This document shows positions 1-64,000 of a stretch of 64,000 nucleotides of DNA, piece after piece; the stretch's first letter is position 1, and every line of letters begins with the position of its first letter. The stretch is from assembly GCF_003325755.1 (NCBI RefSeq), contig NZ_QORI02000008.1, forward strand, positions 1-64,000, given 5' to 3'. Both the position numbers and the translations under genes were made by a program. The notes below the pieces were generated by a model. The model was not told the origin of the DNA, searched no databases, and saw only the letters and a list, made by a program, of their open reading frames with translations. The stretch is from Pseudomonas sp. SST3. Its GTDB lineage: Bacteria > Pseudomonadota > Gammaproteobacteria > Pseudomonadales > Pseudomonadaceae.

Positions 1-98
1 ACGGCTGCCGACGCAGCGGGCGAGTGAGATCGGCCAACTGCTGCCGCATCAGTGGGCGCCGGCCTGAGTCGCGCAAGGTGAGTTCGGCGTACGCTTAC
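1..98 (+). mobile_element. Right end of an IS66-family insertion sequence
   Basis: The element enters from the left edge of the window and ends at 98 with CGCTTAC, the complement of the GTAAGCG terminus common to IS66-family inverted repeats. A transposase reading frame ends 31 bases before this boundary. Immediately after base 98 the sequence resumes a DUF1206 coding frame on the other strand, so the boundary is also marked by what it breaks. IS66 elements usually duplicate 8 bases of target, which would be 99-106 (GGTGCCGT); the other copy lies outside the window. The family call rests on the terminus and a 21-residue tail, so it is good but not certain. Confidence 0.72.
2..67 (+). CDS. IS66-family transposase, C-terminal fragment
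   Basis: Only the last 21 codons are in the window, with the stop TGA at 65-67. The tail contains RLPTQRASEIGQLLPHQW, which fits the remembered C-terminal element of IS66 transposases (an RLPT segment followed by a LLPH.W ending). The protein would catalyse cut-and-paste or copy movement of the element. The stop lies 31 bases inside the presumed terminal repeat end at 98, the usual spacing for an insertion sequence. The rest of the gene is off the left edge, so nothing can be said about whether it is intact. Confidence 0.65.
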   Translation, partial: RLPTQRASEIGQLLPHQWAPA

Positions 99-383
99 GG
101 TGCCGTGCCCCTCTGGATCGGTAATCGCCTGCGTCAGGCGCCACGCCACATAAGCCACCAGACCAACGACCATGATCCAGAGCAAGGTTTCACCGAAGGG
201 TTGCCCCAACAATTGCTGGATAGCGCCCTTGGTTCCAACGGTGTCACCGCTGCCGATACCGGCCAGGAACGCGAACGCACCGACTATCACATAAACGACA
301 CCTCGCGCGGCGTAGCCGCTGCGGGCGAGCCAGACGATGCCTCTGCTGACTTCGCCTTTGGCGTGGGCTGCAGTGGTCTGCAT
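99..383 (-). pseudogene. DUF1206 membrane protein, truncated by IS66 insertion
   Basis: Starting at the ATG at 383-381 the minus strand encodes about 95 residues: a short hydrophilic start, then a hydrophobic segment around GYAARGVVYVIVGAFAF, then a second one around LLWIMVVGLVAYVAWR, followed by the loop ITDPEGHGT. This is the first repeat of the three-repeat DUF1206 family of inner-membrane proteins, whose function is unknown. At base 98/99 the family-like sequence stops and IS66 sequence begins; reading onward gives a basic, non-membrane tail. The gene is therefore interrupted after its first two membrane spans and presumably inactive. The 3' part should lie beyond the insertion element, outside the window. 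Confidence 0.75.
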
Positions 384-573
384 GGAGGCCTCCTGTTGAT
401 TCGTATGGGTGTCTCTTCAGTAGACGGGTGCCGTTCAGGAGGGTTCGTTCCGATTTACGGATGGCAGGCGCAGCAGAGATGTTGGATCTGCCGGGAAGCT
501 GTAGCATGTCGCAAATGCGAGCTATTCCTTTTTAGCCGAAGACCGGCTCGTAGCCGTTTTTATGGGATTCACG

Positions 574-1944
574 ATGATATTTAGCCGAAGAGAAATACTG
601 ACAGGCCTGGCTGGTTTGGGTGTGCTGGGCGTGATCGGTGGTGGCGCGCGCTACTGGCTCGGACGCCCGGCCGATGCGACCACCCATGATTACGAGCTGA
701 TTGCCGCACCGCACGATGTCGAGCTCATCGCCGGGCATCAGACGCCCGCCTGGTGCTACGGTGGGCAGGCGCCCGGCTTCGAGCTGCGTGCACGACAGGG
801 TGATTGGCTGCGGGTGCGCTTCATCAATCATCTGCCGGAACCAACCACCATTCATTGGCATGGCATCCGTCTGCCTTTGAATATGGACGGGGTGCCCTAT
901 GTGTCGCAGCTGCCGGTGCTGCCAGGGGAGTCCTTCGACTATCTTTTCCAGGTGCCTGATGCGGGCAGCTTCTGGTATCACCCGCACACGACCAGCGCCG
1001 AGCAGCTGGGTCGCGGATTGGTTGGTCCGCTGATCGTCGAGGAACGCGAGCCGAGCGGTTTCCGCCATGAGCGAACGCTAAGCCTGAAGAGTTGGCACGT
1101 CGACAAACAAGGCGCCTTCACCGATTTCAGCGTGCCGCGCGAGGCCGCGCGAGGCGGTACGCCGGGCGTGCTGTCGACAGTCAACGGTGAGCATGCGCCA
1201 ACGTTGGAACTGCCAGCCGGGCACATCGTGCGCTTGCGAATCATCAATCTCGATAACACGCTGACATATCGGCTCAATCTTTCGGATGGTGAGGCACGCA
1301 TTTACGCGCTCGATGGCAATCCGATCACGCCGCGCCCACTCGGCAAGAGTTACTGGCTGGGGCCGGGCATGCGCATCGATCTCGCATTGAAGGTACCGCC
1401 AGCGGGGCAAGAACTGTCCTTGCGTAACGGGCCGTTGCGACTGGCGACGCTCGCTTCGGTGGGCAATCACCAGGATGAGGGCGATTGGCCGGCACCGCTT
1501 CCCCCCAACCCGGTTGCCGAGCCAGATTTGCAGCAGGCTGAAACCCTGCGCTTTAACTTCGAGTGGGCGGGTATTTTATCCAGCGACGCGGGGCAGGGCG
1601 ACGGATTCACCTTCTGGCAGGTCAACGGCCAGGCCTGGGATATCAACGACAAGACCTGTGCGGAGCGACCGATCGCGACGTTGAAGAAGAACGGCCACTA
1701 CATCTTCGAGCTGCGCAACCTTAGCCAATATCAGCACCCGATTCACTTGCACGGCATGACCTTCAAGGTGATTTCGTCCAATCGCAGGAAAATCGAGCCC
1801 TGGTTCACCGATACTTATCTGCTAGGCAAAAATGAAACCGCCAGAATCGCCTTGGTGGCGGATAATCCAGGCGTGTGGATGTTCCACTGCCACGTCATCG
1901 ACCATATGGAAACCGGTCTGATGGCGGCAATCGAAGTGGTGTAG
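574..1944 (+). CDS. Tat-exported multicopper oxidase
   Basis: The protein (456 residues from this start) is a three-cupredoxin-type multicopper oxidase. All four copper-binding signatures are visible: TIHWHG near residue 90, WYHPHT near 135, HPIHLHGM near 385, and MFHCHVIDHMETGLM at the C-terminus, which supplies trinuclear-centre histidines and a methionine beside the type 1 copper. The N-terminus SRREILTGLAGLGVLG is a twin-arginine signal, so the enzyme should act folded in the periplasm, oxidising Cu(I), other metals or phenolic substrates. An ATG at 562 is in frame, but GGGA at 564-567 is better placed for the ATG at 574. The gene lies alone on the plus strand with tadA 74 bases downstream. 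The exact substrate cannot be told from sequence; a CueO-like copper oxidase lacking a Met-rich insert is one possibility. Confidence 0.88.
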   Translation: MIFSRREILTGLAGLGVLGVIGGGARYWLGRPADATTHDYELIAAPHDVELIAGHQTPAWCYGGQAPGFELRARQGDWLRVRFINHLPEPTTIHWHGIRLPLNMDGVPYVSQLPVLPGESFDYLFQVPDAGSFWYHPHTTSAEQLGRGLVGPLIVEEREPSGFRHERTLSLKSWHVDKQGAFTDFSVPREAARGGTPGVLSTVNGEHAPTLELPAGHIVRLRIINLDNTLTYRLNLSDGEARIYALDGNPITPRPLGKSYWLGPGMRIDLALKVPPAGQELSLRNGPLRLATLASVGNHQDEGDWPAPLPPNPVAEPDLQQAETLRFNFEWAGILSSDAGQGDGFTFWQVNGQAWDINDKTCAERPIATLKKNGHYIFELRNLSQYQHPIHLHGMTFKVISSNRRKIEPWFTDTYLLGKNETARIALVADNPGVWMFHCHVIDHMETGLMAAIEVV

Positions 1945-1992
1945 GGCAGTCGCAGCTGGAAGCCGAAGTTAAGCAGGAGAGAAAAGCGAGCA

Positions 1993-2022
1993 ATGGAGCA
2001 GCAGAAGCTGGATTGGAAATGA
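1993..2022 (+). CDS. Possible 9-codon leader peptide before tadA
   Basis: A short frame encoding MEQQKLDWK begins at 1993 after a purine-rich CAGGAGAG at about 1975-1982, and its stop overlaps the tadA start in an ATGA arrangement. Such overlaps often couple translation of two frames. It may equally be chance, since the spacing from the Shine-Dalgarno-like sequence is long. Confidence 0.2.
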   Translation: MEQQKLDWK

Positions 2023-2537
2023 AACGCCCCGTGATTATTGATCGTTCCGGTGATGAGAAATTCATGCGCGCAGCGCTGGGGCTGGCCGCCGAAGGCGCGC
2101 GGCTGGGCGAGGTTCCGGTGGGCGCGGTCGTGGTGCAGAACGGCGTCATCATCGGCAGCGGCTTCAATTGCCCGATATCCCGCCACGATCCCAGCGCTCA
2201 CGCCGAGATGGTAGCGATCCGCGATGCCGCGTTGCGAATGGAGAACTACCGGTTGCCGGGCTGCACGCTGTACGTGACGCTGGAGCCCTGCAGCATGTGC
2301 GCGGGCTTGATCGTGCACTCACGCATTCAGCGTGTGGTGTACGGCGCTACGGAGCCCAAGGCTGGCGTTGCGATCAGCCGTGGCCAGTTCTTTTCCCAGG
2401 AATTTCTCAACCACCGCGTGCTGATAGAGGGCGGTGTGATGACGCAAGCGTGCAGCGAGATGCTGAGCGAATTCTTTCGCATGCGACGCCTCAAGGCCCG
2501 CGGCGGCGATGTTGAGCAAGGTTCAGTGGACAGCTGA
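2019..2537 (+). CDS. tadA: tRNA-specific adenosine deaminase TadA
   Basis: This 172-residue protein belongs to the cytidine/deoxycytidylate deaminase fold and converts adenosine 34 to inosine in the anticodon of tRNA-Arg(ACG), which lets one tRNA read several codons. The zinc and catalytic motif HAEM (histidine ligand plus proton-shuttle glutamate) and the paired cysteines in PCSMCAG are both present, as are the family-typical FMRAALGLA and GEVPVGAV segments. The ATG at 2019 gives the usual N-terminus; a longer reading from 1875 would run into the preceding gene and lacks family similarity. It converges on the ABC transporter gene, with the stops about 20 bases apart. It is an essential housekeeping gene in most bacteria. 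Confidence 0.95.
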   Translation: MKRPVIIDRSGDEKFMRAALGLAAEGARLGEVPVGAVVVQNGVIIGSGFNCPISRHDPSAHAEMVAIRDAALRMENYRLPGCTLYVTLEPCSMCAGLIVHSRIQRVVYGATEPKAGVAISRGQFFSQEFLNHRVLIEGGVMTQACSEMLSEFFRMRRLKARGGDVEQGSVDS

Positions 2538-2556
2538 GCGAGCGGCGCTCTGAAGA

Positions 2557-3665
2557 TCAAACGCTGCCGCTATAGCGACGCACGCCTGCTTCAGGTAGCT
2601 TTTCGTGGGCGGCAACGCTGCCCTGCGCAGGAAACACCACCAAATGGTCGGCGGCGATGCCGATGCCAACTTCCTGTCCAGTCGGGTAGTCAGCATGGCT
2701 GGGAAATATGCCTTCGAGCAGATTGCCGGTCGGCAATTGCAGGCGATACAAGGTCGAGGCACCGAGAAAAGTCTTGCCGACGATAAGCGCCTTGAGCGCG
2801 CTCTGTGGCGAATAGACGATGTCATCCGGACGCAGCAGAACATCCACTGAGCTGCCGGCTGGCATGGTGTAGGCGCGGTTACCGCGAATGACCCCGAGCT
2901 CGTCTGTACCGTTTCCGGATCGATCAGCTGGCCGCGAATGAAATACCCTTGACCGATGAAACTCGCCACGAATGGCGTAAGCGGCTCGTGATAGAGATTG
3001 AACGGCGTATCCCACTGTTCCAACCGCCCATCCTTGAACACACCGACCTGATCGCTGACGGCGAAGGCCTCTTCCTGATCATGGGTGACGAGGATGGCGC
3101 TGGTGCCGCGCTTCTTGAGAATCTCACGCACCTCGTGACTCAGGCGACGCCGCAAATCCCCATCGAGGTTGGAAAAGGGCTCGTCGAGTAGCAACAGCTC
3201 CGGTTCGGGCGCGAGCGCGCGGGCGAGGGCGACGCGCTGCTGTTGACCGCCTGAGAGCTCGTGCGGGTAACGCTTGCCCAGTGTCGATAGATGGACCAGC
3301 TCAAGCATCTCGCGGACGATGCGTTGGCACTGCGGATGCTTGCGTACCCCAAAGCCGATGTTTTCCGCCACGGTCAGGTGAGGGAACAGGGCATAGTCCT
3401 GGAACACCATGCCGACTCGGCGCTTCTCTGGCGCGAGGGTAAAGCCGCGCCGCGACAATACGGCGTCACCCAGCTGGATCTCGCCTTCGTTGACGTGCTC
3501 GAAACCGGCGATGGCCCGGAGCGTTGTGGTCTTGCCACAGCCGGATGGCCCCAGCAGGCAGCCGATGTCACCACGATTCAGGTGCAGATTGAGGTTCTGC
3601 ACGATGCTCTGGCCACCATAGCCGCAATCGAGATTACGCAGCTGCAGGAGTGCTTGGTGGCTCAT
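2557..3665 (-). pseudogene. FbpC-type ABC transporter ATP-binding protein, frameshifted
   Basis: The N-terminal 250 residues form a complete ABC ATPase: Walker A GPSGCGKTT, Q-loop FQDYALFPH, signature LSGGQQQR, Walker B LLLLDEP and switch histidine in VTHDQEEA. The arrangement matches FbpC-like ATPases of ferric-iron or related uptake systems, with a C-terminal TOBE-type regulatory domain. That domain is in another frame: after DPETVQT the reading goes wrong at about 2901, and the sense frame resumes as ELGVIRGNRAYTMP through to a stop at 2557. One missing base in the CTC(C)GT run repairs it to about 370 residues. No permease or binding protein is adjacent. The start overlaps the argF stop by 4 bases, suggesting co-transcription. 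Whether the break is real or a sequence error is discussed in the findings. Confidence 0.85.
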
Positions 3666-4582
3666 GCGTGGTGGTAAGCCGGCTCGACCAGAAACTCAAG
3701 CAATGCCTTCTGTGCGTGCAATCGGTTCTCGGCCTGCTGCCAAGCCACTGCGCGCGGATCATCGAGCAGATCGTGACTGATCTCCTCGCCGCGGTGAGCT
3801 GGCAGGCAATGCATGAAGAGCACTTCGTCGGTCGCCTCGTCGAGTAAGGCCCGGTCGACCTGGTAAGGCCGGAAGGTGGCAATACGTGCCGCCACCTCAT
3901 CTTCCTGGCCCATCGAAGCCCAGACGTCAGTGCTGACGAGGTGAGCCCCGTTTACCGCTTCGCGCGGGTCACGGAATATCTGCACCCGATCACCAGCCTT
4001 AGCCAGTAGCTGGCCCTTGGGCTCGTAGCCTTCAGGGCAGGCGATGCGCAGCTGGAAGTCGAACTGGATCGCCGCCTCCATATAAGAGTTGCACATGTTG
4101 TTGCCGTCACCGACCCAGGCCACCGTCTTGCCCGCGATATTGCCGCGGTGCTCATGGAAAGTCTGCATGTCGGCCATCAGCTGGCAGGGGTGCAGATCGT
4201 CGGACAAACCGTTAATAACCGGCACCGACGAGTGAGCGGCGAACCCGGTGAGTGTCGCGTGGGCAAAGGTGCGGATCATGACCGCATCGAGCATGCTGGA
4301 CATGACGATGGCCGAGTCGCTGATCGGCTCGCCGCGGCCCAATTGCGTGTCGCGGGGCGAGAGAAAGATCGCCTGGCCGCCGAGCTGAATCATGCCGGCC
4401 TCGAAGGACAACCGGGTCCGCGTTGAGGCCTTTTCGAAAATCATCCCCAGAACCCGGTTCTTCAGCGGCTCGAACAGAATTCCGCGCTCGCGCAGATCCT
4501 TCAGCTCGATGCCGCGACGAACCAGGCCGAGTAGCTCCTGGGGCGTGCAGTCCATCAGTGAGAGAAAATGCCTTGCGCTCAT
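3662..4582 (-). CDS. argF: Ornithine carbamoyltransferase
   Basis: This 306-residue cytoplasmic enzyme transfers the carbamoyl group to ornithine to make citrulline in arginine biosynthesis. The carbamoyl-phosphate loop STRTR is at residues 53-57, HPCQ near 131, and the ornithine-site loop [12 protein letters not shown] is near the C-terminus; length is normal for the anabolic ArgF form. It is the first gene of a minus-strand pair, overlapping the ABC ATPase gene by 4 bases. The upstream 270 bases to grxD carry the divergent promoters. ArgF is favoured over the catabolic ArcB because no arcA or arcC is near and the protein is shorter than typical ArcB. Confidence 0.95.
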
Positions 4583-4853
4583 ATCAACTACCTTTATTGC
4601 CGCAATCGAGGCCGGCGGTTTTTTGAGAAAAAGGAGGGCCTACGACAGGGGGTCGCACGGGAAGCGACGAAACGGGAAAGGCGAGATCTTATCCAGAAAG
4701 CCTTAGTGGGCGCAAATCGGCCGCCGGGTGCCAGAAAATGCCCTGTGAAGGTGCATTCTTTGCCGACTGCTGAGAAAACCCGAGCCCCCGACTCGGCTTT
4801 TACAACGCTGTTCCTGTACAATGCGCGCCAACCGTGACTAGCCGAGGTGCCCC

Positions 4854-5180
4854 ATGGATATCATCGAAACCATTAAAGAGCAGATCGAAAAGAACCCGGT
4901 GCTGCTGTATATGAAAGGTTCGCCCAATGCGCCGCAGTGCGGCTTCTCCGCCCGCGCGACACAGGCTGTGATGGGCTGCGGCGAGAAGTTCGCCTACGTC
5001 GACATCCTGCAGAATCCCGAGATTCGCACCAACCTGCCGAAATATGCCAATTGGCCGACTTTCCCGCAATTGTGGGTCAGCGGCGAGCTGGTCGGTGGCA
5101 GCGACATCATTCTGGAGATGTTCGAGAAAGGTGAGCTGCAGCCATTAATCAAGGAAGCCGTGCAAAAAGCCGGCGCCTGA
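4854..5180 (+). CDS. grxD: Monothiol glutaredoxin Grx4
   Basis: The 108-residue protein is a monothiol glutaredoxin with the CGFS active site at residues 29-32, preceded by LLYMKGSPNAPQ and followed by the glutathione-binding WPTFPQLWV segment. Such proteins hold a [2Fe-2S] cluster between two subunits with glutathione and pass it to target proteins, linking redox state to iron-sulfur assembly. It stands alone on the plus strand with its own terminator at 5194-5220, and sits next to bacterioferritin, a common pairing of iron-related genes in pseudomonads. The start is set by the start of family similarity (MDIIETIKEQI). Confidence 0.95.
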   Translation: MDIIETIKEQIEKNPVLLYMKGSPNAPQCGFSARATQAVMGCGEKFAYVDILQNPEIRTNLPKYANWPTFPQLWVSGELVGGSDIILEMFEKGELQPLIKEAVQKAGA

Positions 5181-5193
5181 TCAAAGAGTGTTC

Positions 5194-5220
5194 CAAACCC
5201 GCCAATTGGCGGGTTTTTTT
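5194..5220 (+). terminator. Rho-independent terminator of grxD
   Basis: A perfect stem AACCCGCC / GGCGGGTT closes over the short AATT loop and is followed by seven T residues, 15 bases after the grxD stop. Confidence 0.93.
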
Positions 5221-5258
5221 ATGCCGAGTTCCGTTCTCTTAGGCATGCAACCAGAAAT

Positions 5259-5284
5259 GAAAACGGGAGCCAGCGGCTCCCGTT
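5259..5284 (-). terminator. Rho-independent terminator of bfr
   Basis: On the minus strand a stem ACGGGAGCC / GGCTCCCGT is followed by a TTTTC tract, just after the bacterioferritin stop at 5307. Confidence 0.85.
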
Positions 5285-5306
5285 AGTGCTTCGCGCAGGC
5301 AGGCGG

Positions 5307-5777
5307 TCAATCATCCATCTGCGACTGCAGATAGTTTTCCATGCCCACCTTGTCTATCAGGCTCAGCTGGGTTTCCAGCCAGTCGATGTGTTCTTCCTCC
5401 GACTCGAGGATGTCTTCCAGTAGCTCACGGCTTCCGTAGTCACCGACGCTCTCGCAATAGGCGATGGCCACCTTTAGGTCCTGGACGCCACCCTGCTCGA
5501 GCTTGAGGTCGCAATCGAGCATTTCCCGCGTGTTCTCGCCGATCAGCAGCTTACCGAGATCCTGAAGGTTGGGAAGACCCTCGAGAAAGAGAATCCGCTT
5601 GATCAGCTTATCGGCATGCTTCATCTCGTCGATGGATTCCTCGTACTCGTGCTTGCCGAGCTTGCCGAGCCCCCAATCTTCGTACATGCGTGCATGCAGG
5701 AAGTACTGGTTGATGGCGACCAGTTCATTGGCGAGGATTTTGTTGAGGTGCTGGATGACTAGCTTGTCGCCTTTCAT
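5307..5777 (-). CDS. bfr: Bacterioferritin (heme-binding BfrB type)
   Basis: This 156-residue protein forms a 24-subunit hollow shell that oxidises Fe(II) and stores iron. The residues expected of a heme-containing bacterioferritin are all there: ferroxidase ligands Glu18, Glu51, His54, Glu94, Glu127 and His130, Tyr25, and Met52, which binds heme between two subunits. It ends at a strong terminator. The partner ferredoxin gene bfd lies upstream on the same strand, separated by about 200 bases with its own terminator, so the two are probably transcribed separately. Presence of Met52 argues against an FtnA-type ferritin. Confidence 0.95.
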
Positions 5778-5931
5778 GTCGGTGTCCTGATTCGAATTCG
5801 AATGCGTCTGATGCGATCAGTCTGGCCACGAACCATTAGGCTGTCAAACCTAAGCCCTTGAATACAAAAGGGTAAAACCGAATAAGAATACGTCTGTTCC
5901 GCGACTCGGAAGCAACACGTTGATTTGCAGA

Positions 5932-5961
5932 CAGAAAAAAGCCGGGCATAAGGCCCGGCTT
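5932..5961 (-). terminator. Rho-independent terminator of bfd
   Basis: Read on the minus strand, AAGCCGGGC and GCCCGGCTT pair around CTTAT and run into TTTTTTC, 18 bases beyond the bfd stop. Confidence 0.92.
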
Positions 5962-5979
5962 CGGAAGCATCTTGGTATT

Positions 5980-6198
5980 TCAGGCGGGAGCAAAACTGAC
6001 GGGGTAGGCAAGGGAGGCCTGGGCCCCTTGTACATTGCTCAAGGTTTCACGAACGACCTGCTTTGCCACGCATGCGCACTTGCCGCACTGGCTGGCAACA
6101 CCGGTAGCTTCACGCACCTCACGATAGCTGCAGCAGCCTTCATAAATCGCTTCACGAATCTGACCGTCGGTAACACCCTGGCAAAGACAGACGTACAT
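5980..6198 (-). CDS. bfd: Bacterioferritin-associated ferredoxin
   Basis: A 72-residue [2Fe-2S] protein of the BFD family. The four cluster cysteines occur as CLC near residue 4-6 and CGKC near 38-41, the family pattern CxC...CxxC. Bfd docks on bacterioferritin and supplies electrons through the heme so stored Fe(III) is released as Fe(II). In pseudomonads it is induced under iron starvation, and a strong Fur-box match is found at 6239-6257, some 40-60 bases upstream of this start. The neighbouring bfr supplies the partner. The C-terminal tail after the fourth cysteine is ordinary for Pseudomonas Bfd. Confidence 0.95.
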   Translation of the reverse strand: MYVCLCQGVTDGQIREAIYEGCCSYREVREATGVASQCGKCACVAKQVVRETLSNVQGAQASLAYPVSFAPA

Positions 6199-6238
6199 AT
6201 GAACTACCCGTTGGGTCTGTGATGGTTGAGATGCTAAA

Positions 6239-6257
6239 CAGAATGATAATGATTGTC
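6239..6257 (-). promoter_or_regulatory. Fur box upstream of bfd
   Basis: The 19 bases CAGAATGATAATGATTGTC match the classical Fur consensus GATAATGATAATCATTATC at 15 positions. The location, 41-59 bases before the bfd start on the minus strand, fits repression of bfd by Fur with iron. Confidence 0.8.
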
Positions 6258-6339
6258 AAAGCTCGTTCGTCGCCTCGCTCGATTTCATTCGCGTGTCGCA
6301 GTTGGCCGCGGCGTAAGAAGGCCTGAGCGACAATGCCAC

Positions 6340-6356
6340 CTGGCCCAACCATTGCC
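6340..6356 (+). promoter_or_regulatory. Sigma-54-type -24/-12 promoter candidate before the PspA/flotillin module
   Basis: CTGGCCCAACCATTGCC carries the obligatory GG and GC doublets separated by exactly 10 bases and matches TGGC...TTGC of the sigma-54 consensus. It lies about 95 bases upstream of the first gene of the module. Sigma-54 control is the known mode for the enterobacterial psp operon, which supports the call. No enhancer-binding protein gene is adjacent, and promoter function is inferred. Confidence 0.6.
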
Positions 6357-6451
6357 GTGAAATGCAGGTTGTAAGTGGCGCGTCACATTTCCGCGAAATC
6401 TTTCATGTAATGCCGTTGTTCTTATTACATGTGCTGCTACCTTTCGGCGCT

Positions 6452-7072
6452 ATGGAAACGAAAACGTCCGCACATTATCAGCGCCTCTTCCGGCAACGCC
6501 TTCGTGATCAGGGGTTGGTGAAGAAGGAAGTTTGGATCTTGCCCGAACATTCAGCGCGGCTTGCGGCGATTGAGAAGAGAATGCGCCAGCCGCTTCAGGG
6601 GCTGGCTTCATGTGAAATGGAAGAAGGTATGGATATGCCGCAGCTATGGACCGCCCAGGCGTTGCATGACGCTATTGAAACCTCTGATCTCTGCAAAAGC
6701 GGTCAGATCGCAATCGAGCTGATCGAAGGCGCTGATGCCAGTTTGCGCGTCACGATGCGTGAGTATGGTGATTTGCCGATCTACGTCGCAGTGATTGGCG
6801 AGCAAATCATCGTCGAGGCTCTGCTTTGGCCTGTTACTGATGTGCAGGATCCGAACGCATTCAATGAGCAGATATTGCGCACCCACAAGTTGTTTCCGCT
6901 TTCGTGCATTGGCATCGAGTCGCTTCCGGATGGCCAGCCTTGCTACACCATGTTCGGTGCATTGAGTTCGGCGTCCACGCTTTCAGATGTGGTGCTGGAG
7001 ATCGAGTTGCTTGGCGATAACGTGATCAAGGCTACCGAGGCGTACGAAGGCTTTCTCAAGGCCGGCGTTTGA
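6452..7072 (+). CDS. YjfI-like DUF2170 family protein
   Basis: The 206-residue protein matches the YjfI/DUF2170 family: an N-terminal helical, basic region (SAHYQRLFRQRLRDQGL) and then the family domain from about residue 60, including the segments YGDLPIYVAVIGEQI and the closing EIELLGDNVIKATEAYE. No catalytic residues are apparent. The function is unknown, but members sit next to PspA-type proteins in many genomes, as here, where the stop is 19 bases before the PspA-like gene. The ATG at 6452 is preferred over the upstream frame from 6362, whose first 30 residues look like untranslated leader. It would be the first gene behind the sigma-54-like promoter at 6340. Confidence 0.85.
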   Translation: METKTSAHYQRLFRQRLRDQGLVKKEVWILPEHSARLAAIEKRMRQPLQGLASCEMEEGMDMPQLWTAQALHDAIETSDLCKSGQIAIELIEGADASLRVTMREYGDLPIYVAVIGEQIIVEALLWPVTDVQDPNAFNEQILRTHKLFPLSCIGIESLPDGQPCYTMFGALSSASTLSDVVLEIELLGDNVIKATEAYEGFLKAGV

Positions 7073-7091
7073 GCTCTAAAGGAGATTTGAG

Positions 7092-7787
7092 ATGAATGTA
7101 TGGAGCAAGCTGCTCACCGCCCTGCGCGGGGGCGTCAATGAGGCGGGCGAGGCGGTAGTGGATAGCCAAGCGCTGCGTATTCTTGATCAGGAAATTCGCG
7201 ATGCCGATTCCGAGTTGCGCAAAGCCAAGGAGTCGCTGGCTGAAATAATGGCCAAGCAGAAGTTGGCCGCTGAGCGCGTCAACAAGGCAGCTAAAGCAAT
7301 CAGCGAATACGAACAATATGTGTTGAAGGCACTTCAGGCCGGTGATGAGCCGTTGGCCAAGGAAGTGGCCGCAAAGATTGCCAATCTTGAGACTGAGCAG
7401 ATCGCCGAGCGCGAACAGGCCGATAATTACGCTGAGAGCGTGGCGCAACTGCGCAAGGCCGTCAGTCAGGCGGAAGCACATATCAAGCGGCTCAAGCAGC
7501 AGGTTGATACGGTCAAGGCTACGGAGAGTGTGCAGAAGGCCCAGATGGCTGTCGCCCAGCGCTACGGCGGCTCCCAGGCCAAATTGCACACCGCGGTTGA
7601 GTCGCTCGAGCGGATCAAGCAGCAACAAGCCGAGCGCGCAGCGAAGATGGAGGCAACGGCCGAGCTCGCACAGGCGTCCCACGTCGACGAATCACTTGAT
7701 GCCAAATTGCGCGCCGCGGGGATTGTTGCCGACACTGCCAGTGCAGACAGTGTGCTCGCGCGCCTGAAGAACAAGGCTAAGGGTTGA
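7092..7787 (+). CDS. PspA/IM30-family protein
   Basis: This 231-residue protein is almost wholly alpha-helical coiled coil with charged heptads (for example ELRKAKESLAEIMAKQKLAA and LKQQVDTVKATESVQKAQ), the build of PspA/Vipp1/IM30, ESCRT-III-like proteins that coat and repair the inner membrane. The N-terminal WSKLLTALRGGVNEAGEAVVD is an amphipathic start as in YjfJ. A good ribosome-binding site AAAGGAG precedes the ATG. Its neighbours (YjfI before, an NfeD/YqiJ-like protein and flotillin after) match conserved membrane-stress gene sets. No pspB, pspC or pspF is adjacent, so it is not the classical psp operon. Confidence 0.9.
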   Translation: MNVWSKLLTALRGGVNEAGEAVVDSQALRILDQEIRDADSELRKAKESLAEIMAKQKLAAERVNKAAKAISEYEQYVLKALQAGDEPLAKEVAAKIANLETEQIAEREQADNYAESVAQLRKAVSQAEAHIKRLKQQVDTVKATESVQKAQMAVAQRYGGSQAKLHTAVESLERIKQQQAERAAKMEATAELAQASHVDESLDAKLRAAGIVADTASADSVLARLKNKAKG

Positions 7788-7855
7788 CCCCGACGCCGGT
7801 GGAGCCGGTCTCGCGGAGTTGGCGGGGCAGGCGCCACAACACAAGGAAGTGATCC

Positions 7856-8500
7856 ATGGATTTGTTCATACAGACCGCTTTGAGCTTTCCGGTGGTGCTG
7901 CTCAGCTTCGTGCTGGGTATAGCCATTCTGTACTGGAGCGTGGCAGCGCTCGGCATGATCGACGTGGACGTACTCGACGTCGAGATGGAGTCTTCTCTCG
8001 AAGATACGTCGTTTCAGCCGGAAGGCCTGGCTGGCCTGTTGCTCAAATTCGGTCTGTCCGGGGTTCCAGTCACGCTGGTGCTGACCCTGCTGTTCTTCTT
8101 TTCCTGGCTGTTCTGTTATTTCTCTCAGCTGCTGGTGCTGCGCTTCCTGCCGCTCGGCATTTTGCGTTACCCACTTGGCCTGGTGCTGACTGTGGTTGCG
8201 CTGCTGCTGGCGGTGCCGATTTGCGGCGCGCTGGTCCGTCCACTTCGCCCGTTGTTTCTGAAGCTTCATGCACCCAATCATCGTTCGTTGCTCGGCCAGG
8301 TCGCTGTTGTGCGCAGCGGTACGGTCACGTCGATTTTTGGCGAGGCCACGCTGGAGGATGGCGGTGCTGGGCTGATCCTGCGTGTCAGAGCGGAGGAGAA
8401 GGCCGGGTTCAAGCGCGGTGATCGCGTGGTTTTGCTGGAGTACCTGGAGGCCGAGAATGCCTACCGGGTCATTACCGAAAGTGAATTCAAGGGCGTCTAA
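7856..8500 (+). CDS. NfeD/YqiJ-like membrane protein with OB-fold
   Basis: A 214-residue inner-membrane protein. There is a transmembrane segment near residues 5-30, two more between about 70 and 125, and a soluble C-terminal beta-rich domain (HRSLLGQVAVVRSGTVTSI to VVLLEYLEAENAYRVI) resembling the OB-fold of NfeD and YqiJ proteins. Such proteins accompany flotillins and are thought to help them form membrane microdomains. It lies 27 bases before the flotillin gene in the same direction, the standard yqiJ-yqiK order. The precise role has not been worked out for this branch. Confidence 0.85.
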   Translation: MDLFIQTALSFPVVLLSFVLGIAILYWSVAALGMIDVDVLDVEMESSLEDTSFQPEGLAGLLLKFGLSGVPVTLVLTLLFFFSWLFCYFSQLLVLRFLPLGILRYPLGLVLTVVALLLAVPICGALVRPLRPLFLKLHAPNHRSLLGQVAVVRSGTVTSIFGEATLEDGGAGLILRVRAEEKAGFKRGDRVVLLEYLEAENAYRVITESEFKGV

Positions 8501-8527
8501 GCCCGCTTTTTAAAGGGAGTTGATGTA

Positions 8528-10570
8528 ATGAGCCTCGAACTGGTGATGCCTTTCCTGATTGGGTTGGGCGTGTTCTTCCTATTGATCATGGGCTTTTTTG
8601 TCCTGTTCAAAGCCTTTTATATAAAAGTCCCACAGGGGACGGCGCTGATCGTCAACGACATGTCGTCGATGCCCAAGGTCCACTTCACTGGCGCCCTGGT
8701 CTATCCGGTGATCTACAAAAAGGAGTTCATGAAGATCTCCTTGCTGACGCTGGAAGTCGATCGTCGCGGCAAAGATGGCCTGATCTGCCAGGACAACCTG
8801 CGCGCCGATATCACCGTCGCCTTTTACCTGCGGGTAAACGAGACCCAGCAGGACGTGCTGAAGGTCGCCAAGGCGATCGGCGTAGACCGTGCCTCTGATC
8901 GTGCGGCGGTAAATGAGCTGTTCAACGCTAAGTTCTCCGAAGCACTGAAGACGGTGGGCAAGCGCTTCGATTTCGTCCAGCTGTTCGAAGAACGCCAGAG
9001 CTTTCGTGACCGTATCGTCGAGGTAATCGGCAACGATCTGAATGGCTATGTGCTCGAAGACGTCGCAATCGATTACCTGGAGCAAACGCCCAAAAGCTCC
9101 CTGGACCCGAATAACATTCTCGATGCCGAAGGTATTCGCAAGATCACTCAGCTAACGGCTGCGCAGAACATCATCACCAACGACTTCGAGCGCAACGAAG
9201 AGTTGGCTATCAAGAAGAAGAACGTCGAAACCCGTGAGGCTACTCTGGCGCTTGAGCGTCAGGAGGCTGATGCGGTGGCTAGGCAGATGCGGGAGATCGA
9301 GACCATTCGTGCGCGCGAGCATGCTGAAACGCTCAAGGTGCAGGAAGAGGAGCGGTTGAAGGCCGAGCAGGCCCGCATTCAAACCCAGCAGGAGCTGGAT
9401 ATCCGCGCCGAGAACCACCAGCGTGAAGTCGAGGTGGCGCAACAGAACCGCCAGCGTGCCGTGGTCATCGAAGTCGAGAAGGTGACGCGTGCCAAGGATC
9501 TGGAGATCGTGGCTCGCGAGCGTGAAGTCGAACTGCAGCGAATCGAAAAGGAAAAGGCGCTGGAAGAAGAGCGCAAGAATATTGCTTCAGTCATTCGTGA
9601 GCGTGTGGCGGTCGAGAAAACCGTTGCCCAGGAAGAGGAGCGCATCAAGGAAGTTCGCGAGGTTTCCGAGGCTGAGCGAATGAAGCAGGTCGTGGTGCTC
9701 AATGCCCAGGCTGAGGCAGAGCAGGAGCTGGTACGTCAGGTCAAGCAGGCCGAGGCGGACGAAACACGCTCCAAGCACAAGGCTGTGGAAATCAATACGC
9801 TGGCCCAGGCCGAGCTGGAGGCAGCCGCCAAGCAGGCTGAGGCGAAGAAGAAGCTTGCCGAAGGCGTCGAAGCCGAGCGTGCAGCACCGGGCCTGGCTGA
9901 TGCGCGCGTGCGTGAAGTCACCGCGGCAGCGAAGGAGAAGGAAGGGCTGGCCGAAGCGCGTGTGCAAGCGGAGCAACTGATCGCAGCCGCCAAGGGCGAG
10001 CAGGAGAAGGGCCTGGCAGAGGCACGGGTAATTGAGGCCAAAGCAGGCGCCAAGGAAAAGGACGGCTTGGCCGAGGCCAAGGTGCTGGAAGAAAAACTCA
10101 CTGCTCAGGCGCGTGGCGAGGAGCAGTTGGGTAGTGCCAAGGCCAAGGCGGCCCAGGATCTGGGTATGGCCGAGGCACACGTGCTCTTGGAACGTCTGAA
10201 CGCTGAGGCCGAAGGCTTGGGCAAAAAGTTCGGTGCGCTGGACTCGCTCAGCGATGGCGCCCGTCAGCACGAAGAGTTCCGCATGCAGCTGGAGAAGAGC
10301 TTCGAAGAGGCGATGGCCTCGATCGCGGCGAACAAGGACATCGCCAAGGACCAGGCAGAGGTGCTGTCGGCAGCGCTATCGAAGGCCAAAATCGAAATCG
10401 TCGGTGGCGAAGGCGACTTCTTCAATTCGTTCGCCAAGTCGCTGTCGGTGGGCAAGGCGATCGAAGGTGTGGTTGGCAAGAGTCCAGTCGTTCAGGACGT
10501 GCTGTCACGCCTGCTCAATGGCCGCGCTGCCGAAGCCAAACCGGTGCGCGCCGACGCCAGCGAAGTTTGA
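8528..10570 (+). CDS. Flotillin family protein (YqiK type)
   Basis: This 680-residue protein has an N-terminal hydrophobic anchor (residues about 5-30, VMPFLIGLGVFFLLIMGFFV), a band 7/SPFH domain to about residue 210, then a very long Ala/Glu/Lys-rich coiled coil made of irregular repeats such as KEGLAEARVQAE, KGLAEARVIEAKAG and KDGLAEAKVLEE, and a short globular C-terminus. Flotillins oligomerise on the membrane and organise lipid domains. It is longer than typical YqiK (about 550) because of an expanded repeat stretch at residues about 455-560. Its upstream neighbour is its usual NfeD-like partner; downstream comes a TerB-like protein and a giant ATPase. Confidence 0.93.
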   Translation: MSLELVMPFLIGLGVFFLLIMGFFVLFKAFYIKVPQGTALIVNDMSSMPKVHFTGALVYPVIYKKEFMKISLLTLEVDRRGKDGLICQDNLRADITVAFYLRVNETQQDVLKVAKAIGVDRASDRAAVNELFNAKFSEALKTVGKRFDFVQLFEERQSFRDRIVEVIGNDLNGYVLEDVAIDYLEQTPKSSLDPNNILDAEGIRKITQLTAAQNIITNDFERNEELAIKKKNVETREATLALERQEADAVARQMREIETIRAREHAETLKVQEEERLKAEQARIQTQQELDIRAENHQREVEVAQQNRQRAVVIEVEKVTRAKDLEIVAREREVELQRIEKEKALEEERKNIASVIRERVAVEKTVAQEEERIKEVREVSEAERMKQVVVLNAQAEAEQELVRQVKQAEADETRSKHKAVEINTLAQAELEAAAKQAEAKKKLAEGVEAERAAPGLADARVREVTAAAKEKEGLAEARVQAEQLIAAAKGEQEKGLAEARVIEAKAGAKEKDGLAEAKVLEEKLTAQARGEEQLGSAKAKAAQDLGMAEAHVLLERLNAEAEGLGKKFGALDSLSDGARQHEEFRMQLEKSFEEAMASIAANKDIAKDQAEVLSAALSKAKIEIVGGEGDFFNSFAKSLSVGKAIEGVVGKSPVVQDVLSRLLNGRAAEAKPVRADASEV

Positions 10571-10647
10571 TGACCCCAGGGCGCCTGTATCTATAAAGCA
10601 GAGCGCCCGTTCTGGCTCAACTTGAGCCGCTGCAGCGAGGAGTGTTT

Positions 10648-10887
10648 ATGTCTGAACCAAGGGATTATCTGGAAATGTCCTTCCGCTCGATTCAGTGCTT
10701 TGCCAATGATGGCCGCCTGGACGTGAGCGAGCTGGGCGCACTGCTGGACATCGCCGAACGCGACGGTGATATCGATGAGAACGAAGTGCGTGTGCTGACA
10801 AAGATCATCGAACGCATCCGGCCCGAGGAAATCGACCAACCGATGCGCGACAAGCTCGCCGAGGTAGCCAAGAAAATCGGAGCTTGA
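10648..10887 (+). CDS. Small TerB-like helical protein
   Basis: The 79-residue acidic protein is predicted all-helical and contains SIQCFANDGRLDVSELGALLDIAERDGDIDENE cut into two parts by loops rich in D, G and N, a pattern like TerB-type domains that carry acidic, metal-binding-like loops (the key part is DIAERDGDIDENEVRVL). The ATG at 10648 has GAGG seven bases upstream; a GTG at 10642 is a less likely start. It is co-directional with the flotillin gene 77 bases upstream and the ATPase downstream, with a hairpin between it and the latter. TerB-like domains recur in membrane-stress and tellurite loci, but the function here is unknown. Confidence 0.75.
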   Translation: MSEPRDYLEMSFRSIQCFANDGRLDVSELGALLDIAERDGDIDENEVRVLTKIIERIRPEEIDQPMRDKLAEVAKKIGA

Positions 10888-10934
10888 AGCATCCTCCACA
10901 GCGCAGCCATTCGGCACCTCCCGCTACTTAGTGC

Positions 10935-10957
10935 AGCCCCCGTGCAACCGGGGGCTC
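10935..10957 (+). terminator. Hairpin between the TerB-like gene and the DUF3686 ATPase gene
   Basis: AGCCCCC and GGGGGCT pair around GTGCAACC; the following CGTTGCTT is only a weak T tract. It could be a partial terminator reducing expression of the downstream ATPase relative to the flotillin part. Confidence 0.6.
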
Positions 10958-10991
10958 GTTGCTTGCAGACCGCGTAGATTCAAGGAAGACC

Positions 10992-13900
10992 ATGATGTCG
11001 GACGTCCAAGCCGAAAATACCCAGGACATTCTCGATAAAGCCGTTGCGCAAGGCGGTGCTTACGAGGTGCTGCATAAGCGACTGCAGGAGCAGGGATTAC
11101 GCCTCCGGCATATCACCGAGAGCCTGAACGAAGAGCGCCTGGACGCCTTCGGCAGCAGTCGAATGGAGGTGGTGGGACGCGTTCGCATCCGCACTGAAAA
11201 CAACTGCACGGCACGTGACATCGCTCAGGTCGGCGACACTTTGCTGTTTGGCTACAACGTCTTTCTCGGGCTCAAGAAAGAAACCCGTGTCGAGGACGTG
11301 TTTTCGCTCTACCGCTTGTGCGAGCAGGCCGAGGGCTACGAAGCCCAAGCCGTGGCGCTTGAGGGCAGCTTCCTTGCTCAGAGCAGTTTCGTAAACGACT
11401 TCAACGAGCTCTACACCTACTACAAGAACACCCGCTTGCTGCAGCTGATAGTGCGCGACAGCAAGTTGCTGGCAAGCTTCCAGATTGGCGAGCGGGTCAC
11501 GGACATTCGAGTATTCCGTTGGTCGATTTCAGATGACGGCAAGGATGTCCGATACATCGACAACCGTGGCGAGCGCGATATCGCGCTGCCGGCACCATTC
11601 GATTTCGAATGGCAGAAGACTTCTCGTGAGATGGTGGTCAATGGACGACATCCACATCTGAATATCCTCGACACTCTGTTCGTCGAGACCATCGGTGGAG
11701 ACCTGACCGTCAAGGTGGAAAACAACACCGACGATGGCTTGGGTATCTATCGTGAGGCGGTACTGGACAAGACCCAGTCCCTCGACGATGCACAGATCGA
11801 ATACGCCAGGCTTGGTAGCCTGATCCTGCTCAAGGTGCTGCCGTACAGGGAAGAACAGTGGCGATACCTGGTCTTCAACAGCCTGACGCGGACGGTTGAG
11901 CGCCTTGATGCAATCGGGCTGGCCTGCGTTCAGTTGCCAGAAGACCACGGAATAATCTTTCCCGGCGGTTACTACCTGCAGAGCGGAGAGTCCAAGGCGT
12001 TCGAGCAATCGATGGACGGCATGCGCTTCAAGCGTGCGGTGCGCTCGCCTAACGGTGAGGATGTGCAGTACATCTTCTACCATCCGGAAGAAGGGCGGTC
12101 TGCGTTATTTACCTACAACATGATCGATCGCCAACTACAGAATCCGATCTTCGGTCATGGCTATGCCCGGCTCGAAGACGGGCGCACGGTGATCTTTTCC
12201 GCCGAAGGCAGTGAGCCCACACGCATCCACCCGATGCAGATATGGCAGACGCCGTTCTGTACCGATGACTTCGCCGCACGGCAGCCTGCGCGCAGCGGAT
12301 TCTTCGGACGCATCGGCAACGCCGAGTTGGTGCGCGGCGTATCCGACCTGTTCAACCTGAGTCGCGAGATCGATGCGCCGCAGATATCGGTGCAGCGTTA
12401 TACCCAACTCTGCCAGAACACCCGCCGTCTGTTCGATGCTTACCACTGGCTGGGCGATGCCCAGTGCCAGGGGCTTGCCCTGCTGCTGCGCGAGATTGCA
12501 GCGACCGGCGAGCTGGTGCTCGATGAATTCGAGAAGGTCGAGAGCATTCGTCAGCAATCGACCCGCGCGATGGCCGAAGCTCAGACTCAACAGAAGGCAC
12601 TGCTCTCCGGGCTGCTGACCGACAGCTGGGACAGGGTGCAGCAGTTCGTCGAAGCGTTAAACGCAATCAACTCACATCGTGGCCAGCTGCTGACCATTCG
12701 TGACTACCGCTATATCGATGTCTCGCGCATCGATGCCATGGAGGCCGAACTGCTCGAGGCGCAGGAACGGGCCAGTTTGGCGACTTCGAGGTTCCTCGCC
12801 AGCAGTGCGGCGCTCGAGCCTTACCTGCTGGAACTCAGTGACCTCGATGCGGCGGCGCAGAAGGCGGAAACCGTCACCCAGCTCAATGAGCCCTTGGCCG
12901 GCATGCAGGAGATGGCTGCAGGGCTGGACATGCTTTCGGGCCTGATGGCGTCGTTGTCGATCGATGATGCCACCGAGCGCACCCGCATCGTTGAATCGAT
13001 CTCGGAAGTGTACGCACGTCTCAACCAGGCCAAGGCGCGAGCGGAGCAGCGTCGCAAGGGGCTCGGTTCGGCGGAAACAGTCGCCCAGTTCGGTGCTCAG
13101 TTCAAATTGTTCAGCCAGGGCATCACCAACGCTTTGGCCCAGGCATCGGACCCGGAGCGCTGCGACGAGCAGCTCTCACGTCTGCTGGTGCAGCTCGAGG
13201 AGCTTGAAAGCCAGTTCGGTGATCACGAACAGTTCCTCGGCGACATCCTGAGCAAGCGTGAGGAGTTGCTGGAGACCTTCGAGGCGCACAAGCAGAGCCT
13301 GCTTGATGACCGCCAGCGCCGCGCCCAGGGCGTTCTCGATGCTGCGTCGCGCATTCTCGACAGCCTCGGTCGCCGTACTGCCCGGCTGAACCAGACCGAG
13401 GAGCTCAACGCCTTCTTTGCCGCCGACCCGCTAATCCTCAAACTGCGTGAGATGGTGGGTCGCCTGCGCGACCTCAAGGACAGCGTTAAGGCAGACGATG
13501 TGGAGGCGCGCCTGAAGAGCGCCCGCGACCAGGCGGTGCGGGCGATGCGCGACAAGAGTGAGCTGTTCGAGGCCGGTGGCAATGTCATCCGGCTGGGCCC
13601 GCGCCACCGCTTTAGCGTGAACACGCAGGAGTTGGATCTGACCCTGCTGCCCCGTGGTGATCAGCTGTATCTGCACCTGACCGGGACCGATTTTCTCGAG
13701 CCGCTGCGTGATCCCGAGCTCGAAGCGTTACGCGAATTCTGGCAGGTGTCGCTGGAGTCGGAATCGGAGGCGTTGTACCGCGCCGAGTACCTGGCCGGCG
13801 AAGTGCTCGCCGCCGCAGACGCCGGACAAGATGGCCTGGATATCAATAGCCTAAAGCAGCTACTCGCCGACCGTGAGGCGCTGACCAGGCGCATTCGAGA

Positions 13901-16238
13901 TTTTGCCGCCCCTCGTTACCGGGAAGGTTACGAAAAGGGTATCCACGATCACGACGCGGCGCTGATCCTGACGCGCCTGCTACCGCTTCGCGACAGCGCC
14001 GGGCTGCTTAGCCATACACCGATGGCGCGAGGCACTGGCTGTTTTTTCTGGAACAGCGTTGTGGGTGAGGCCATTGCGTTGGAGTGGCCGGAGCGCGCCC
14101 GCACCAGTCGGCATATTCAGCAGCTTTTTGGTCGCCGTGATGGGATCGACCAACTTGAGGCGGAAATCGCCTTGGCGATTGAGCGGTTCGCGGCCGATGA
14201 AGCGATGACGCTGCGGTCCGGGCTGCCTCTAGACGCGGCGCGCTATCTGGTCCAGGAGCTCGCTGGCGAACGCATCGAATTCGTCTTTAGCAAATACGCG
14301 CGCCAGCTGCTTGGCTCGCTGCAGGCAAAGCTGGAAGCCGCACGTGTCTGGGATGGCTATGTGCAGACATTGGAGCGACTGCAGGCGCGCCCAGCGGCAC
14401 GGTGGGCGCTGGTGGACAATTGGTTGCAAGGACTCTGCAATCAGGGCGAGCTGTCCGACCTTGCTCGCTACATCCCCGAAGCAGTGGCGCTGGCTCTTTT
14501 GCCGGAGGGGCAGAGCAGGCGTGTCACTGAAGTGGATCTGCGCTTTGCTGTTGAAGAGCTGATGGGTGACCACCCACGCATTGACGGCCAGCGATTGATG
14601 CTGTCGCTGGATGACTATTTCGAGCGGCTCGAGAACCATCGCCGACGCTTCCTTCCACAACTTCGGCGTTACCAGGCCTTGCGTCAGGGCGTGATCGGTC
14701 GCGAGCGCGACGCGCTGCGCCTTAGCGAGTTCAAGCCGCGGCCGCTGAGTTCTTTCGTGCGCAACAAGCTGATCAACGACGTTTATCTGGGGTTCATTGG
14801 CGACAACCTGGCCAAGCAGATGGGCACTGCGGGAGAGAACAAACGCACCGATTTGATGGGGCTTTTGATGCTCATCTCTCCGCCTGGTTACGGCAAGACA
14901 ACCCTGATGGAATATGTCGCCCATCGATTGGGGCTGATCTTCATGAAGATCAACGGCCCCGCTTTGGGTCACGAGGTTCGTTCGGTGGACCCTGCGCAAG
15001 CGCCCGATGCCACTTCGCGCCAGGAGCTGGAGAAGCTCAATCTGGCTCTGGAGATGGGAAACAACGTGATGCTGTATGTCGATGACATCCAGCACACCCA
15101 TCCAGAATTCCTGCAGAAATTCATCTCGCTTTGCGACGGTACGCGGCGTATCGAAGGCGTCTGGAAGGGCAAGACCAAAACCTATGATATGCGCGGCAAG
15201 AAGTTCTGCGTGATCATGTCCGGCAACCCGTACACCGAATCCGGTGACGTCTTCAAAATCCCTGACATGCTTGCCAACCGTGCGGACATCTACAACCTCG
15301 GCGATACGCTCGGAGGCATGCAGGAAGCATTCAGCCTCAGCTATATCGAGAATGCGTTAACCTCCAATCCGATCCTTGCGCCGCTGGCTACCCGCGACAT
15401 GGCCGATGTCTACCGGCTGGTTGACAAGGCCCAGGGCAAGCCGTTCTCCGCCAATGAGCTGTCGTACAGCTACAGCGCCGCCGAGATCAACGAGATCACC
15501 GCTACGCTCGAACGCTTGATGCAGGTGCGCGATGTCGTAGGCAGAGTCAACCAGCAGTACATCGTCAGCGCCGCGCAGGCCGACCAGTACCGTAGCGAGC
15601 CGCTGTTCAAGTTGCAGGGCAGTTACCGCAACATGAACAAGATGGCCGAGAAGATCAGTTCGGTGATGAACCAGGCAGAGCTGTTGCAGCTGATCGCTGA
15701 CCATTACCAGGGTGAATCGCAGTTGCTTACCACCGGCGCCGAGGAAAACCTGCTCAAGCTTGCTGAGCTGCGCGGCAATATGACGGACGTTCAGGCCGAG
15801 CGCTGGGCGCAGATCAAACGTGACTTCATGCGCAACAAGGCCATGGGCGGCAGTGACACCGATGTTGGGGGCCGCGTAGTCGCGCAGCTCAACGATCTGG
15901 TCGAAAGTGTGCGCGGGCTGAGCATCGGCAAGTCTGACCGTGATCAGGCGCGGATTCCCTGGGAGCAACTGATTAGCGGGCTGGATAATCTTGGCCGGCT
16001 AAGACCGCAGGTAGAAGTCGTCGCACCGCCTCAGCCAGCCGTACAGAAGCTGCTGGAGAATCTGGCCGACAGCCTGCAGAACAGTTTTCTGCCGCTGATC
16101 AAAACCATGGATAAGAAGATCGATATCGACTTGCGTACCCACAATCGGATGCTGGAGATATCCGCCCAACTGCGTGAGCTTGGCGAACATCTCGGCCAGG
16201 AACAGCGCAATGTCGAACCCCACGATGGAGTGCCGTGA
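10992..16238 (+). CDS. Giant DUF3686 AAA-family ATPase ('DNA repair ATPase')
   Basis: About 1748 residues. The N-terminal half matches the DUF3686 region of proteins named DNA repair ATPase, a name not backed by known function. Long coiled coil follows (roughly residues 520-900), and an AAA-type ATPase domain lies near residues 1260-1500: Walker A PPGYGKTTLMEY at about 1298, Walker B VMLYVDDIQHTHPE at about 1360, and a sensor region IMSGNPYTESGDVFKIP. The C-terminal tail is again helical. ATG codons at 10992 and 10995 follow AAGGAAG; either may be used. It overlaps the rhomboid gene start by 4 bases. The position between flotillin/TerB genes and membrane-protease genes suggests membrane-associated remodelling rather than DNA repair, but that is inference. 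Confidence 0.88.
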   Translation: MMSDVQAENTQDILDKAVAQGGAYEVLHKRLQEQGLRLRHITESLNEERLDAFGSSRMEVVGRVRIRTENNCTARDIAQVGDTLLFGYNVFLGLKKETRVEDVFSLYRLCEQAEGYEAQAVALEGSFLAQSSFVNDFNELYTYYKNTRLLQLIVRDSKLLASFQIGERVTDIRVFRWSISDDGKDVRYIDNRGERDIALPAPFDFEWQKTSREMVVNGRHPHLNILDTLFVETIGGDLTVKVENNTDDGLGIYREAVLDKTQSLDDAQIEYARLGSLILLKVLPYREEQWRYLVFNSLTRTVERLDAIGLACVQLPEDHGIIFPGGYYLQSGESKAFEQSMDGMRFKRAVRSPNGEDVQYIFYHPEEGRSALFTYNMIDRQLQNPIFGHGYARLEDGRTVIFSAEGSEPTRIHPMQIWQTPFCTDDFAARQPARSGFFGRIGNAELVRGVSDLFNLSREIDAPQISVQRYTQLCQNTRRLFDAYHWLGDAQCQGLALLLREIAATGELVLDEFEKVESIRQQSTRAMAEAQTQQKALLSGLLTDSWDRVQQFVEALNAINSHRGQLLTIRDYRYIDVSRIDAMEAELLEAQERASLATSRFLASSAALEPYLLELSDLDAAAQKAETVTQLNEPLAGMQEMAAGLDMLSGLMASLSIDDATERTRIVESISEVYARLNQAKARAEQRRKGLGSAETVAQFGAQFKLFSQGITNALAQASDPERCDEQLSRLLVQLEELESQFGDHEQFLGDILSKREELLETFEAHKQSLLDDRQRRAQGVLDAASRILDSLGRRTARLNQTEELNAFFAADPLILKLREMVGRLRDLKDSVKADDVEARLKSARDQAVRAMRDKSELFEAGGNVIRLGPRHRFSVNTQELDLTLLPRGDQLYLHLTGTDFLEPLRDPELEALREFWQVSLESESEALYRAEYLAGEVLAAADAGQDGLDINSLKQLLADREALTRRIRDFAAPRYREGYEKGIHDHDAALILTRLLPLRDSAGLLSHTPMARGTGCFFWNSVVGEAIALEWPERARTSRHIQQLFGRRDGIDQLEAEIALAIERFAADEAMTLRSGLPLDAARYLVQELAGERIEFVFSKYARQLLGSLQAKLEAARVWDGYVQTLERLQARPAARWALVDNWLQGLCNQGELSDLARYIPEAVALALLPEGQSRRVTEVDLRFAVEELMGDHPRIDGQRLMLSLDDYFERLENHRRRFLPQLRRYQALRQGVIGRERDALRLSEFKPRPLSSFVRNKLINDVYLGFIGDNLAKQMGTAGENKRTDLMGLLMLISPPGYGKTTLMEYVAHRLGLIFMKINGPALGHEVRSVDPAQAPDATSRQELEKLNLALEMGNNVMLYVDDIQHTHPEFLQKFISLCDGTRRIEGVWKGKTKTYDMRGKKFCVIMSGNPYTESGDVFKIPDMLANRADIYNLGDTLGGMQEAFSLSYIENALTSNPILAPLATRDMADVYRLVDKAQGKPFSANELSYSYSAAEINEITATLERLMQVRDVVGRVNQQYIVSAAQADQYRSEPLFKLQGSYRNMNKMAEKISSVMNQAELLQLIADHYQGESQLLTTGAEENLLKLAELRGNMTDVQAERWAQIKRDFMRNKAMGGSDTDVGGRVVAQLNDLVESVRGLSIGKSDRDQARIPWEQLISGLDNLGRLRPQVEVVAPPQPAVQKLLENLADSLQNSFLPLIKTMDKKIDIDLRTHNRMLEISAQLRELGEHLGQEQRNVEPHDGVP

Positions 16239-16780
16239 AGCGAGCGCTCGGAGAGCTGCGCTTGCTGGCTGTGTTGGCCGGCAGCCTGGTGCTTGTGCAA
16301 CTCGCTAACAGCTTTACCGGCGGTGCGCTGAATGTATGGGGGGTGGTGCCGCGTCAGGTGCAGGCCCTGCCTGGCATTCTGATCGCGCCCTGGCTGCACG
16401 GCGGCTGGGCGCACCTGTTGGGCAACCTAAGCGGCCTCATGATCCTCGGATCACTGGTTTTGCTCCGCTCGCGGCGCGATTTCGTCCTGGCAAGTCTCTT
16501 CATCATCGTCGGCAGCGGTGGGCTGGTGTGGTGCTTTGGGCGTATCGGCGTGCACATCGGTGCAAGCGGCTGGTTGTTCGGATTTTGGGGGTTATTGCTG
16601 GCCCGTGCCTGGCTCGATCGCAGTCTGCTTGACCTGGCGCTCGCTGGGCTTGTCTTCATGTTTTATGGCGGCTGGCTGTTCGGGCTATTGCCGCGTGACG
16701 GCGTTTCCTTCGAGTACCATCTGGCCGGTGCGTCGTGCGGCGTGCTTTACGCTGTGCTGTCGCGTAACCGGCGCCTCTGA
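16235..16780 (+). CDS. Rhomboid-family intramembrane serine protease
   Basis: A 181-residue protein with about six membrane spans. The rhomboid active site is present: serine in GASG at residue 111 and histidine 162 in EYHLAGASCG, plus the oxyanion-side HGGWAHLLGN with His60 and Asn64. It would cut membrane proteins inside the inner membrane. The GTG start overlaps the ATPase stop (GTGA), so translation is coupled to the ATPase gene, and the PLD-family gene follows after 15 bases. It is not GlpG: there is no N-terminal cytosolic domain and no glp neighbour. The substrate may well be a product of this module. Confidence 0.88.
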   Translation: MKRALGELRLLAVLAGSLVLVQLANSFTGGALNVWGVVPRQVQALPGILIAPWLHGGWAHLLGNLSGLMILGSLVLLRSRRDFVLASLFIIVGSGGLVWCFGRIGVHIGASGWLFGFWGLLLARAWLDRSLLDLALAGLVFMFYGGWLFGLLPRDGVSFEYHLAGASCGVLYAVLSRNRRL

Positions 16781-16795
16781 CAAAAAGGACTTTGT

Positions 16796-17488
16796 GTGGA
16801 TTTCAATCGACTTGACCAACAATTGCGCGACAGCTTGGCCGATTTGCGCCTGAGTAACGAAGAGCGCGACGAGTTGCGTCAGCTGGGCAGCGAGCTGACA
16901 GTTGACCAGATACGCTTCCTGCGCAATCGGGCTTTTGCTTTGGTGCGCGAGCTTAGCCGTGAGCCGGCGAACGTTGAGCCTGCGCTTAAATGGCTGGAGC
17001 AGGTGATCAAGACGCTCGACTCCTGCTCCACGCCAGTCAGGGCAGAGCAGGCCAGCGCACATTTCAGTCCGGGCGAAAGCTGCCGTCGCAAGATTCGCGA
17101 TCTGTGTCGGCAGGCGCGCAAGAGCGTGGATATCTGTGTTTACACCATCTCCGATGATCAACTCAGTGAGGAGATTCTGGCCTGCCACCTACGTGGCGTA
17201 ACTGTGCGGGTGATCAGCGACAACGAGAAACAGTATGACGCGGGCAGCGACATTCAGTGGCTGCGCGATAAGGGCGTGCCGTTGCGTATCGACTCTGGCC
17301 CATACCACATGCATCACAAGTTCGCGCTATTTGACGGGCGCCTGCTACTCAACGGCAGTTTCAACTGGACCCGTAGCGCGACCACCAGCAATGAAGAAAA
17401 TCTGCTGGTGATCGATCACCCACAATTGCTGGCCGATTACACGCGCGAATTCGAGAGCCTCTGGGCGCGTTATGCGGAGAATTGTTGA
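16796..17488 (+). CDS. Phospholipase D-like protein with one HKD motif
   Basis: The 230-residue protein begins (GTG start) with a helical region of about 90 residues and then has one PLD domain. The catalytic motif is H-H-K-FALF-D-GRLLLN-GSFN near residues 170-190, followed by the conserved acidic NEEN. Single-HKD proteins act as dimers and include the Nuc nuclease and mitoPLD branch, so it may cut nucleic acid or a phospholipid. There is no signal peptide, so it acts in the cytoplasm. It ends the plus-strand run that starts at 6452, 15 bases after the rhomboid gene. Substrate unknown. Confidence 0.88.
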   Translation: MDFNRLDQQLRDSLADLRLSNEERDELRQLGSELTVDQIRFLRNRAFALVRELSREPANVEPALKWLEQVIKTLDSCSTPVRAEQASAHFSPGESCRRKIRDLCRQARKSVDICVYTISDDQLSEEILACHLRGVTVRVISDNEKQYDAGSDIQWLRDKGVPLRIDSGPYHMHHKFALFDGRLLLNGSFNWTRSATTSNEENLLVIDHPQLLADYTREFESLWARYAENC

Positions 17489-17504
17489 TCGTTGGTCAGC
17501 TTCT

Positions 17505-19214
17505 TCAAGCCGCGTTGGGCTGCCGCCAGAAATCGTCGCTGAACACCTTGTCGAGTAAGCGATGCTTGAGCGTGCGGCTTTCATCAGTAGCGGCGGCGTC
17601 GAGTTTCTTCAGCAGGCGCTGAGGCCCATTGCGGGAGTCGAAGAGGTCTCGATAGCAAAGGCCATCGACCGCGTGGGCGAGTAGGTCCTGCTCAAGTAAT
17701 GCGTCGACCCAGTCCGACGGATAGCTGATATCTCCGGGTATTTGTCGGATTAGACCCTCCGCTTCATCGACATCTCCCAGACGCAAGTATGCGATGGCTA
17801 GGTCATCGAGCAGCAAGGCCATGTCGAACGCTTCGATTTCCTCTGGGGCGTTGGCGGTGACCAGCCTGTCCCGCACATTGTCGAGCAGGCTTCGCGCATC
17901 TGCCGGCCGATCCAGGCGCTGTAGCAGAAGGGCGTGGCGTGTGTCAGTGAATGCACGGTCGAAGAGAGGCTGACGTTCTGCCAAGCGCTGAATCCGTTCC
18001 AGAGCCCGGCGAATTTCGTAACTGGTGCGTTGGCGCTCCGGTAGGCGGCTTTGTAGTGTCAGGCGCGCGTTCAGAACCTGCAGCCGTAGGTGATCGCGAT
18101 CGGTGTCCTCTGGTAGGTACTCGATCCAGCGCTCGGCCTGGCCAAGCATCGAGGTGGCTAGGTCTGGCTGGCTTTGTTCATAAAGAGACCATAGCGACAA
18201 GTACAGGCTGATGCGCTGTGTTTCGTGCCTGGACAAGCGCCGTACATCTCGCTCGGCTTCAGACGCGGCGCCCTGGTCGATCCACCATTGGGCCAGCCTC
18301 AGTAGTAGCGCGTCATGCACGCCATCTTCGACCTCCTCCAGCAACGCCTCGGCCTCGCGAAGCTGGCGATGTCGCAGCATGGCGTCGAGCAATTGATCGT
18401 AATGTTCGTCGCGCCAGTTCGCATCCAGTCGCTGGATCTGCTGCTGGGCTTGAGCGAGCCAGCCGGCTTCTATCATGGGGGCGATGAAGGGATTGTCGCG
18501 TTCCAGCGAAAGCGAATCGGAGACTTCCAGAAGCTGTTGGAGATCGCCAAGGGAAGCCAACTCCCGAGCAAAAATTTCCAGCCCGACAATGTCTTCAGCC
18601 GGAACGGTCTGCTGCAGTGCCCAGAACTGCGCGAGGCTATGCCGTGCGGCATCCTCTTTGCCGCTCTGGCGTTGCAGACGCGCAACGTTCAGCCACTGCT
18701 GTGCGCTCAGGTTGGATGTGGTGGCGAACGTTTCGAGCTCGCTATTGGCTGTGTCCTGATCGCCCTCGGCAAGCAATAGTGGGATGCGTAGCAGCGGATC
18801 GCTAGGGCGCTCATCGCCAGTGCGCTTTAGCAGCTCCAGTGCCTTTTCGGCTTCACCGGCGTCGATCAGCTGGTAAAGCATCGTGGCTAGCGCTTCGCGG
18901 CGATGGTGCGCGTCGAGGTATGAATATAGCCCCAGCGCTTCTTCCTCACGGTTCAGCTCGAGCAGGGTCGCGCACAGCGATGCATTCGCCACCTGCCAGA
19001 CATCGCCCTGTAGCCGTGCAGCCAAATCAATGGCCATTTCGGGGGCCAAAATGCGTAGGGTTGAGATGCGATTGATCCACACCACCTCCTCAAGCGTGAG
19101 GCTGGCTGAGCTATCAGCAACGGGAATCCGATGTGGCTTCGGATCAGCGCCAGTGATGGCGATAATCAAGAAAACCCCGATGAGTACCACCAGTACGACG
19201 ACAAATGCTTCCAT
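17505..19214 (-). CDS. Membrane-anchored TPR-repeat protein
   Basis: A 569-residue protein with a single N-terminal membrane anchor (MEAFVVVLVVLIGVFLIIAI) and then an all-helical body of degenerate tetratricopeptide repeats with many Leu/Ala/Glu pairs. No enzyme motif is seen. It is convergent with the PLD-family gene, stops 16 bases apart, so it may or may not belong functionally to that module. The ATG at 19214 is chosen because it begins exactly at the anchor; a longer in-frame reading from 19406 adds 64 residues without membrane or family character. Its role is unknown; such proteins often assemble envelope complexes. Confidence 0.8.
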   Translation of the reverse strand: MEAFVVVLVVLIGVFLIIAITGADPKPHRIPVADSSASLTLEEVVWINRISTLRILAPEMAIDLAARLQGDVWQVANASLCATLLELNREEEALGLYSYLDAHHRREALATMLYQLIDAGEAEKALELLKRTGDERPSDPLLRIPLLLAEGDQDTANSELETFATTSNLSAQQWLNVARLQRQSGKEDAARHSLAQFWALQQTVPAEDIVGLEIFARELASLGDLQQLLEVSDSLSLERDNPFIAPMIEAGWLAQAQQQIQRLDANWRDEHYDQLLDAMLRHRQLREAEALLEEVEDGVHDALLLRLAQWWIDQGAASEAERDVRRLSRHETQRISLYLSLWSLYEQSQPDLATSMLGQAERWIEYLPEDTDRDHLRLQVLNARLTLQSRLPERQRTSYEIRRALERIQRLAERQPLFDRAFTDTRHALLLQRLDRPADARSLLDNVRDRLVTANAPEEIEAFDMALLLDDLAIAYLRLGDVDEAEGLIRQIPGDISYPSDWVDALLEQDLLAHAVDGLCYRDLFDSRNGPQRLLKKLDAAATDESRTLKHRLLDKVFSDDFWRQPNAA

Positions 19215-19389
19215 GAGAATCCGTTCTCTCTGCTTCTGAAAAGACCCGTGGCAGGCCAGGCCGCGCTTTATAAGGGCCGGGCAGGGAAGGGGCAATGATG
19301 GGGCATGCCAAATGCCAACCTGGTCTCTCTCGGGCTCACGGCGCCATAATTCTGTAGACTCTTCGCCTTTCGTTCGCCGGATGCCCGCC

Positions 19390-19932
19390 ATGGCGCTGCA
19401 AGCCACCCCTTACAAAGTTGAAATCAATCTCACCGATCTCGATCGTCATGTTTATCAAGATCTGCGCTTCACCGTCGCTCGTCATCCTTCGGAGACGGAA
19501 GAGCGGATGGTGGCGCGGCTGATCGCCTACATACTCTGGTATGGCGAGCAATTGGCGTTCGGCCGCGGGCTGTCGGATGTTGATGAGCCGGCGCTGTGGG
19601 AAAAGAGTCTGGACGACCGTGTGCTGCACTGGATTGAAGTGGGGCAGCCCGACGCCGAACGCATCACCTGGTGTTCGCGTCGCACCGAGCGGTTCAGCCT
19701 GGTGGCCTACGGCAACCTGCGTGTCTGGCAGAGCAAGGTGCTCGACTCCGTGCGCAGCTTGAAGAAAATCAACGTGGTAGCGGTGGGGCAGGAAGCTTTG
19801 GAGCAAGTTGCGCGTGATCTGCCACGTTCGATCAACTGGAGTGTGATGGTCAGTGAAGGATCGCTCTTCATTACCGACGAGCACGGCCAGCATGAAGTGC
19901 CTCTCGAATGGATGATCGGCGGACGCGACTAA
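19390..19932 (+). CDS. yaeQ: YaeQ family protein
   Basis: The 180-residue protein matches YaeQ along its length: MALQATPYKVEINLTDLDRHVY at the start (quoted here in part), ARHPSETEERMVARLIAY, WEKSLDDRVLHWIEVGQPDAER and the C-terminal EHGQHEVPLEWMIGG. The fold is PD-(D/E)XK-like, so a nuclease-type activity has been suggested, but the function is unresolved; overexpression of the E. coli protein was linked to transcription effects. The start at 19390 is favoured by family length, although an ATG at 19381 is also in frame. It is a monocistronic gene, divergent from the TPR gene. Confidence 0.9.
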   Translation: MALQATPYKVEINLTDLDRHVYQDLRFTVARHPSETEERMVARLIAYILWYGEQLAFGRGLSDVDEPALWEKSLDDRVLHWIEVGQPDAERITWCSRRTERFSLVAYGNLRVWQSKVLDSVRSLKKINVVAVGQEALEQVARDLPRSINWSVMVSEGSLFITDEHGQHEVPLEWMIGGRD

Positions 19933-19985
19933 GCCAGCCGAGAGATGGGACCCGCCGGGATGTGATTACCCCGGCAGGCGCCGAC

Positions 19986-21203
19986 TCAGGATTGCCAGAA
20001 CTGCAGCAACGCACTAAACGACAGCACCACACCCACCGCCGTGGCGATCATCGCCAACAGGCCGAACACCAGCATCCAGGTCGGGTGGCGGTAGTCACTG
20101 CCAACGATGCTTGGCTTTTTCGCTGCCCAGAGAATGCAGCCCAGCGCCAAAGGCAATACCAGCGCATTCAGCGAGCCGGCGATGACCAGTACCTTGACTG
20201 GCTGTCCCACAAGGCTGTAGATCAGCGTCGAGCAGGCAATGAAGGCGATTACCACCCACTGGTTGTTGCGCTGGACGCTTTCATGCAGCGAGTACATGAA
20301 CGTCACGCTGGTATAGGCCGCGCCGATTACCGAAGACACCGAAGCAGCCAGCAGTACCACGCCGAATATTTTGTAGCCAACCGCGCCCATCGAGTGTGAA
20401 AACACCGACGCGGCTGGGTTGCCCGGGTCCAGACTGAGCCCCTGGCTGACGACGCCGAGCGCGGCGAGGAACAGGCAGATCCGCACGACACCCGTCGTTG
20501 CGATACCGGTTACAGCGGCGCGCGTTACCACGCCAACGTTCTGCACACCGGTGATGCCAGCTTCCACCAGGCGATGACCGCCCGAGAACGAGATATAGCC
20601 CCCCACAGTGCCGCCGACCAGTGTCACGATCGGCAGCAACAGAATCAGCGGATCATCCGGGTTGAAGCTGCGGCTCAAGGCCTCCATGACCGGCGGGCTC
20701 GACTGCAGCATGGCGTAGCCGATCATGCACAGCATCACCAACCCGAGCACCTGCATCACGGAGTCCATGACGCCCTTGGCGTTGCGCAGCAGGAAGATGC
20801 CAATAATCAGGATTGCGGCGATCAGCGATCCGATCACCGGCGGCACGCCGAAAATCACGTTCATCGCCAGCCCGGCGCCACCGATATTGCCAATATTGAA
20901 GGCAATGCCGCCGAGCACGATGAAGGCGGAAATAAGATGGCCGACGCCAGGAATGACGCGGTTTGCCACATCTTGCCCGCGCAGGTTGGCAACGGTGATG
21001 ATCCGCCAGATGTTGAGCTGGGCGCCGATGTCGATCAGCAGCGAGATGACGATGGCGAAGGCAAAGCTGGCGAGGTATTTCTCGGTGAACAGCGAGGTCT
21101 GGGTCAGAAAGGCGGGGCCGATCGACGACGTTGCCATAATGAAGATGGCGCCACGCAAGACGTTGCGTTGCGACGCCGGGGTGGCGCTGGGTGTGGGATG
21201 CAT
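19986..21203 (-). CDS. NRAMP-type divalent metal or solute transporter
   Basis: A 405-residue polytopic membrane protein with about 11 hydrophobic spans. It belongs to the NRAMP-like superfamily (signature regions IGPAFLTQTSLFTEKYLAS and GNIGGAGLAMNVIFGVPP), but the canonical metal-binding DPGN and MPH motifs are not conserved, so it may move something other than Mn2+ or Fe2+. It lies downstream of pxpABC on the same strand, after a 203-base gap. This family member is frequent beside 5-oxoprolinase genes, which makes uptake of 5-oxoproline or a related compound possible. That is inferred from context only. Confidence 0.8.
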   Translation of the reverse strand: MHPTPSATPASQRNVLRGAIFIMATSSIGPAFLTQTSLFTEKYLASFAFAIVISLLIDIGAQLNIWRIITVANLRGQDVANRVIPGVGHLISAFIVLGGIAFNIGNIGGAGLAMNVIFGVPPVIGSLIAAILIIGIFLLRNAKGVMDSVMQVLGLVMLCMIGYAMLQSSPPVMEALSRSFNPDDPLILLLPIVTLVGGTVGGYISFSGGHRLVEAGITGVQNVGVVTRAAVTGIATTGVVRICLFLAALGVVSQGLSLDPGNPAASVFSHSMGAVGYKIFGVVLLAASVSSVIGAAYTSVTFMYSLHESVQRNNQWVVIAFIACSTLIYSLVGQPVKVLVIAGSLNALVLPLALGCILWAAKKPSIVGSDYRHPTWMLVFGLLAMIATAVGVVLSFSALLQFWQS

Positions 21204-21406
21204 TGGAATACCTTTCTTTTATTGGCTTTGGGGCAGGTAGGAATGCAGTCGGGTGTAATCCGAACTCTCTTGTAATTGTTGTTTTTTGGTCGTCGCGTGG
21301 TTTTCTCTGGGTCCGATCATCCTCGTTGTCCACGCAGCTATGAACGGATAGCTGACGGCAGGGTGTGAGATCCGTAGAGTCGCCCTGTTAGCGAGGGGCG
21401 ACCGAC

Positions 21407-22321
21407 TTATTGCCAGTTGCCAAGCAACTCGCGTTGTTGGGTCTGCGCGCGTTCCAGGGATATTGGTTTGAGCATCAGGGTTGTTCCCGGCAAGCATTGG
21501 GCCAGGCGAGCGACCGACAGCGGCGTCAGTGCGCCGAGTCGTGGATAGCCGCCGATGGTCTGCCGATCATTGAGCAGCACGATCGGCTGCCCATCCGGCG
21601 GTACCTGGATGGCGCCCAGCGGTACGCCTTCAGAAATCATCGATTGACGCGCGCCGCGCAGTATCGGTCCGACCAGGCGAACGCCCATGCGGTCGGCGCG
21701 CTGGTCCACAGTCCATTCGCGATTGAATGCGTCGAACAGACTTTGGCCGCTGAAATCGCAGATCTGCGCGCCCAATACCACGGTCAATGTATCGGGCGCG
21801 AATAGCGGCAGCGCCTGCGTGGCACCGAGTGCGCGCGGCTGTGGTGCGGTGCCATTCCAGTGCAGCCGATCGCCTGAGGCCAGTGGTCGACCGTCTCCGT
21901 GCAGGCCACCCAGTGCCTCACGACGCACCGTGGCGCAGCTACCGAGCAGTTGCGGCGCGGTGAAACCGTCGGGCGCCGCAAGATAGGCGCGTACCCCCTG
22001 GCGAGGCTGAGCGAAGCTCAGCCGCTGGCCCTTGCGAATATTGAAGCTGCGACCTGGCGCGACGGGCTGTTCGTCCAGCGTGGCGCCTAGGTCGGCACCG
22101 CATAGCGCAAGGCAACTGTCGTTTTCGGCGAGCAGGGCGAAATTGCCCAGGGTGATTTCCACCGTTGTGGCCTGTAAAGGGTTGCCCAGCAGCCAATTGG
22201 CCCACGCCTGTGATACCCAATCTGCGGCGCCGCCTTGGGTAACGCCCAGATGGCGAACACCGAAACGGCCGCCGTCCTGCAGGCTGGCCAGCGCGCCGCT
22301 TCGTTCTATCAGCAAGCTCAT
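21407..22321 (-). CDS. pxpC: 5-oxoprolinase subunit C
   Basis: This 304-residue protein is of the biotin-dependent carboxyltransferase-like (KipA) family. Diagnostic parts are ALASLQDGGRFGVRHLGVTQGG at the N-terminus (part of it), SDRMG-like QRADRMGVRL and the C-terminal NDRQTIGGYPRLG. With PxpA and PxpB it opens 5-oxo-L-proline to glutamate using ATP, removing a toxic by-product of glutamine and glutathione chemistry. The ATG at 22321 overlaps the pxpB stop by 4 bases; the frame open upstream of it lies inside pxpB and is not a real extension. The NRAMP-like gene follows. Confidence 0.93.
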   Translation of the reverse strand: MSLLIERSGALASLQDGGRFGVRHLGVTQGGAADWVSQAWANWLLGNPLQATTVEITLGNFALLAENDSCLALCGADLGATLDEQPVAPGRSFNIRKGQRLSFAQPRQGVRAYLAAPDGFTAPQLLGSCATVRREALGGLHGDGRPLASGDRLHWNGTAPQPRALGATQALPLFAPDTLTVVLGAQICDFSGQSLFDAFNREWTVDQRADRMGVRLVGPILRGARQSMISEGVPLGAIQVPPDGQPIVLLNDRQTIGGYPRLGALTPLSVARLAQCLPGTTLMLKPISLERAQTQQRELLGNWQ

Positions 22322-23022
22322 GGTGTCACCCCGAATGGGCGATCGTCGCCACCGAGGCGCACGAACTCGGCGCGTTCGATCGGTTGAAAACGCACCCGGT
22401 CGCCGGGCTGCCAGATGCTGTAGCCGTCCATGTCGCGATCGAACAGCTTGATCGGACTGCGACCGATCAGATTCCAACCGCCGGGAGAAACGAGTGGATA
22501 AACGGCGGTCTGGCGGTCGGCGATTCCCAGGCTGCCGGCGGGTACCTGTTTGCGTGGCGTCTTGAGACGGGGGCTGGCGAGAATCTCATCGACAAGTCCC
22601 ATAAAGGCGAACCCTGGCGCGAACCCCAGCGCGAACACTTGATAGATGCGCGCACTGTGCCGCGCAATCACGCCCGGGGTGCCAAGGCCGCTGCGTTGGC
22701 CGAGGGCTTCGAGTTCGGGGCCGACACTCGGGTCGTACCACACCGGAATGTTCAGTTCGCGACCCTGGCCTTCTGCATATGGCTGCAATTCATATAAAGC
22801 GTCGGCAATACGCTGGCGCGCCTGGCGGTCGTCAAGTTGTGCCAGGTCGTACTGCACCAGCAGTGTCGTGTAGGACGGCACCAGGTCGATCAGCGCCGCA
22901 CCGAAGTTGTCATGCAGGCGCCTGGCCGCGGCGAGCAGCCAGGGCATATGGGCTTCGTCGATTTCATCGAACAGGCGCAGCATCAGGCTATCGATGCCGA
23001 CCACTTCGATTCGCGGGGTCAT
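22318..23022 (-). CDS. pxpB: 5-oxoprolinase subunit B
   Basis: A 234-residue KipI-type protein, with the typical cores [39 protein letters not shown] (cited in part) and the final [14 protein letters not shown]. It forms the PxpBC complex that phosphorylates 5-oxoproline before hydrolysis. The start overlaps the pxpA stop by 4 bases and the end overlaps pxpC by 4 bases, so the three cistrons are tightly coupled. In Bacillus the homologue KipI also inhibits the sporulation kinase KinA, but that is not relevant here. Confidence 0.93.
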
Positions 23023-23767
23023 GCCGCCAGGCCCCGCAGCGCCTGGCGGATGCGTTGTACCGCAGCGATCGAGCCCGCGTTATCGCCGTGTACGCAGAGG
23101 GTGTCGGCGCGCAGAACCAGCGCGCTGCCGTCGCTGGCGGTCAATGGTTCGCCTTTGGCCAGGCTGAGTGCCTGGGTAGCCACGGTGTCGGCGTCGTGAT
23201 GAACCGCGCCGGGCAGCGCGCGGGAGACCAGCATGCCCGTCGCGTCATAAGCGCGGTCGGCGAATACTTCGAACCACAGCGTCACGCCGAGCTCGTCAGC
23301 CATGGTCTGGCTGGCGCTGTTGTCACGCGTGGACATCAACATGAGCGGCAAGGATGAGTCGTAAGCGGTTATGGCGGTCATCACGCGCGCAACAACTCCG
23401 GCTGACGCATCATGTCGTTGTACAGCGCGCCATGAGGTTTGACGTAGCGAACCTGGGTTCCTTCGGCGCGGCAGATGCCTTCCAGCGCGCCGATCTGGTA
23501 GAGCAGCATGTTTTCCACTTCCTTCGGACTACAGACCATGGAGCGACGACCGAAACCGACCAGATCGGGATAGGCCGGATGCGCGCCGATCTTCACGTCA
23601 TGCAGCGTCGCCAGCGCAACGGTGCGCCGCATGATCTGGGGATCCGATGCATGAAAACCGCAAGCGACATTGGCGCAATCGATGAAAGGCATGACCTCGG
23701 CGTCCATACCCATGGTCCAGGCACCGAAGCTTTCGCCGATATCGCAGTTCAGAAGCAGGGCGTTCAT
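23019..23767 (-). pseudogene. pxpA: 5-oxoprolinase subunit A, frameshifted
   Basis: PxpA (LamB/YcsF family) is coded in two overlapping pieces. The first, from the ATG at 23767, holds [24 protein letters not shown] and [10 protein letters not shown], which are the family's metal and substrate-site motifs, and stops at 23381. The second, in the next frame, carries the rest from [14 protein letters not shown] to [11 protein letters not shown] and stops at 23019. Adding one C at 23384/23385 (coding GCG-GTG instead of GCGTG) joins them into a normal protein of about 249 residues. The first gene of the pxp operon, it faces a regulator across a 180-base gap with a palindrome. A sequence error is more likely than real loss, since pxpB and pxpC are intact. 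Confidence 0.9.
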
Positions 23768-23820
23768 GGAGGTCCTCTTTGACGGGCGTACCGGAGCGAC
23801 AGGTGAGCAAGGAATACGAT

Positions 23821-23842
23821 GATAAATTATCGATGATTTATC
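23821..23842. promoter_or_regulatory. 22-bp near-perfect palindrome, operator candidate
   Basis: Arms GATAAAT and ATTTATC flank the core TATCGATG, giving one mismatched base pair in 22 bases. It lies between the divergent pxpA and winged-helix regulator genes in a locally AT-rich stretch, 54 bases from the pxpA start, which is a natural operator position for the regulator. Confidence 0.6.
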
Positions 23843-23950
23843 AATAAATATTTTTCGTAGCCGCTCCGACCGGTCTTTTCGGTGCGCATTGCTGTATGCT
23901 TGCGAACCCGATTCACCAGGGTGGCAGCCCACTGTCGCCCCTCATTTCCA

Positions 23951-24490
23951 ATGGTCCGCAAGATGGTTGACGCCAAATCCCCTCGTCCGTTGCGATCGTC
24001 CATCGTGGCGTCGGCGCATCTCGCCGAGCAGTCGCAGGAACTTTCAGAACTGGAATACGGCATCATCGTCGCCAGCGCCGCGCTGATGCGCTGGATGGAG
24101 CGATGCATGAAGGCTTCCGGCGCAGTGGAAATGAATGCGCTGGATGTCATGGTCCTGCATAACCTGACTAGCCGTGGCCGTGCCAAACGTCAGGCGGACA
24201 TCTGCCTCCTGCTGAATATCGAAGACACTCACACCGTGACCTACGCGCTGAAGAAGCTCGGCAAGCTTGGGCTGGTGGCGGGCGAGAAGCAGGGCAAAGA
24301 GATGTACTACCGGACCACCGACAAGGGCCGCGAGCTGTGCCAGGAATACGCTGACATCCGTCGCGAATGCCTGATCGCCTCCTTCGAAAATCTCAATATC
24401 GACCCCGAGGAGATTCACCGCCTCGCCGGGATGCTGCGCGCCATGTCGGGGCTGTACGATCAGGCTGCGCGCGCTGCAACTTCGCTCTGA
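23951..24490 (+). CDS. MarR-like winged-helix transcriptional regulator
   Basis: The 179-residue protein has a winged helix-turn-helix domain, seen in ALDVMVLHNLTSRGRAKRQADI, LLNIEDTHTVTYALKKLGKLG (recognition region) and a wing GEKQGKEMYYRTTDKG. The style is that of the MarR superfamily used for catabolic and stress control. It is transcribed away from pxpABC, so it probably regulates that operon through the palindrome at 23821-23842. ATG codons at 23951 and 23963 are both possible starts. The 5-oxoproline-sensing role is inference from position. Confidence 0.85.
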   Translation: MVRKMVDAKSPRPLRSSIVASAHLAEQSQELSELEYGIIVASAALMRWMERCMKASGAVEMNALDVMVLHNLTSRGRAKRQADICLLLNIEDTHTVTYALKKLGKLGLVAGEKQGKEMYYRTTDKGRELCQEYADIRRECLIASFENLNIDPEEIHRLAGMLRAMSGLYDQAARAATSL

Positions 24491-24523
24491 ACTGCCTCAT
24501 GCTACAAACCGGATAACCATCAG

Positions 24524-26239
24524 ATGCGCATAGAACCCCGCCCGCTACCTCAAGTGCTGCCCGACCTGGGCGACTTGCCGCCACTGCTGACGCGCCTCTA
24601 CGCGGCGCGCGGCGTGCAATCGGCGGCGGAGCTGGACAAGGGATTGGCGCGCTTGATCCCCTACGGCCAGCTTAAGGGAATCGATTCGGCGGTGACGTTA
24701 TTGGTCGAGGCGCTGGAAAAGCGTCAGCGCATCCTCTTCGTCGGCGATTTCGATGCCGACGGCGCCACCGCCAGTACCGTTGGCGTCCTGGGCCTGCGTC
24801 AGTTGGGCGCTACGCATGTGGATTATCTGGTGCCCAACCGCTTCGAGTACGGCTACGGGTTGACGCCTGAGATCGTCGCCGTCGCCCTGGAGCGTCAGCC
24901 CGATCTGCTGGTGACGGTCGACAATGGTATCTCCAGCGTCGATGGCGTGGCGGCGGCCAAGGCGGCCGGGCTCAAGGTGCTCGTAACCGATCACCATCTG
25001 CCCGGGCACGAATTGCCGGTGGCAGACGCCATTGTCAATCCCAACCAGCCCGAGTGCGCCTTCCCCAGCAAGTGCATCGCTGGCGTTGGTGTCATTTTCT
25101 ACGTGCTGCTGGCGCTACGGGCCCGGTTACGCGAGTCGGGCTGGTTCGCCCGAAGCGGCTGGTCGGAGCCGAACCTGGGCGAACTGCTGGATCTGGTCGC
25201 GCTGGGCAGCGTCGCTGACGTAGTGCCGTTGGATGCCAACAACCGCATCCTGGTGCATCAGGGCTTGGCACGGATTCGGGCCGGTCGTGCGCGACCGGGA
25301 CTGCGCGCGATCCTAGAGGTCGCCGGACGTGATCATCGGCGGATCACTTCGACCGATCTCGGCTTCATTCTTGGCCCGCGGCTAAACGCGGCGGGGCGCC
25401 TGGATGATATGGCACTGGGCATCGAGTGCCTGCTCTGCGAGGACGAAGCGCTGGCGCGCGACATGGCGGTGCAGCTGGATCAACTCAATCAGGACCGCAA
25501 AGGCATTGAGCAGGGCATGCAGCGTGAGGCGCTGGCTCAACTGAAAGACCTGCCGTTGGACGACATGCCGTTCGGACTCTGCCTGTTCGAGCCGGACTGG
25601 CATCAGGGCGTCATCGGCATTCTCGCTTCGCGGCTGAAAGAGCGTTATCACCGTCCGACCATCGCCTTCGCTGACGCCGGCGAAGGAGTGCTCAAGGGCT
25701 CGGCGCGCTCGGTGCCGGGCTTCCATATTCGTGATGCGCTGGATGCGGTCGCAGCACGCCATCCGGGATTGATCAGCAAGTTCGGCGGTCATGCGATGGC
25801 GGCGGGGTTGTCGCTGCCTCAAGAGAACTTTGGCGCTTTCGCGGCCGCCTTCGATGCCGAGGTTCGCCGGCAGCTCTGCGAGGACGACCTGACCGGACGT
25901 CTGCTGACCGATGGCCAGTTGAGCATCGAGGAATTCCATTTGGAGCTGGCCAAGGCGCTGCGCAATGCCGGGCCCTGGGGGCAGCACTTCCCCGAGCCGG
26001 TGTTTCACGGCGTATTCCAGCTGATGCAACAGCGGCTGGTCGGCGAGAAGCATCTGAAAATGGTGCTCAAGAGCGAATGCGGTTCGCTGACCCTCGATGG
26101 TATCGCGTTCAACATCGACCGCGACCTCTGGCCCAACCCCACTGTGCGTTGGGCCGACTTGGCCTACAAACTGGACGTCAACGAATTCCGCGGTCGAGAA
26201 AGCGTGCAGCTGCTGGTTGCGCATATCGCGGCGCGCTGA
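24524..26239 (+). CDS. recJ: Single-stranded-DNA-specific exonuclease RecJ
   Basis: A 571-residue DHH-family 5'-3' exonuclease used in recombination, mismatch and base-excision repair. Motifs are complete: DFDADGAT (motif I), VDNGISS, TDHHLPG (the DHH), the DHHA1 motif GGHAMAAGLSL near residue 425 and the C-terminal OB-type domain. It starts 33 bases after the regulator stop with GGATAACC upstream; co-transcription is possible. Length is as usual for pseudomonads. A REP element and short noncoding spacer follow. Confidence 0.96.
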   Translation: MRIEPRPLPQVLPDLGDLPPLLTRLYAARGVQSAAELDKGLARLIPYGQLKGIDSAVTLLVEALEKRQRILFVGDFDADGATASTVGVLGLRQLGATHVDYLVPNRFEYGYGLTPEIVAVALERQPDLLVTVDNGISSVDGVAAAKAAGLKVLVTDHHLPGHELPVADAIVNPNQPECAFPSKCIAGVGVIFYVLLALRARLRESGWFARSGWSEPNLGELLDLVALGSVADVVPLDANNRILVHQGLARIRAGRARPGLRAILEVAGRDHRRITSTDLGFILGPRLNAAGRLDDMALGIECLLCEDEALARDMAVQLDQLNQDRKGIEQGMQREALAQLKDLPLDDMPFGLCLFEPDWHQGVIGILASRLKERYHRPTIAFADAGEGVLKGSARSVPGFHIRDALDAVAARHPGLISKFGGHAMAAGLSLPQENFGAFAAAFDAEVRRQLCEDDLTGRLLTDGQLSIEEFHLELAKALRNAGPWGQHFPEPVFHGVFQLMQQRLVGEKHLKMVLKSECGSLTLDGIAFNIDRDLWPNPTVRWADLAYKLDVNEFRGRESVQLLVAHIAAR

Positions 26240-26311
26240 CCACAGGTTCACGACCGGTAACGTCGCAGCCAAGGTGGCGCGGGCTCTAGCCGGCGCTAGC
26301 TGGACATCCTT

Positions 26312-26336
26312 TTCGCGAGCAAGCTCGCTCCTACAG
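26312..26336. repeat. REP-like palindrome
   Basis: The sequence TTCGCGAGC AAGCTCGCTCCTACAG is the well-known Pseudomonas REP motif (complement GTAGGAGCGAGC...GCGAA) with GCGAGC / GCTCGC arms. It sits in the 243-base space between recJ and the molybdopterin oxidoreductase gene, which otherwise shows nothing. Confidence 0.8.
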
Positions 26337-26482
26337 GAGCGGCGGCGTATCCGAACTCGGCACTGCCAGTTGCAAGATCGGTTATCTGAATCGGTCCCTA
26401 TTTGCCGCAACGTCTTTCATTGGCTACCGCCCGGCTCCGGCCTAGAGTGTTCCCATTACAAGAACAATCTTCGGAGCCTGCA

Positions 26483-28579
26483 ATGAGCGAATCGACCCTG
26501 CACCACCGTGCGTGCCATCTGTGCGAGGCCATCTGCGGCCTGACCATCGAAACTCGCGATGAGCAGATCGTTTCGATCAAGGGCGATCCGCAGGACAGCT
26601 TCAGTCGCGGCCACATCTGCCCCAAGGCTGTCGCGCTGCAGGATATCCAGAACGATCCGGATCGCCTGCGGCATCCCATGCGCCGGGTCGGCAGCGAATG
26701 GCAGGCAATCGAATGGGACGAGGCCTTCGCGCTGGTAGCCGAGCGCCTGGCCGACATTCGTGAGCACTATGGCAATAATGCGGTGGCGGTCTATCAGGGC
26801 AACCCCAGCGTGCACAACTACGGGTTGATGACCCACAGCAACTACTTCCTTGGCCAGCTCAAGACGCGCAACCGCTTTTCCGCCACCTCGGTGGATCAGC
26901 TTCCGCATCATCTGACCAGCCTGATGATGTACGGCCACGGTCTGCTGATCCCGATTCCAGACATTGATCACACCGATTTCATGTTGATACTCGGCGGCAA
27001 CCCGCTGGCGTCCAATGGCAGCATCATGACCGTGCCGGACGTGGAAAAGCGCCTGAAAGCCTTGAGGGCGCGCGGCGGTAAGCTGGTAGTGGTGGACCCG
27101 CGCCGTAGCGAAACGGCGGCCATTGCTGATCAGCACCTATTCGTACGTCCGGGTGAGGATGCGGCGCTGCTGTTCGGCTTGTTGAATACGCTGTTCGCTG
27201 AAGGCTTGACCCGTTCCGGTCATCTACCGGTTGAAGGGCTGGATGAACTGCGCGCGGCGGCTGCGCCTTTCACCGCAGAGGCCATGAGCGTGCGTTGCGG
27301 TGTGCCGGCCGAGCAGATCCGGCAGCTGGCGCGCGACTTTGCAGCGGCTGACAAAGCGGTCTGCTACGGGCGCATGGGGGTGTCTACGCAAGCCTTTGGC
27401 ACGCTTTGTCAGTGGCTGGTGCAGTCGATCAATCTGGTCACCGGCAATCTGGATCGGGTGGGCGGTGCGCTCTGCACCGAACCGGCCGTTGATCTGGTAG
27501 CGAATACATCCGGCGGACATTTCAACCGCTGGCAGAGCCGGGTGTCGGGACTACCAGAATATGGCGGTGAACTACCGGTCTCGGCGCTGGCCGAGGAAAT
27601 GCTCACCGAAGGGGAAGGACAGGTGCGTGCGCTGGTTACCGTTGCTGGAAACCCCGTGCTGTCCACACCCAACGGCCGCCAGTTGGAGCAGGCGCTGGAC
27701 GGGCTGGAGTTCATGGTCAGCGTGGATTTCTATATCAACGAAACCACCCGTTACGCCGATCTGATCCTGCCGCCGACGGCACCGCTCGAGCACAATCACT
27801 ACGACACTACCTTCAACGTGTTTGCAGTGCGCAACGTCACCCGATTCAACGAAGCCGTGCTCGGCAAACCAACGGGTGCGCTGCACGACTGGGAAATCTT
27901 CATCGGACTGGCCAAGGCCTTCGCGGCGCGTATCGGAGCTGAGCTGAAGCCGACCATGGCGCCCGAGCAGATGATCGACATGGGGCTGCGCGCAGGTCCT
28001 CATGGGAATGGCAGCGCGTCTGACCTGAGCCTCGCCAAACTGCGTGACTTTCCGCACGGCCTGGACCTAGGGCCACTGCAGCCGAACCTTACCGGCCGTC
28101 TGAAAACCGCCAGTCAAAAGATTCAGGCGGCACCTGAGCTGTTTCTCGGCGACTTGGCGCGTTTCGCGGCTACAACGCTGCCGCAGGAAGGCCAGCTGAT
28201 GCTTATCGGGCGTCGTCATGTGCGCAGCAACAACTCTTGGATGCACAACTATCACCGCCTGGTGAAGGGAAAGCCCCGTCATCAGTTGCTGATGAACCCG
28301 GTGGACCTGAGTCGTCTCGGTCTGGCTGACGGCCAACGCGTGCGGGTTCGTTCTCGCGTCGGCATGATCGAAGTGGAAGTGGCCGCCAGTGACGAAATGA
28401 TGCCCGGCGTGGTTAGCCTGCCGCACGGCTGGGGGCATGCACGGCCCGGTGTGCAGATGGGTATCGCCAGCAGCCAACCCGGGGCCAGCGCTAATGACCT
28501 GACCGATGAGCGCCGGCTGGACGTGCTGTCCGGCAATGCGGCGCTCAATGGCGTGCCGGTGCAGGTGGAGGCGGCGTAG
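26483..28579 (+). CDS. Molybdopterin-dependent oxidoreductase with N-terminal 4Fe-4S site
   Basis: A 698-residue enzyme of the DMSO-reductase family. Residues 9-50 hold the iron-sulfur motif CHLCEAICGLTIE...GHICPKA (Cys-x2-Cys-x3-Cys-xn-Cys). Molybdopterin-domain segments follow (VYQGNPSVHNYGLM, LGGNPLASNGSIM, KLVVVDPRRSETA, GRMGVSTQAFG), and the C-terminal dinucleotide-binding domain has RRHVRSNNSWMHN and VSLPHGWGHA. No Tat signal is present, so it should be cytoplasmic, like assimilatory nitrate reductase or soluble formate dehydrogenases. No partner subunit is adjacent. The substrate cannot be named. The ATG at 26483 follows CGGAGCC. Confidence 0.88.
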   Translation: MSESTLHHRACHLCEAICGLTIETRDEQIVSIKGDPQDSFSRGHICPKAVALQDIQNDPDRLRHPMRRVGSEWQAIEWDEAFALVAERLADIREHYGNNAVAVYQGNPSVHNYGLMTHSNYFLGQLKTRNRFSATSVDQLPHHLTSLMMYGHGLLIPIPDIDHTDFMLILGGNPLASNGSIMTVPDVEKRLKALRARGGKLVVVDPRRSETAAIADQHLFVRPGEDAALLFGLLNTLFAEGLTRSGHLPVEGLDELRAAAAPFTAEAMSVRCGVPAEQIRQLARDFAAADKAVCYGRMGVSTQAFGTLCQWLVQSINLVTGNLDRVGGALCTEPAVDLVANTSGGHFNRWQSRVSGLPEYGGELPVSALAEEMLTEGEGQVRALVTVAGNPVLSTPNGRQLEQALDGLEFMVSVDFYINETTRYADLILPPTAPLEHNHYDTTFNVFAVRNVTRFNEAVLGKPTGALHDWEIFIGLAKAFAARIGAELKPTMAPEQMIDMGLRAGPHGNGSASDLSLAKLRDFPHGLDLGPLQPNLTGRLKTASQKIQAAPELFLGDLARFAATTLPQEGQLMLIGRRHVRSNNSWMHNYHRLVKGKPRHQLLMNPVDLSRLGLADGQRVRVRSRVGMIEVEVAASDEMMPGVVSLPHGWGHARPGVQMGIASSQPGASANDLTDERRLDVLSGNAALNGVPVQVEAA

Positions 28580-30045
<1,466 letters not shown>

Positions 30046-30075
30046 CCCCTTCATAAGATCCAGGTAGGTACGCTC

Positions 30076-30843
30076 ATGAAAACCAGCGGTTTGCTCGACC
30101 AATTGCTCAAATCGGGTCAGGACCTGTTGCAGAAGCAGCAAGGCTCCGTGACGCGCTCAACGCCTTCGAAGAGTGGGGGTTCGCTCGGAGATGTGCTCTC
30201 CGGCGCGGGTGGCCCTCTCGGTTCCATTCTGGGGGGCGGTGGCGGAGGCATCGGAAAGGGTGCATTGGCGTCCGGTGCGCTCGGTATGTTGCTGGGGAGC
30301 CGGAGCGGGCGTCGCCTCGGCGGGAAGGCCATCACCTATGGCGGTCTGGCTGCGCTCGGCATGCTGGCCTACAAAGCCTACGGTAACTGGCAGGCACAAC
30401 AGGGGCAGCAGGGCGGAGCCGGCGTAACGCAGCCAAATACCGCCCCGGCGGAGCCAAAGACGGTAGATCGCCTGCCGCCTGATCAAGTCGAAGAGCACAG
30501 CCGCGGCATCCTCAAGGCGCTGGTCGCGGCGGCCAAATCCGACGGCCATGTGGACGATCAGGAGCGCAAGATGATCGAGGCCGAACTCAGCCAGATGACC
30601 GATGACGGTGAGCTGCAGCGCTGGCTCGAGGCGGAGCTGAACAAGCCCCTGGACCCGGTCGACGTCGCTGCATCCGCGACCACGCCGGAGATGGCCTCGG
30701 AGATGTACCTCGCCAGCGTGCTGATGGTTGACGAGGAGCAGTACATGGAACGGGCGTATCTGGACGAGCTGGCTCGTCAGCTCAAGCTAGATCCACAGCT
30801 CAAGGTCGAGCTGGAAAGTCAGGTCCGCGGCGTATCCGCCTGA
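30076..30843 (+). CDS. DUF533/TerB-like membrane-associated protein
   Basis: The 255-residue protein resembles YebE/DUF533. An N-terminal segment MKTSGLLDQLLKSGQDLLQ is followed by a glycine-rich region, a hydrophobic segment around residues 70-100 (GKGALASGALGMLLG and YGGLAALGMLAYKAYG), a proline/glutamine linker, and a C-terminal TerB-like helical domain with AAKSDGHVDDQERKMIEAEL. The acidic TerB loop may bind metal. The function is unknown; E. coli yebE responds to envelope stress through Cpx. It may be co-transcribed with the flavin oxidoreductase gene. Confidence 0.85.
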   Translation: MKTSGLLDQLLKSGQDLLQKQQGSVTRSTPSKSGGSLGDVLSGAGGPLGSILGGGGGGIGKGALASGALGMLLGSRSGRRLGGKAITYGGLAALGMLAYKAYGNWQAQQGQQGGAGVTQPNTAPAEPKTVDRLPPDQVEEHSRGILKALVAAAKSDGHVDDQERKMIEAELSQMTDDGELQRWLEAELNKPLDPVDVAASATTPEMASEMYLASVLMVDEEQYMERAYLDELARQLKLDPQLKVELESQVRGVSA

Positions 30844-31008
30844 AGCTCATGTTCGAGCCGGGGCGTGGTTACCCCGGCGCAGCCTTCATTTGCGGGTCGC
30901 CAATCTTTAAAGTCGCGGTTGCCGATGGTCCCGCGCGGGCTGTCAGGCGAAGCCTGCTGCGCTATAATCGCGGGCTTTTCGCACCGTCCGATTGAGAGCT
31001 GCCCACCT

Positions 31009-32104
31009 ATGGAAATCAACCCGATCCTCAACAGCATCAAGGATCTGTCCGAGCGCACCCTGTCAATTCGGGGGTATCTTTGACTACGATCAGAAGCATG
31101 ATCGCCTCGTCGAAGTAAACCGCGAACTCGAAGACCCCAACGTCTGGAACAATCCTGAGTACGCCCAGAATCTGGGCCGCGAGCGCGCTACCCTGGCGCA
31201 GATCGTCGAAACCATTGACGAGCTCGACGGAGGCCTGGCCGATTCCAGCGACCTGCTCGACATGGCTGTTGAAGAAGACGACCAGAGCGCAGTGGACGAC
31301 GTAGCTGCCGAGCTGGACCGTCTGCGCGGCATCCTCGAAGGGCTGGAATTCCGCCGCATGTTCAGTGGCGAGATGGACCCCAACAACGCTTATCTCGACA
31401 TCCAGGCCGGTTCCGGCGGCACCGAGGCTCAGGACTGGGCCAACATGCTGTTGCGCATGTACTTGCGCTGGGCTGATAAACGTGGCTTCGACGCCACCAT
31501 CATGGAGCTGTCCGAGGGCGAAGTCGCCGGCATCAAGGGTGCGACGCTGCACATCAAGGGTGAATATGCCTTTGGTTGGCTGCGCACCGAAATTGGTGTG
31601 CACCGCCTGGTGCGTAAGAGTCCGTTCGACTCCGGCAACCGTCGCCACACCTCGTTCACTGCAGTGTTCGTCTCGCCGGAAATCGATGACAACATCGAGA
31701 TCGAGATCAATCCGGCCGACCTGCGCATCGACACCTACCGCTCCTCGGGCGCTGGCGGTCAGCACGTCAACACCACCGATTCGGCCGTACGAATCACCCA
31801 CGTGCCCACCAACACCGTGGTCAGCTGTCAGAACGAACGGTCCCAGCACGCCAACAAGGACACCGCCATGAAAATGCTGCGGGCCAAGTTGTACGAGCAG
31901 GAGATGCAGAAGCGCAACGCGGCGTCCCAGGCACTGGAAGACACCAAGTCGGATATCGGCTGGGGGCACCAGATCCGCTCCTACGTACTCGATCAGTCCC
32001 GCATCAAGGATCTTCGCACCAGCGTGGAACGCAGCGACTGCGACAAGGTGCTGGATGGAGATATCGACGAGTACCTCGAAGCCAGCCTAAAGCAGGGGCT
32101 TTAA
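31009..32104 (+). CDS. prfB: Peptide chain release factor 2 (programmed +1 frameshift)
   Basis: RF2 reads stop codons UAA and UGA. The first 24 codons end at CTT-TGA-C (31078-31084), the classical self-regulating site, preceded by the GGGGG Shine-Dalgarno-like run at 31070-31074; the ribosome slips +1 and continues from GAC at 31082. The product is 364 residues. The catalytic GGQ occurs in [16 protein letters not shown], with the tRNA-mimic features around [10 protein letters not shown] (SPF anticodon-like motif). When RF2 is scarce, slippage increases and more RF2 is made. lysS follows, as in most gammaproteobacteria. An intact gene, not a pseudogene. Confidence 0.97.
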
Positions 32105-32130
32105 GGCACATCGGGCACGAGCACGGAACG

Positions 32131-32211
32131 ACGTAGGGTGGGCCGGACGGCGTTCCGCTTCAGCCCACCAGAACACGGCACGGGTCCTCGGTGGGCTGAA
32201 GCTCACCCTAC
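32131..32211. repeat. Nested inverted repeat between prfB and lysS
   Basis: Outer arms GTAGGGTG (32132) and CACCCTAC (ending 32211) and inner arms CTTCAGCCCACC (32158-32169) and GGTGGGCTGAAG (32190-32201) make a long cruciform-forming element. The TAGGGTGGGCTGAAG core is a common dispersed extragenic palindrome in pseudomonads. It could affect transcript processing between prfB and lysS. Confidence 0.75.
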
Positions 32212-32313
32212 TGTTGAAACCCGCGCCACAGGTCGTTTCAGCCTGCACGGCCATCAGAACATTAGCTAGCCAATCCATGGGTCTAAACGATCCACGCGAC
32301 GGAATAATTGACC

Positions 32314-33816
32314 ATGAGCGAACAACCGCTGAACCAGCATGCCATCCAAGAGGAAGAAAACAGCCTGATCCTTCAGCGCAAGGAAAAACTGGCCGCCGAG
32401 CGCGCCAAGGGCAACGTTTTCCCCAATGACTTCCGCCGCGACAGCTACTGCAACGACCTGCAGCTGAAATACGCGGACAAGACCAAGGAAGAGCTGGCCG
32501 AAGCGGCGATCCCGGTGAAGGTCGCCGGTCGCATCATGCTCAACCGCGGCGCCTTCATGGTGCTGCAGGACATGAGCGGTCGCATCCAGGTTTACGTCAA
32601 CCGCAAGACACTGCCGGCCGAGACCCTGGAAGCCATCAAGCACTGGGACCTGGGCGACATCATCGCCGCCGAGGGCACCCTGGCGCGCTCGGGCAAGGGC
32701 GACCTCTATGTCGAAATGACCGACGTGCGGCTGCTGACCAAGTCGCTGCGCCCGCTGCCGGACAAGCACCACGGCCTGACCGATACCGAGCAGCGCTACC
32801 GCCAGCGCTACGTCGATCTGATCGTCAACGAGGAAACCCGCCACACCTTCCGCGTGCGTTCGCAGGTGATCGGCCACATCCGCAAGTTTCTCAACGAGCG
32901 CGACTTTCTCGAAGTCGAAACGCCGATGCTGCAGACCATCCCCGGCGGTGCCGCGGCCAAGCCGTTCGAGACCCATCACAACGCCCTGGACCTGCCGATG
33001 TTCCTGCGTATCGCGCCGGAGCTTTACCTCAAGCGGCTGGTGGTCGGTGGTTTCGAGCGCGTGTTCGAGATCAACCGCAACTTCCGTAACGAAGGCGTTT
33101 CGACCCGGCACAACCCCGAATTCACCATGCTCGAGTTCTACCAGGCCTACGCCGATTACGAAGACAACATGGACCTGACCGAGGAGTTGTTCCGCGAGCT
33201 GGCGCAGCTGGTTCTCGGCAGCACCGACGTGCCATACGGCGACAAGGTGTTCCACTTCGGCGAGCCCTTCGCGCGGCTGTCGGTATTCGACGCCATCCTC
33301 AAGTTCAATCCGGAGATCAACGCCGCCGACCTGCAAGATGTCGACACTGCCCGCGCCATCGCCAAGAAGGCCGGCGCCAAGGTGCTCGGCTTCGAGGGGC
33401 TGGGCAAGCTGCAGGTGATGATTTTCGAGGAGCTGGTCGAGCACAAGCTGGAGCAGCCGACCTTTATTACCCGTTACCCGTTCGAAGTTTCGCCGCTGGC
33501 GCGTCGTAGCAACGACGATCCGAGTGTCACCGACCGTTTCGAGCTGTTCATCGGTGGCCGCGAAATCGCCAATGCGTATTCCGAGTTGAACGACGCCGAG
33601 GACCAGGCCGAGCGCTTCCATGCGCAAGTGCGCGACAAGGACGCCGGAGACGACGAAGCCATGCATTTCGATGCCGACTTCGTGCGCGCGCTGGAATACG
33701 GCATGCCGCCGACCGCAGGCGAGGGCATCGGCATCGATCGTCTGGTGATGCTGCTGACTAATTCACCGTCGATCCGCGACGTAATCTTGTTCCCGCATAT
33801 GCGCCCCGAGGTCTGA
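32314..33816 (+). CDS. lysS: Lysyl-tRNA synthetase, class II
   Basis: A 500-residue enzyme that charges tRNA-Lys. The N-terminal OB-fold binds the anticodon ([19 protein letters not shown]), and the class II core shows motif 1 ([21 protein letters not shown] region), motif 2 ([20 protein letters not shown]) and motif 3 ([12 protein letters not shown]). The ATG at 32314 is preferred over a TTG six bases earlier. It follows prfB in the conserved order, with a palindromic repeat element between. About 290 bases without a recognisable gene follow it. Confidence 0.97.
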
Positions 33817-34103
33817 CCTCATCTGGCTACCCGCTCGGTGGCGCCGTGCCGAGCGGTGGCTGTCCCCGCCGCTTGCATGTGCGGTCGCGCCGGAAATGCA
33901 CCGCGCCAAGTAGAGAATCTCCGTATCAGCGTACTTGCCGCATGGCCTCTGTACGCATCGTTGTCGGCTCGATGGCTTCAGATCGGGCCCCGCCTGCCGA
34001 CAGTGTGTATGGCTGACGCAAGTTGTTCGTGAACCGAACACGGAAGGCGATGGCCCACTGATGTATAACTTGAAGGCTACGGATCATCACTGACGAGGTA
34101 CGG

Positions 34104-35398
34104 ATGAATACCCGTAACAATCTCGATGAGTATCAGAGCACGGTTCGTGCGTTGTCCGATCGCATCGTCGAAGCGCAAACCCCGGTGCGGGTGCTCGACG
34201 CGGTGAAGTGGGACGACAATATCCGCCAGGGCTTTTTTGCCGCCGGCGGTCGCGAGCTGCCCAAGGTCGATCGCGCTTATTACGAGGGCCGCCCGCTGGG
34301 CTTCGATTCCAGCGCGAAGAAAGAAGAGTTCCAGAACATCGAACGTGATATTACCCGGCAGCTGGGGCAGTTCAACCCGGTCGGGCAGATCATGCGGCGC
34401 ATGTGCAAGGAATACCGGATGGTGATCCGCATGCTCGAGGCACGCGGCACCGCCGACTTCGGCCTGATCTCACAAGAGCTTTACGGCGCCGCATCGGATG
34501 CTTTCCACGCCGGTGACCCGACGCTGGCCGATCTCGGCTTGATGCTCTCCGATTACCTGAACAACATCGCCGACCGTGGCGATTTGAAAGATGAAGCCAA
34601 GACCCTCAGCGCGCCGCAAGCGGTGAACATGCTCCAGACGCGGCTCGATTTGGTGTTCGGCGAAGGCGAAGGCGTGATCCGCGTCTTCGAGTCCGACGGC
34701 ATCCTCGCCGATGCCGCCGCGGGCGCCGACTACATCAAGATTCGCAGCGATGCGATGTTCAACGAGCGCGATGTGCGCGCGCTGGAGGTTCACGAGGGCC
34801 TGGTGCATGTCGGCACCACGCTCAACGGACAGAACCAACCCATCTGCACCTTTCTCGCCAAGGGCCCGCCGTCATCTACGGTGACCCAGGAAGGCTTGGC
34901 GATCCTGATGGAAGTCATCGCTTTCGCCTCTTACCCGACGCGTCTACGCAAACTCACCAACGCACCCGTGCCATCCACATGGCCGAGGAGGGCGCGGACT
35001 TTCTCGATGTATTCGGTTTTTTCCGCGATCAGGGATACGCCGAAGACGAGTGCTACAGCAACGCCAGTCGGGTCTTCCGCGGGTCGATTCCAAGTGGTTT
35101 GCCTTTCACCAAGGACCTGTCCTACCTGAAGGGCTTCATCATGATTTACAACTATATCCAGCTCGCGGTGCGCAAGGGTCGGCTGGAACAGATCCCGCTG
35201 CTGTTCTGCGGCAAGACTACGCTGGAGGACATGCGCACCCTTCGCCAGCTGGTCGACGAAGGCATGGTGGTGCCGCCCAAATACCTGCCGCAGCAATTCC
35301 AGGACCTCAATGCCTTGTCGGCCTGGATGTGCTTCTCCAACTTCCTCAATCACCTGAGCCTGGACCGGATCGAAGCGGATTACGCCAATATCATTTGA
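34104..35398 (+). pseudogene. QEGLA-motif (DUF1704/MATCAP-like) metallopeptidase-type protein, frameshifted
   Basis: This is the family named flavohemoglobin expression-modulating QEGLA protein (DUF1704), whose mammalian relative KIAA0895L/MATCAP is a tyrosine carboxypeptidase. The zinc-type motif HEGLVHVGT and the name-giving TQEGLAILMEVIAFAS are both present. After LRKLTN the frame breaks at 34961: an extra C (AACCGC instead of AACGC) restores RTRAIHMAEEGADFLDVFGFF and runs to the natural end with a total of about 431 residues. The cellular substrate in bacteria is unknown. A bidirectional terminator follows, shared with the TRAP genes. Confidence 0.85.
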
Positions 35399-35410
35399 TA
35401 GGCGCGTATG

Positions 35411-35440
35411 AAAAAGCCGGAGCATCTGCTCCGGCTTTTT
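35411..35440. terminator. Bidirectional rho-independent terminator
   Basis: AAAAAGCCGGAGC and GCTCCGGCTTTTT pair around ATCT. Runs of A and T on both sides let it end the QEGLA-protein transcript on the plus strand and the TRAP transporter transcript on the minus strand. Confidence 0.93.
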
Positions 35441-35458
35441 CGTTCATGCTGCCTGCAA

Positions 35459-36769
35459 TCAGAACAGGGTGTCCGGCAGGTAGGTCGCGATCTCGGGAAA
35501 GGCCATGATGATGCCCATGCCGATGATGTTGACGATCACGAAGGGGATGACTGACCAGTAGATGTCTTTCATCGAGATGCCGGGCGGGACGATACCTTTG
35601 AGGTAGAACAGGTTGAACCCGAAGGGCGGCGTCATGTAGCCGATCTCCATGTTGATCACGAACAGCACGCCGAACCAGATCGGATCGAAGCCGAGCGAGG
35701 CGACGATCGGCAGGAACACCGGCAGCGTGATCAGCATGATGCCGACCGGGTCGAGCAGCATGCCCATGACGAACACGATGGACATCATAAAGATGATGAT
35801 TGCCCAGCGGCCGCCGGGCAGGTCCATCATCAGCCCCTCGATCAGCGACTGCGCGCCCATACCCTGGTAGGCGGAGCTGAACGCGTGGGCTGCGAACAGG
35901 ATCCAGGCGATCATGCCGGTGAGCTTGAAGGTGCGAATAGCCGCTTCCTGCAGAATCGGCCAGTTCAGCTTGCGATACACGGCGGCGGAAATCAGCGCGC
36001 CGAATACGCCCATGGCGGCGGCCTCGGTGGGTGTCGTCATCCCGCCAATGATCGAGCCGAGCACCATCACCACGATGCCAATCGGTAGCAGCACGGCTCG
36101 GACCGCCCGAAATTTTTCGGCCCAGGTGCCGCGTTCTTCCTTCGGCAATGCCGGCGCGAGGTGTGGCTGCAGGTAGGAGCGCACGAGCACATAGGTGACC
36201 GTCAGCGTAACCAGCAACAGGCCCGGCAGAACGCCTGCGGCGAACATCTTGCCGACCGACTGCCCACTGATCATCGCGTACAGGATCATCATGATGCTCG
36301 GCGGAATCAGAATGCCCCAACCGCCGCCGGTGTTGATGCAACCGAGCACCATGCGCTTGTCGTAGCCGCGCTCGAGCATGGCCGGCAGCGCAATAGTACC
36401 CATCGCCACTACTGCGGCGCCGCTGATGCCGACCATGGCACCAAATACCGCGCAGATACCCAGTGTGCCGATCGCCAGCCCGCCGCGCATGCCGCCGCAC
36501 CACAGGTGCATCATGCGATAGAGGTCGCGCGCCACGCCCGTTCGTTCCAGCAGCATGGCCATGAACACGAATAGAGGTATGGCTACCAGGGTGAAGCTTT
36601 CCATGGTGCCCCACATCTGCGAGGCCACCATATAGAAGGCATCGACGCCCCAGGTGAAGTAGAGGAACAGTACCGAGACGCCGCCCAGCACGAAGGCCAG
36701 CGGCAAGCCGAGGACCAGAAAGAACACCAGCGTCAGGAAGAACAGCAGCGTGGTGATTTCGATGCTCAT
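35459..36769 (-). CDS. dctM: TRAP transporter large permease (DctM)
   Basis: A 436-residue membrane protein with about 12 spans, the ion-coupled permease of a tripartite ATP-independent periplasmic transporter. Family-typical segments include the N-terminal MSIEITTLLFFLTLVFFLVLG (cited in part), GGVSVLFLYFTWG, GISGAAVVAMGTIALPAM and GWGILIPPSIMMILY, and the closing FVIVNIIGMGIIMAFP. It moves a carboxylate with sodium. It overlaps dctQ by 4 bases and is the last gene of the minus-strand dctPQM operon, ended by the shared terminator. The substrate depends on the binding protein. Confidence 0.95.
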   Translation of the reverse strand: MSIEITTLLFFLTLVFFLVLGLPLAFVLGGVSVLFLYFTWGVDAFYMVASQMWGTMESFTLVAIPLFVFMAMLLERTGVARDLYRMMHLWCGGMRGGLAIGTLGICAVFGAMVGISGAAVVAMGTIALPAMLERGYDKRMVLGCINTGGGWGILIPPSIMMILYAMISGQSVGKMFAAGVLPGLLLVTLTVTYVLVRSYLQPHLAPALPKEERGTWAEKFRAVRAVLLPIGIVVMVLGSIIGGMTTPTEAAAMGVFGALISAAVYRKLNWPILQEAAIRTFKLTGMIAWILFAAHAFSSAYQGMGAQSLIEGLMMDLPGGRWAIIIFMMSIVFVMGMLLDPVGIMLITLPVFLPIVASLGFDPIWFGVLFVINMEIGYMTPPFGFNLFYLKGIVPPGISMKDIYWSVIPFVIVNIIGMGIIMAFPEIATYLPDTLF

Positions 36770-37305
36770 TGCGCATCCTCCGCGTGCTTGGCGTCGTTGG
36801 CTTTTTCATGGCCCAGGGCGACGAGGATGTCTTGCAGCAGCTTGGCGATGCCCTGCAACAGCAGCAGGAGCGTGCCGAGGGGAATCATCGCCTTGATCGG
36901 CCAGATTGGCGGATTCCAGGCCGAGTAGGACGTTTCCATGCCTTGAATCGACTCCCAGGCCATGGAACTGCCGAAGTACAGCAGCGCGGCCATGAACAGG
37001 AAGAACATGCTCGAGGTGAAAATATCGATCCAGGCGCGAGTGCGTGGGCCGAACGAGGCATACAGCAGATCCACGTTCACGTGGTCGCGGTGAGCCATCA
37101 CATAGCCACCTGATAGCACTACGTAAGCGCCGAACAGCATCTGTCCGAACTCGTTTGTCCAGGACGTCGGGCTCGAAAACAGATAGCGCATGAACACTTC
37201 GAGCAGCAGCAGCGCGAAGATCAGAAAAATCAGGTAGGCCACCCAGCGGCCGATGAATTCGTTGAGCCGGGTGATGCCATTGATGTAGGCATGGATCAGG
37301 CGCAT
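36766..37305 (-). CDS. dctQ: TRAP transporter small permease (DctQ)
   Basis: This 179-residue protein has four membrane spans, including WVAYLIFLIFALLLLEVFMRY and a final span ending LLLLLQGIAKLL. The conserved small-subunit segment is RYLFSSPTSWTNEFGQMLF. It pairs with DctM to form the membrane part of the transporter. The ATG at 37305 follows a GGGG-rich ribosome site; a longer reading from 37323 is less likely. It overlaps dctM and lies 81 bases after dctP. Confidence 0.92.
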   Translation of the reverse strand: MRLIHAYINGITRLNEFIGRWVAYLIFLIFALLLLEVFMRYLFSSPTSWTNEFGQMLFGAYVVLSGGYVMAHRDHVNVDLLYASFGPRTRAWIDIFTSSMFFLFMAALLYFGSSMAWESIQGMETSYSAWNPPIWPIKAMIPLGTLLLLLQGIAKLLQDILVALGHEKANDAKHAEDAQ

Positions 37306-37386
37306 GACGAGCCCCACGAGCAAGGATTGAGCGGATCAGCCGCCCGGCGCGGATGAACGCGTCGGACGGGCCGATCAGGCGAGGGG

Positions 37387-38421
37387 TTACAGGTAACCGA
37401 GATCGCTGAGGAAAGTCTTGAGCTTCTGCAAGGCTTCGGCGGCCTTATCGCTGCGCTTGCCTTCTTCTTCCCAGGACTTCTGTGCGACTTCCCGCAGACG
37501 CTTCTGCACGTCGTCCGGCAGTGTGTTGACCTGAACGCCTTGTTCGTCGATGGCCTTACGCAGGGCGATCTGCTCCTGGTACAGATACTCGTTGGTGCGG
37601 TACCAGAACTGCTCATCAAGGATCTGTTTGACGATTTCCTGGTCGCGCTCGGACAGCTTGTCCAGGGCTTTCTGGCTGATGATGATCACATCGGTACCTG
37701 CGATGTTGAGCGCTGGTCTGACGTGATGTTTGGCCACTTCGTAGAAGCTCATGCTTGCCGCGCCTTGCACTGCGCCCCAGTGAGCGCCGTCCACCACACC
37801 GGTATCGAGTGCAGGGTAGAGCTCGCCGCCCGGTAGGTAGGTGGTCGAGGCGCCCGCCTCGTCGAGGAATTTCTGCAGGGCGCCCGATGAGCGGATTTTC
37901 AGCTTGGTGAAGTCTTCCCAGCTGTTGATTGGCTTCTTCACCACCATCTCGGTCGGGTAGACCTTGTCGGTCGACCAATACACTCCGTGTTGCGCCGCTT
38001 CTTCCTTGAGCATGTCCTCGAAGCCCATGTGTTTGTGGAAGTAGGCGGTTTCCCAGACGTTCTGGAAGGCGAACGGCAAACCGGAGGCGATGCCCGCAAG
38101 CGTAATCTTGTCCTGTGCGTAGCCGGGGGAGATGGTGCCCATCTGAATGATGCCACGGCTGACAGCGTTGAACGTTTCCTGTGGCTTGAACAGCGCACCG
38201 GACTCGAACAGCTGCAACTGTAGGCGGCCTTCGGTGCGTCGCTCGATCTCGCGCTTCAGGCGCCCAAGGCTGTCTTCGTATGAACTGCTGGCGCTCGGCC
38301 AGTGGGATTGGACACGCCACTTGGTCACGTCCTGCGCGGCAGCCAGCTGCGGTACAACCGCAGAAACTGCCAGGGCAACCAGGCTGGCTGGAACAAGTAG
38401 CTTCTTGAGCATCGATTTCAT
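37387..38421 (-). CDS. dctP: TRAP transporter substrate-binding protein (DctP family)
   Basis: A 344-residue periplasmic binding protein with a cleavable signal (MLKKLLVPASLVALAVSAV...AAA). The usual carboxylate-binding arginine is in LKIRSSGALQKF near residue 165, and the GGELYPALDTGVVDGAHWG region resembles the 2-oxoacid-binding TakP branch more than the C4-dicarboxylate DctP branch. It is the first gene of the operon. Transcription starts opposite to the thioesterase-ACAD-kinase operon, with which it shares a 350-base promoter region, so the transported acid is probably a substrate of that pathway. The ligand is inferred, not known. Confidence 0.9.
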   Translation of the reverse strand: MKSMLKKLLVPASLVALAVSAVVPQLAAAQDVTKWRVQSHWPSASSSYEDSLGRLKREIERRTEGRLQLQLFESGALFKPQETFNAVSRGIIQMGTISPGYAQDKITLAGIASGLPFAFQNVWETAYFHKHMGFEDMLKEEAAQHGVYWSTDKVYPTEMVVKKPINSWEDFTKLKIRSSGALQKFLDEAGASTTYLPGGELYPALDTGVVDGAHWGAVQGAASMSFYEVAKHHVRPALNIAGTDVIIISQKALDKLSERDQEIVKQILDEQFWYRTNEYLYQEQIALRKAIDEQGVQVNTLPDDVQKRLREVAQKSWEEEGKRSDKAAEALQKLKTFLSDLGYL

Positions 38422-38775
38422 AACGCGTCCTCTTGTTGTAATTGTCTGGCTGACGGGCTTTTCTCTAGGCACTCACATTCGCTTTTTGTTTCGCAGAGTA
38501 AAACTGATTTTTACAAAGGTATCCGAAAGCTAACATAGCGTGCAGCTTTTTCAAGCACTAGCAGAACGCTATCGCCACCCCTTTGATCTTTGCGATATGT
38601 CGAACCGCTTGGCTGACTGGCTCTATGGCACTTCGATATTGATCTTAGACGGTTCTGTTTGTGGCTCGTCATAATTCTGCCTAATGGAACTCGATTTCGA
38701 ATTGACGCATCGTTTCGGTCATGCCAGCTTCAAAAGGAAGCAGACTCGCCATAAAAACAATCGAGAGGACTGGCT
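38422..38775. other. Divergent promoter region between TRAP and catabolic operons
   Basis: The 354 bases carry no gene with family similarity. The part nearest dctP is AT-rich (GAGTAAAACTGATTTTTACAAAGG around 38495), with an imperfect AAAACTGATTTTTA symmetry that might be an operator. No regulator gene is located on either side. Confidence 0.45.
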
Positions 38776-38862
38776 ATGCGGCTCGACATTGGAAACATCG
38801 GGTGGAAATCGACACCCGCCTCGGCGCCTAGCTTGGCGCCTCGCTCGAATCCAGTGCGATGA
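38776..38862 (+). CDS. Possible 28-residue leader ORF of the catabolic operon
   Basis: A short frame starting at 38776 follows a strong GAGAGGAC ribosome site and codes for 28 residues (start MRLDIGNIGWKS, end RSNPVR). Its stop overlaps the thioesterase ATG as ATGA, the classical sign of translational coupling. The thioesterase itself lacks a strong ribosome site, which supports the idea. There is no similarity to a known leader peptide; it may be a chance frame. Confidence 0.35.
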   Translation: MRLDIGNIGWKSTPASAPSLAPRSNPVR

Positions 38863-39377
38863 CGGGGCAGGATGTGGACCCGCTTACGAGCGAAATCCCA
38901 ACGAATGCCCTGTCGATCAGCGGTGGCAAGGACCTGCCGGGCTTCCATCAGGTGCTTGGTTATCGCCAGGTTTCCTGGACGGAAGACGAGGCGGTGATCG
39001 AGCTGGAGGTGCAGGCCTGCCATCTGAACATGGCCGGTGTGCTCCATGGCGGCGTACTGACTTCCCTGCTCGACGTTGTACTGGCCGAAGCCGGTACCTA
39101 CTGCCCCTATCCGGGGCGGGTGCGCAAGGCCATCACCCTGGTGCTGAACACGACCTTCACCGGCCAATGTTCGGGCGGCGTTATCCGTGCCATCGGCAAG
39201 CGACGTGCCGGCGGCAGCCGAATATTCAACAGCTCTGGGGAAGTGCGCGACCAAGACAATCGCTTACTGGCGATCGGCGAGGCGACGTTCCGCCTGCGCT
39301 CCGGTAGCGAGCACCCACAAGGGGTGCCGCTGATATTCCCAGCACAGAACAATAAGAAGGAAAACGGCGATGTATGA
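38859..39377 (+). CDS. PaaI-type hotdog acyl-CoA thioesterase
   Basis: A 172-residue hotdog-fold protein. The signature region [24 protein letters not shown] (in part: [11 protein letters not shown]) is the PaaI thioesterase pattern with the catalytic-type Asp/His-Gly-Gly context, followed by [13 protein letters not shown]. It hydrolyses acyl-CoA esters and probably frees CoA from dead-end intermediates of the operon's pathway. It opens the plus-strand operon, and its 3' end overlaps the dehydrogenase gene by 8 bases. Which acyl group it cuts is unknown. Confidence 0.88.
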
Positions 39378-40581
39378 ACTGACCGGTAAAGCGCTACAGC
39401 TCCATGAACAACTCACGGCGTTCATGGACGAACACATCTATCCCAACGAACACATCCTTCATGAGCAGATTGCCAACGCAGAAGATCGTTGGGCACCGCC
39501 GCCGATCCTCGAAGAACTCAAAGCCAAGGCGAGGGCGCAGGGGCTATGGAATCTGTTCCTTCCAGAGAGCGAGTTCGGCGCGGGGCTGACCAACTTCGAA
39601 TACGCCCACCTGTGCGAAATCATGGGCCGCGCGCATGGTGCCGCCGAGGTCTTCAACTGCTCGGCTCCGGACACCGGCAACATGGAGGTGTTGGCACGCT
39701 ACGGCACGCCGGGGCAGCAGGAACAGTGGCTCAAGCCATTGCTCAACGGTGAAATACGCTCCTGCTTTTCGATGACCGAGCCAGACGTGGCGTCTTCCGA
39801 TGCCACCAACATCGCCTGTGAGATCCGTCGCGAAGGCGACGAGTATGTGATCAACGGGCGCAAGTGGTGGTCGTCCGGCGCGATGACCACTACCTGCAAA
39901 ATCGCGATTGTGATGGGCAAGACCGACCCCACCGCCGAGCGCCATCGGCAGCAGTCGATGATCCTTGTGCCGCTCGACACGCCGGGTGTGGAAATCGTCC
40001 GCGCGCTCCATGTGTTCGGCTACGACCACGCACCCCATGGCCATGCCGAAATCAACTACAACAACGTTCGCGTGCCGGCCAGCAACATGCTGCTTGGCGA
40101 AGGCCGCGGCTTCGAGATAGCCCAGGGGCGTCTCGGCCCAGGTCGCATCCATCACTGCATGCGCACCATCGGCGTGGCCGAGCGGGCCCTGCAGGCCATG
40201 TGTGAGCGCGTTCATTCGCGAGTGGCGTTCGGCAAGCCGCTGGCCGACTTCGACTCGATCCGCAAGGACATCGCCCGCTCGCGCATCGAGATCGAGCAGA
40301 CCCGCCTGCTGACCCTCAAGGCAGCGCGCATGATGGACACTGTCGGCAACAAGGTAGCGCGGCAGGAGATCGCCATGATCAAGGCGGCTGCGCCGAGCAT
40401 GGCGTTGCGGGTGCTGGATCGCGCGATTCAGGTGCATGGCGCCAAAGGTGTCTGCCAGGACAGCTTCCTGGCGGCGGCCTGGGCTCATCAGCGGACCTTG
40501 CGTCTGGCCGATGGCCCGGACGAGGTGCATCTGGACACCATCGCCAAGCTCGAACTGAAAAACTACTCCAGCAAGCGCTGA
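39370..40581 (+). CDS. Acyl-CoA dehydrogenase, ACAD10/11 type
   Basis: A 403-residue FAD-dependent enzyme. The phosphate- and flavin-site segments [26 protein letters not shown] and the C-terminal [15 protein letters not shown] place it in the ACAD10/11 group rather than the short- or medium-chain dehydrogenases. In humans these enzymes are fused to an aminoglycoside-phosphotransferase-like kinase; here the kinase is a separate gene 813 bases downstream. In 4-hydroxyacyl-CoA breakdown this type eliminates phosphate from the phosphorylated intermediate. It overlaps the thioesterase gene by 8 bases and has AAGAAGGAA before its ATG. Confidence 0.92.
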
Positions 40582-40616
40582 GCTCCCGACAAAATCAACA
40601 ATAAGGACGCAGTCAC

Positions 40617-41384
40617 ATGACCAATCCGTTATTCGATCTGACCGGCAAGGTGGCACTGATTACCGGTTCCAGTCGTGGCATCGGCCGCTCGATTGCAGAG
40701 GAAATGGCCCGGTGCGGCGCGCGTGTCGTCATTTCCAGCCGCAAGGCCGACGCCTGCGAGGCGGTGGCCGCCGAGCTCAAGGCTGCAGGCCACGAGGCCA
40801 TCGCGGTGCCTTGCCACGTAGGCCGCAAGGAAGACCTGCAGCGGTTGGTCGACATCACCCTGCAAACCTGGGGGCGCATCGACGTGCTGGTCTGCAACGC
40901 GGCCACCAATCCTGTCTATGGTCCGACCAGCGAGCTGACCGATGATGCCTGGGACAAGATCATGGATACCAACGTCAAGGGCACCTTCTGGCTGTCCAAC
41001 ATGGTCCTGCCACAGATGGCCGAACGTGGCGAGGGCGCGGTAATCATGCTTTCCAGCATCGCCGGGCTGCGTGGCAACACCGTAATCGGCACCTATGGCG
41101 TGTCCAAAGCGGCCGAGGCCGCGCTGGCGCGCAACCTGGCGGCGGAGTGGGGCCCCAGGGGGATTCGCGTCAACGCCATCGCGCCGGGGCTGGTGCGTAC
41201 CGATTTCGCCAAGGCGCTGCTCGACGATCCGGAGCGGGTCCGTCGTGCGGCCGAGAAGACGCCACTGCGGCGTATCGGCGAGCCGGTGGATATCGCCGGT
41301 CTTGCGGTATTCCTGGCGGCGCCCGCCAGTGCCTACATTACCGGCCAAGTGATCGTCGCCGATGGCGGCGAAACCGCATGCTGA
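40617..41384 (+). CDS. SDR-family oxidoreductase (FabG/LvaD-like)
   Basis: The 255-residue protein is a classical short-chain dehydrogenase. The NAD(P)-binding TGSSRGIGRSIAEE is near residue 15, NAATNP near 92, the catalytic serine in SSIAG, and the YGVSKAAE motif supplies Tyr and Lys. The end GQVIVADGG is usual. It oxidises or reduces a hydroxyl group, probably a 3-hydroxyacyl-CoA. AATAAGGA precedes the ATG, and the kinase gene starts 10 bases after the stop. Confidence 0.93.
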   Translation: MTNPLFDLTGKVALITGSSRGIGRSIAEEMARCGARVVISSRKADACEAVAAELKAAGHEAIAVPCHVGRKEDLQRLVDITLQTWGRIDVLVCNAATNPVYGPTSELTDDAWDKIMDTNVKGTFWLSNMVLPQMAERGEGAVIMLSSIAGLRGNTVIGTYGVSKAAEAALARNLAAEWGPRGIRVNAIAPGLVRTDFAKALLDDPERVRRAAEKTPLRRIGEPVDIAGLAVFLAAPASAYITGQVIVADGGETAC

Positions 41385-41394
41385 GGGCGCGGCG

Positions 41395-42465
41395 ATGAAC
41401 GAACCCGAGCTGATCGACGTCCTGCCGGCGCATCGCTTTGATGAGGTTGCGCTGGCGCGGTATCTGCGTCGACATCTGCCTGAGCTGGGAGATGATCTGA
41501 GCATCCGGCAGTTCCAGGGTGGCCAGTCCAACCCTACCTATCTATTGGAAAGCGCCGGGCGTCGCTATGTGCTGCGCAAGAAGCCGCCGGGCAAGGTGCT
41601 GCCCTCGGCGCACATGGTCGAGCGCGAATACAAGGTGATTCGAGCGCTGTCCGAGCACACCCGTGTGCCGGTGCCACGCGTGCATCTGCTGTGCGAGGAC
41701 GAAGCGATCATTGGCACGGCCTTCTATGTGATGGACCATGTGGCGGGACGCATCTTCAGCCATCCGGCACTGGAAGCGCTGGCGGTTGAGGATCGTCAGT
41801 CGATCCACCTGGCTGCCGTTGATACCCTCGCCGAACTGCATCAGGTCGATGTCGAGGCGGTGGGGCTGGGTGACTTCGGCAAGGCCCAGGGCTATTTCGC
41901 CCGTCAGGTGAGGCGCTGGTCCGGTCAGTATGAGGCTTCCCGGACCGGTGATATGCCCGCCATGGAAAAGCTGATGCAATGGTTGCCGGAGCAGGTGCCG
42001 CAGCGCGACGAGTGCGCCGTCTCCCACGGCGATTACCGCCTTGGCAATCTGATCTTCGAGCCAGGGGAGGCGAGGGTGGCGGCGATTCTCGATTGGGAAC
42101 TGTCGACCCTCGGCCATCCGCTGGCTGATCTCGCCTACTTCTGCCTGCCCTATCACTTGCCAGCGGGCGTGGACGGCCTGCGCGGACTGATCGGCATCGA
42201 CCTGCAGGCGCAGGGCATTCCCTCCGAGCGACAGGTACTGGAACGCTATTGCCAGCAGAGCGGGCGTGCAGACGTGGCGGACTGGCATGTCTTCGTGGCG
42301 TTTTCGCTGTTCCGACTGGCGGCGATACTGCAGGGCGTCTATGCGCGAGCGCTGCAGGGCAACGCCAGCAACGCCGACGCGCTGCAGGTCGGCCAGCGTG
42401 CAGGACTCCTCGCTGAAGCAGGCTGGCGCATCGCTCAGGGTGGCGACAGGGGAGCATCGGCATGA
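41395..42465 (+). CDS. ACAD10/11-type phosphotransferase (hydroxyacyl-CoA kinase-like)
   Basis: A 356-residue kinase of the aminoglycoside phosphotransferase fold. ATP-site residues lie in YVLRKKPPGKVLPSAHMVER (in part), the catalytic loop is SHGDYRLGNLIFEPG and the metal motif is ILDWELSTLGHPLADLA (the typical ACAD10/11 form). LvaA of the Pseudomonas putida levulinate pathway belongs to this family and phosphorylates the 4-hydroxyl of hydroxyvaleryl-CoA; the same can be expected here. The ATG at 41395 fits better than an earlier frame inside the SDR gene. The stop overlaps the SurE gene (ATGA). Confidence 0.9.
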   Translation: MNEPELIDVLPAHRFDEVALARYLRRHLPELGDDLSIRQFQGGQSNPTYLLESAGRRYVLRKKPPGKVLPSAHMVEREYKVIRALSEHTRVPVPRVHLLCEDEAIIGTAFYVMDHVAGRIFSHPALEALAVEDRQSIHLAAVDTLAELHQVDVEAVGLGDFGKAQGYFARQVRRWSGQYEASRTGDMPAMEKLMQWLPEQVPQRDECAVSHGDYRLGNLIFEPGEARVAAILDWELSTLGHPLADLAYFCLPYHLPAGVDGLRGLIGIDLQAQGIPSERQVLERYCQQSGRADVADWHVFVAFSLFRLAAILQGVYARALQGNASNADALQVGQRAGLLAEAGWRIAQGGDRGASA

Positions 42466-43244
42466 GCGGTCCATTGCTTCGCCGCGTCCTGCTGACCAAC
42501 GACGACGGCATCGCTGCGCCGGGGCTGGCATTGCTCGAGCACATCGCCGCGCAACTGGCCGAGGAGGTCTGGGTGGTCGCGCCCGAGCACGACCAGAGCG
42601 GCACAGGCCAGGGCATCTCGGTGCATTCGCCACTGCGTGTGTATCGCCACGGTGAGCGGCGCTTTGCCGTCTCCGGTACGCCGTCGGATTGCGTGATGTT
42701 CGCCATGGCCGAGTGGCTGCAGGAATCGCCCCCCGACCTGGTGCTATCCGGCATCAACAGCGGGGCGAACATAGGCGACTCGGTGCCTTATTCGGGAACC
42801 CTCGGTGCGGTGCTTAGCGCCGATTTGCTAGGGCTGCCAGCCATCGGTCTGAGCCAGGCCTTTCTCGATCGCGCGACGATCGATTGGTCCTGCGTCGAAA
42901 CCTATGCTGAAAGCATGATTCGCGCGCTGTGGATGCGTCGCGAGAACGGCGGTTGTTGCTGGAACGTGAACTTTCCCGCCTGTTCGGCCGATGCAGTCAG
43001 CCATCTGCGAATGACCCAGCAATCACGAGGTTCTATTACTCGACCACGGCTCCAGGCGGGCCGGGACGGTCGGGGTCTGCCGTACTGGTGGCTCGGTTTC
43101 GAACATTCCTCGGCGCACATCGTCGCGCCTGAAGCGGACGTCACTGCGCTGCGCGAGAAACGCATCGCCATCACACCCTTGCGCGACACCCGGGGCTGGC
43201 TCGAGTGGGGCGAAGAACGGGCCATGGCCGAACTGGCCCTCTAA
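42462..43244 (+). CDS. SurE-type 5'-nucleotidase/phosphatase, paralogue
   Basis: The 260-residue protein has the full SurE motif set: LLTNDDGIAAPG, VVAPEHDQSG, GTPSDCVMFA and SGINSGANIGD. The canonical surE lies with pcm, nlpD and rpoS; this copy lies inside an acyl-CoA operon, translationally coupled to the kinase gene (4-base overlap). A broad phosphatase next to a hydroxyacyl kinase might reset unwanted phosphorylated intermediates or provide phosphatase activity to the pathway. That function is inference; the family call is firm. The gene symbol surE is not given because the canonical gene is probably elsewhere. Confidence 0.9.
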   Translation: MSGPLLRRVLLTNDDGIAAPGLALLEHIAAQLAEEVWVVAPEHDQSGTGQGISVHSPLRVYRHGERRFAVSGTPSDCVMFAMAEWLQESPPDLVLSGINSGANIGDSVPYSGTLGAVLSADLLGLPAIGLSQAFLDRATIDWSCVETYAESMIRALWMRRENGGCCWNVNFPACSADAVSHLRMTQQSRGSITRPRLQAGRDGRGLPYWWLGFEHSSAHIVAPEADVTALREKRIAITPLRDTRGWLEWGEERAMAELAL

Positions 43245-43265
43245 CAGCGATTCAGGAGTTCTGTA

Positions 43266-44948
43266 ATGTTCACTCGTCATCATGCGGTCTGGCCCGAGGA
43301 TCTGCCAAAACACCTGACGGTGCCGGAAACCAGCCTGTTCGCCAATCTTGAGATCTCCGCGCGGCGCTTCCCGGACAAGACGGCCATCGTCTATTACGAC
43401 ACCCTGATCAACTACACCGAGCTATTGCGCGATGTGGAGGCGCTGGCCGGCTACCTGCGCCACCTGGGCGTCGCCAAGGGCGATCGGGTCCTGTTGTACA
43501 TGCAGAACTCACCGCAGTTCACCGTCGCCTACTACGCGATCCTGCGTGCAGACGCCGTGGTGGTGCCGGTCAACCCGATGAACCACAGCGCCGAACTGGA
43601 GCACTACCTGCACGATACCGGTGCTGAGGTGTGCATCTGTGGCCAGGAGCTGACCGGCTTCATCTCGCCGCTGGTAGGCGCCGCGCAGCTGCGGCAAGTG
43701 ATCGTCGCGGCCTATTCGGAATATATTCGACAGGCCACCGATCTGGCGTTGCCGGCCGAAGTGCAGGCCGCTCCGATACCGCCGGATTTTGCCGGTGGCG
43801 TTAGCTGGGCCGAGGCGTTGAGCGCTGGCCATGCGCCGGGCCTGCATACGGCCGGCCCGGACGATCTCTGCGTGTTCCCCTATAGCTCCGGCACCACCGG
43901 TGCACCGAAGGGCTGCATGCATACCCATCGCTCGGCCATGGCTACCATCATTCATCGCGTGGTCTGGACCAACAGCACCAGCGAATCGGTGACCCTCGCG
44001 ACGCTGCCGTACTTCCATGTCACCGGCATGCAGGGCGCCATGAGCGGCCCGATCTACAACGGCGGCACGGCCGTGATCATGACCCGTTGGGACCGCAAGG
44101 TCGCGGCCCAGCTGATCGAGCGGCACGCCGTGACCGGTTGGGTCAATATTGCCACGATGGCCATCGATTTTCTCTCCGATCCGGATCTGGAGCGGTACAA
44201 CCTGTCCAGCCTGGTCAGCGTCGGCGGTGGCGGGGCGGCGATGCCGAAGGCGGTGGAGGAGAAGCTGCACCGGCTCACCGGCCTGCGCTACATCGAGGGC
44301 TACGGGTTGTCGGAAACCATCGCGGCCACCCACATCAATCCGGTTCACCGGCCCAAGGCGCAATGCCTCGGCATTCCGGTGTTCGATGTCGACAGCCGCG
44401 TCATCGACCTGAACACTCAGGCCGAACTCGGCCCCAACGAAGTGGGCGAGATCATCAGCTACGGTCCACAGCTGTTTCGCGGCTACTGGAACCGGCCAGA
44501 GGAGACCGAGCGCGCGTTCATCGAACTGGACGGCAAGCGTTTTTTCCGCACCGGGGACATGGGCTACTACGATGAGGAGGGCTATTTCTTCCTCGTCGAC
44601 CGGGTCAAGCGCATGATCAACGCTTCGGGCTTCAAGGTCTGGCCATCGGAGGTCGAAAGCCTGATGTACCGCCATCCGGCGATTCAGGAGTGTTGCGTCA
44701 TCTCGCGGCCCGATCCCAAGCGCGGGGAGACGGTCAAGGCCTGCGTGGTGCTGCGTGATGGGCAGGCGGGGTTGGTAAGCGGGCAGGACATCATCGACTG
44801 GTGCAAGGCGGAAATGGCAGCGTACAAGGCCCCGGTCTATGTGGAATTCGTCACCTCGTTGCCGCGTTCGTCCACCGGCAAGCTGATGTGGCGCGCCTTG
44901 CAGGAAGAGGAGAACCGCAAGCACGCCACCAACCTCCAGAAGGCCTGA
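43266..44948 (+). CDS. AMP-dependent acyl-CoA ligase
   Basis: This 560-residue adenylate-forming enzyme activates a carboxylic acid to its CoA thioester. It has the nucleotide motif PYSSGTTGAPKGCMHTH near residue 204, GYGLSE near 344, the hinge FFRTGDMGYYDEEGYFF and the C-terminal catalytic Lys region SSTGKLMWR. The upstream site CAGGAG fits the ATG at 43266. It is likely to be the entry reaction of the operon, making the acyl-CoA that the kinase and dehydrogenase act on. Chain length cannot be told from sequence. Confidence 0.93.
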   Translation: MFTRHHAVWPEDLPKHLTVPETSLFANLEISARRFPDKTAIVYYDTLINYTELLRDVEALAGYLRHLGVAKGDRVLLYMQNSPQFTVAYYAILRADAVVVPVNPMNHSAELEHYLHDTGAEVCICGQELTGFISPLVGAAQLRQVIVAAYSEYIRQATDLALPAEVQAAPIPPDFAGGVSWAEALSAGHAPGLHTAGPDDLCVFPYSSGTTGAPKGCMHTHRSAMATIIHRVVWTNSTSESVTLATLPYFHVTGMQGAMSGPIYNGGTAVIMTRWDRKVAAQLIERHAVTGWVNIATMAIDFLSDPDLERYNLSSLVSVGGGGAAMPKAVEEKLHRLTGLRYIEGYGLSETIAATHINPVHRPKAQCLGIPVFDVDSRVIDLNTQAELGPNEVGEIISYGPQLFRGYWNRPEETERAFIELDGKRFFRTGDMGYYDEEGYFFLVDRVKRMINASGFKVWPSEVESLMYRHPAIQECCVISRPDPKRGETVKACVVLRDGQAGLVSGQDIIDWCKAEMAAYKAPVYVEFVTSLPRSSTGKLMWRALQEEENRKHATNLQKA

Positions 44949-45011
44949 CGCCACCGACAAATTGCGAGCGATGCGCCACCGGGCGCCTTCGAAACCAAAG
45001 GAGAAGATGCT

Positions 45012-45758
45012 ATGCAAGATTCAAGTTCGACGAATCGGGACGCGGAATGGCAAGTGCGCAAAGACCTCGCCGCGGCCTATCGGCTGGTGGCGCACTTTGG
45101 CTGGGACGACCTGGTTTTCACTCATTTGTCGGCCCGTGTGCCGGGTCCTGAACATCACTTCCTGATCAATCCGTACGGCCTGCTGTTCCAGGAAATCACC
45201 GCCTCGTCGCTGGTGAAGGTCGATCGTGATGGGCAGATTGTCCAGAGCGGCAGTCTGCACCGGGTCAACCCTGCCGGCTTCACCATTCACAGCGCCGTTC
45301 ACATGGGACGCGAGGACGCCGGTGCGGTCATGCATCTACATGCCGCTGATGGCGTGGCAGTGTCCGCCCACTGCGATGGGCTGTTGCCGCTGAGTCAGAC
45401 GGCGATGCTCTGCCTCGATCATCTCTGTTATCACGAGTATGAAGGCGTCGCGTTGGATCTCAGCGAACGTGAGCGGCTGATACGTGATCTCGGCGACAAG
45501 CAGATGATGATTCTGCGCAACCATGGCGTGCTCACCGCCGGTGCTACCGTCGCTGAAGCCTTCACCTACCTCTACTTCCTGATGAAGGCCTGCGAGATTC
45601 AGGTGCGCGCTCAGGCCTGCGGCCCGACTCACTTGCCATCCGCCGCGGCCATTGAGACCACGCGCCAGCAGTCTGCCGAGTTGGGCAGCGCGGCCAAGCT
45701 GACCTGGCCGGCCTTGTTGCGCCTGTTGGAGGCCAACGGTCACGTCTATGCGATATAG
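45012..45758 (+). CDS. Class II aldolase/adducin family protein
   Basis: A 248-residue protein of the aldolase II / fuculose-aldolase fold. The zinc-ligand pattern VMHLHAADGVA with later LRNHGVLTAGATV supports a metal-dependent retro-aldol or dehydration enzyme, though the third ligand context resembles adducin-like enzymes of unknown reaction. AAAGGAGAAG gives a strong ribosome site. It may cut the carbon skeleton produced by the pathway or act on the hydroxyacid itself. It is followed by a hydroxyacid reductase gene after 74 bases. Confidence 0.88.
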   Translation: MQDSSSTNRDAEWQVRKDLAAAYRLVAHFGWDDLVFTHLSARVPGPEHHFLINPYGLLFQEITASSLVKVDRDGQIVQSGSLHRVNPAGFTIHSAVHMGREDAGAVMHLHAADGVAVSAHCDGLLPLSQTAMLCLDHLCYHEYEGVALDLSERERLIRDLGDKQMMILRNHGVLTAGATVAEAFTYLYFLMKACEIQVRAQACGPTHLPSAAAIETTRQQSAELGSAAKLTWPALLRLLEANGHVYAI

Positions 45759-45832
45759 CGTTAGGCTGGCGCCATGAGCCGTCTGCTGGGCAGGTGGCCT
45801 CTTTTTTTCAACAGAGCAGAAGTAGAGTGCCC

Positions 45833-46762
45833 ATGAAAATCCTTTTCGTTGCCGCCGATCCCAAACCGGAGCGCTGGACCAATCTAATTCAGCAGCACCT
45901 GCCGGAGGCGCAAATTCAGGTCTGGCACTCGGACATGCCGAGCTGCAATGCCGATTACGCCATCGTCTGGCACCCACCGGCGGCGCTGTTCGACAGGGAA
46001 CCGCAGCTCAAGGCCGTCTTCAACCTCGGCGCTGGCGTGGACGCGCTGGTGCAGGTACCGAACCTGCCGCGCAATATCCCGGTGGTGCGTCTCGAGGACG
46101 CGGGCATGGCGGTGCAAATGGCCGAATACGTCGCTTATCACGTCATCGGCATCTCTCGCGACATGGACGTCTATCGTGAGCAGCAAGCCGCTGGCCAGTG
46201 GAAACTCCGCCGGCCGATTGAACGCAGCGAGTGGCCGGTCGGCGTGCTCGGGCTGGGTCATATCGGCCAGCGTGTCGCGCGCACCCTGGCGGGACTGGAG
46301 TATCCCGTGTGCGGCTGGGCGCGCTCCACTTACGCCATCGACGGCGTCCGCAGTTTTGCCGGCGAGGCGGGACTCGACGGATTCCTTGGTGAGACGCGCG
46401 TACTGGTCAATACGCTGCCGCTGACCGACAGCACACGTGATCTTATTAACTACTCGTTGCTGTCGCGACTCAGGCCCGATGCCGTAGTCATCAACGTCGG
46501 TCGTGGCGAGCATCTGGTGGATCAGGATCTTTGTCGCGCCATCGAAGAGGGCCGTGTATCGCGCGCTGTGCTCGACGTGTTCCGTGAGGAGCCGCTGCCG
46601 ACGACGCATCCATTCTGGCGCCTCCCACAGGTGAGCATCACTCCGCATGTCTCGGCGCGCACCTTGCGCGAGGCGACTGTTGCCCAGATCACCGACAAGA
46701 TCGTCTCACTGGAGCAGGGGCAAACCATCAGCGGCATCATCGATATCCAGCGCGGCTATTGA
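45833..46762 (+). CDS. ghrA: D-2-hydroxyacid dehydrogenase (glyoxylate/hydroxypyruvate reductase A)
   Basis: The 309-residue protein matches GhrA: the NAD(P) fold VGVLGLGHIGQRVARTLAG near residue 140 (cited in part), the conserved Arg in VINVGRGEHLVDQDL, Glu in VFREEPLP and the histidine in ITPHVSARTL. It reduces glyoxylate and hydroxypyruvate to glycolate and glycerate. It ends the plus-strand catabolic run and could reduce the 2-oxo fragment released by the aldolase gene product. The start at 45833 begins MKILFVAADP as in GhrA relatives. Confidence 0.88.
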   Translation: MKILFVAADPKPERWTNLIQQHLPEAQIQVWHSDMPSCNADYAIVWHPPAALFDREPQLKAVFNLGAGVDALVQVPNLPRNIPVVRLEDAGMAVQMAEYVAYHVIGISRDMDVYREQQAAGQWKLRRPIERSEWPVGVLGLGHIGQRVARTLAGLEYPVCGWARSTYAIDGVRSFAGEAGLDGFLGETRVLVNTLPLTDSTRDLINYSLLSRLRPDAVVINVGRGEHLVDQDLCRAIEEGRVSRAVLDVFREEPLPTTHPFWRLPQVSITPHVSARTLREATVAQITDKIVSLEQGQTISGIIDIQRGY

Positions 46763-46805
46763 ATTCGGGTAGAAACAGCCCCGAACGACCGGTTGCCGCA
46801 CAAGC

Positions 46806-46950
46806 CAAAAGCTTCGCCCCGGGGCGGGCCTCCCACAAAAAGCAGTGAGATGCGCTCAGGCCCTGTAGGAGGCGCGCCTCGCGGCGAATGCAGGCCGCAG
46901 GCCTGCCCAGCAAGAGCCAACGCTTCATCCCGCGGCGGACCTCTGCCCCC
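46806..46950. repeat. Cluster of REP-like elements
   Basis: Three related palindromic units occur: TTCGCCCCGGGGCGGGCCTC near 46812 (inverted), CTGTAGGAGGCGCGCCTCGC at 46863 and a partial unit near 46927 (CATCCCGCGGCGGACCTC). Paired REP units in opposite orientation are common in Pseudomonas intergenic space. They mark the left border of the accessory island. Confidence 0.65.
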
Positions 46951-47040
46951 TTTTGGGTCGTCCCTCTATTGTTCGTTTTTGCTCAACGACGTGGTGGCGC
47001 TGTGCCGCGTTCGTTGACAAGGCCAGGAGGAGGGCAGCCG

Positions 47041-47323
47041 ATGATTAAGCCCTTCGCCAGTTACCTGACCAGCCACGACGACCAGCGCGATGCGGTGATC
47101 AAGTGGACGCAGGATTGCCAGCCGGCCCCGACAAGGGCCTGACCTGCCTGATTGATAACGACAACGCCGGCTGGCTGTGGACCAACCTGATTTCGAGCGC
47201 GATGCCTGCACGTCGGGGTGCAGTGCCGGACTTCGAGATCGGTTTCATCAGCCGGGTTTGTCAGCGTTTGTGCTCCTGCTTGGCGGTGGTTACCTGGCGC
47301 AGAAAACCTGTTTGCAGCTCTGA
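47041..47323 (+). pseudogene. Small unknown gene broken by two single-base frameshifts
   Basis: A start ATG at 47041 is preceded by the strong ribosome site AGGAGGAGGG. The first frame (MIKPFASYLTSHDDQRDAVI and on to QPAP) stops early at 47142. Adding one C at 47127 continues the sense as DKGLTCLIDNDNAGWLWTNL, ISSAMPARRGAVPDFEIGFI; adding one G at 47255 then gives SRGLSAFVLLLGGGYLAQKT and a natural stop at 47321-47323. The restored product would be about 94 residues with one C-terminal membrane span. I do not recognise the family. Its position before a type VI-style effector suggests an immunity or adaptor role, which is only a guess. Confidence 0.5.
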
Positions 47324-47369
47324 GAAGAACAGGCGCCACTTACTGCAGGCCATACGCCGAGACCCACCA

Positions 47370-47405
47370 CCAAGCTGCGCAACGTATTGCGCAGCTTGGT
47401 TTTTT
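47370..47405 (+). terminator. Rho-independent terminator
   Basis: A 12-bp perfect stem CAAGCTGCGCAA / TTGCGCAGCTTG with a CGTA loop runs into GTTTTTT, about 50 bases after the small broken gene. It separates that gene from the effector gene. Confidence 0.93.
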
Positions 47406-47572
47406 ACCGCGAACCAGACCATAAAACCGCTCTATTCAATTGCACCCGTCAGGTGCTTTGTCGCAAGGTTGAGTGGCGGGGTAAAGGCTCAACCTCCCCG
47501 GTTGAAGGGCCACAACAAGCGCAGGCAACGAACGCCGACGTTACCAACGAAAAGGACTTTGGGTGAGTAGCG

Positions 47573-49956
47573 ATGACGAGCAATGTTAACCATTGGAGCT
47601 ATCCCTTTGCCGGCAGCGCAGGCAATCCGTTGGCAAACCTGACCAATCTGGCCAAGGCGAGGGGCGGCTACTACCCGATGGGCGCCAACGGCCTGTGGCA
47701 TGGCGGCGTGCATTTTGACCAAGGCACCGCCGGCGCCTTCGATCAGTCCAGCGTGCGTTGCATCGCTGATGGTGAGGTGATTGCCTACCGCATCGACGGG
47801 CAATATCCAATAAGCGAGTACACTGGCGAAATCCCGCTGATCCAGCGCGCGCTTTTCTCCACCGGGTTCGTGTTGGTCAGGCATCGACTGGCGCTTCCGC
47901 CATTGCGCGCTACATCTGCATCGGACGCGCCAGAGCCGGCCTTGACGTTCTATAGCCTCTACATGCATCTGCAGGACTGGGCCGGATATCAAGCCCAAAC
48001 GAGCCTGCCACGCCCTGATTTCTGGGGCGAAGGGATCTATTGCGTCGAAACACAGGGCTCGGACCTCAATGTGCGTGCCGAGCCCAGCCGGAGCGCTAAG
48101 GTATTGGCCGCTTTACCCAAGGGAACGCGGGTCAGGGTTGGCGCCAGTAAAGGTGAATTTCGCAAGTTGCTGAGCATCGTCAGCGGAGCGGCGCGGCCTG
48201 CTCTCGCGCCTGCCGATGGCGAAGAGACCTTGCCGGGTTACCTGGCCCTCAAGTTCCTCAAGGCACAAAGCGAACCCAAAGCCAAAGGCAGCGTCGTGGT
48301 ACTGGACCAGCCCGTGCCGATCAAGGCCGGCGACCTTATCGGCCACCTCGGCCGCTATCAGAGCCCCGACGAAGCCATGCCCCAACCCCTGCTGCATCTG
48401 GAGGTATTCAGCTGCGATGATGTGCCTGCATTCATTGCCCAGAGCAGGGTTTATGCCTCCCGCCTGCCGGAGACGCAGAAAACCCTGCTGAAGGTCTACA
48501 AAGGCGCCAGCAAATTGATTCCGCATCGCGAGGGTATCGATACCGACAATCCACCCAGGCTCAGCGACGAAGGCGTGATGGTCGGCGTCGACCTCGTGCT
48601 GCCGCAGAGCCTGCTCGACAGCCTGCCGGCAGACGCCAAGCTGGTGGTGACGGCCAGCACTGGCGACATGTCATGCAGCCCCGAGACCCGCTGGTGGCGT
48701 CTCGATAACCTGCTGGTCGACAAGGACGGCCAGCCGATCAGCGGCTGGTTGGCCGAACAGGAAATGATCACCACTCGCCACAGCCCCTGGGAGTGGGAAG
48801 GCTACGACTTCATCGAAGACCGCGAACGCCCTGCCGGTGCTCTGGCGTATCACCTCGAAGCCCTGCGCCGCCTGATCGACAGCGAACGCGCCAGCTACCA
48901 GAGCATGATCGACCAATCCGACAAGGGCCCGGTCAAGCAACGCCTATACGCCATCCTCGACGGTAACGGCGATCAAAAAATCACTCCGGAGGAAATCCGC
49001 ACTGCTCTGGGCAAGCCTTGGCACGCCCAATCCATCGCACAGCTGATCACCAAACATGAGAGTGAATGGTTCTGGAACCCGGACAAGTGGGACGAGCTGG
49101 ATGAACTAATGGAACACAGCCCCGCCGACCCGAACCCGGACTGGGCCGAAGAGAAGAAGCGGATCGAGAACTGTCGTGGTGGAAGGAGTTGGGCGGGAAG
49201 CATGGAATCAATGCGGATGGGATGGTTTGGCATTTTCATCCAGTATCCATGCTGGCGTTATTTATCCAGGCGGATCAATTAATTAATGTTGATCTGTTCG
49301 TCGAAAAGTATGTCAGTACCCATTCGATATTTAATGTCGGCATACCAGCCTTCTCACAGGCTTCAAAAAATAACCTGCGCGCTGTTGTCGAACAAATTAA
49401 TAGGTTCTATAGGGGTAAGAATCACGACGCCAATCTGTACGAGCTGGCATATATGTTAGCCACGGCACGCCATGAGGCATGGCACTTTCTTAGCGCTGAG
49501 TACTTCAGTGCAAAGCCGGAGATCGGCAATCTGGCTTATTTCAATAAGTACGACCCGGTGCTTGCGGAAACGCCGGAGCACAGAACTCGAGCCATCACCA
49601 ATGAGAATACTGAAAAAGGAGATGGCTTCAAATATCGTGGACGTGGACTGGTTCATTTAACTTGGAAAGTTAATTATCGGAAGGCCGGGAGGCACTTCAA
49701 TATCAATTTTGTTGAGAATCCCGAAAAAGCAGCCGAATACCAGCATGCCGTTCCAATTATGATCTGGGGAATGAAGGCAGGTATTTTTACCGGGCACAAG
49801 CTTGCTAGCTACATAAATGCATCAGCGGTGGACTATGTAAATGCCAGAAGGATTATCAACGGTACTGACCAGCAGGAGCTGATTGCAAGCTATGCAAAAA
49901 AATTCGAAGCCATACTGAGAGAAACCTCCGTCGCAAAAGAGACCTTCAACCCATGA
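47573..49956 (+). pseudogene. Putative T6SS peptidoglycan-hydrolase effector (M23-like, EF-hand, GH19), frameshifted
   Basis: Two adjacent frames form one protein of about 794 residues when one C is added at 49171 (AACCTG in place of AACTG). The N-terminal part resembles an M23 metallopeptidase (WHGGVHFD at about 42-50 and the metal-site LLHLEVF near 273) interrupted by an SH3-like insert (LNVRAEPSRSAKVLAALPKG near 165). An EF-hand DGNGDQKITPEE lies near 462. The second frame has a GH19 lysozyme/chitinase-like domain with ATARHEAWHF near 630 and YRGRGLVHLTWKVNYRKA near 689. No signal peptide is present, as for effectors injected by a type VI system. The architecture recalls the bifunctional Aeromonas TseP. 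The DNA from about 49250 on is AT-richer than the rest, a sign of horizontal origin. Confidence 0.8.
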
Positions 49957-50696
49957 ACTACCCACTGATTGCAGCCATCGTTACGTTCCTTGCTCTCTCT
50001 GAGCCCATCCAGGCGGCATCAAGCGTAATGAAGTTCGAGCGAGGAAGCCACGCGGAAATTTATACTGCCGACAATGAAAGCGGATTGCTGGAAATCGAGT
50101 GGAAGGGCTCCTCAGATAAATTCCTCGCTGCCGTGGGCAGCAGCGGCGAAACTTATCGGGCCTTGGTTAGCTTTAACGAAGGGCCCGCTTTGTACTATGA
50201 GAATTCTGCCTCAAGCACGTCGTTTGAAGTGTATTACACACTAAAAATAGAAAATGACACCCCTGTTGTTGACTGCATCTACGGCAATATCCGTAACGCG
50301 CAGAATGGCGTTTCTATCAGGAAGGCTGTCTGTGATCTGAATTATCCACTTATCAGTGATTACCAAAATTTGATATTCCATTACTCAGACAAATGGATAG
50401 GCGAATCGAATATAGTCAATTTCGAAAAGTTGATAAGCGAACCAAGCCAGCCTGTCGATGTTCCAGTCGGTAGTATAGGTGAGGTTAATGTCGTATTGCG
50501 CTATGACACGCTTGATGATCTGATTTCAGCGACTCCTAGGACACTTATAATGCACGGTGCTGCGTCGCAAGACCTCGGGACCGCGATTGCTTTTTTTGTA
50601 TACGATGCAGACGGTATAACTCCGTTGGGTTTGGACGTGCAGAGATGTTCAGAAACCCATCGTCTGGATCGGCTTTATACACGACAGTTACCATAG
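49953..50696 (+). CDS. Exported protein of unknown family, candidate effector immunity protein
   Basis: The 247-residue protein has a typical Sec signal (PLIAAIVTFLALSEPIQA, cleaved near residue 21) and then a soluble periplasmic domain with three cysteines (VVDCIYGN, KAVCDLNYP, VQRCSETH). I recognise no family. Its ATG overlaps the effector stop (ATGA), it is periplasmic where a peptidoglycan hydrolase would act, and its DNA is clearly AT-richer than the window. These are the properties of a cognate immunity protein that protects the cell and its sisters from the effector. The role is inferred from context only. About 255 bases of AT-rich sequence without a recognisable gene follow. Confidence 0.7.
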   Translation: MNYPLIAAIVTFLALSEPIQAASSVMKFERGSHAEIYTADNESGLLEIEWKGSSDKFLAAVGSSGETYRALVSFNEGPALYYENSASSTSFEVYYTLKIENDTPVVDCIYGNIRNAQNGVSIRKAVCDLNYPLISDYQNLIFHYSDKWIGESNIVNFEKLISEPSQPVDVPVGSIGEVNVVLRYDTLDDLISATPRTLIMHGAASQDLGTAIAFFVYDADGITPLGLDVQRCSETHRLDRLYTRQLP

Positions 50697-50951
50697 GTTC
50701 AAAGAGCTGGGCTATATGTGAAATGCACAGGCCATCGCTATTTCAATAAGGCTATAAAGGGTTAGATAAGCTAAGAATCTAAGAGCGCTAACAAGTGCTC
50801 TGCAAAAAAATAATTATCATGCTCATCTTGGTGTGTTGGAAGTGTGCGTAGCTTGTGGGTGGAGTATGAGGCTCTAAATTCAAGCCCGACGCTGGATGAG
50901 GCCACTGACCTGCCTTGACCCACCAAGGCGCAATGCGTCGGGTGTTCCCCT

Positions 50952-52532
50952 TCAAGCGGCCGTGCCGTGCTCCGCCAGGTATCGATCCCGCAGCTCGCGC
51001 TTGAGCACTTTGCCGATGGCGCTGCGCGGCAGCTCGTCCGTCAGCTCCAGGCGTGCCAGGCGCTGGGTCTTGCCGACGCGACCGTTGAACCAGTCCAGCA
51101 GCGCCTCGGGCGTGTCCGTCGCGCCGGGAGCGGGCACGACGAAGGCCACCGGGGTCTCGCCCCAGCGCGTGGACGGCACGCCGACCACGGCCACGTCGGC
51201 GATGGCCGGGTGTTCGCGAAGGATGGCCTCGAGATCGCTCGGGTAGAGGTTGAAGCCGCCGGAGATGATCATGTCCTTCTTGCGGTCCAGCAGGGTGAGA
51301 AAGCCTTGCTCATCGAAGCGACCGACGTCGCCGGTGCGGATGAAGCGCTTACCGCTGGGGTCGAACCATTCAGCTTCGGCGGTCTTCTCCGGTTTGTTCA
51401 GGTAGCCGGTCATCATGGCCGGGGAGTGACCGACAATTTCGCCGATTTCCCCTTTGGGTAGTTCGTTGCCCTCGTCGTCAATGACGCGAATATCGTGGCC
51501 CTCGGCGGGTTTGCCGACGGTATGCAGCTTGTCGGGGTGCTCGTGGGCGGCCAGGATGCAGGTACCGCCGCCTTCGGTCATGCCATAGGTGTCGACCAGG
51601 CCCCCCGGCCAGCGTGCCAGCACCTCGGCTTTGAGCGCAGCGTTGAACGGTGCGCTGGTGCAGAACTTCTGCCGGAAGTGGCTGAGGTCGTACTGGTCGA
51701 AGTCGTCGCGCGCCATGATCCGCTGGTACTGCACCGGCACCAGCATGGTATGGGTAACGCGATGCTGCTGGGCCAGCCTCAGGTATTGACCGGCGTCGAA
51801 CTTGCCCATCAGCACCACCGTGCTGCCCAGCGCCAAGGTCGGCAGGAAGGCCACCAACGTGGTGTTGGAGTACAGCGGCGTGGAGATCAGCGTGGCGGCA
51901 TTTTCGCCATATCCGTAGGCGGCACTGCGGCGCACATGTGCCCAACGCATCGCATGGGACTGCACGATGCCCTTGGGCTCGCCGGTTGTGCCGGAGGAAT
52001 AGATGATGTTGAACGCCCAATCCGGCTGGATCGCGACCGGTTCCGGTTCCGGTTCCGGCTTCGCATCACTCAGCCACGCGGACAGTCCGTTCGCTACGGT
52101 CTGATCCAGTCGCAGGGTTGGGCAGGGCAGCTGTGCGGTCACCGGCTCCAGATGCTGCGCCGACGGCCCGTCGACGAACAGCAGGCGCGGCGAGGCGTCC
52201 GTCAGCATGGTCAGCAGGCTTTCGGCACTGGCCGAGGGCGCCAGCGGCGCCACCGCGACACCCGCGCGCAACGCGCCGAGAAATACTGTCGCGTAGTCGA
52301 TGGAATTGAACGCACAGATTGCCAGCGCGTCGCCGGGTTGCAGGCCGTCGCGCTGCAGTGCGGCAGCAATACTGCTCATCCGTGCGTCAAGCTGGGCGTA
52401 GCTCAAGCTGCGCTGGTCCTGGATCAGGGCGGGATGATCGGGCCGATACGTTGCCCAGTGCGCGATCAGCTCGGGAACGGCTGCAAAGGGCCGATCGAGG
52501 GATACGGCGTCGGGGCGGGCGGAGATATCCAT
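50952..52532 (-). CDS. AMP-dependent acyl-CoA ligase (second copy)
   Basis: A 526-residue adenylate-forming enzyme. It shows NIIYSSGTTGEPKGIVQSH near residue 155, TYGMTEGGG near 300, RTGDVGRFDEQGFLTLLDR near 395 and the catalytic Lys in RSAIGKVLKRELRDRY. A linker of repeated Pro-Glu (PEPEPEP) separates the first lobe from the motif. It is transcribed toward the accessory island, opposite to the other ligase operon at 43266. It might act on the same or a neighbouring pathway. The ATG at 52532 starts the family-like region; an ATG at 52559 is an alternative. Nothing else is seen in the 297 bases up to the next gene. Confidence 0.9.
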   Translation of the reverse strand: MDISARPDAVSLDRPFAAVPELIAHWATYRPDHPALIQDQRSLSYAQLDARMSSIAAALQRDGLQPGDALAICAFNSIDYATVFLGALRAGVAVAPLAPSASAESLLTMLTDASPRLLFVDGPSAQHLEPVTAQLPCPTLRLDQTVANGLSAWLSDAKPEPEPEPVAIQPDWAFNIIYSSGTTGEPKGIVQSHAMRWAHVRRSAAYGYGENAATLISTPLYSNTTLVAFLPTLALGSTVVLMGKFDAGQYLRLAQQHRVTHTMLVPVQYQRIMARDDFDQYDLSHFRQKFCTSAPFNAALKAEVLARWPGGLVDTYGMTEGGGTCILAAHEHPDKLHTVGKPAEGHDIRVIDDEGNELPKGEIGEIVGHSPAMMTGYLNKPEKTAEAEWFDPSGKRFIRTGDVGRFDEQGFLTLLDRKKDMIISGGFNLYPSDLEAILREHPAIADVAVVGVPSTRWGETPVAFVVPAPGATDTPEALLDWFNGRVGKTQRLARLELTDELPRSAIGKVLKRELRDRYLAEHGTAA

Positions 52533-52829
52533 GGCGGGCTCGTCCTGTCGAATGAACATCTTGTCGGTGAAGGCGCGCGGCGCCATGCAGCAGAGATGGC
52601 AGCACACCGGATGGATCAACCTTCAGTGCTAAACGCATGGGCGTGAAGCGTTATTCGCGACGGCGATGGCAGTCAATCAGCAGACGCAAAGCTTGCTGGC
52701 ATTAGGGTGGCCTTGTGCGCTGCTGTAACCTCGCCAGCTAGCGTGATGTGTGCGATTTTCGGTACAGCCTTGGCCCGCGGCGGGTCAATTTTGCGACAAT
52801 GCCGGCTCTTTGATCAGGCGAGCCCGTCC

Positions 52830-53168
52830 ATGTCCGAACGTAATCCCATTCCGCTGATCTTCACAGCCATCGGCAGCGTCATCGGTACCGTTGCGGTGCT
52901 GTCCTATTATGGCTACCTGCATGTTGCCAAGCCGCAGGACGCGCTTTTGTTGGCCGATTACACGATGCTCAAGACCGTTCCCGGAGAAGACTATCGCGTC
53001 TCGCTCAAACCCGCGCCGCAGGTAGCCGAATGCATTGATGGCGTACTGGTGCTTTTCGACACTGAGCAGAAAGGACTGACCGGTGTGCTGGTCGACAGCC
53101 GCAAGCGTGCGATTCGTTGCATGGGACAGAAGGTACCGACCGCTGAGGGGGCGACAAGCAAGCCCTGA
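52830..53168 (+). CDS. Small single-span membrane protein of unknown function
   Basis: The 112-residue protein has one membrane span near the N-terminus (LIFTAIGSVIGTVAVLSYYG) and then a small extra-cytoplasmic or periplasmic part with two cysteines (AECIDGVLVLFD and RCMGQK). No family is recognised. It stands alone, convergent with lptF. The ATG at 52830 has GCGAGCCC upstream, a weak ribosome site, but it begins exactly at the short hydrophilic start before the span. Confidence 0.65.
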   Translation: MSERNPIPLIFTAIGSVIGTVAVLSYYGYLHVAKPQDALLLADYTMLKTVPGEDYRVSLKPAPQVAECIDGVLVLFDTEQKGLTGVLVDSRKRAIRCMGQKVPTAEGATSKP

Positions 53169-53327
53169 CTGAGGACTCGCCTATCGCTTTGGCACGCCTG
53201 ACTGCCTCTCTTTAGTCATCCCCCCCACCCCACGAGACGGTGTGGAGGGTGACCATTTCATAGCCCGCCATGCGCGGTTTTTCGGCAGTTATCGATGCTA
53301 TCGCCGGTTTCCCGGCTAGGCATCGTT

Positions 53328-54131
53328 TCACTCCATGGAGGACCGTGGCGCGACGCGCTGATTGTCGTTGGAAATCGTCACCTCAACGCGACGGTTCATC
53401 GCCCGACCGGAGGTCGAATCGTTGCTCGCTACTGGATACTCTTCCCCGTAGCCAACCGTCTGGATGCGCTGTGGATCGACGCCGGCGTGGGTCAACGCGC
53501 GTCTGACGGACTCGGCGCGGCGTTCGGAGAGCTGCTGGTTATAGCTGTCCGAGCCGGTGCTGTCGGTATAACCTTCAACCACGACCTTACGCTCGGGATT
53601 CTCGTTGAGGAACTCGGCAAGTTTGTGCACGCCGCGCATGCCGCTTGGCTTGAGTTCCGCCTTGTTGAGGTCGAACAACACATCACCGAAGGTCACCAGC
53701 GTGCCGCGTTCGGTCTGCTTGGCTTGCAGATCCTGTTGCAACTGGCGGATCTCGTCCTGCTGGCGCTTGAGCTGCTGCTCGCGGGATTCAAGTCGGGCTT
53801 CGGCGCGTTTGGCTGAAGCCTTCTCGATTTCCTGCTCGGCGGTACGCAGGGCGATGGTCTGCTCAGCCAGCTCTATTCGGCGCTTGGCCAGATAGGCCAA
53901 CTGATCCACCTTTTCCTCGTCCGCGTCGTTCAGATATGCCTGGTTGGCTTTTTCCAGCATCTTGCCGGCGTCTTCGGTTTCCAGCGCGGCCAGGCGGCTG
54001 GAACGGGCGTCGGCCTGCAGTTGCGAATATTGCCCGCGTGCTTGCTCCAGGTTGTCGTTGGGCTGCGACGAACAAGCTGCCAGCCCGATGGTCATGGCCA
54101 GCGCGGTAGGGAGAGTCAGTAATTTATTCAT
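53328..54131 (-). CDS. lptF: OmpA-family outer-membrane lipoprotein LptF-like
   Basis: The 267-residue protein has a lipoprotein signal with the lipobox LAAC at residues 17-20. A DUF4398-like helical region with coiled coil (EKASAKRAEARLESREQQLK) follows, and a C-terminal OmpA peptidoglycan-binding domain (GYTDSTGSDSYNQQLSERRA with the diaminopimelate-binding Asp and Arg). It matches P. aeruginosa LptF, an outer-membrane-linked lipoprotein tied to stress survival. It follows a DUF4398 gene on the same strand, as in P. aeruginosa. The gap to the upstream gene is 50 bases. Confidence 0.88.
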   Translation of the reverse strand: MNKLLTLPTALAMTIGLAACSSQPNDNLEQARGQYSQLQADARSSRLAALETEDAGKMLEKANQAYLNDADEEKVDQLAYLAKRRIELAEQTIALRTAEQEIEKASAKRAEARLESREQQLKRQQDEIRQLQQDLQAKQTERGTLVTFGDVLFDLNKAELKPSGMRGVHKLAEFLNENPERKVVVEGYTDSTGSDSYNQQLSERRAESVRRALTHAGVDPQRIQTVGYGEEYPVASNDSTSGRAMNRRVEVTISNDNQRVAPRSSME

Positions 54132-54181
54132 AACGAATCATCCTGTATGGAAGGGAAGGCATTGAGAGTTGAACGGTGCGA

Positions 54182-54577
54182 TCACTGAATGCCGCGCATG
54201 CTTTCTTCGCGCAGTTCCTGGATCCCCCGGTTGGCGTCCTCTACGGCCTTCTGCGCCTTGGCTGCCTGGGCTTTGCGCTCGGCAACGCGTGCGTCCCACT
54301 CGGCCTGTTCGGCCAGCTTGCGGGCCTCATCGTAATTTTCCTTCTGCATGGCCAGTTCGGCCTGCTTCCATTTCTCCTGCGCGGTGCGCATTTCCACCGC
54401 GGCGTATTCGGTGCCGCCAGCACTGACAGCGCTACGCACCGCTGATTCGGTTACGGCGAACTGTTCATTCGGAGGATTGCCGGCACAACCAACCAGCAGC
54501 AGACCGCCCAGCGCGACGGCTGCCAGCTTGGGTAACTGAAAACGCGACAGGGGGCTTTCGATGGTGTTCATTTTCAT
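54182..54577 (-). CDS. DUF4398 lipoprotein
   Basis: A 131-residue lipoprotein with lipobox VGC at residues 29-31 and then an alpha-helical coiled coil with heavy Ala/Glu/Lys content (ELAMQKENYDEARKLAEQAE) of the DUF4398 family. It should be anchored to the outer membrane through its lipid. It is first in a two-gene operon with lptF and lies in the neighbourhood seen in P. aeruginosa. The ATG at 54577 fits the signal peptide; the longer frame upstream lacks similarity. The function is unknown. Confidence 0.85.
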   Translation of the reverse strand: MKMNTIESPLSRFQLPKLAAVALGGLLLVGCAGNPPNEQFAVTESAVRSAVSAGGTEYAAVEMRTAQEKWKQAELAMQKENYDEARKLAEQAEWDARVAERKAQAAKAQKAVEDANRGIQELREESMRGIQ

Positions 54578-54796
54578 GGCCAGTCTCCAATGGAGGATCG
54601 GGAAAACGGTACCCGCAAGGCTTGTGTCTGCCCTGACGGGCAGGACCGGCAATCCGGACGGGCATATTTTTGTGAGGGCATCGGGCCGCAATCGTTCCAG
54701 TGGGAAAGCAAACGAAACGCCTGGACACGGCTTTTTAGAGCCGCTGAGGAGGGCGAGGTGGCCGCTGCGGGGCACCTCGGATCGATGGTTGTCAGA

Positions 54797-55138
54797 TCAG
54801 GACTGTTCCGATTGCTCGGCAAGCAGGCGCTCGAGATGCTTGCGCGAAAGGGCAAGAAAACGCGGCGTCGGTCCGACGTCTTCGTAGACCGGATCGCCTT
54901 GCTCGTCGTTGGCAATCACCTTGGTGCCCCGCTGATACGGCAAGCTGGTTTCGATGGCCTCGAGCGCGGCGCCGACCAGTTCTCCCAGCAGCTCCTCTGT
55001 GCTGCGCTTGGGATACATCTCCGCCAGAGCAGCCAGCCGGGCGGCGCTTTCGACGTCCAATGGAATGTTGTACTGCCGGGTGCTCATCCGGCCGGTAGCG
55101 CTAGCTTCCCATTCGCGGACCAGTTCTGAGATTTTCAT
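54797..55138 (-). CDS. Conserved hypothetical protein next to ppc
   Basis: The 113-residue protein starts [16 protein letters not shown] and contains [20 protein letters not shown] and a C-terminal helical part ending in LERLLAEQ. A pattern of short helices and the phrase [19 protein letters not shown] suggest a small helical bundle, perhaps a ribbon-helix-helix-like fold, but no family is certain. The homologue occurs beside ppc in pseudomonads. It is divergent from ppc, with about 200 bases between them holding both promoters. Confidence 0.75.
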
Positions 55139-55338
55139 GTAGCTCCATCCTTAGCCCGCCGTGGCGAGCAATAGTGGCGTGTAAGGCGAGCGGCCGTCGG
55201 ACAGACTTTTCTTGCCATGCCTTGTCTTCGACGAACACGCTGGGCACTCTGTTTGGAGGGCTCTTGAAGCGTAGCCGTTCAGCATCGGTTGCATATCGGT
55301 TGTGCGCCTTAAATAGCGCGGCCTGGGGAGACACGAAC

Positions 55339-57974
55339 ATGGCGAAGATCGACGCGCGACTGCGCGAGAACGTTCACCTGCTTGGCGAACTGCTGGGCAA
55401 CACCATCCGTGAACAGCACGGCGATGCCTTCTTCGACAAGATCGAACGCATTCGCAAGGGCGCAAAGAGCGCGCGCCGTGGGTCGGCCGACGGGGCCAGG
55501 CTGTTGCAGGAGACCCTTGATGGGTTGGCTGATGACGAGCTGCTGCCGATGACCCGTGCTTTCAACCAATTCCTCAATCTGGCCAACATCGCCGAGCAGT
55601 ATCACCAGGTGCGTCGCCGCCGGCCCGGCGAGCCGGCTCCGTTCGAATCCGGCGTGCTGAGTGGGCTGCTCGAGCGGCTAAAGGGGGAGGGCTTTGGCCA
55701 GGAATTCCTGGCCCGGCAAGTAGGTCGTCTGGAGATCGAACTGGTGCTGACGGCGCACCCGACCGAAGTGTCGCGGCGTACCCTGATCCAGAAATACGAC
55801 GCTATCGCCGCTCAGCTGGCGGCACGCGATCACACCGATCTCGGTGCGGCGGAGCTGGCCGGGATCGAACTGCGCTTGCAACGCCTGATCGCCGAGGCTT
55901 GGCACACCGAGGAAATCCGTCGCAGCCGGCCGACGCCGGTGGAAGAGGCGAAGTGGGGGTTCGCTGTCATCGAGAACTCGCTATGGCAGGCGCTGCCGAA
56001 TGTGCTGCGCCAGACCGATCAGGCACTCAAGCGCAGCACCGCCCTGCACTTGCCGCTGGACGCGGCGCCAATCCGCTTTGCATCCTGGATGGGCGGCGAT
56101 CGCGACGGTAATCCCAACGTGACGGCGAAGGTGACCCGCGAAGTGTTGCTACTGGCACGCTGGGTAGCGGCTGATTTGTTTCTGCGTGACATCGAAGGGC
56201 TGATTACCGCGCTGTCGATGCAAACCGCCAGCGAAGAACTGCTGCGCCACAGCGGTGAGTCAGCCGAACCTTACCGGGCGTTGCTCAAGGGCCTCCGTGA
56301 GCGCCTGCAGGCCACGCGCGACTGGGCCAGCGCCGCGGTCGAGCACGACCACCCGGCGCCACTGGCGGTGCTGCAGGACAACCGTGAGCTACGCGAACCG
56401 CTGGAACTCTGCTACCACTCGCTGCATGCTTGCGGCATGGGCGTCATCGCCGACGGCATCTTGCTCGACACGTTGCGCCGGGTTGCGGCGTTCGGTCTGT
56501 TTCTCGTACGCCTCGATATTCGTCAGGATTCGGCTCGGCATGTCGCGGCCTTGGCGGAGATCACCGATTACCTAGGGGTTGGTCACTATGATCAGTGGGA
56601 CGAGCAGCAACGCCTGGAATTTCTCCAGCGCGAGCTGAACAACCGCCGCCCGCTTTTGCCCCCGCACTTTCAACCATCGGCCGAAACCGCCGAAGTGCTG
56701 GCGACCTGCCGCGTGGTGGCGCAGGCACCGGGTGCATCGCTTGGCTCGTATGTCATCTCCATGGCTCGGGGCGCCTCGGACGTGCTGGCAGTTCAGCTGC
56801 TGCTGAAGGAGGCCGGTCTGCAACGACCGATGCGCGTCGTGCCGCTGTTCGAGACCCTTGACGACCTGAACAACGCCGGCCCCAGCATCGATCAGTTGCT
56901 GGGGTTGCCCGGCTATCGCCAGCGCCTGCATGGCCCGCAGGAAGTTATGATCGGCTATTCGGATTCGGCCAAGGATGCCGGCACTACGGCAGCCGCCTGG
57001 GCGCAGTACCGCGCGCAGGAAAGCCTCGTCGAGATCTGCCGCGCGCACCAGGTCGAACTGCTTTTGTTCCATGGTCGTGGCGGCACAGTCGGTCGGGGCG
57101 GCGGTCCGGCCCATGCGGCGATCCTTTCGCAACCACCCGGCTCGGTGACGGGGCGCTTCCGTACCACTGAACAGGGCGAAATGATTCGCTTCAAGTTTGG
57201 GCTGCCCGATATCGCCGAGCAGAACCTCAGCCTGTATCTGGCCGCGGTACTGGAAGCGACCCTGCTGCCGCCGCCAATGCCTGAGCCGGACTGGCGCGAG
57301 ACCATGGAACAGCTGGCCGCTGAAGGCGTCAAGGCATACCGCAGTGTGGTGCGCGAACATCCGCAGTTCGTCGAATACTTTCGCCAGGCCACGCCCGAGC
57401 AGGAGCTCGGACGCCTGCCGTTGGGCAGTCGGCCGTCGAAGCGCCGCGAGGTGGCGTCGAAAGTCTGCGGGCGATCCCCTGGATATTCGCCTGGACCCAG
57501 ACACGGCTGATGCTGCCCGCCTGGCTGGGCTGGGAGCGGGCGCTACAGACTGCGCTGGACCGCGGCGAGGGCGATCGCCTACAGCAGATGCGCCAGCGCT
57601 GGCCATTCTTCAGCACCCGCATCGATATGCTCGAAATGGTGCTGGCCAAGGCCGATGCCGAGATTGCCAGTCGCTACGACGAGCGCCTGGTCACCGCACA
57701 ACTGCAGCCGCTGGGTCGCGATTTGCGTGACCGATTGTCGCAGGCAGTGGCGGCGGTGCTCGGGCTGACCGGTCAACCGGAGCTCCTCGCGCACAGTCCT
57801 GAAACGCTCGAGGCATTCAGCCTGCGCAATACCTATCTCGACCCTCTGCACCTGATGCAGACTGAGTTGCTGGCCCGTTCACGGCAGCAGCCGGATCCCG
57901 CCGAAAGCCCTCTGGAACAGGCGCTGCTGGTCAGTGTTGCGGGTATCGCGGCGGGGCTGCGCAATACCGGTTGA
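55339..57974 (+). pseudogene. ppc: Phosphoenolpyruvate carboxylase, frameshifted near the C-terminus
   Basis: The enzyme fixes bicarbonate on phosphoenolpyruvate to make oxaloacetate, refilling the TCA cycle. Conserved sites are present: [13 protein letters not shown] (catalytic His near residue 140), MGGDRDGNP near 253 and [16 protein letters not shown] near 578. After [14 protein letters not shown] the frame fails at 57450; adding one G (GAGGG instead of GAGG) restores [17 protein letters not shown] and the native C-terminus [10 protein letters not shown]...GLRNTG. The total is then 878 residues, the usual Pseudomonas length. The gene is probably intact in the organism; a real break would remove an important anaplerotic route. 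The start ATG at 55339 follows GGGGAG. Confidence 0.92.
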
Positions 57975-58223
57975 GGCCGAGCGAAAGCCGTCACGTTGCG
58001 CCAGGTAGACGTCATTACGGCTGTCTGGCGGCATTTTCCTGTCTCGGCGTGCGGCTGCAGGCCGGTCAAACGCAGGCCAAGGGAGCCGCTTGTCTGCATT
58101 CTGTGCGCTGTGTATCGTGTTCAACCTTTTGTCGCATGGCGGCAAACCAGAATTTTTGATTCGCCAGAGGTGGGGTTGCAGACAATCCTGGCGGCATCCC
58201 TTTGCAAACTTGAGGACTCATCC

Positions 58224-58871
58224 ATGCGCGTAATTCTGCTGGGAGCGCCCGGTGCCGGGAAAGGCACACAGGCTCGCTTCATTACCGAGAAGTTCGCCAT
58301 TCCGCAAATTTCCACTGGCGACATGTTGCGTGCAGCGGTCAAGGCCGGCTCGCCGCTGGGCCTGCAGGTCAAGGACGTCATGGATAGCGGTGGTCTGGTT
58401 TCCGATGAAATCATCATCGCGCTGATCCAGGAGCGGCTCCAGCAGGCCGATTGCTCCAATGGTTTCCTTTTCGATGGCTTCCCTCGCACCATTCCCCAAG
58501 CCGAAGCGCTGCGTGATGCCGGCGTAAAGCTGGACCACGTGCTGGAAATCGCTGTAGACGACGAGGAAATCGTCGGTCGTCTGTCCGGCCGCCGTGTGCA
58601 TCCGGCTTCCGGTCGCGTCTACCACACCGAACACAACCCGCCGAAGGTTGCCGGGGTCGACGATCTCACCGGCGAGGAACTGATTCAGCGCAAGGATGAC
58701 CTGGAAGAAACCGTTCGCCATCGTCTGGCCGTCTACCACTCGCAGACCAAGCCGCTGGTAGCCTTCTACCAGAACCTCGAAGCGACTGAGGGCACGCCCA
58801 AGTGCAGCCGCGTCGAAGGCGTCGGTTCGGTAGAAGACATCACAGCGAAGGTGATGGCTACGCTCAGCTGA
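58224..58871 (+). CDS. adk: Adenylate kinase
   Basis: A 215-residue cytoplasmic enzyme that balances AMP, ADP and ATP. The P-loop GAPGAGKGT is at residues 7-15, the AMP-site DGFPRT near 84, and a long LID domain ([20 protein letters not shown] in part) is present. Without the zinc cysteines it is the typical Gram-negative long form. GAGGA precedes the ATG at 58224. A terminator follows. It lies downstream of ppc and upstream of tsaB, as in P. aeruginosa. Confidence 0.97.
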
Positions 58872-58892
58872 TCTACCCCGATACACGGAAAC

Positions 58893-58912
58893 GGCCCGCT
58901 TGCGGGCGTTTT
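58893..58912 (+). terminator. Rho-independent terminator of adk
   Basis: GCCCGC and GCGGGC-type arms pair around TT and run into GTTTT, 22 bases after the adk stop. Confidence 0.85.
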
Positions 58913-58946
58913 CGTTTTCCGTTTTCGTTTTCGTTTTCGTTTTCGG
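58908..58946. repeat. Tandem GTTTTC repeat array
   Basis: The six-base unit GTTTTC is repeated about six times, with one unit extended by a C. It directly follows the adk terminator and precedes tsaB. The unit may drive slippage and thus copy-number variation. Confidence 0.88.
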
Positions 58947-59041
58947 GTTTCGGCCGTCGGCGGAAGGGCAGTCCATAGCTGATCGTGCACGCGCGCAGCT
59001 GCTACAATCGCCGCCCCTTTTTCCACTGACCGGAATCGCCG

Positions 59042-59719
59042 ATGACCACGCTGCTGGCCCTGGACACCGCCACTGAAGGCTGCTCGGTCGCGTTGCTGCA
59101 CGACGGCCGCGTGCTGAGCCACTACGAGGTGATCCCGCGGCTGCATGCGCAACGGCTGCTGCCGATGATCCAAACGCTCTTGGCCGAGGCGGGCATTGCC
59201 CTGTCGGCGGTCGATGCGCTGGCGTTCGGTCGTGGACCCGGTGCGTTCACCGGCGTGCGTATCGCCGTTGGTGTGGTACAGGGCCTGGCATTTGCGCTGG
59301 AACGTCCGGTGCTGCCAGTCTCGACCTTGGCGACCATCGCCCAGCGGGCACACCGCGAGCACGCTGCGGAGCAGGTGGCGGTCGCTATCGACGCGCGCAT
59401 GGATGAGGTCTATTGGGGTTGCTATCGTGTACGTGAGGGCGAGATGCAGCTGGCTGGCATCGAAACCGTTCTGCCGCCGGAACAGGTCAGCCTGCCGCGC
59501 GACGCCTCGGAGAACTGGTTTGCTGCCGGCACGGGCTGGCGCTACGGCGAGCGTCTAGCGGTACAGCCAGCCGCGGTGGACGCCACGCTGCTGCCGCATG
59601 CCGAAGACCTGTTGCGGCTGGCGACTTATGGCTGGCAACGCGGGGAGGCGGTGGAGGCCGATCAGGCCCAGCCGATCTACTTGCGTGACAACGTCGCCAC
59701 GCCGAAGGCCCCTCGGTGA
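59042..59719 (+). CDS. tsaB: tRNA threonylcarbamoyladenosine biosynthesis protein TsaB
   Basis: The 225-residue protein is the pseudo-enzyme of the TsaBDE complex that adds threonylcarbamoyl to A37 of ANN-reading tRNAs. The ASKHA fold begins LLALDTATEGCSVALLHDGR, with HAQRLLPMI and GRGPGAFTGVRI that bind partner TsaD. The length is normal. The ATG at 59042 has AATCGCCG before it, so the ribosome site is weak. It follows the adk terminator and the GTTTTC repeat. Confidence 0.93.
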   Translation: MTTLLALDTATEGCSVALLHDGRVLSHYEVIPRLHAQRLLPMIQTLLAEAGIALSAVDALAFGRGPGAFTGVRIAVGVVQGLAFALERPVLPVSTLATIAQRAHREHAAEQVAVAIDARMDEVYWGCYRVREGEMQLAGIETVLPPEQVSLPRDASENWFAAGTGWRYGERLAVQPAAVDATLLPHAEDLLRLATYGWQRGEAVEADQAQPIYLRDNVATPKAPR

Positions 59720-59777
59720 CAAGCGGCATTGCCAATTACCGGGCGGCTCGCTAGAGTCGGCCAACTTGAACAGGTGA

Positions 59778-60140
59778 ATGATGCGCCTCAACGGTCTCGC
59801 CCCCTCAGCCTATCCCATCGAACGTCCTGCCCCGCGTGGCGGTGCGCCGGTACCCTATCGGGAAAGTGAAAGGGCGGCAGAGCAGGCGCGCGAGTCGATC
59901 GCCACCCCATCGAGCCAGGTCGACTCCACCTACGAACACCTCTCCCACCGCAACCGTAGCGAATCCATCGATTACGCCTCGGCGATGTCCGGTGATTTCA
60001 TGCCGGCGCGCTTCGAAGCCATGATGGAGCGACCATTGAACAGCCGTGCGGCGCAAGCGCTGCAAAGCTATGGCACCACCGCCAGCTTCAGTGCCGATCT
60101 CGATGCACACGAGGTGCTTGGTCTGGATCTCTACGCCTGA
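59778..60140 (+). CDS. Hypothetical protein between tsaB and the DUF72 gene
   Basis: The 120-residue protein has a proline-rich, charged start (PSAYPIERPAPRGGAPVPYR) and a helical, Ser/Ala-rich remainder ending EVLGLDLYA. No membrane segment or known motif is seen. Two ATG codons (59778, 59781) follow CAGGTGA. The neighbour DUF72 gene starts 17 bases after its stop, so it is probably co-transcribed with it. Unknown function. Confidence 0.7.
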   Translation: MMRLNGLAPSAYPIERPAPRGGAPVPYRESERAAEQARESIATPSSQVDSTYEHLSHRNRSESIDYASAMSGDFMPARFEAMMERPLNSRAAQALQSYGTTASFSADLDAHEVLGLDLYA

Positions 60141-60157
60141 GGCGTGGCGAACCGCGC

Positions 60158-61039
60158 TTGAGTCTTCCCTATTTCCTCGGTTGTCCCTCCTGGAACGACG
60201 CCGCGTGGCGCGGGTCGCTCTATTCGCCAGGATTACCGGCGACCGAGTATCTGGTGCGCTATTGCTCGGTCTTCAATACCGTGGAGGGTAACACCACGCT
60301 TTATGCCTGGCCGTCGGAGCAGAAGATCGAGCGCTGGGCGGCGTTGATGCCGGACGGATTCCGCTTCTGCGCCAAGCTGCCGCGCGAGATCAGTCAGGCA
60401 TCGGATCTTCGTGACGTCCTGGACCTGGTGCTGTCGTTTCGTTCGTTGCTGGCGCCGCTGGGGCGACGGGTCAGTCCGTTCTGGCTGCAGCTGCCCGCTA
60501 CCTTTGGTCCGGCTCGCCTCGCTGAGCTGGTGCAGCTGATCGATACGCTGGACCGGCCGCTGGCGGTTGAAGTGCGCCATACCGCGTTTTTCGCCAAGGG
60601 CGAGGAGGAGCGGGCGCTGAATCGATTGCTGCGCGAGCGAGGCGTGGAGCGCATCTGCATGGATACCCGTGCGCTGTTCAGCTGCCAGTCGCGCAATCCG
60701 GCGGTACTGCATGCCCAGAGCAAGAAGCCGCGGCTGCCGGTGCGGCCAGCGGCGTTCAGCGACGCTCCACAGCTGCGTTTCGTCGGGCATCCCGAGCTGG
60801 AGGCGAACGATCGTTTTCTTGCGCCCTGGCTGGACAAGGTGGCGGCCTGGATCGAATCGGGCAAGCGCCCGCATGTCTACCTGCATACGCCGGACAATCG
60901 GCTGGCGCCCGATCTGGCCATGCGTTTTCATGAGCAGCTCGGTGAGCGCCTGCCAGGCTTGCCGCCGCTGCCGGTAACGGCCATGCAAAGCGAGTCGCAG
61001 CTGTCTCTGCTGGATATCGCTGACCTGACAGGCCGATAG
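60158..61039 (+). CDS. DUF72 family protein (TIM-barrel, YecE-like)
   Basis: The 293-residue protein is of the DUF72/YecE type with a TIM-barrel-like fold. Typical parts are FLGCPSWNDAAWRGSLYSPG at the start, YLVRYCSVFNTVEGNTTLYA, GFRFCAKLPREISQ and RPLAVEVRHTAFFA. The enzymatic role of the family is unknown. It would begin with a TTG at 60158, since no ATG or GTG gives the family N-terminus; a TTG start is uncommon. It follows the hypothetical gene closely. Confidence 0.85.
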   Translation: MSLPYFLGCPSWNDAAWRGSLYSPGLPATEYLVRYCSVFNTVEGNTTLYAWPSEQKIERWAALMPDGFRFCAKLPREISQASDLRDVLDLVLSFRSLLAPLGRRVSPFWLQLPATFGPARLAELVQLIDTLDRPLAVEVRHTAFFAKGEEERALNRLLRERGVERICMDTRALFSCQSRNPAVLHAQSKKPRLPVRPAAFSDAPQLRFVGHPELEANDRFLAPWLDKVAAWIESGKRPHVYLHTPDNRLAPDLAMRFHEQLGERLPGLPPLPVTAMQSESQLSLLDIADLTGR

Positions 61040-61083
61040 CGGACGCACTGCAACCTTGAAGCGCCAGCGTTGCCGAAAGCGGT

Positions 61084-61776
61084 ATGACTTTCGGCCGTTT
61101 CTTCCTGTTGCTACTGCTCGCATTGGGCGGGTTCGTCTACGCGGTATGGCGCGGTCACGTCGACATCCCGCCGAAATGGAACCCCTGGGCCCCGCTGGAT
61201 ATCCGCGAGGCGCCGAACCTGCTCACGTCCTTCAAGTTACAGCGCTTGCAGGACGACCGCGCGCTGTGCGAGCAGGCGTTGACGACTTCGGATCTGGACT
61301 ATGTGGCCGTGCCAGACAGCACGCCGCAACCCGGCTGTCCGGTCGAGAATGCCGTGCGCGTCACCGGCTCGGCAGTGCGCTTCAACGGCGCGTTTCTGGC
61401 GACCTGTCCGTTGGCCGCCGCTTATGCCTTGTTCGAGCGGCATGGTCTGCAACCTGCGGCGCAGGAAGTATTCGGTCAGCCGGTGGCGCGCGTCGATCAC
61501 TTTGGCAGCTTTGCCTGCCGTAACATCGCGCGCAGCAACAGGCGCAGCCAGCATGCCTCGGCCAATGCGCTGGATCTGGCCGGGTTTCGTCTGCAGGACG
61601 GCATGCGCATCACCGTCGCGCGCGACTGGAAGGGTGATGATGACAAGGCGCGCTTTCTTCGCCAGGTCAAGGCGGCGGCCTGCGATGCGTTCAAGATCAC
61701 CCTGAGCCCCGAGTACAACGCCGCCCATCATGACCATTTCCATGTCGACATGGGCGGTTTCGGCATGTGCCGCTGA
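61084..61776 (+). CDS. Extensin-like family protein
   Basis: The 230-residue protein has an N-terminal membrane anchor ([19 protein letters not shown]) and a C-terminal extensin-like domain. Conserved motifs are [14 protein letters not shown], and the metal-site-like [10 protein letters not shown] at the end; six cysteines are present. It resembles a D-Ala-D-Ala carboxypeptidase/MepA fold and may act on peptidoglycan in the periplasm. Its stop is 55 bases before the rsmJ start. The exact function is unknown. Confidence 0.85.
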
Positions 61777-61831
61777 GGCATGCCGGCCTCGCCTCTGGCA
61801 GAATGCGGCGTTTTCCGCTCGCGAGCTCCGT

Positions 61832-62608
61832 ATGACTGCCTCATCTCCGCTGGTCCGTGTCGAAGCCCTTGCTCCTCGGTTCGCCGATGTGGCGCGCACC
61901 TGGGCGACGCGATTGGGCTTGCCGCTGCAGGCGGACGAGGCGGAGTTCGCCCTGCAACTGGGTGAAAACGGGCTGCAGTTGCAACTGCTCGGTCCGCAGG
62001 CGCCAGGGCCGGTACGGGTGGATTTCGTGGAAGGCGGTGCCGCGCATCGTCGACAGTTCGGCGGTGGCAGTGGGCAGATGATTGCCAAGGCGGTGGGTCT
62101 CCAGCCTGGCATTCGTCCCCGCGTGCTGGACGCCACCGCCGGGCTTGGTCGCGATGCCTTCGTGCTGGCGACGCTTGGCTGCGAGATGGTCTTGTTCGAG
62201 CGTCAGCCGCTGATCGCCGCGCTGTTGGAGGACGGGCTGGGGCGGGGTCGCGAAGACGCCGATGTGCGGCCTATTGTCGAACGCATGTGCCTGCTGCAGG
62301 GTAATGCCATCGAGCTGATGGAGCACTGGCAGGGCGATCCACCACAGGTCATTTATCTCGATCCGATGTTTCCGCACCGTGAAAAGAGTGCGCTGGTCAA
62401 AAAGGAGATGCGCCTGTTTCGACCTTTCGTCGGGGACGACCTGGACGCAGGCAGCCTGCTCGAACAGGCGTTGGCGCTGGCCAGTCACCGCGTGGTGGTG
62501 AAGCGGCCGCGCAAGGCACCCGCCATTGAGGGCCTCAAGCCGGGCTACAGCCTGGAGGGCAAATCCAGCCGTTACGACATTTATCCGAAGAAGAAATTGT
62601 CCGGTTGA
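61832..62608 (+). CDS. rsmJ: 16S rRNA (guanine1516-N2)-methyltransferase RsmJ
   Basis: The 258-residue protein is a class I methyltransferase. It has the SAM-binding [15 protein letters not shown] near residue 105 and the RsmJ motif [16 protein letters not shown] near 177. RsmJ methylates G1516 of 16S rRNA. The ATG at 61832 fits family length; an earlier in-frame ATG lies inside the extensin-like gene. It is in the same order as in P. aeruginosa. Confidence 0.92.
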
Positions 62609-62731
62609 TCGTCTGCACCTGAAGCCGTGCCGTTGCGTTGGCCTTGCTTAATCTCGCCAACAGTGGCATTCCTAGCTCAGGCCGTTTGTGGCTGAACGGT
62701 GGTTACCTAGGTCGCGTAGAAGGAAGAGCAT

Positions 62732-63151
62732 ATGCAGATCCAAGTACACAGTGATAACCACATCGAAGGAAGCGCCCGTCTCGTAGACTGGGTTAGCGGA
62801 AATGTTGCCGACAAGCTGGATCGCTTCGACGACGAAGTCACCCGTGTCGTGGTGCACCTGAACGACGAGAACGGCGTCAAGGCCGGCGCTCAAGACAAAC
62901 GATGCCAGATCGAGGCTCGGCCCAAAGGCCAGCAACCGGTCTCCGTGACGCACAAGGCGGCGTCTGTGGAGCTGGCCGTAGATGGCGCCATCGACAAGCT
63001 CAACAACGCCCTCAAGCATCAGTTCGGCAAGCTGCGCAGCAAGCGTGCCTCGGCGCCGACGCCTATCGAAGGCGATATTCTGGAAGTGGAAGACCGGGAT
63101 GCACTGCTGGAGGCAGATTTCCTGGCTGACGAGCAGCTGCGTACCTCCTGA
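62732..63151 (+). CDS. HPF/RaiA-type ribosome-associated factor
   Basis: A 139-residue protein of the ribosome hibernation family. The N-terminal domain (IQVHSDNHIEGSARLVDWVS) and the middle ARPKGQQPVSVTHKAASVEL are typical of RaiA/HPF, which bind the 30S A and P sites in stationary phase. The C-terminal tail is acidic (DILEVEDRDALLEADFL) and unlike the long-form dimerisation domain, so it may be a RaiA-like short form. It is not the rpoN-linked hpf. AAGGAAGAG precedes its ATG. Confidence 0.85.
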   Translation: MQIQVHSDNHIEGSARLVDWVSGNVADKLDRFDDEVTRVVVHLNDENGVKAGAQDKRCQIEARPKGQQPVSVTHKAASVELAVDGAIDKLNNALKHQFGKLRSKRASAPTPIEGDILEVEDRDALLEADFLADEQLRTS

Positions 63152-63480
63152 TCAGTTCGTCCTCCTAGCCTCGCCGTACGGACGCTCGGCAGGCTCACCG
63201 CAACGCGGTTGTTAATCAGCGCAGGCACCTCCGCGGTGCCTGCGCTGTTATCGAACGAAATCCCATCCCCGCACGAACGCTCTGTTCCTCATCACGCTGT
63301 GCTGAGCGACCACCGGGCCTTTCGGACGCCGGCGGGTGTGCTATACCCATTGGAGGTACTGGACGGGGAACGCCAATCGCTGGCGTGCTAGGCCCGTGCG
63401 GACCCTGACGACAGGGGGTTCAATTGGCCGTGTGGGCGTCGCTTCAAAGCTGCCCGCGGCATTAGCAGAGAGGTAACACC
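63152..63480. other. Intergenic stretch with one hairpin
   Basis: About 330 bases after the HPF-type gene hold no recognised gene. They include the hairpin at 63220-63247 and a GGAGGTACTGG stretch at 63352 that is not followed by a good reading frame. Confidence 0.45.
63220..63247 (+). terminator. Hairpin, possible terminator of the HPF-type gene
   Basis: GCGCAGGCACC and GGTGCCTGCGC pair around TCCGC and run into TGTTATC; the T tract is poor, so it is only a possible terminator. Confidence 0.6.
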
Positions 63481-63741
63481 ATGACCATGATGCAATGCGA
63501 ATACCGCGATCACGTCATTACCGCCGAAGTAATGGAGCATCCCGGCACACCGACTCCATGGGCCGGCGGTTGCCGGATCAGTAACGCTCAAGGGCAGGTC
63601 ACTCGGCGTATGGCGCTTCCGGTCGGGCACGCCTTCATGGCGGAACTCGAACAGGCTCAGCGGGCTTCCATCGCCCACGGCAAATGGCTGGTGGATCAAT
63701 ATCTGGATCAAGGCAGACATTTGTTCGACAAGGCGGCCTGA
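63481..63741 (+). CDS. Hypothetical protein, 86 residues
   Basis: A small soluble protein with a beta-rich first half (CEYRDHVITAEVMEHPGTPTP, WAGGCRISNAQG) and a helical second half (AFMAELEQAQRASIAHGKWL). No motif or family is recognised. It is preceded by AGAGAGGTAACACC, which gives an acceptable GAGG ribosome site. It stands alone. Two ATG codons (63481 and 63487) are possible. Confidence 0.65.
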   Translation: MTMMQCEYRDHVITAEVMEHPGTPTPWAGGCRISNAQGQVTRRMALPVGHAFMAELEQAQRASIAHGKWLVDQYLDQGRHLFDKAA

Positions 63742-63899
63742 GTTCGTTGCGGGCCGCGCCTCTGGCGAGGCCCGCTTCTTAGCTTCCGGCTACCCTGGCC
63801 TGAGCGTTCCGTTGAACTGTTGATGGCCTTGGAGCCTCTACTGGAAGTACCCGCCCGCACCCGGCGGACGCCAGATTGATCAGCCCGAGGAGCCGCTTG

Positions 63900-64000
63900 A
63901 TGGAGCTTTCCAACAAAGACATGAGCACATTGTTCGAGCAGCTGGGCCTGCCGTCAGACCCGGCCAGTATCGACGAATTCATCGCCAGCCACGCCCCAAT
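63900..64000 (+). CDS. DUF2789 domain protein, 5' part
   Basis: The first 33 codons (MELSNKDMSTLFEQLGLPSD and on to ASHAP) match the start of DUF2789, a small helical family with an unknown role. GAGGAG six bases upstream of the ATG at 63900 gives a good ribosome site. The gene runs off the right edge. Confidence 0.7.
   Translation, partial: MELSNKDMSTLFEQLGLPSDPASIDEFIASHAP

Follow-up and report, generated by a model that had tools for sequence, protein, structure and literature searches.

The eight consecutive plus-strand genes that start at position 6452 of the window (the whole 64-kb stretch of DNA analysed here) are, judged by sequence, the Stutzerimonas version of the known Pseudomonas bac operon, which is of the PspA type and serves membrane maintenance. 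BacA, encoded by the first gene, is likely an autorepressor (probability roughly 70%), which would combine a predicted DNA-binding head with a CesT-like chaperone domain and act on the predicted leaderless promoter of its own PspA operon. BacA passes the NCBIfam BacA equivalog model NF050185, and a PspA-family gene directly follows bacA, as in the bac operon. Since the module is already in print as the bac operon and as a CesT/Tir-PspA context (PMC2587700, PMC10948618, PMC11237479), its novelty was not borne out. The original prediction of eight short-spaced or overlapping genes was confirmed at the level of open reading frames (ORFs; Table 1), the intergenic distances from bacA to the PLD gene being 19, 68, 27, 77, 104, -4, and 15 nt.

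Table 1. Features of the bac locus, in positions of the window.
Feature	Positions	Strand	Basis or remark
Sigma-54 -24/-12 candidate TGGCCCAACCATTGC	6341-6355	+	judged a chance match
Candidate upstream operator box, variant, TTTCATGTAAT	6401-6411	+	the 31 other aligned sequences have a CATGT box here
Sigma-70-type promoter, TTGTTC (6416-6421), 16 nt, TACCTT (6438-6443)	6416-6443	+	ends 8 nt before ATG
Candidate downstream operator box TTACATGTGC, between -35 and -10	6425-6434	+	conserved in alignment
bacA, DUF2170/YjfI family, 206 aa	6452-7072	+	NF050185 332.8 bits (cut-off 300); PF09938
Proposed DNA-binding head of BacA (N-terminal domain, residues 1-47)	6452-6592	+	not in crystal 8q8o
BacA CesT/Tir-like DUF2170 domain, residues 66-202	6647-7057	+	Pfam; structure match to 8q8o
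bacB, PspA/IM30 family (YjfJ-like), 231 aa	7092-7787	+	PF04012 178.6 bits; 36% identity to E. coli YjfJ
bacC, putative membrane protein, 214 aa	7856-8500	+	YqiJ/NfeD-like by position and published context only
bacD, flotillin-like SPFH protein, 680 aa	8528-10570	+	Band_7; identity to YqiK
79-aa protein, TerB/EF-hand-like	10648-10887	+	below cut-offs
DUF3686-DUF7902-AAA+ ATPase, 1748 aa; AAA region residues ~1290-1420	10992-16238	+	Pfam
Rhomboid protease, 181 aa; 4 nt overlap with ATPase stop	16235-16780	+	PF01694 64.7 bits; catalytic motifs retained
Single-HKD PLD-superfamily protein, 230 aa	16796-17488	+	PF13091 104.6 bits

Among the family names given originally, YjfI/DUF2170, PspA, flotillin, DUF3686, rhomboid, and PLD stand, while NfeD/YqiJ and TerB do not stand as named. 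Matches above the Pfam curated cut-off comprise DUF2170, PspA_IM30, DUF3686 (together with DUF7902 and AAA models), Rhomboid, and PLDc_2. The flotillin-like protein gave no Band_7 or flotillin match when scanned at full length; its first 251 residues, scanned alone, match Band_7 with 26.3 bits (cut-off 23.6), and it is 28% identical to E. coli YqiK (E 2e-39). For the bacC product, the family search gave no match at a meaningful score and BLASTP found no similarity to E. coli YqiJ (E 7.1; 26% identity in a forced global alignment). The 79-aa protein matches PF05099 (E 0.027) and EF-hand_7 (E 5e-4), both below cut-off. Given the sub-cut-off scores and the missing YqiJ similarity, the TerB and YqiJ names were retained merely as “-like”. 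The P-loop (GYGKTT) and YVDDIQ regions of the ATPase are conserved in alignment, the rhomboid catalytic motifs (GxSG, a later His, and HxxxxHLxxN) are present in 37/37 rhomboid ORFs examined, and the HKD-GSxN motif in 44 of the 45 PLD ORFs examined. In a comparison with Vps4-type ESCRT ATPases, the AAA+ nature of the ATPase was confirmed by Pfam; its predicted model is poor (pLDDT 62), with NorQ, RuvB, CbbQ, and Lon as best fold matches at TM values, by query length, of at most 0.19 among the best 50 rows. Assignment of an AAA+ subtype by fold was dropped, as the model is too poor.

Conservation of the gene order was followed in loci chosen by their likeness to the window's ATPase, which is not an even sample; because most of them come from related Pseudomonas, the counts are not independent. 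Entries L103-L110 duplicate loci that the counts include already. Among the loci with at least 6.5 kb upstream, YqiJ-like genes (the bacC homologues) and flotillin genes adjoin the ATPase gene in 75/75; bacA and pspA are jointly present in 57 and jointly absent in 18. Homologues of the 79-aa protein occur near 27 of these 75 loci and lie between flotillin and ATPase in 23. Downstream of the ATPase, in loci with at least 4.5 kb available, a rhomboid gene is found in 39/78, a recurrent partner of the operon, and a PLD gene in 47/78. L028, with a broken N-terminus, was left out of the 57 bacA loci used for the box counts; in two of the 20 YqiJ-first loci (L061 and L077), which lie at contig ends, the absence of bacA is not established. 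DUF3686 itself is scarce, being present in 1/114 genomes of an even draw of the class, namely the window's own genome, and in 22/119 genomes within the family, the window's genome included. Random placement relative to DUF3686, which would have refuted the original prediction, is not seen for flotillin, which lies beside the ATPase in all 75 loci, while PspA is optional (absent from 18/75). That the genes act together as one system is supported by the conserved synteny and by RT-PCR in P. aeruginosa, where a six-gene bac operon forms one transcript (PMC10948618).

The N-terminal part of BacA is conserved and is missing from the published structure. Crystal 8q8o comprises 146 residues and aligns to window BacA from residue 64, and P. 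aeruginosa BacA (P0123) has 206 aa; therefore, by sequence the crystallised chain is residues 61-206, which leaves out the N-terminal head. A search for a P. aeruginosa genome among 18 members of the genus recognised none (four match, best identity 77%). Across 55 BacA sequences, the mean frequency of the top residue is 0.82 at residues 9-47 vs. 0.75 at residues 64-206. Structure comparison shows that the C-terminal domain has the fold of CesT/Tir-like chaperones (8q8o and type III secretion (T3SS) chaperones), the model of the chaperone domain fitting 8q8o with a TM of 0.96 by target length.

Residues 1-47 probably constitute a DNA-binding head with a distant likeness to MazE. Sub-threshold matches to the MazE-like family PF11455 were obtained for 15 of 36 members (best E 0.0098), and against its gathering score of 22 bits one of seven distant relatives scanned passes (L158, 22.9 bits); window BacA itself gave no match to PF11455. 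Profile comparison of head and MazE yielded P 2.7e-5, with 0/99 column-shuffled controls reaching the real score, and hhalign probabilities of 74.5% in one run and 20.4% in another with other settings. No DNA-binding family was found for window BacA in Pfam at E up to 10. Against the PDB, the N-terminal profile gave three chance-level matches (E 0.23-0.5), none a bacterial repressor, and the profile of the MazE-like set gave designed repeat proteins (E 0.007-0.016) plus weaker chance matches. In the AlphaFold monomer, the head appears as a helix, a low-confidence segment (residues 24-28, pLDDT <50), and a helix; its topology is read as helix-strand-helix, whereas a classical ribbon-helix-helix has another helix at its C-terminal end, which is missing here. 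No ribbon-helix-helix or antitoxin protein is named in the top 50 of the 1660 Foldseek rows.

Upstream of bacA, one exact and one variant ACATGT box overlap a sigma-70-type promoter. Such a promoter, ending 5-8 nt before the start codon, is present in 47/57 bacA loci vs. 3/1119 control ORFs, and a Shine-Dalgarno-like sequence precedes bacA in 1/57; as the promoter in the window ends so close to the ATG, the bacA mRNA is probably leaderless. A consensus promoter scan of positions 6000-17700 returned two sites (3.0 expected), none of them at the bacA promoter, the hexamers of which are too weak for the scan rule. At least two exact ACATGT boxes within 130 nt were found in 50/57 bacA loci and in 0/1083 upstream regions of other ORFs of the same loci, and even a single exact box in 0/20 YqiJ-first loci; by a relaxed rule, the pair is missing in six of the 57 (L047, L049, L069, L071, L073, and L080). 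Pseudomonas and its close relatives have the boxes spaced at 22-24 nt; the spacing is 13 nt for L154 and L159, and L064 and L072 reach as much as 29 nt. In a genome scan with two box patterns, 15/19 genomes matched, each at one promoter, ahead of bacA-pspA, vs. one match in 19 genomes (G157) with the pattern reversed. Other box sequences occur as well: a paralogue in Pseudomonas has its own inverted CTTACATGAAAG/CTTTCATGTAAG, L160 has ACGCGT boxes, and L187 has TTCGCGAA boxes, which suggests that the box sequence changes along with the head. An inverted TTTCATGTAAG pattern, sought in six genomes, occurs once each in two (those of L071 and L069).

Co-occurrence of head and boxes was also seen in a separate sample, drawn from 398 Pseudomonadota genomes and comprising every DUF2170 gene detected there (51). 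With heads assigned by a fixed rule (E <1e-3; six of 51 genes), the box pair is present in 4/6 head-bearing vs. 0/45 headless genes (Fisher p 6e-5); L156 and L160 have a head by this rule, yet no CATG pair. Four further genes (L155, L157, L158, and L187), below the rule and without a CATG pair by the box rule, were moved to the head-bearing group post hoc, after their N-termini had been read. In this post-hoc grouping, a repeated 6-nt palindrome is found in 7/10 head-bearing vs. 2/41 other genes (p 3.3e-5); leaving out L152 and L153 gives 5/8 vs. 2/41 (p 5.5e-4). Of the seven palindromes, that of L158 (CCGCGG) is not a CATG box and probably arose by chance. CATG-core sites are missing from the 250 nt ahead of E. 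coli yjfI, which encodes 133 aa without a head.

These observations can be accommodated in a model in which the head of about 47 residues (helix, predicted strand, helix) would bind the CATG-core box pair at the bacA promoter, while the CesT/Tir-like domain probably senses PspA (BacB) or another client. At low membrane damage, BacA would sit on the boxes overlapping the region from -35 to -10 and hold the sigma-70-type promoter low; engagement or release of the client at the membrane would take BacA off the DNA and allow joint production of PspA, NfeD-like protein, flotillin, ATPase, rhomboid, and PLD. PspA might then coat and remodel the membrane on a flotillin platform, and the AAA+ ATPase may remodel the PspA/flotillin assembly; processing by rhomboid and PLD would be optional. 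P. aeruginosa with a transposon in bacA shows a 6.1- to 13.5-fold rise of BacB-D and of two products encoded downstream (PMC10948618), a rise which, given the insertion, is also explicable by outward transcription.

An alternative control scheme is a sigma-54 (RpoN) promoter served by an unlinked enhancer-binding protein, as in canonical psp, with BacA as a mere chaperone. Sequence inspection led to the proposal of such a site in P. aeruginosa (PMC2587700, PMC10948618), the original prediction placed one ahead of the operon, and, compared with mononucleotide shuffles of the 360-nt region in which it lies, the window core at 6341 has p 0.02. However, the core TGGC-N7-TTGC occurs at chance frequency (six in the window against 4.66 expected), is not present in the corresponding aligned stretch of L001 and L002, the two closest relatives, and forms no conserved column block in an alignment of 32 upstream sequences, where conservation lies at 6401-6443 instead; on these grounds the site was rejected. 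Upstream of bacA or yqiJ in the other 77 loci, with L003, L076, and L078 left out for want of a usable upstream region, p <0.05 was reached in L036 and L079 only. The published P. aeruginosa site, in turn, lies upstream of an annotated start situated about 60 codons inside the gene. Sigma-54 control is thus improbable; as the site is a prediction in the papers rather than a proven trait, the lack of support for it leaves membership in the bac family of operons intact.

It is doubtful that the boxes serve some other transcription factor, encoded at an unlinked locus, and that the BacA head interacts with proteins or RNA instead, although the similarity of the head to MazE-like antitoxins is weak and its DNA binding is something we infer. 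A shared regulator usually has more sites than one promoter per genome, whereas the boxes mark a single promoter in each of the 15 matching genomes of the 19 scanned; moreover, they track the head, not the operon type, and headless members lack them. Highly improbable is the originally proposed machine for envelope or phage defence, driven by the ATPase and acting through rhomboid and PLD, for which no positive evidence was obtained. The operon partners do belong to membrane-stress families, and the PLD protein matches PADLOC DrmC models (best E 4.2e-11), but it reaches 33.3 bits vs. a cut-off of 133 with the NCBIfam DrmC model and matches other PLD-type models as well. A PADLOC search of the locus returned generic PLD-superfamily and coiled-coil cross-matches only and no known defence gene set; neighbouring genes, named by eye from the ORF list, look of the housekeeping type, and rhomboid and PLD are absent from 39/78 and 31/78 loci, respectively. 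Published bac phenotypes concern biofilm, swarming, virulence, and osmotic shock (PMC2587700, PMC10948618).

Beyond autorepression by BacA in the window, BacA-type proteins might form a new class of stress regulators, a proposal for which we regard the odds as even: a predicted DNA-binding head joined to a CesT/Tir-like PspA sensor would repress its own PspA operon via co-evolving pairs of palindromic boxes at a leaderless sigma-70 promoter, constituting a PspF- and sigma-54-independent phage-shock wiring, present in several proteobacterial lineages and overlooked because the published protein was given a start some 60 codons too far into the gene. If true, a single purified protein and a short DNA fragment would suffice to test how a whole class of PspF-less PspA operons is controlled, the raised Bac proteins upon loss of bacA in P. 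aeruginosa would be explained, the published structure would miss the regulatory half of BacA, and the sigma-54 assignment would be corrected.

Compared with canonical pspF-pspABC, the PspA/IM30 domain is common to both; window PspA fails the canonical PspA equivalog TIGR02977 (16.5 vs. 242.95 bits), and no PspB or PspC match at E 0.01 was found among the eight window proteins. Canonical Psp is under PspF and sigma-54 control; no conserved sigma-54 site was seen at the window locus. In E. coli yjfIJKLMC, a DUF2170 and PspA-like pair leads as in the window (37% and 36% identity), but YjfI lacks the head, its upstream 250 nt lack the boxes, and the downstream genes are others. The CesT/Tir-PspA operon of Ravi et al. 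2024 (PMC11237479) unites the same families as the window, namely band-7/flotillin, YqiJ-like, a propeller-coiled-coil-AAA+ ATPase, and sometimes PLD; rhomboid and MazE were not found in the main text of that paper, ribbon-helix-helix proteins are named solely as separate transcription factors of other operons, and the section covered describes no operator. Closest is the P. aeruginosa bac operon (bacA-F; PMC2587700, PMC10948618), alike in its BacA equivalog followed by a PspA-like gene and further bac genes; in contrast to it, window BacA is read as a 206-aa protein with an N-terminal head, paired CATG boxes lie on a predicted leaderless sigma-70-type rather than a sigma-54 promoter, and the operon includes rhomboid and PLD genes.

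The module formed by the eight plus-strand genes of the original prediction, all of which are present, is already known, and what is new concerns its regulation. A family-model search places the BacA (DUF2170), PspA-like, DUF3686-AAA+, rhomboid and PLD proteins above curated cut-offs, and likewise the flotillin for its SPFH part; the designations “YqiJ-like” and “TerB-like” are based on position, published context and weak similarity. Because BacA passes an NCBI equivalog model, the gene cluster is identified as the bac operon. For the latter, the available parts of three papers taken together (PMC10948618, PMC2587700, PMC11237479) describe a six-gene operon in P. aeruginosa by RT-PCR, with a site predicted for sigma-54 and with phenotypes affecting biofilm, swarming and virulence; osmotic shock induces its PspA-like protein. 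They also give the families that make up such operons, among them an AAA+ protein that combines a propeller and a coiled coil and, in some cases, a PLD protein. PA3728, a protein labelled an ATPase that may or may not be the counterpart of the window's, appears in a table of PMC8190622, available in part, on how P. aeruginosa adapts to the lung in cystic fibrosis; its entry gives the number 3 together with three references, which we take to denote three studies with mutations. The literature search returned no paper on DUF3686, and searches on PspA, flotillin, rhomboid, PA37xx, DUF2170, YjfI and MazE-like, mostly at title and abstract level, yielded no entry whose title or abstract deals with a BacA head that binds DNA or with the boxes described here; the words “DNA-binding” and “ribbon” are likewise absent from the available text of PMC10948618.

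Coordinates of the features
Feature	Locus	Position	Strand
Eight-gene operon	window	6452 to 17488	plus
TGGC-N7-TTGC core	window	6341	
Second bacA, gene start	L131, L132, L133	about 1.3 kb from one end	

Synteny was evaluated in the best 80 of 579 confirmed ATPase loci, counting only those with sufficient flank; since loci were chosen by similarity to the window ATPase, Pseudomonas is over-represented. The closest ATPase relatives in this sample are those of Stutzerimonas stutzeri (L001, 98% identity; L002, 97%), and the window is therefore taken as Stutzerimonas. The YqiJ-like protein and flotillin accompany the ATPase in 75/75 loci, BacA and PspA in 57/75 each and invariably together, a TerB-like protein in 27/75 (in 23 between flotillin and ATPase), the rhomboid in 39/78 and PLD in 47/78. 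Nine loci devoid of BacA carry a rhomboid, including those of Providencia, Pragia, Limnobaculum and Xenorhabdus, and both occur together in Hahella, Exilibacterium and an uncultured member of the Saccharospirillaceae. Catalytic motifs are kept in 37/37 rhomboid ORFs examined and HKD in 44/45 PLD ORFs. In even draws, DUF3686 is patchy (1/114 genomes of the class, 22/119 of the family). Five Providencia loci (L045, L046, L048, L051, L052) consist of YqiJ-like protein, flotillin, ATPase and rhomboid with no adjacent BacA-PspA and represent a minimal form of the module; the L045 genome has PspA-family matches elsewhere.

The sigma-54 promoter proposed for the operon is not supported: its core occurs 6 times in the window, about as often as chance predicts (4.66), and has no equivalent in the alignment with L001 and L002. 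In a 32-sequence alignment of Pseudomonas and close kin including the window, the upstream block with strong conservation consists of two TTACATGTGAT-like boxes 22–24 nt apart. At least two exact ACATGT within 130 nt are found at 50/57 bacA loci, and 51/57 conform to a relaxed rule, by which alone the window, with one exact and one variant box, is counted. None of 1083 regions upstream of other ORFs predicted in these loci has such a pair, and boxes are absent from all 20 ATPase loci in which the YqiJ-like gene comes first. Under a permissive rule, a sigma-70-type promoter ends 5–8 nt before the ATG at 47/57 bacA loci versus 3/1119 control ORFs, whereas a Shine-Dalgarno-like sequence is found at 1/57 versus 274/1119, both control rates being approximate since control ORFs begin at the first possible start codon. 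The simple reading of these sequences is that the bacA transcript would be leaderless.

Scanning 19 genomes (9 + 10) with two box patterns gave matches in 15, one promoter each, and all fetched matches lie directly upstream of bacA-pspA. The lack of a match in the genomes of L001, L029, L064 and L072 is a limit of the patterns, as their own boxes deviate in sequence or spacing; a backward-pattern control matched once, in genome G157.

The candidate reader of these boxes is the N-terminal head of BacA (residues 1–47). P. aeruginosa BacA (P0123) has 206 amino acids in current records and is 99% identical to the crystal chain 8q8o, which comprises 146 residues and corresponds to residues 61–206, since chain residue 4 aligns with window BacA residue 64; the 16 kDa given for PA3732 in 2008 (PMC2587700, available in part) is the short form again. 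The N-terminal part left out has the consensus KSSAHYQRLFRQRLREQGLVKKEVWILPE..., with S6, R14, R16, R18, G21, K24, W28, L37, E41 and R45 invariant across the 36 sequences compared, and AlphaFold places helices at 6–19 and 31–45 with a low-confidence stretch in between. PF11455 (MazE-like antitoxin) matches 15/36 BacA members below its cut-off; among seven distant proteins with a head that were scanned, L158 exceeds it. Profile comparison of the head with 11 MazE-like sequences gave P 2.7e-5, and a second comparison scored 23.0, the highest of 99 column-shuffled controls being 14.3. MazE-like antitoxins are DNA-binding proteins that regulate their own expression. At L028 (Pseudomonas sp. MF4836), the boxes read ACGCGT instead of ACATGT and the BacA head is broken and shortened; P0126, from an unclassified Pseudomonas, appears to share this shortened form.

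Head and boxes also go together in a separate draw of 398 Pseudomonadota genomes, 50 of which contain DUF2170 (51 genes, all examined): by a fixed rule, box pairs precede 4/6 genes with a head versus 0/45 without. Of the four, L152 and L153 stem from genomes of the family search, L153 sharing its genome with the discovery locus L001; leaving both out, the counts are 2/4 versus 0/45, with the boxes of each remaining pair lying 13 nt apart. Another head type (R-x-W-R ... VK-x-E-x-W, L154–L158) mostly has CATG-like repeats upstream of the start, and different palindromes precede two genes whose heads have altered strands, L160 with CTCACGCGTGAG and L187 with TTCGCGAA. With both head strand and box centre unlike the bac type, L160 may be a natural specificity change. 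Three Pseudomonas-family genomes (L131–L133) carry a further BacA-PspA pair, about 50% identical to window BacA, which has its own head and an upstream inverted CTTACATGAAAG/CTTTCATGTAAG. In Lysobacter (L049, L069, L071, L073), TTTCATGTAAG boxes accompany a YVR-type head in three loci; this correlation is not clean, because the head of L069 is of another type and L047 combines a YVR head with the lack of such a box.

We propose, with a probability of about 0.7, that BacA would be an autorepressor, the chaperone-like half of which would bind a client. An insertion in P. aeruginosa bacA raises five downstream proteins 6.1- to 13.5-fold, and a strong BacA-BacB interaction is mentioned as an unpublished remark of the authors (both PMC10948618, available in part); both agree with an autorepressor that has a client-binding half. 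The main alternative for the protein rise is read-through driven by the insertion itself. For autorepression by BacA, we infer the direction of signalling and all steps downstream of PspA; that BacA typifies a new class of PspA-sensing regulators is a broader claim, to which we give even odds.

Compared with bacA, E. coli yjfI (L151:6134) differs in having neither head nor boxes. According to the available part of PMC12492005, loss of a single nucleotide 80 bp before yjfI is linked to strong up-regulation of yjfIJKL in heat-evolved E. coli.
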